This document shows positions 1-9,154 of a stretch of 9,154 nucleotides of DNA, piece after piece. The notes under the pieces were generated by a model, which was given only the letters and a program-made list of their open reading frames with translations, made no database searches and was not told where the DNA came from. The number at the start of each line of letters is the position of its first letter. Positions within the stretch are counted from its first letter, which is position 1. This DNA is from Candidatus Equinaster intestinalis (GTDB taxonomy: Bacteria > Bacillota_A > Clostridia > Oscillospirales > Acutalibacteraceae), in assembly GCA_018065375.1 (NCBI GenBank), contig JAGHTJ010000128.1, positions 1 through 9,154 of the forward strand. Direction: 5' to 3'. The translations under genes were made by a program, and so were the position numbers.

Positions 1-21
1 GTTCTCGCCTGCGGGCTCGGT

Positions 22-67
22 CCGCCACGGCTCTGACAGCACACTGTGCTGTCATTCACTACCGTGG
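22..67. repeat. Nested inverted repeat (intergenic palindromic element)
   Basis: A perfect 9-bp inverted repeat, TGACAGCAC (34-42) and GTGCTGTCA (46-54), lies inside an outer 6-bp pair, CCACGG (25-30) and CCGTGG (62-67), giving a long cruciform or RNA hairpin. There is no T-run after it, so it does not look like a standard terminator. It resembles interspersed GC-rich palindromes of Clostridia genomes, but whether it is repeated elsewhere cannot be seen here. Confidence 0.6.
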
Positions 68-89
68 TCGCCGCCTTCGTCTACATCGT

Positions 90-149
90 CCCCTACATAT
101 GTGATACCAATGTTATCGTCGGTGTAGGGGCGGGTCTCTGTGCCCGCCC
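90..149. repeat. Palindromic repeat, copy 1, with adjoining GC-rich hairpin
   Basis: CCCCTACA (90-97) pairs with TGTAGGGG (123-130), enclosing GTGATACCAATGTT. Directly adjoining and sharing bases is a second hairpin, GGGCGGG (128-134) with CCCGCCC (143-149). The enclosed 14-mer recurs in copy 2, so this is a true repeat family and not one chance hairpin. Its function is unknown; small non-autonomous palindromic elements of the REP/MITE kind are one possibility. Confidence 0.65.
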
Positions 150-171
150 GTTTTGTTTTGCCGAGAATTGC

Positions 172-229
172 GGCGGCAGCAAGCAGCCGCCCTACATAGT
201 GTGATACCAATGTTGCTGACAGCGTAGGG
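172..229. repeat. Palindromic repeat, copy 2, with preceding GC-rich hairpin
   Basis: A second copy of the element at 90-130: CCCTAC (190-195) pairs with GTAGGG (224-229) and again encloses GTGATACCAATGTT. It is preceded by another hairpin, GGCGGC (172-177) with GCCGCC (186-191). The two copies lie about 99 bp apart in the same orientation. The distal arm regions differ (ATCGTCGG versus GCTGACAGC), while the proximal half is nearly identical. Confidence 0.6.
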
Positions 230-262
230 AATGGGTTTGCTCGTTCCGAAAATCATAACAAA

Positions 263-287
263 ATACCCCTGCTTCAGGCAGGGGTAT
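263..287 (-). terminator. Rho-independent terminator of the XRE gene
   Basis: A perfect 10-bp stem, ATACCCCTGC (263-272) and GCAGGGGTAT (278-287), with a 5-nt loop. Read on the minus strand it is followed by TTTTGTTATG, a U-rich tail, and it begins 15 nt after the stop codon of the minus-strand gene at 302-553. The plus-strand tail is less T-rich, so the main direction is minus. Confidence 0.8.
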
Positions 288-301
288 TATGTTATTTGAA
301 A

Positions 302-553
302 TTACTGTAAATCTTCGGGAAAAAATTCAATTATCGGGGTTTCCAACGCTTTTGAGAAAATCATTAAATCTATGTCGGTTAAAAAGCGCTCGCCGTTTTC
401 TGCGCGGCGAATAAAATAATGGTCAACATCAAACCCCAAAAGTTGCATTTTTGCGGCGAGACCGCGCTGCGAAAGCTTTTTTTGTTTGCGAATTTCGGCA
501 ATGCGTTTGCCGCAGAGATTATTTGTACCATCCCGAGCCTTTATCTTAAACAT
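302..553 (-). CDS. Small XRE-family helix-turn-helix transcriptional regulator
   Basis: An 83-residue protein that is almost entirely one XRE/Cro-like HTH domain, roughly residues 15-80. The helices GKRIAEIRKQKKLSQ and RGLAAKMQLLGF are followed by the family-typical RRAENGERFLTD segment and a last helix before FFPEDLQ. There is no ligand-binding or oligomerisation extension. The ATG start has GAGG seven bases upstream. The gene is divergent from the WG-repeat membrane protein gene, and the gap between them holds a pair of inverted 16-bp sites around both promoters, so I infer that it represses itself and its neighbour. It has its own terminator at 263-287. The fold is confident; the regulatory target is inferred from layout only. 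Confidence 0.85.
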   Translation of the reverse strand: MFKIKARDGTNNLCGKRIAEIRKQKKLSQRGLAAKMQLLGFDVDHYFIRRAENGERFLTDIDLMIFSKALETPIIEFFPEDLQ

Positions 554-569
554 AGAAAGACCTCATTTT

Positions 570-585
570 GTTGAATAGTGTTTAC
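570..585 (+). promoter_or_regulatory. Operator-like site 1 (GTTGAATAGTGTTTAC)
   Basis: A 16-bp site matching 15 of 16 positions of the reverse complement of 623-638. It overlaps the probable -35 hexamer of the plus-strand promoter (581-586) and lies in the leader of the minus-strand XRE gene. Each site is itself weakly palindromic (TGAA-N5-TTCA in the better copy), as expected for a dimeric HTH protein. Confidence 0.65.
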
Positions 586-609
586 TTTTATATTATTGTA
601 TGCTATAAT
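581..609 (+). promoter_or_regulatory. Promoter of the WG-repeat membrane gene
   Basis: The -10 box is TATAAT (604-609), and 17 bp upstream is the weaker -35 TTTACT (581-586). The predicted start is near 616, between the two operator-like sites, so a bound repressor would block polymerase. The ATG at 676 is about 60 nt downstream. Confidence 0.65.
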
Positions 610-619
610 GTAGATGCAA
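590..619 (-). promoter_or_regulatory. Possible promoter of the XRE gene
   Basis: On the minus strand TTGCAT (619-614) is followed 18 bp later by TAATAT (595-590). It overlaps the plus-strand promoter, so the two genes would compete for polymerase in the same 50 bp. The hexamers are only moderate matches. Confidence 0.4.
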
Positions 620-622
620 ATG

Positions 623-638
623 GTGAACACTATTCAAC
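623..638 (-). promoter_or_regulatory. Operator-like site 2 (GTTGAATAGTGTTCAC on minus strand)
   Basis: The inverted partner of site 1, with 53 bp between the sites' first positions (570 and 623) and the shared promoter region between them. It sits just downstream of the predicted plus-strand transcription start. The core arms TTGAATAGTGTT (571-582) and AACACTATTCAA (626-637) are perfectly complementary over 12 bp. Confidence 0.65.
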
Positions 639-675
639 ATTTGTGAGGTTAATTTTATTTTATGGGGGAAATTTT

Positions 676-1830
676 ATGGATTTAATTAAAGGAATTAAGG
701 AAACCGGTAAATTTATTTCAAATAAATTTGTTTTGAAATTGTTTGTAACAATTTTTACGGTTGCCGCATTATTTGTGGCGTTCAAATTTGATTTATGGAC
801 GGATACATTTATGGAGATTACAACCTGGCATAATCTCTCCGAGCCCACTCTGTTATCGAAATTGTTTTTGATTTTTGGAATTTTGGGTATAGTTTTTATT
901 TGGGTTAATTTATCAAAAATTTCTTTTGTTTTTTCATTTTTGTCGCTTTTTTCCTGTGCGGCAGAAATTTTTACCAACGCATATTCGCTTTACGGTCAAT
1001 ATGTAGCGAGCGATATGTCTTGGAGGATCGATCCGGAAACGCCTATATTTGTTTTGGTCGGAATTGCATCTGTTTTAGTGGGCTTTTTGTGCATATCAAT
1101 GTCGGCAATCCGTTTCAAAAAAGCAATCGCTTGCTTTACTTTTGTTAAAAATAAGGAAAGGAATTTATTTATGGAAAACAAAAATGCGGAATCGGAAACT
1201 TCTGTAGCCGAAAACAGCGTTCAGGAAAGCAAACAATCAACCGGCAGCAAAAAAATTGTTATTTGCGTTATCGGCATTGTGCTTGCAGTAGTAATTGTAG
1301 CAGGCATATATTTGGTTACATCTCTTTTCAAAAAGCCTTTCAAAAGAGAAGAGACCGAAAAACCGCTTTTCAGCAACGGTTTGCTTGTCTTTGAGCAAAA
1401 CGGCAAATATGGCTATATAAATAAAAAAGGTCAGTTTGTAATAAACCCGCAGTTTGATTATGCTGTTAATTTTGATAAAAACGGGCTTGCGCTTGTAAAA
1501 TCCGGCGATAAGTGCGGCTATATAAACACCAAAGGTCAATATGTAATAAATCCGCAGTTTGATAATGCCGGAAATTTTGCCGAAAACGGGCTTGCACTTG
1601 TAAAATCCGGCGATAAGTGGGGTTATATAAACACCAAAGGTCAATATGTGATAAATCCGCAGTTTGATGGTGCGTTACCGTTTTTCAGTGATGGATATAC
1701 GATAGTTGTAACAGGAAAAAATAATTTTGGAGTAATAGATGAAAAAGGTAAATATATAGTTAATCCACATACTTTTGAAAACGCAGAAGAATATTTTACG
1801 ATCATATCCATATACCTATTACAAAGTTGA
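676..1830 (+). CDS. Multi-pass membrane protein with C-terminal WG repeats
   Basis: A 384-residue protein from ATG 676, which has GGGGGA six bases upstream; the frame is open back to 568, but that part overlaps the operators. Hydrophobic segments lie near residues 18-36, 60-79, 82-98 and 122-144. A polar linker (166-193, rich in E, S and N) and a fifth membrane segment (194-216) follow. The C-terminal part is four 35-residue WG-type repeats (235-374) with the signature GYINTKGQYVINPQFD, then a ten-residue tail. WG repeats are widespread in bacterial envelope proteins, but their ligand is generally unknown. Only unit 3 keeps the W of the W-G pair; units 1, 2 and 4 have Y, C and F. The protein is probably under control of the divergent XRE protein. 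A strong internal start at residue 166 suggests a fusion or a second product. Cellular function unknown. Confidence 0.8.
   Translation: MDLIKGIKETGKFISNKFVLKLFVTIFTVAALFVAFKFDLWTDTFMEITTWHNLSEPTLLSKLFLIFGILGIVFIWVNLSKISFVFSFLSLFSCAAEIFTNAYSLYGQYVASDMSWRIDPETPIFVLVGIASVLVGFLCISMSAIRFKKAIACFTFVKNKERNLFMENKNAESETSVAENSVQESKQSTGSKKIVICVIGIVLAVVIVAGIYLVTSLFKKPFKREETEKPLFSNGLLVFEQNGKYGYINKKGQFVINPQFDYAVNFDKNGLALVKSGDKCGYINTKGQYVINPQFDNAGNFAENGLALVKSGDKWGYINTKGQYVINPQFDGALPFFSDGYTIVVTGKNNFGVIDEKGKYIVNPHTFENAEEYFTIISIYLLQS
1153..1173 (+). promoter_or_regulatory. Internal ribosome binding site and in-frame ATG
   Basis: AAGGAAAGG (1153-1161) is followed nine bases later by an in-frame ATG (1171-1173), inside the membrane-protein gene. 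Starting here would give a 219-residue protein with one N-terminal membrane anchor and all four WG repeats, a complete and sensible architecture in itself. Either the locus makes two products, or two formerly separate genes were joined by loss of a stop. Confidence 0.5.
1378..1797 (+). repeat. Four tandem 105-bp WG-repeat coding units
   Basis: Unit boundaries fall at 1378, 1483, 1588 and 1693, each 105 bp (35 codons). Units 2 and 3 differ at only 4 of their first 81 nucleotides, much closer than the others, which suggests a recent tandem duplication or ongoing conversion. Unit 4 is the most diverged. Confidence 0.85.
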
Positions 1831-1846
1831 GAAACAGCGCATAGTC

Positions 1847-2782
1847 TTAAAATCTTTTTCGAAGAAAAACGACCCCGTATGGGGTCGTTTTTTGTTTCAT
1901 ATTATTATAAAGGGCGTTATCGATGAGCTCGCCTATGGCGGCGATTACCTGCGGGGTGTCCTCCTTATAGGTCATACCGTACCATTTATCCTCACTGGCG
2001 AGCACCTTAACGCTCTTTTTGCCGCTTTGCATAAGGTTTTTAATGGCGGAAATTATATAAAACTCGCTCTTTAACTCACCGCCGCGCTGCTTTAAGAACT
2101 CGGTGAAATCTTTTTCGCAGCATTCAAAATAATCGGGGGTGAGGCCCCACATATTCATTGACACCACACTGTCGGGCGAAAGGGGAATGCGGGTTGCGCC
2201 GTCGTCCTCGGTAAATGTGCAGTCCGAAAAAATCTTGGTGCGCTCAACGATATCGGTAAGATAGCCGTTTTCCACTGTGCAGATTCCGCGGGAAACATGG
2301 CCGTTTTCGGTAAGTGTATTCGAGAGGCGGAAGCCCACCATACAGAAATTCTCACTATCGGCTTTCAGCTGATTATAAATTTGGTGAAATGCCGATTTTC
2401 CGTAATAATCGTCCGCATTTATAACGGCGAACGGCTCGTGGACAACATCCTTACAGCAAAGCACCGCGTGGCCCGTTCCCCAGGGTTTTTCTCTGCCCTC
2501 GGGCACGCTGAAACCGGCAGGGAGATACTCTTTTTCCTGAAAAACATATTCAACCTTAACGCGCTTTTCAATGCGCTTGCCCACAACCTCTTTGAAATCC
2601 TTTTCGATATTATGATTTATAACAAAAACTACCTTGTTGAAGCCGGCTTCAACCGCATCGTAAACCGAAAAATCGAGAATTGCCTCGCCGTTTTTACCAA
2701 CGGGGGCTATCTGCTTGCATCCGCCGAAGCGGCTGCCCATACCTGCCGCCATAACAATAAGTGTAGCATTAAAATTATCCAT
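1847..2782 (-). CDS. Sugar-nucleotidyltransferase family protein (NTP transferase domain)
   Basis: A 311-residue protein. The start at 2782 is preceded by AAGGTGA seven bases upstream, and the longer open frame beyond it is out of keeping with the promoter. The N-terminal nucleotide-binding signature is MAAGMGSRFGGCKQ (residues 11-24), followed by GKNGEAILDFSV and the metal-binding motif NADDYYG (122-128), which are hallmarks of the RmlA/GalU/GlmU-type nucleotidyltransferase fold. WGTGHAV (101-107) is also typical. The reaction would join an NTP to a sugar phosphate with release of pyrophosphate; the actual sugar and nucleotide cannot be read off. There is no left-handed beta-helix acyltransferase domain. 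The last 14 or so residues (from about 298) are encoded by the terminator hairpin, an odd arrangement that suggests a recent stop loss, frameshift or sequence error near residue 292. Confidence 0.85.
   Translation of the reverse strand: MDNFNATLIVMAAGMGSRFGGCKQIAPVGKNGEAILDFSVYDAVEAGFNKVVFVINHNIEKDFKEVVGKRIEKRVKVEYVFQEKEYLPAGFSVPEGREKPWGTGHAVLCCKDVVHEPFAVINADDYYGKSAFHQIYNQLKADSENFCMVGFRLSNTLTENGHVSRGICTVENGYLTDIVERTKIFSDCTFTEDDGATRIPLSPDSVVSMNMWGLTPDYFECCEKDFTEFLKQRGGELKSEFYIISAIKNLMQSGKKSVKVLASEDKWYGMTYKEDTPQVIAAIGELIDNALYNNMKQKTTPYGVVFLRKRF
1866..1893. terminator. Bidirectional terminator between convergent genes
   Basis: An 11-bp stem, AAAACGACCCC (1866-1876) and GGGGTCGTTTT (1881-1891), with loop GTAT. 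A T-run follows on the plus strand, ending 36 nt or so after the WG-gene stop, and GTCGTTTTTC follows on the minus strand. On the minus strand the hairpin lies inside the annotated nucleotidyltransferase frame, ahead of its stop codon. Confidence 0.85.
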
Positions 2783-2820
2783 AGAAAAATCACCTTTTAA
2801 GTAATATTGCGCGAAAAATC

Positions 2821-2829
2821 TGCTATATT
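2821..2829 (+). promoter_or_regulatory. Possible extended -10 promoter of the 228-residue gene
   Basis: TGCTATATT is an extended -10 (TG-N-TATATT) with no good -35 upstream. The start would be near 2836, about 26 nt before the ribosome binding site. It overlaps the opposite-strand promoter. Confidence 0.35.
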
Positions 2830-2831
2830 TC

Positions 2832-2860
2832 AGTATAGCCCTTAAAAAAATCTTTGTCAA
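2832..2860 (-). promoter_or_regulatory. Near-consensus promoter of the nucleotidyltransferase gene
   Basis: On the minus strand TTGACA (2860-2855), a 17-bp spacer and TATACT (2837-2832). The predicted start is near 2825, giving a 5' leader of about 40 nt. The -35 box directly adjoins the plus-strand ribosome binding site GAGGTGG (2861-2867). Confidence 0.8.
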
Positions 2861-2873
2861 GAGGTGGAACTCA

Positions 2874-3560
2874 ATGTTTACAACCCTTAACCCTCTGCCC
2901 GAGCCCGCCCGCCGCCGAAAAGTGGAAAGCGAGCGCATAAAATATGCGGGAAACGAGTTTTACACAAGCCGCCTTGTTTCCAAAAAAGCCGATAACCGCA
3001 AATTCATACAAAAATTTTTAAGGGAATGCAGGGTCCCCGTAATTTTACCCACCGATAACAATGTGCGTATGCTTAAATACAAAATAATGCTCAACACCGT
3101 TTTGCGCTTTTGTTCCCCCAAAACAACCGATGCCGCTTTTTATGACCCACTCGGCGACATTACCTGCATATTTTTTGCCGCCGTAAAGGCGTTTCGCACG
3201 GTTTTTCTCGTAAGCGAAAATGATGTTTACGATGCTATAAACGAAAATCTTTTGTCTCATAGCGGTATATGCGCGGTGAGAAAGCAAAAACTAACCGAAA
3301 TAGACCGCGCCGATATAATAATTTCCGCCGCCGACCTGCCATTTTCCTCGGCTCCCTATGTTTTCGGGGAATACGGTTGGTTTGTGGACAATAGCCCCGT
3401 TTTCTCCTGCCCGTTTCCCGAATTGCCCGCTTATGCCGATATTTACAGCGCCGCGGCAGGCATTGAGGAATACTTTGGCGAAAAGCGAATTTCGGCGGCT
3501 TACTGCGAAAATTTCTCGGGCGGTGGTGTGATAACCCCGGCAGAAAGCTTTTTTAAGTAA
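2874..3560 (+). CDS. Hypothetical protein, possibly Rossmann-like
   Basis: A 228-residue protein from ATG 2874, with AGGTGG (2862-2867) six bases upstream. I do not recognise the family. It is soluble, with no signal peptide or membrane segment, and has a basic N-terminus (PEPARRRK). Strand-helix alternation is visible: VPVILPTD (54-61), AFRTVFLVSENDVYDAIN (106-123), HSGICAVRKQ (129-138), RADIIISAADL (145-155). The hydrophobic strand followed by an acidic residue and helix, and the IIISAADLPF segment, recall a Rossmann-type nucleotide-binding or sorting fold, but no glycine-rich loop is clear. The DPLGD segment (91-95) may be a conserved loop. It is divergent from the nucleotidyltransferase gene and lies directly upstream of the greA promoter, with no terminator between them. 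Coding status is supported by start signals and by GC-rich wobble use like its neighbours. Confidence 0.75.
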   Translation: MFTTLNPLPEPARRRKVESERIKYAGNEFYTSRLVSKKADNRKFIQKFLRECRVPVILPTDNNVRMLKYKIMLNTVLRFCSPKTTDAAFYDPLGDITCIFFAAVKAFRTVFLVSENDVYDAINENLLSHSGICAVRKQKLTEIDRADIIISAADLPFSSAPYVFGEYGWFVDNSPVFSCPFPELPAYADIYSAAAGIEEYFGEKRISAAYCENFSGGGVITPAESFFK

Positions 3561-3566
3561 TCTTTC

Positions 3567-3595
3567 TTGACATAATAAGGAATATACTATATAAT
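3567..3595 (+). promoter_or_regulatory. Perfect-consensus sigma-A promoter of greA-lysS
   Basis: TTGACA (3567-3572), a 17-bp spacer and TATAAT (3590-3595) match the housekeeping consensus exactly. The start would be near 3602, giving a leader of about 47 nt. A small inverted repeat, CAGCAA (3606-3611) and TTGCTG (3614-3619), lies just inside the transcript. Confidence 0.9.
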
Positions 3596-3648
3596 AGTCC
3601 TGTTACAGCAAAGTTGCTGAAAATGAAACGAAACGGAGCTCTTATAAA

Positions 3649-4122
3649 ATGGAGAAAAAAATCAGACTTACGGATGACGGTCTTAAAAAGCTTCAGGATG
3701 AACTTGAGTATTTGAAAACTACGGGCAGAGCCGATATAGCCGAAAAAATCAAAATCGCGCGCGGCTATGGCGACCTCTCGGAAAACAGTGAGTATGATGA
3801 GGCAAAAAACGAGCAGGCTAAAATCGAGGCAAGAATTGTTGAAGTTGAGGCGATGCTCAAAAATGTTGAAATCATAACCGATGTAAAGGGCTCGGCAAAA
3901 ACCGTTATGCTCGGTTCAAAGGTTAAGATACTCGATGTTGAATTTGATGAGGAAACCGAGTACAGAATAGTTGGCTCCGCCGAGGCAGACCCCGATAAGG
4001 GCCTTATTTCGGATGAGTCCCCGGTAGGCAAAGCGCTTTTGGGCCACAAAACCGGCGAAACGGTTATGGCTGCGGCACCTGCGGGCGAAATCGAGCTTAA
4101 GATACTTTCCATTTCAAAATAA
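3649..4122 (+). CDS. greA: Transcription elongation factor GreA
   Basis: A 157-residue protein of normal GreA length. It enters the secondary channel of RNA polymerase and stimulates cleavage of the 3' end of backtracked RNA, which rescues stalled elongation complexes. The N-terminal coiled coil (about residues 8-76) carries the tip motif [17 protein letters not shown] (40-56), with the acidic residues D42 and E45 that correspond to the Mg-coordinating tip pair of known GreA proteins. The C-terminal FKBP-like domain (about 82-157) includes VMLGSKVKI and [14 protein letters not shown]. The ATG is ten bases after GGAG. The gene is transcribed from the consensus promoter at 3567-3595 and followed 54 bp later by lysS; a terminator in the gap would reduce read-through into lysS. 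Confidence 0.97.
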
Positions 4123-4129
4123 ATTTTTC

Positions 4130-4158
4130 GGCAGGAAAGTTTTTTTCCTGCCTTTTTT
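4130..4158 (+). terminator. Intrinsic terminator or attenuator between greA and lysS
   Basis: GGCAGGAAA (4130-4138) pairs with TTTCCTGCC (4144-4152) and is followed by six T residues. No separate promoter is evident between it and lysS, so lysS is probably expressed by partial read-through. The T-run (CCTTTTT) is also complementary to the lysS ribosome-binding segment AAAAAGG (4160-4166). Confidence 0.85.
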
Positions 4159-4176
4159 CAAAAAGGTTGTGTAATT

Positions 4177-5676
4177 ATGGCAGAAAATAATATACCGGCA
4201 GCAGAGCCCACCCAGGAAGAGCTTAACGAAATTTTGCGGGTGCGCCGCGAAAAGCTGCAAAATCTTAAGGATGCGGGCAAAAACCCCTACGAAATCACAA
4301 AGTTTGATTTTAACAGCTACTCAAAGGACATAAAGGATAACTTTGAGGAGTTTGAGGGCAAAACCGTAAGAATTGCGGGCAGAATGATGAGCCGCAGAAT
4401 TATGGGAAAAGCCAGCTTTTATAATATTCAGGATGCTACCGGCAAAATTCAGCTTTATATTCGCCGCGATGATGTCGGCGAGGAGCCGTATATGGCTTTC
4501 AAAAAGTTCGATATCGGTGATATTGTGGGTATTGAGGGCTTTGTTTTCAAAACTCAGACAGGCGAAATTTCGGTGCATACTCAGAGCATTGAGCTCTTAA
4601 GCAAATCGCTTTTGCCCCTGCCCGAAAAGTTCCACGGTCTTAGGGACAACGACCTTCGCTACCGCCAGCGCTATGTTGACCTCATTATGAACAGCGAGGT
4701 TAAGGATACCTTTTATAAGCGCTCGCAGATACTTAAGGAAATCAGAAATTATCTCGATAATAAGGGCTTTCTGGAGGTTGATACTCCTATTCTCGTGCCT
4801 TTGGAAATCGGCGCATCGGCGAGACCCTTTAAGACACACCATAACACCCTCGATATGGATATGTATCTGCGCATCGAAACCGAGCTATACTTAAAGCGCC
4901 TTATTGTGGGCGGTATGGACAGGGTTTATGAGGTTGGCAGAATTTTCCGCAATGAGGGTATGGACACCAAGCATAACCCCGAGTTTACATCGGTTGAGCT
5001 TTATCAGGCGTATACCGATTATAAGGGTATGATGGACCTTGTTGAAGAAATGAACACCATGCTTGCCGAAAAAATCTGCGGAAGCAAGATTATTAACTAT
5101 CAGGGCACCGAGATAAATATGGGCAAATGGGAGCGCCTTACTATGGTAGAGGCGGTTAAAAAGTATTCGGGCTGTGATTATTACGATTGGCAGACCGATG
5201 AGGATGCCCGAAAGTGCGCTAAAGAGCACCATGTTGAAGTGCCCGAAAATGCCACAAAAGGCACCGTTTTGGCAGAGTTTTTCGATGCGTTTGTTGAGGA
5301 AAAGCTTATTCAGCCCACATTTATTTATGATTACCCGGTTGAAAACAGCCCGCTTGCAAAGCGCAAGCCCGAGGACCCCGCATTCACCGAGCGTTTTGAG
5401 TATTTTATCAATGCTACCGAGTTCGGCAACGCTTTCTCCGAGCTTAACGACCCGATAGACCAGAAGGAACGCTTCGAAAAGCAGGTTGCCGCCAAGAAAA
5501 AGGACGAGCCCGACTGTAATGCCGAGGTTGATTACGACTATGTAACCGCCCTCGAATACGGTATGGCGCCCACCGGCGGCCTCGGCTTCGGTATTGACAG
5601 ACTTGTAATGCTCCTTACCGACAGCGCATCAATAAGGGATGTTTTGCTCTTCCCGACAATGAAACCTTTGGAGTGA
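4177..5676 (+). CDS. lysS: Lysyl-tRNA synthetase, class II
   Basis: A 499-residue protein matching the usual bacterial class II LysRS length. It activates lysine with ATP and charges tRNA-Lys in the cytoplasm. The N-terminal OB-fold anticodon-binding domain spans about residues 62-145 ([20 protein letters not shown]). The class II catalytic core follows: motif 1 around 184-205 ([20 protein letters not shown]), motif 2 around 250-278 with the ATP-contacting arginine in GRIFRNEG (254-261) and [12 protein letters not shown], and motif 3 [14 protein letters not shown] (467-480). The lysine-pocket segment [20 protein letters not shown] is also family-typical. The ATG follows AAAAGG at ten bases. 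It lies downstream of greA, and its 3' side marks the edge of the restriction cassette; the terminator at 5767-5800 ends it. Confidence 0.98.
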
Positions 5677-5687
5677 ATAAGTCCCTA

Positions 5688-5704
5688 TAAGTTACTGTAA
5701 CTTA
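5688..5704. repeat. Near-perfect palindrome TAAGTTACTGTAACTTA
   Basis: An 8-bp arm pair around a single central T, 11 bp after the lysS stop codon, with no T-run. It could be a protein-binding or recombination site at the junction with the restriction cassette; no function is shown by the sequence. Confidence 0.5.
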
Positions 5705-5729
5705 CTAAATAATACGCTTTGACGGGAGT

Positions 5730-5751
5730 ACTCTCCAAATTACTCTCCAAT
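5730..5751 (+). repeat. Left imperfect direct repeat flanking the restriction cassette
   Basis: Two CTCTCCAA octamers (5731-5738 and 5743-5750) in a 22-bp stretch that aligns with 9046-9066 with one gap and one mismatch. Both copies are in the same orientation, one on each side of the restriction-modification genes, as attachment-site duplications would be. Confidence 0.6.
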
Positions 5752-5766
5752 CCGTGCAAATAATTT

Positions 5767-5800
5767 ATCCCACACCGAAATATTTCGGTGTGGGATTTTT
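5767..5800 (+). terminator. Strong terminator between lysS and the restriction cassette
   Basis: CCCACACCGAAA (5769-5780) and TTTCGGTGTGGG (5783-5794) form a near-perfect stem closing on a tight loop, extended by A-T pairs and followed by TTTTT on the plus strand. It ends lysS. The hairpin also lies just beyond the hsdS stop on the minus strand, but the tail there is only weakly U-rich. Confidence 0.85.
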
Positions 5801-5801
5801 C

Positions 5802-6878
5802 TTACTTGTTTTTCTTGCTTTCGTAATAATCTAAATACTGCTGATATTTCTGTATGATCATATTTTTTACATACTGTTCCATATAATCGTAATCGGGTTC
5901 ACCTGCTTCGGTTATGGGGAGAAGTATTTTTTCTCGGCTGATTCGGGAATCGTTTATTTCTCTGTTGAAGTTATACTTTTCTGATAACCGATTGAGCATT
6001 GTAGCCATAAACAGATATATGTATTTTGATGTGTCATATTTTTTCAGATGAGTAACGTGATCAGAAGCTACAAACTGAAACGGTTCATAAAAGCAGGAAC
6101 CTACGCTGCCTGAATTAGCTAAACTTAGGCAATCCTCGAAGACTCTCGTTTTGTTTTCGTTCCCGATAAATTGGTCAACCCCATTATTAAGAGATGTTGA
6201 TGATACGTGCGGTTTGTCGCCACTAATGTGATCGTCTTTCTTTAAGCGTTTCCCTCGTTCTATCTCGTCAAATATTTTTTTGATGAAGAAAGAACCCCAA
6301 CTCTTTGATGAAAGGCTTTCAATATCAACAAACCTTCCTAATTCAGAGAATCGTTCCTTACAATACTGTGTGTATCTTTCAACCTTAATTTGTTCACGCT
6401 CTTTGACATATGCTTGCATAAAATCATAGTCCGGGTTATCGATTGTATCTATGGGGAGCATAATAGATTTTCTTGCCAAATCATAACTTGATAACTGGTT
6501 TCCATACGTGCTTATTTCCGTGTTGTTCCGTAATGCACGGCAAAGAAAGATAGCCAAACACTCAGATAATGTTCTGTCCTTCAATTGAAGGCTATGAACT
6601 TTCATATCAATACTCGATTTTGTTTTATGGTAAAAAACATCACCCAAAAACGAAACCGATATGAAATTTTCGAACGTTCTATATGAACTGCTAGAAATGT
6701 CTATCCAATAATTGTCAATCCCATTGTTTTGGGAAGTTACTGTAATCCTTGGAACTGTTCCTTCTTTAAGTTGATCTTTTTTTATGTAACTGCCTGTTGG
6801 AATATTTCCTTTTGTTTCTGTAATAAAAAGACTGTCAATCTTAAAAGATTTCCATTCTCTATCGTTTAGACTCAGCAT
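5802..6878 (-). CDS. hsdS: Restriction-modification specificity subunit with two target-recognition domains
   Basis: A 358-residue S subunit. Start ATG at 6878, with AAGGTG six bases upstream; a TTG-initiated extension to 6899 is less likely. The protein is an internal duplication, each half holding a target-recognition domain followed by a conserved helix. Domain entry segments are WKSFKIDSLF (9-18) and WGSFFIKKIFDEIERGK (194-210). Exit segments are IMLPIDTIDNPDYDFMQAYV (139-158) and ILLPITEAGEPDYDYMEQYV (318-337). SQNNGIDNY (49-57) and SLNNGVDQF (229-237) also match. Two TRDs predict an asymmetric bipartite DNA target. The start overlaps the end of the upstream methyltransferase gene by 20 bp, so expression should be coupled. 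The length is close to the B subunit of BcgI. The target sequence cannot be predicted. Confidence 0.92.
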   Translation of the reverse strand: MLSLNDREWKSFKIDSLFITETKGNIPTGSYIKKDQLKEGTVPRITVTSQNNGIDNYWIDISSSSYRTFENFISVSFLGDVFYHKTKSSIDMKVHSLQLKDRTLSECLAIFLCRALRNNTEISTYGNQLSSYDLARKSIMLPIDTIDNPDYDFMQAYVKEREQIKVERYTQYCKERFSELGRFVDIESLSSKSWGSFFIKKIFDEIERGKRLKKDDHISGDKPHVSSTSLNNGVDQFIGNENKTRVFEDCLSLANSGSVGSCFYEPFQFVASDHVTHLKKYDTSKYIYLFMATMLNRLSEKYNFNREINDSRISREKILLPITEAGEPDYDYMEQYVKNMIIQKYQQYLDYYESKKNK

Positions 6879-8781
6879 CTTCTTCACCTTTACTTTCAAA
6901 CAAATACTGACGTCCCTGCATAATCATTGAGAACTCAAAAGAAAGATAATCGCCAATGGTCTTATCAAAGTCTGCATCTGTCGGGATTTCATCGTTGAAA
7001 TAATAGAAGCTGTGAAGCCATTCGTCTTCGGCTTCTACTGTGGATTCTACGCAGAACTTTGTTTCTGCCTGCACTCTGCCGAACCAAACATCAAGAAGAT
7101 GCTGCTTTTTGTCTTTGGCAGACTCAGTTTCGAGCAATCCGAGATGCGGGAATACTCTGAAACCATCGTCCTCAAAGTTTATGAACTTGCAAACCTTGTC
7201 AGCGGGGTGCGGCTGGTGAGCGGTAAATACAGCAATGCACGGCATAACGCCTACATTGTAAAAAGTGTCTTTGTTTAAGGTGATAACACCTTCAAGTGTG
7301 TGGTGTTTCATAATACTTTCCTTAAATGCTTGTTCGTCCTTTGTTTTTCCTGTCATAGATGATTGCGGTACAATAACCGCTACGCGAGCATCTTCTGTTA
7401 ACGAATCAAGCAAATGTTCCACGAAAGAGAGTTCATATTGCGACGGATCAGTTTTTGAGCCTTGCGAATATGGAGGATTCATCATTCCGACAGTTGCACC
7501 TTTCAACTGTACTTCCGCAGGATTTTGGCGAAGAAAATCTTCGCATTTAATATTACTATTTCCGTCATCGCGTAAAATCATATTTGTTGCAGCAATGGCA
7601 AACATATTGCTTTGAAGTTCAAATCCATGCAACTGCTTTTTCTTAATATTTTTTCGTTTTACTTGATCAGTTCCCGCTTGCTCAAGCATATGGTGCATGG
7701 CTGCCACGAGAAATCCTGCTGTACCACAACAAGGGTCAAGAACAATATCAGTGGCTTTTACTTGAAGTAAGTCACAAAACAAATCACAAATATGTTTGGG
7801 TGTTAATACAATGCCAAGCGACTGACCGTCTCCACCCGAATAACTCATGAATTCACCATAGAATCTTCCAATAAAGTCTTCACTTGAGGTATGATATTTT
7901 ATATTATCAAAGACATTCTTTTTTAGAAATTCTGTGTAGTATTTCAACGGTGTTTTTTCAAGTCTTTCATCAATTTCATTCAAACGGGCGCTATTTTTTA
8001 TAATTGCAAACTCGCTCATCAACTTATCGCGTTTTGCATCTGGACCAACATTTGAAGATTTTAAGCGACGCTCAATTGCCGAATAAATCAACTGTCCATC
8101 GGTAATAGTATTATCACCAAGCAAATCTGTAACTTTGAAAAATTTATCATCTAATGCAAGTAAAATGCCGGAAACAACCAATGGTTTATCTTGATCTTTC
8201 AAAGAGCCGTATGTACGAAGATATTCATGCAAAACCGCAGCATCTTTTAAGATTTCTTCTGTTGTCTTTTCAATATCGGTTTTCTCATTTAGCACATTGC
8301 GAGTATAATACTCATCTATATTCTCTATTGTAAATGAAGTAAATGATTCTATATCGGGCAACACTTTATAGCCCTCTCGATCGTCAACATATAAAGGTGT
8401 GATTTTATGATGTTTTTCGTCTCCTGACACACCGATTGCAAATACTTTTTTAAAAAAGCTGTTCTGAGCGATATGCTTTGCATAGAAATAAGCTCCATTC
8501 ACAGCATAATCAGAAATATCTTTTTGTTCAATAGATATAATACCTTTCTCAGTCATTTTTTTATGTTTTGACAAGTCTGCTTTATCTTCGATAACTATAA
8601 CAAAATCTTTGACCACAGAAACATATTCAGGATATCCTACTTTTCCGGTTCCACGCTTTGAAGCAGTCTGCAACGCCTCATTTAATTCTTTCACGCAACT
8701 TCCTTGCGGATCATATTTTATTTTACAGTCGTCAAGTTGGTGAGCAACCCATAAATCTGTTCTTACTTCTTTTTTAGCCAT
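6859..8781 (-). CDS. BcgI-like nuclease-N6-adenine methyltransferase fusion (restriction-modification subunit)
   Basis: A 640-residue protein from ATG 8781, with GAGGAG seven bases upstream. The N-terminal region (about 1-165) looks like a PD-(D/E)XK nuclease of the HsdR-N type: GYPEYVSVVKDFVIVIEDKA has the expected E52, then E65-x-K67 on a hydrophobic strand. A helical linker (about 165-290) follows. The methyltransferase core has motif I LDPCCGTAGF (348-357) binding S-adenosylmethionine and catalytic motif IV NPPY (435-438), the gamma-class N6-adenine type, with TPKHICDLF just before. Known BcgI-type enzymes fuse nuclease and methyltransferase at about this length and pair with a two-TRD subunit, as here. 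In such systems one complex both methylates and cuts. It overlaps both neighbours (8 bp upstream, 20 bp downstream). A pure type I HsdM is the alternative, but that family lacks this N-terminal part. Confidence 0.9.
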   Translation of the reverse strand: MAKKEVRTDLWVAHQLDDCKIKYDPQGSCVKELNEALQTASKRGTGKVGYPEYVSVVKDFVIVIEDKADLSKHKKMTEKGIISIEQKDISDYAVNGAYFYAKHIAQNSFFKKVFAIGVSGDEKHHKITPLYVDDREGYKVLPDIESFTSFTIENIDEYYTRNVLNEKTDIEKTTEEILKDAAVLHEYLRTYGSLKDQDKPLVVSGILLALDDKFFKVTDLLGDNTITDGQLIYSAIERRLKSSNVGPDAKRDKLMSEFAIIKNSARLNEIDERLEKTPLKYYTEFLKKNVFDNIKYHTSSEDFIGRFYGEFMSYSGGDGQSLGIVLTPKHICDLFCDLLQVKATDIVLDPCCGTAGFLVAAMHHMLEQAGTDQVKRKNIKKKQLHGFELQSNMFAIAATNMILRDDGNSNIKCEDFLRQNPAEVQLKGATVGMMNPPYSQGSKTDPSQYELSFVEHLLDSLTEDARVAVIVPQSSMTGKTKDEQAFKESIMKHHTLEGVITLNKDTFYNVGVMPCIAVFTAHQPHPADKVCKFINFEDDGFRVFPHLGLLETESAKDKKQHLLDVWFGRVQAETKFCVESTVEAEDEWLHSFYYFNDEIPTDADFDKTIGDYLSFEFSMIMQGRQYLFESKGEEDAESKR

Positions 8782-8956
8782 TTTTCTTCTCCTCATCTTT
8801 CTTCTTCAAATATTCGTCTGCTGCTTTATTGAAAAGATCCGCCATACTGTGCATTTCATCATCGTAGGCGATAGTGGCAAGCAGCCGTTTGACTTTTTCC
8901 GGATCCATGCGGAACTGCACTTGCCGTGTCCGGTTTGCTTTATTTACTTTTTCCAC
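8774..8956 (-). CDS. Small ribbon-helix-helix protein, probable regulator of the restriction operon
   Basis: A 60-residue protein from GTG 8956, chosen because GGAGG (8970-8966) lies nine bases upstream; the longer ATG-led frame to 9013 would run back across the promoter and palindromes. The layout fits a ribbon-helix-helix fold: basic strand RTRQVQFRM (9-17), helix PEKVKRLLATIAYDD (19-33), a turn with HSM, helix MADLFNKAADEYLKKK (38-53) and a charged tail. It is the first gene of the cassette and its stop overlaps the methyltransferase start in ATGGCTAA (8 bp), so translation is coupled. The cluster of palindromes directly upstream suggests that it represses the operon, acting as a controller of the restriction genes. 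No toxin partner is seen. Function inferred. Confidence 0.75.
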   Translation of the reverse strand: MEKVNKANRTRQVQFRMDPEKVKRLLATIAYDDEMHSMADLFNKAADEYLKKKDEEKKNG

Positions 8957-8971
8957 AAACGCATACCTCCA

Positions 8972-9020
8972 TATCACGAATGATATCATTATATCTTGAT
9001 ACAATGATATCATTTTGATA
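8972..9020. promoter_or_regulatory. Operator cluster: two identical palindromes in TGATA/TATCA array
   Basis: AATGATATCATT, a perfect 12-bp palindrome, occurs at 8979-8990 and again at 9003-9014, 24 bp centre to centre. Further half-sites extend the array: TATCA at 8972, 8984 and 9008, and TGATA at 8981, 8997, 9005 and 9016. The array covers the -10 region and the transcription start of the minus-strand operon, the expected place for a cooperative repressor of ribbon-helix-helix type. Confidence 0.75.
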
Positions 9021-9032
9021 GCGAAAAGTCAA
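9004..9032 (-). promoter_or_regulatory. Promoter of the restriction-modification operon
   Basis: On the minus strand TTGACT (9032-9027), a 17-bp spacer and TATCAT (9009-9004). The -10 is part of the distal palindrome. A perfect TATAAT (8993-8988) lies further in but has no -35 at the right distance. The leader to the GTG start is about 40 nt. Confidence 0.65.
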
Positions 9033-9045
9033 CATTTTTCTCCAA

Positions 9046-9066
9046 ACTCTCCAATTTCTCTCCAAT
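9046..9066 (+). repeat. Right imperfect direct repeat flanking the restriction cassette
   Basis: CTCTCCAA at 9047-9054 and 9058-9065, plus a partial copy TCTCCAA at 9039-9045. It aligns with 5730-5751 (one gap, one mismatch). It lies just upstream of the operon promoter, so the two copies enclose the three restriction genes and their regulatory region almost exactly. Confidence 0.6.
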
Positions 9067-9088
9067 ACGCACAGAAAAGGCAGAAAAC

Positions 9089-9106
9089 TATAGGAAAGTA
9101 TAGGAA
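9089..9106 (+). repeat. Short direct repeat TATAGGAA with 10-bp period
   Basis: TATAGGAA at 9089-9096 and 9099-9106, one helical turn apart, in the gene-free stretch right of the cassette (9033-9154). This could be a protein-binding or recombinase-arm site, or chance. Confidence 0.35.
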
Positions 9107-9154
9107 CGAAAATATCGGGAAATCGGCATACCCGCACTCGATAGGGCTTCACGG

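What the first reader, a model, noticed from the sequence alone, without database searches (positions are those of the whole stretch)
5802..8956. Compact BcgI-like restriction-modification cassette with no separate HsdR
The sequence shows a 640-residue protein joining a PD-(D/E)XK-like segment (E52, E65-x-K67) to a gamma N6-adenine methyltransferase (LDPCCGTAGF, NPPY), followed by a two-TRD specificity subunit. Known BcgI-type (type IIB) enzymes have this arrangement and similar subunit sizes and cut on both sides of a bipartite site. The presence of a third, regulator-like gene at the head of the operon is less familiar.
Basis: partly seen in the sequence, partly recalled or inferred. Interest (0 to 1): 0.7.

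Follow-up and report, generated by a model that had tools for sequence, protein, structure and literature searches.

The report
Restriction operon with swappable small repressor
The DNA holds an ordinary two-protein BcgI-type restriction enzyme, but in front of it sits a small predicted repressor with a very characteristic control site, and the same repressor-and-site unit turns up in front of quite different restriction systems in related bacteria, as if it were a plug-in control switch.

Summary
On the minus strand lie a 60-aa gene (8956-8774), a 640-aa nuclease-methyltransferase (8781-6859) and a two-TRD specificity subunit (6878-5802). The enzyme part is ordinary: PADLOC's type IIG RM model covers the whole protein (8e-165), and the nuclease residues E52, E65 and K67 are invariant in 51 relatives.

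The unfamiliar part is the head gene. It encodes a ribbon-helix-helix-like protein (fold inferred). Before it is a TTGACT-17-TATCAT promoter whose -10 lies inside a 36-bp palindrome with two TGATATCA boxes 24 bp apart. The same cassette precedes BcgI-like RM genes, another methyltransferase+S type and type I operons. In operator scans of about 792 genomes, 10 genomes besides two chosen centres carried the operator: 9 had such a gene behind it, 8 then an R-M methyltransferase gene. Among the 7 not used to build the pattern the figures are 6 and 5. Regulator and RM gene are exchanged independently.

Best reading: an autorepressor cassette shared by R-M systems of different types. It works like RptR (NAR 2025) but with another operator and predicted fold. 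Binding and repression are untested. New variant of a known kind.

The parts
9027..9032 (-). -35 hexamer TTGACT
   Evidence: 10 of 12 consensus matches with the TATCAT -10, 17-bp spacer, TG before -10
9004..9009 (-). -10 hexamer TATCAT, inside the upstream operator box
8979..9014 (-). 36-bp operator AATGATATCATT-N12-AATGATATCATT, two boxes 24 bp apart
   Evidence: (I5, D14); same kind of site in 11 further cassettes
8965..8970 (-). ribosome-binding site GGAGGT of the head gene
   Evidence: sequence
8774..8956 (-). 60-aa RHH-like head gene (P0124), GTG start; predicted autorepressor
   Evidence: RHH fold inferred (not significant without two extra members)
6859..8781 (-). 640-aa RM subunit: N-terminal PD-(D/E)XK-like nuclease (E32, E52, E65, K67) and gamma N6-adenine methyltransferase (DPCCGTAGF, NPPY)
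5802..6878 (-). 358-aa specificity subunit S with two TRDs
5767..5796 (.). hairpin terminator between lysS and S; T tract on the + strand, so best for lysS, perhaps two-way

Best explanation
This is a BcgI-like (type IIB/IIG RM+S) restriction-modification operon controlled by its first gene. That gene encodes a small ribbon-helix-helix-like protein that probably binds, as cooperating dimers, the TGATATCA boxes overlapping the -10 of its own promoter. It would thereby shut off the whole operon when it accumulates. On entry into a naive cell the promoter would be free and would make RM and S quickly, then settle at a low level; loss of the repressor, for example during phage attack, would raise expression. 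The regulator plus operator is a cassette that is exchanged independently of the enzyme genes and is shared by BcgI-like, other methyltransferase+S and type I systems in Clostridia. Shown: gene order, overlaps, promoter/operator geometry, recurrence and shuffling. Inferred: RHH fold, binding, repression, timing and response to phage.
For: RM+S identity. Geometry: 11 of 12 cassettes have TTGA(C/A)N-17-TATCAT with boxes 24 bp apart; the 12th, G629, has spacer 18 (read by eye). Operator scans (about 792 distinct genomes by my count of handles): 10 positive genomes other than the centres G009 and G012; RHH-like ORF directly behind in 9, R-M methyltransferase gene behind that in 8. Of the 7 not used to build the pattern (G048, G201, G600, G679, G785, G632, G629) the figures are 6 and 5. 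Read-through test: of 240 held homologues 235 have a recognisable core, 32 of these are N-extended by at least 14 aa, and 31 of the 32 encode the operator in frame. Shuffling: L009 and L018 are 94.5% identical over 398 nt of upstream+regulator but 72.4% in RM DNA; the window and L009 share 82% in RM but 29% in the regulator; the window and G303 share 82% in the regulator but have different RM families. Type I heads: G020 by Pfam (HsdM_N, Methylase_S, HSDR_N), G785 and G629 by BLASTP to G020's genes only.
Against: 0 of 84 fetched RM relatives match the head gene's HMM and only 3 of 84 carry the operator, so the cassette is a minority accessory of the RM family. It is also rare: 3 of 391 class-level genomes have it. 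G201 has the regulator and a degenerate operator before a DUF4177-like gene, and G048 has an operator-like site with neither regulator nor RM gene. The regulator groups are not shown to be one family: the L009-type genes (L009, L014, L018, G201, G679) are not found by the head gene's HMM (G201 not run) and were judged RHH-like by eye. The RHH fold is not secure: the 60-aa model has pLDDT 70 and no Foldseek match; the profile of operator-linked members alone gives ParG only at 0.13, below eIF4G at 0.05. No experiment; a repressor role is read from operator position.
Confidence: 0.75

Rival explanations
1. [quoted passage not shown]
For: Same place (head of an R-M operon) and size class; an HTH_3 gene of that size does sit in front of relative L072.
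Against: No HTH match for this protein; a single operator overlapping the -10 of a near-consensus promoter leaves little room for activation; R and M are one polypeptide here, so delayed R is not needed.
Confidence: 0.12
2. The head gene is an antitoxin-like or mobile-element RHH protein that was transcriptionally fused to R-M genes by chance insertion and has no role in R-M control.
For: RHH proteins are common among antitoxins and plasmid partition proteins (recalled; PMC3874152 passage, for toxin-antitoxin operons); G201 has the regulator without an R-M gene; direct repeats flank the window's cassette.
Against: 8 of 10 operator-first genomes have an R-M methyltransferase gene behind it, of at least three types; regulator stop and methyltransferase start overlap in the window, G197, G303, L009 and L018; operator kept with the regulator in 31 of 32 read-through copies.
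Confidence: 0.1
3. The 640-aa protein is an HsdM of a type I system whose hsdR lies outside the window, with an N-terminal domain that is not a nuclease.
For: The methyltransferase part is most like type I M proteins (2okc); own genome not held; two flanking ORFs with ResIII in relatives were not identified.
Against: PD-(D/E)XK-like core with invariant E52, E65, K67, full-length IIG model match at 8e-165, no HsdR family in 9 of the 10 largest flanking ORFs of relatives (the tenth not scanned).
Confidence: 0.04

Closest known systems
BcgI-type (type IIB, RM+S) restriction-modification enzymes (PMC3874165, passages read; BsaXI paper PMC11997821, passages and one section read)
   Same: RM fusion with an N-terminal nuclease plus separate two-TRD S, no HsdR in the window; sizes close to the PADLOC models of 637 and 341 positions; catalytic spacing E32-E52-E65-K67 resembles BsaXI E73-D90-E105-K107
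   Different: Recognition site, cleavage and methylation unknown; carries a regulator gene at the operon head, which the passages I read do not describe for BcgI or BsaXI
RptR, autorepressor of type I R-M islands (PMC12255303: abstract, introduction and passages read)
   Same: Small first gene of an R-M operon; predicted to repress its own promoter through short palindromes overlapping the -10; association with R-M genes
   Different: RptR is all-helical and binds TAGCTA-type 6-bp sites in Gammaproteobacteria; here a predicted strand-helix-helix protein with TGATATCA boxes 24 bp apart, in Clostridia, heading BcgI-like as well as type I systems; no RptR site variant in the window's promoter
C (controller) proteins of type II R-M systems
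   Same: Small regulator encoded with R-M genes
   Different: C proteins are HTH activator-repressors (HTH recalled; activation at low and repression at high level as told in the RptR introduction); no HTH match here
RHH repressors of toxin-antitoxin operons (Omega, PaaR; PMC3874152, passage read)
   Same: Small RHH repressor gene preceding the genes it controls, repeated sites in its own promoter
   Different: Controlled genes are R-M enzymes, not toxin and antitoxin; no sequence comparison to Omega or PaaR themselves was made

Membership tests
BcgI-like type IIB R-M | N-terminal PD-(D/E)XK nuclease fused to gamma N6-adenine methyltransferase | tested here: met
   nuclease fold by model and conserved residues, its structural comparison is thin
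BcgI-like type IIB R-M | separate S subunit with two TRDs | tested here: met
   Methylase_S, two stretches; PDLC03591
BcgI-like type IIB R-M | no separate HsdR | tested here: inconclusive
   none in the window; none in 9 of the 10 flanking ORFs of at least 1000 aa of relatives; 2 of 55 large ORFs match ResIII, not identified; own genome not held
BcgI-like type IIB R-M | cuts on both sides of a bipartite site and methylates both strands | not testable with these tools
   needs cleavage assay and methylome
RptR | two or more TAGCTA/TAGATA/TATCTA/TATATA sites in the promoter | tested here: not met
   none of the four in the window's promoter region
RptR | four-helix fold with DNA-binding helix alpha4 | tested here: inconclusive
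   model shows two long helices (pLDDT 70); profile A2 hits no PDB chain at E up to 10; whether 9R2Z is in that copy was not checked
C protein (HTH controller) | HTH domain | tested here: not met
   no HTH family for P0003/P0124 at E up to 1 in Pfam
RHH superfamily | recognisable RHH sequence or fold | tested here: inconclusive
   A6 profile (10 head proteins, two of them with Pfam RHH-type matches of their own) hits AvtR 5e-5, 56B 9e-5, ParG 5e-4; without those two, ParG only 0.13; no Pfam RHH match for P0124 itself; no Foldseek hit

The most novel reading that the evidence does not exclude
A promiscuous controller cassette: R-M systems of different enzymatic types (BcgI-like, other methyltransferase+S, type I) in Clostridia share one operator code read by several diverged RHH-like repressors. 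Resident and incoming R-M systems of different types could then silence or derepress each other through the common operator, like C-protein incompatibility groups but across R-M types.
Probability: 0.4. Interest if true: 0.7.

Novelty: new variant of a known kind. Interest (0 to 1): 0.55.

Why it matters
Dedicated transcriptional control of type I and type IIB R-M systems is little known; RptR was described in 2025 (PMC12255303). A second head-gene repressor, different in operator and predicted fold and shared between enzymatic types, would show that R-M control is modular, gives a sequence code (TGATATCA boxes 24 bp apart over the -10) that finds R-M operons in unannotated genomes, and makes cross-regulation between R-M systems directly testable.

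Tried and rejected
Head gene as a standard partner of this RM family: rejected; an HMM of it (A2) finds no copy in 84 fetched RM loci (two of them, L045 and L049, hold under 250 nt upstream) nor in 16 genomes that hold RM relatives.

Operator in viral contigs, plasmids, phages: no exact match in viral contigs; only BLAST matches at E about 0.4 among the rows shown in plasmids (29 records) and phages (10 records). Head protein in viral contigs, plasmids and phages: none.

Palindrome as RNA structure: the 48-nt leader folds no better than shuffles, z 0.11. Rfam: none at gathering threshold.

Insertion footprint: lysS 3' flanks, printed for 5 of 8 fetched relatives, show no empty site that I could match to the window; TTGGAGAG tandem repeats on both sides occur only in the window among fetched loci.

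RHH by structure: no Foldseek match. By sequence alone: empty; A7 not significant.

HsdR test by PADLOC on 55 of 59 large flanking ORFs was uninformative because GajA models filled the 25 rows shown. The 4 ORFs left out before searches were two in L005 and two in L079.

Script slips: the last pattern count used a wrong spacing and returned 0; repeated correctly. In one search one of 32 extended copies (P0329) failed my pattern although it reads like the operator; it is counted as a miss, and 5 of 240 held homologues without the core motif were dropped. In one search the strict pattern missed G629, whose spacer is 18.

The weak A2 match in G056 (8e-4) was taken as a false positive after a look at its frames and not followed.
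Full report
WHAT IS THERE. The cassette lies on the minus strand, convergent to lysS. Head gene 8956-8774 (GTG start, GGAGGT 8 nt upstream), RM gene 8781-6859, S gene 6878-5802. The head gene's stop overlaps the RM start by 8 nt (ATGGCTAA), and RM overlaps S by 20 nt. GC is 0.376 for RM and 0.353 for S against 0.468 for lysS.

THE HEAD GENE. A search with the 79-aa form found 412 proteins at E up to 0.1, with a nearly invariant core RTRQVQFRMDPxKVKxLxxxIAxDDxMHSMADLFNxAADEYL. None of the 120 listed carries a precomputed Pfam domain. Its pattern, a short strand with R16 and P19 followed by two helices, is that of RHH proteins (recalled); the model shows helices 19-31 and 38-58 (pLDDT 70). A profile of ten head proteins finds RHH chains first in the PDB (AvtR 5e-5, 56B 9e-5, ParG 5e-4); two of the ten have Pfam RHH-type matches of their own, one just below and one above the curated cut-off. 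Without those two the support disappears (ParG 0.13, eIF4G 0.05). The fold is therefore an inference.

THE OPERATOR. Between promoter and gene lies AATGATATCATTGTATCAAGATATAATGATATCATT (8979-9014), two 12-bp palindromes 24 bp apart and, between them, an imperfect third. The promoter scan picks TTGACT-17-TATCAT with TG before the -10 (15 promoter-like sites against 12 expected, so the scan alone proves nothing), and that -10 lies inside the first palindrome. TGATATCA occurs nowhere else in the window.

IS THE HEAD GENE PART OF THE FAMILY? In 84 fetched RM loci (80 from genomes, 4 viral) the head gene's HMM finds nothing. But 3 of 84 (L009, L014, L018) carry the same operator in front of a different RHH-like gene next to or overlapping the RM start; Pfam does not recognise those genes (L009 and L014 types scanned). 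Other relatives carry RHH-like (L013, L015, L084), HTH_3 (L072; L044, L054, L062 and L066 look alike but were not scanned) or HTH_17-like (L032, below cut-off) genes in the same place. The head position of this operon family looks like an exchangeable regulator slot; for 43 of the 83 loci with enough upstream sequence (the window included) no open frame of 40 codons ends near the RM start.

WHERE ELSE IS THE CASSETTE? The A2 profile matched 4 of 391 class-level genomes. In three of them (G303, G197, G020) the gene is followed by an R-M methyltransferase: a different 603-aa protein, a BcgI-like RM cut by the contig end, and a type I operon with HsdM_N/N6_Mtase, Methylase_S, DUF4145 and an HSDR_N gene cut by the contig end. 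The fourth (G056) is a weak match. All three have the operator with the same promoter geometry.

OPERATOR-FIRST TEST. I scanned genomes for the operator (391 with up to 3 mismatches; 21, 28, 9, 197, 225, 4 and 200 with a looser pattern and up to 2; overlapping sets, about 792 distinct by my count of handles; the backward control pattern gave 0). Leaving out the centres G009 and G012, chosen because their RM loci carry it, 10 genomes were positive. Nine have an RHH-like gene directly behind; eight of these then have an R-M methyltransferase gene. The pattern was built from G020, G197, G303 and the window, so only seven are blind: G600, G679, G785, G632 and G629 have both; G201 has the regulator with a degenerate operator and a DUF4177-like next gene; G048 has neither. 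The regulators of G600, G785, G632 and G629 match the head gene's HMM at 5e-9, 2e-11, 1e-23 and 1e-14; those of G679 and G201 were recognised by eye from their likeness to L014's (G201 49% to L014). Behind the blind five lie: in G600 a methyltransferase gene split in two ORFs, with a nuclease-like start judged by eye, plus a type I-like S before the contig ends; in G679 a G303-type methyltransferase (77% identical) plus an S like ours, with no ORF of HsdR size in the 8.4 kb fetched; in G785 and G629 HsdM-like genes (25% and 33% to G020's) and, farther on, ORFs with weak likeness to HSDR_N of G020 (4e-5 and 4e-11); in G632 a BcgI-like RM (65% identical) plus S.

READ-THROUGH TEST. Many database copies of the head protein are called too long at the N-terminus. 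Of 240 held homologues from the two searches (the best 120 each of 412 and 182), 235 have a recognisable core and 32 of these are extended by at least 14 residues; 31 of the extensions spell the operator in frame (DIIISRYNDII or MISLYQDIMIS), in both regulator groups. So the operator is kept in front of the gene in many metagenomes that I could not read as DNA.

GEOMETRY. In 11 of 12 cassettes the -35 is TTGACA/T or TTGAAT, the spacer is 17 and the boxes are 24 bp apart; G629 has spacer 18 (read by eye).

SHUFFLING. L009 and L018 are 94.5% identical over 398 nt of upstream plus regulator but 72.4% over RM, with the change right after the RM start, and again 90% over 70 nt farther down. The window and L009 are 82% identical in RM but 29% in the regulator; the window and G303 are 82% identical in the regulator but have different RM families. 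Regulator plus operator and enzyme genes are exchanged separately.

HOW IT PROBABLY WORKS. The protein accumulates from the first gene of the operon, binds the boxes over the -10, and shuts the promoter. That gives a burst on entry and a low steady level later. Because R and M are one polypeptide, no delay of R is needed; the aim would be to limit the amount and perhaps to allow induction. RptR in E. coli offers a worked example: it represses its own R-M promoter through palindromes over the -10, and hsdM rises within 1 h of phage infection (PMC12255303; abstract, introduction and passages read). All functional steps here are inferred.

NOVELTY. RptR shows the principle is in print. I found no description of an RHH-like controller of R-M operons in searches (listings with titles and abstract starts, showing 12 of 21 hits; passages of a few papers); most subscription papers are absent from the library. 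The review PMC3874152 (passage) names RHH repressors for toxin-antitoxin operons and contrasts them with C proteins. I call this a new variant of a known kind.

Noticed in passing
L001, L006, L007, L008, L016, L028 directly after S: In close RM relatives an OLD-type ATPase-nuclease gene (AAA_15 + OLD-like TOPRIM in the five scanned; L016 is 94% identical to L001) and a further ORF of 532-580 aa (not identified) follow S. PADLOC calls L001's gene GajA (Gabija, 6.5e-214) and 7 of 55 flanking ORFs match GajA models. Absent from the window.
   Followed up: partly
window 5730-5763 and 9046-9078: Imperfect direct repeats built of CTCTCCAA units flank the cassette about 3315 bp apart; could be an insertion footprint; the tandem TTGGAGAG form was not found in other fetched loci.
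   Followed up: partly
P0009, P0011, P0013, P0015 and others: Relatives of 817-831 aa in which the RM protein is fused to a Methylase_S domain, within the same family as RM proteins of normal length.
   Followed up: no
L101/L105 (G201:C2 about 7.7 kb): RHH-like gene of the L009 type with tandem GATATCA boxes in front of a DUF4177-like gene instead of an R-M gene.
   Followed up: partly
L109 3171-3193: Methyltransferase gene of G600 is read as two ORFs of 498 and 176 aa; broken gene or assembly error, described only.
   Followed up: no
window 568-1830: ORF with four WG-repeat stretches (PF14903, 7.6e-40).
   Followed up: no
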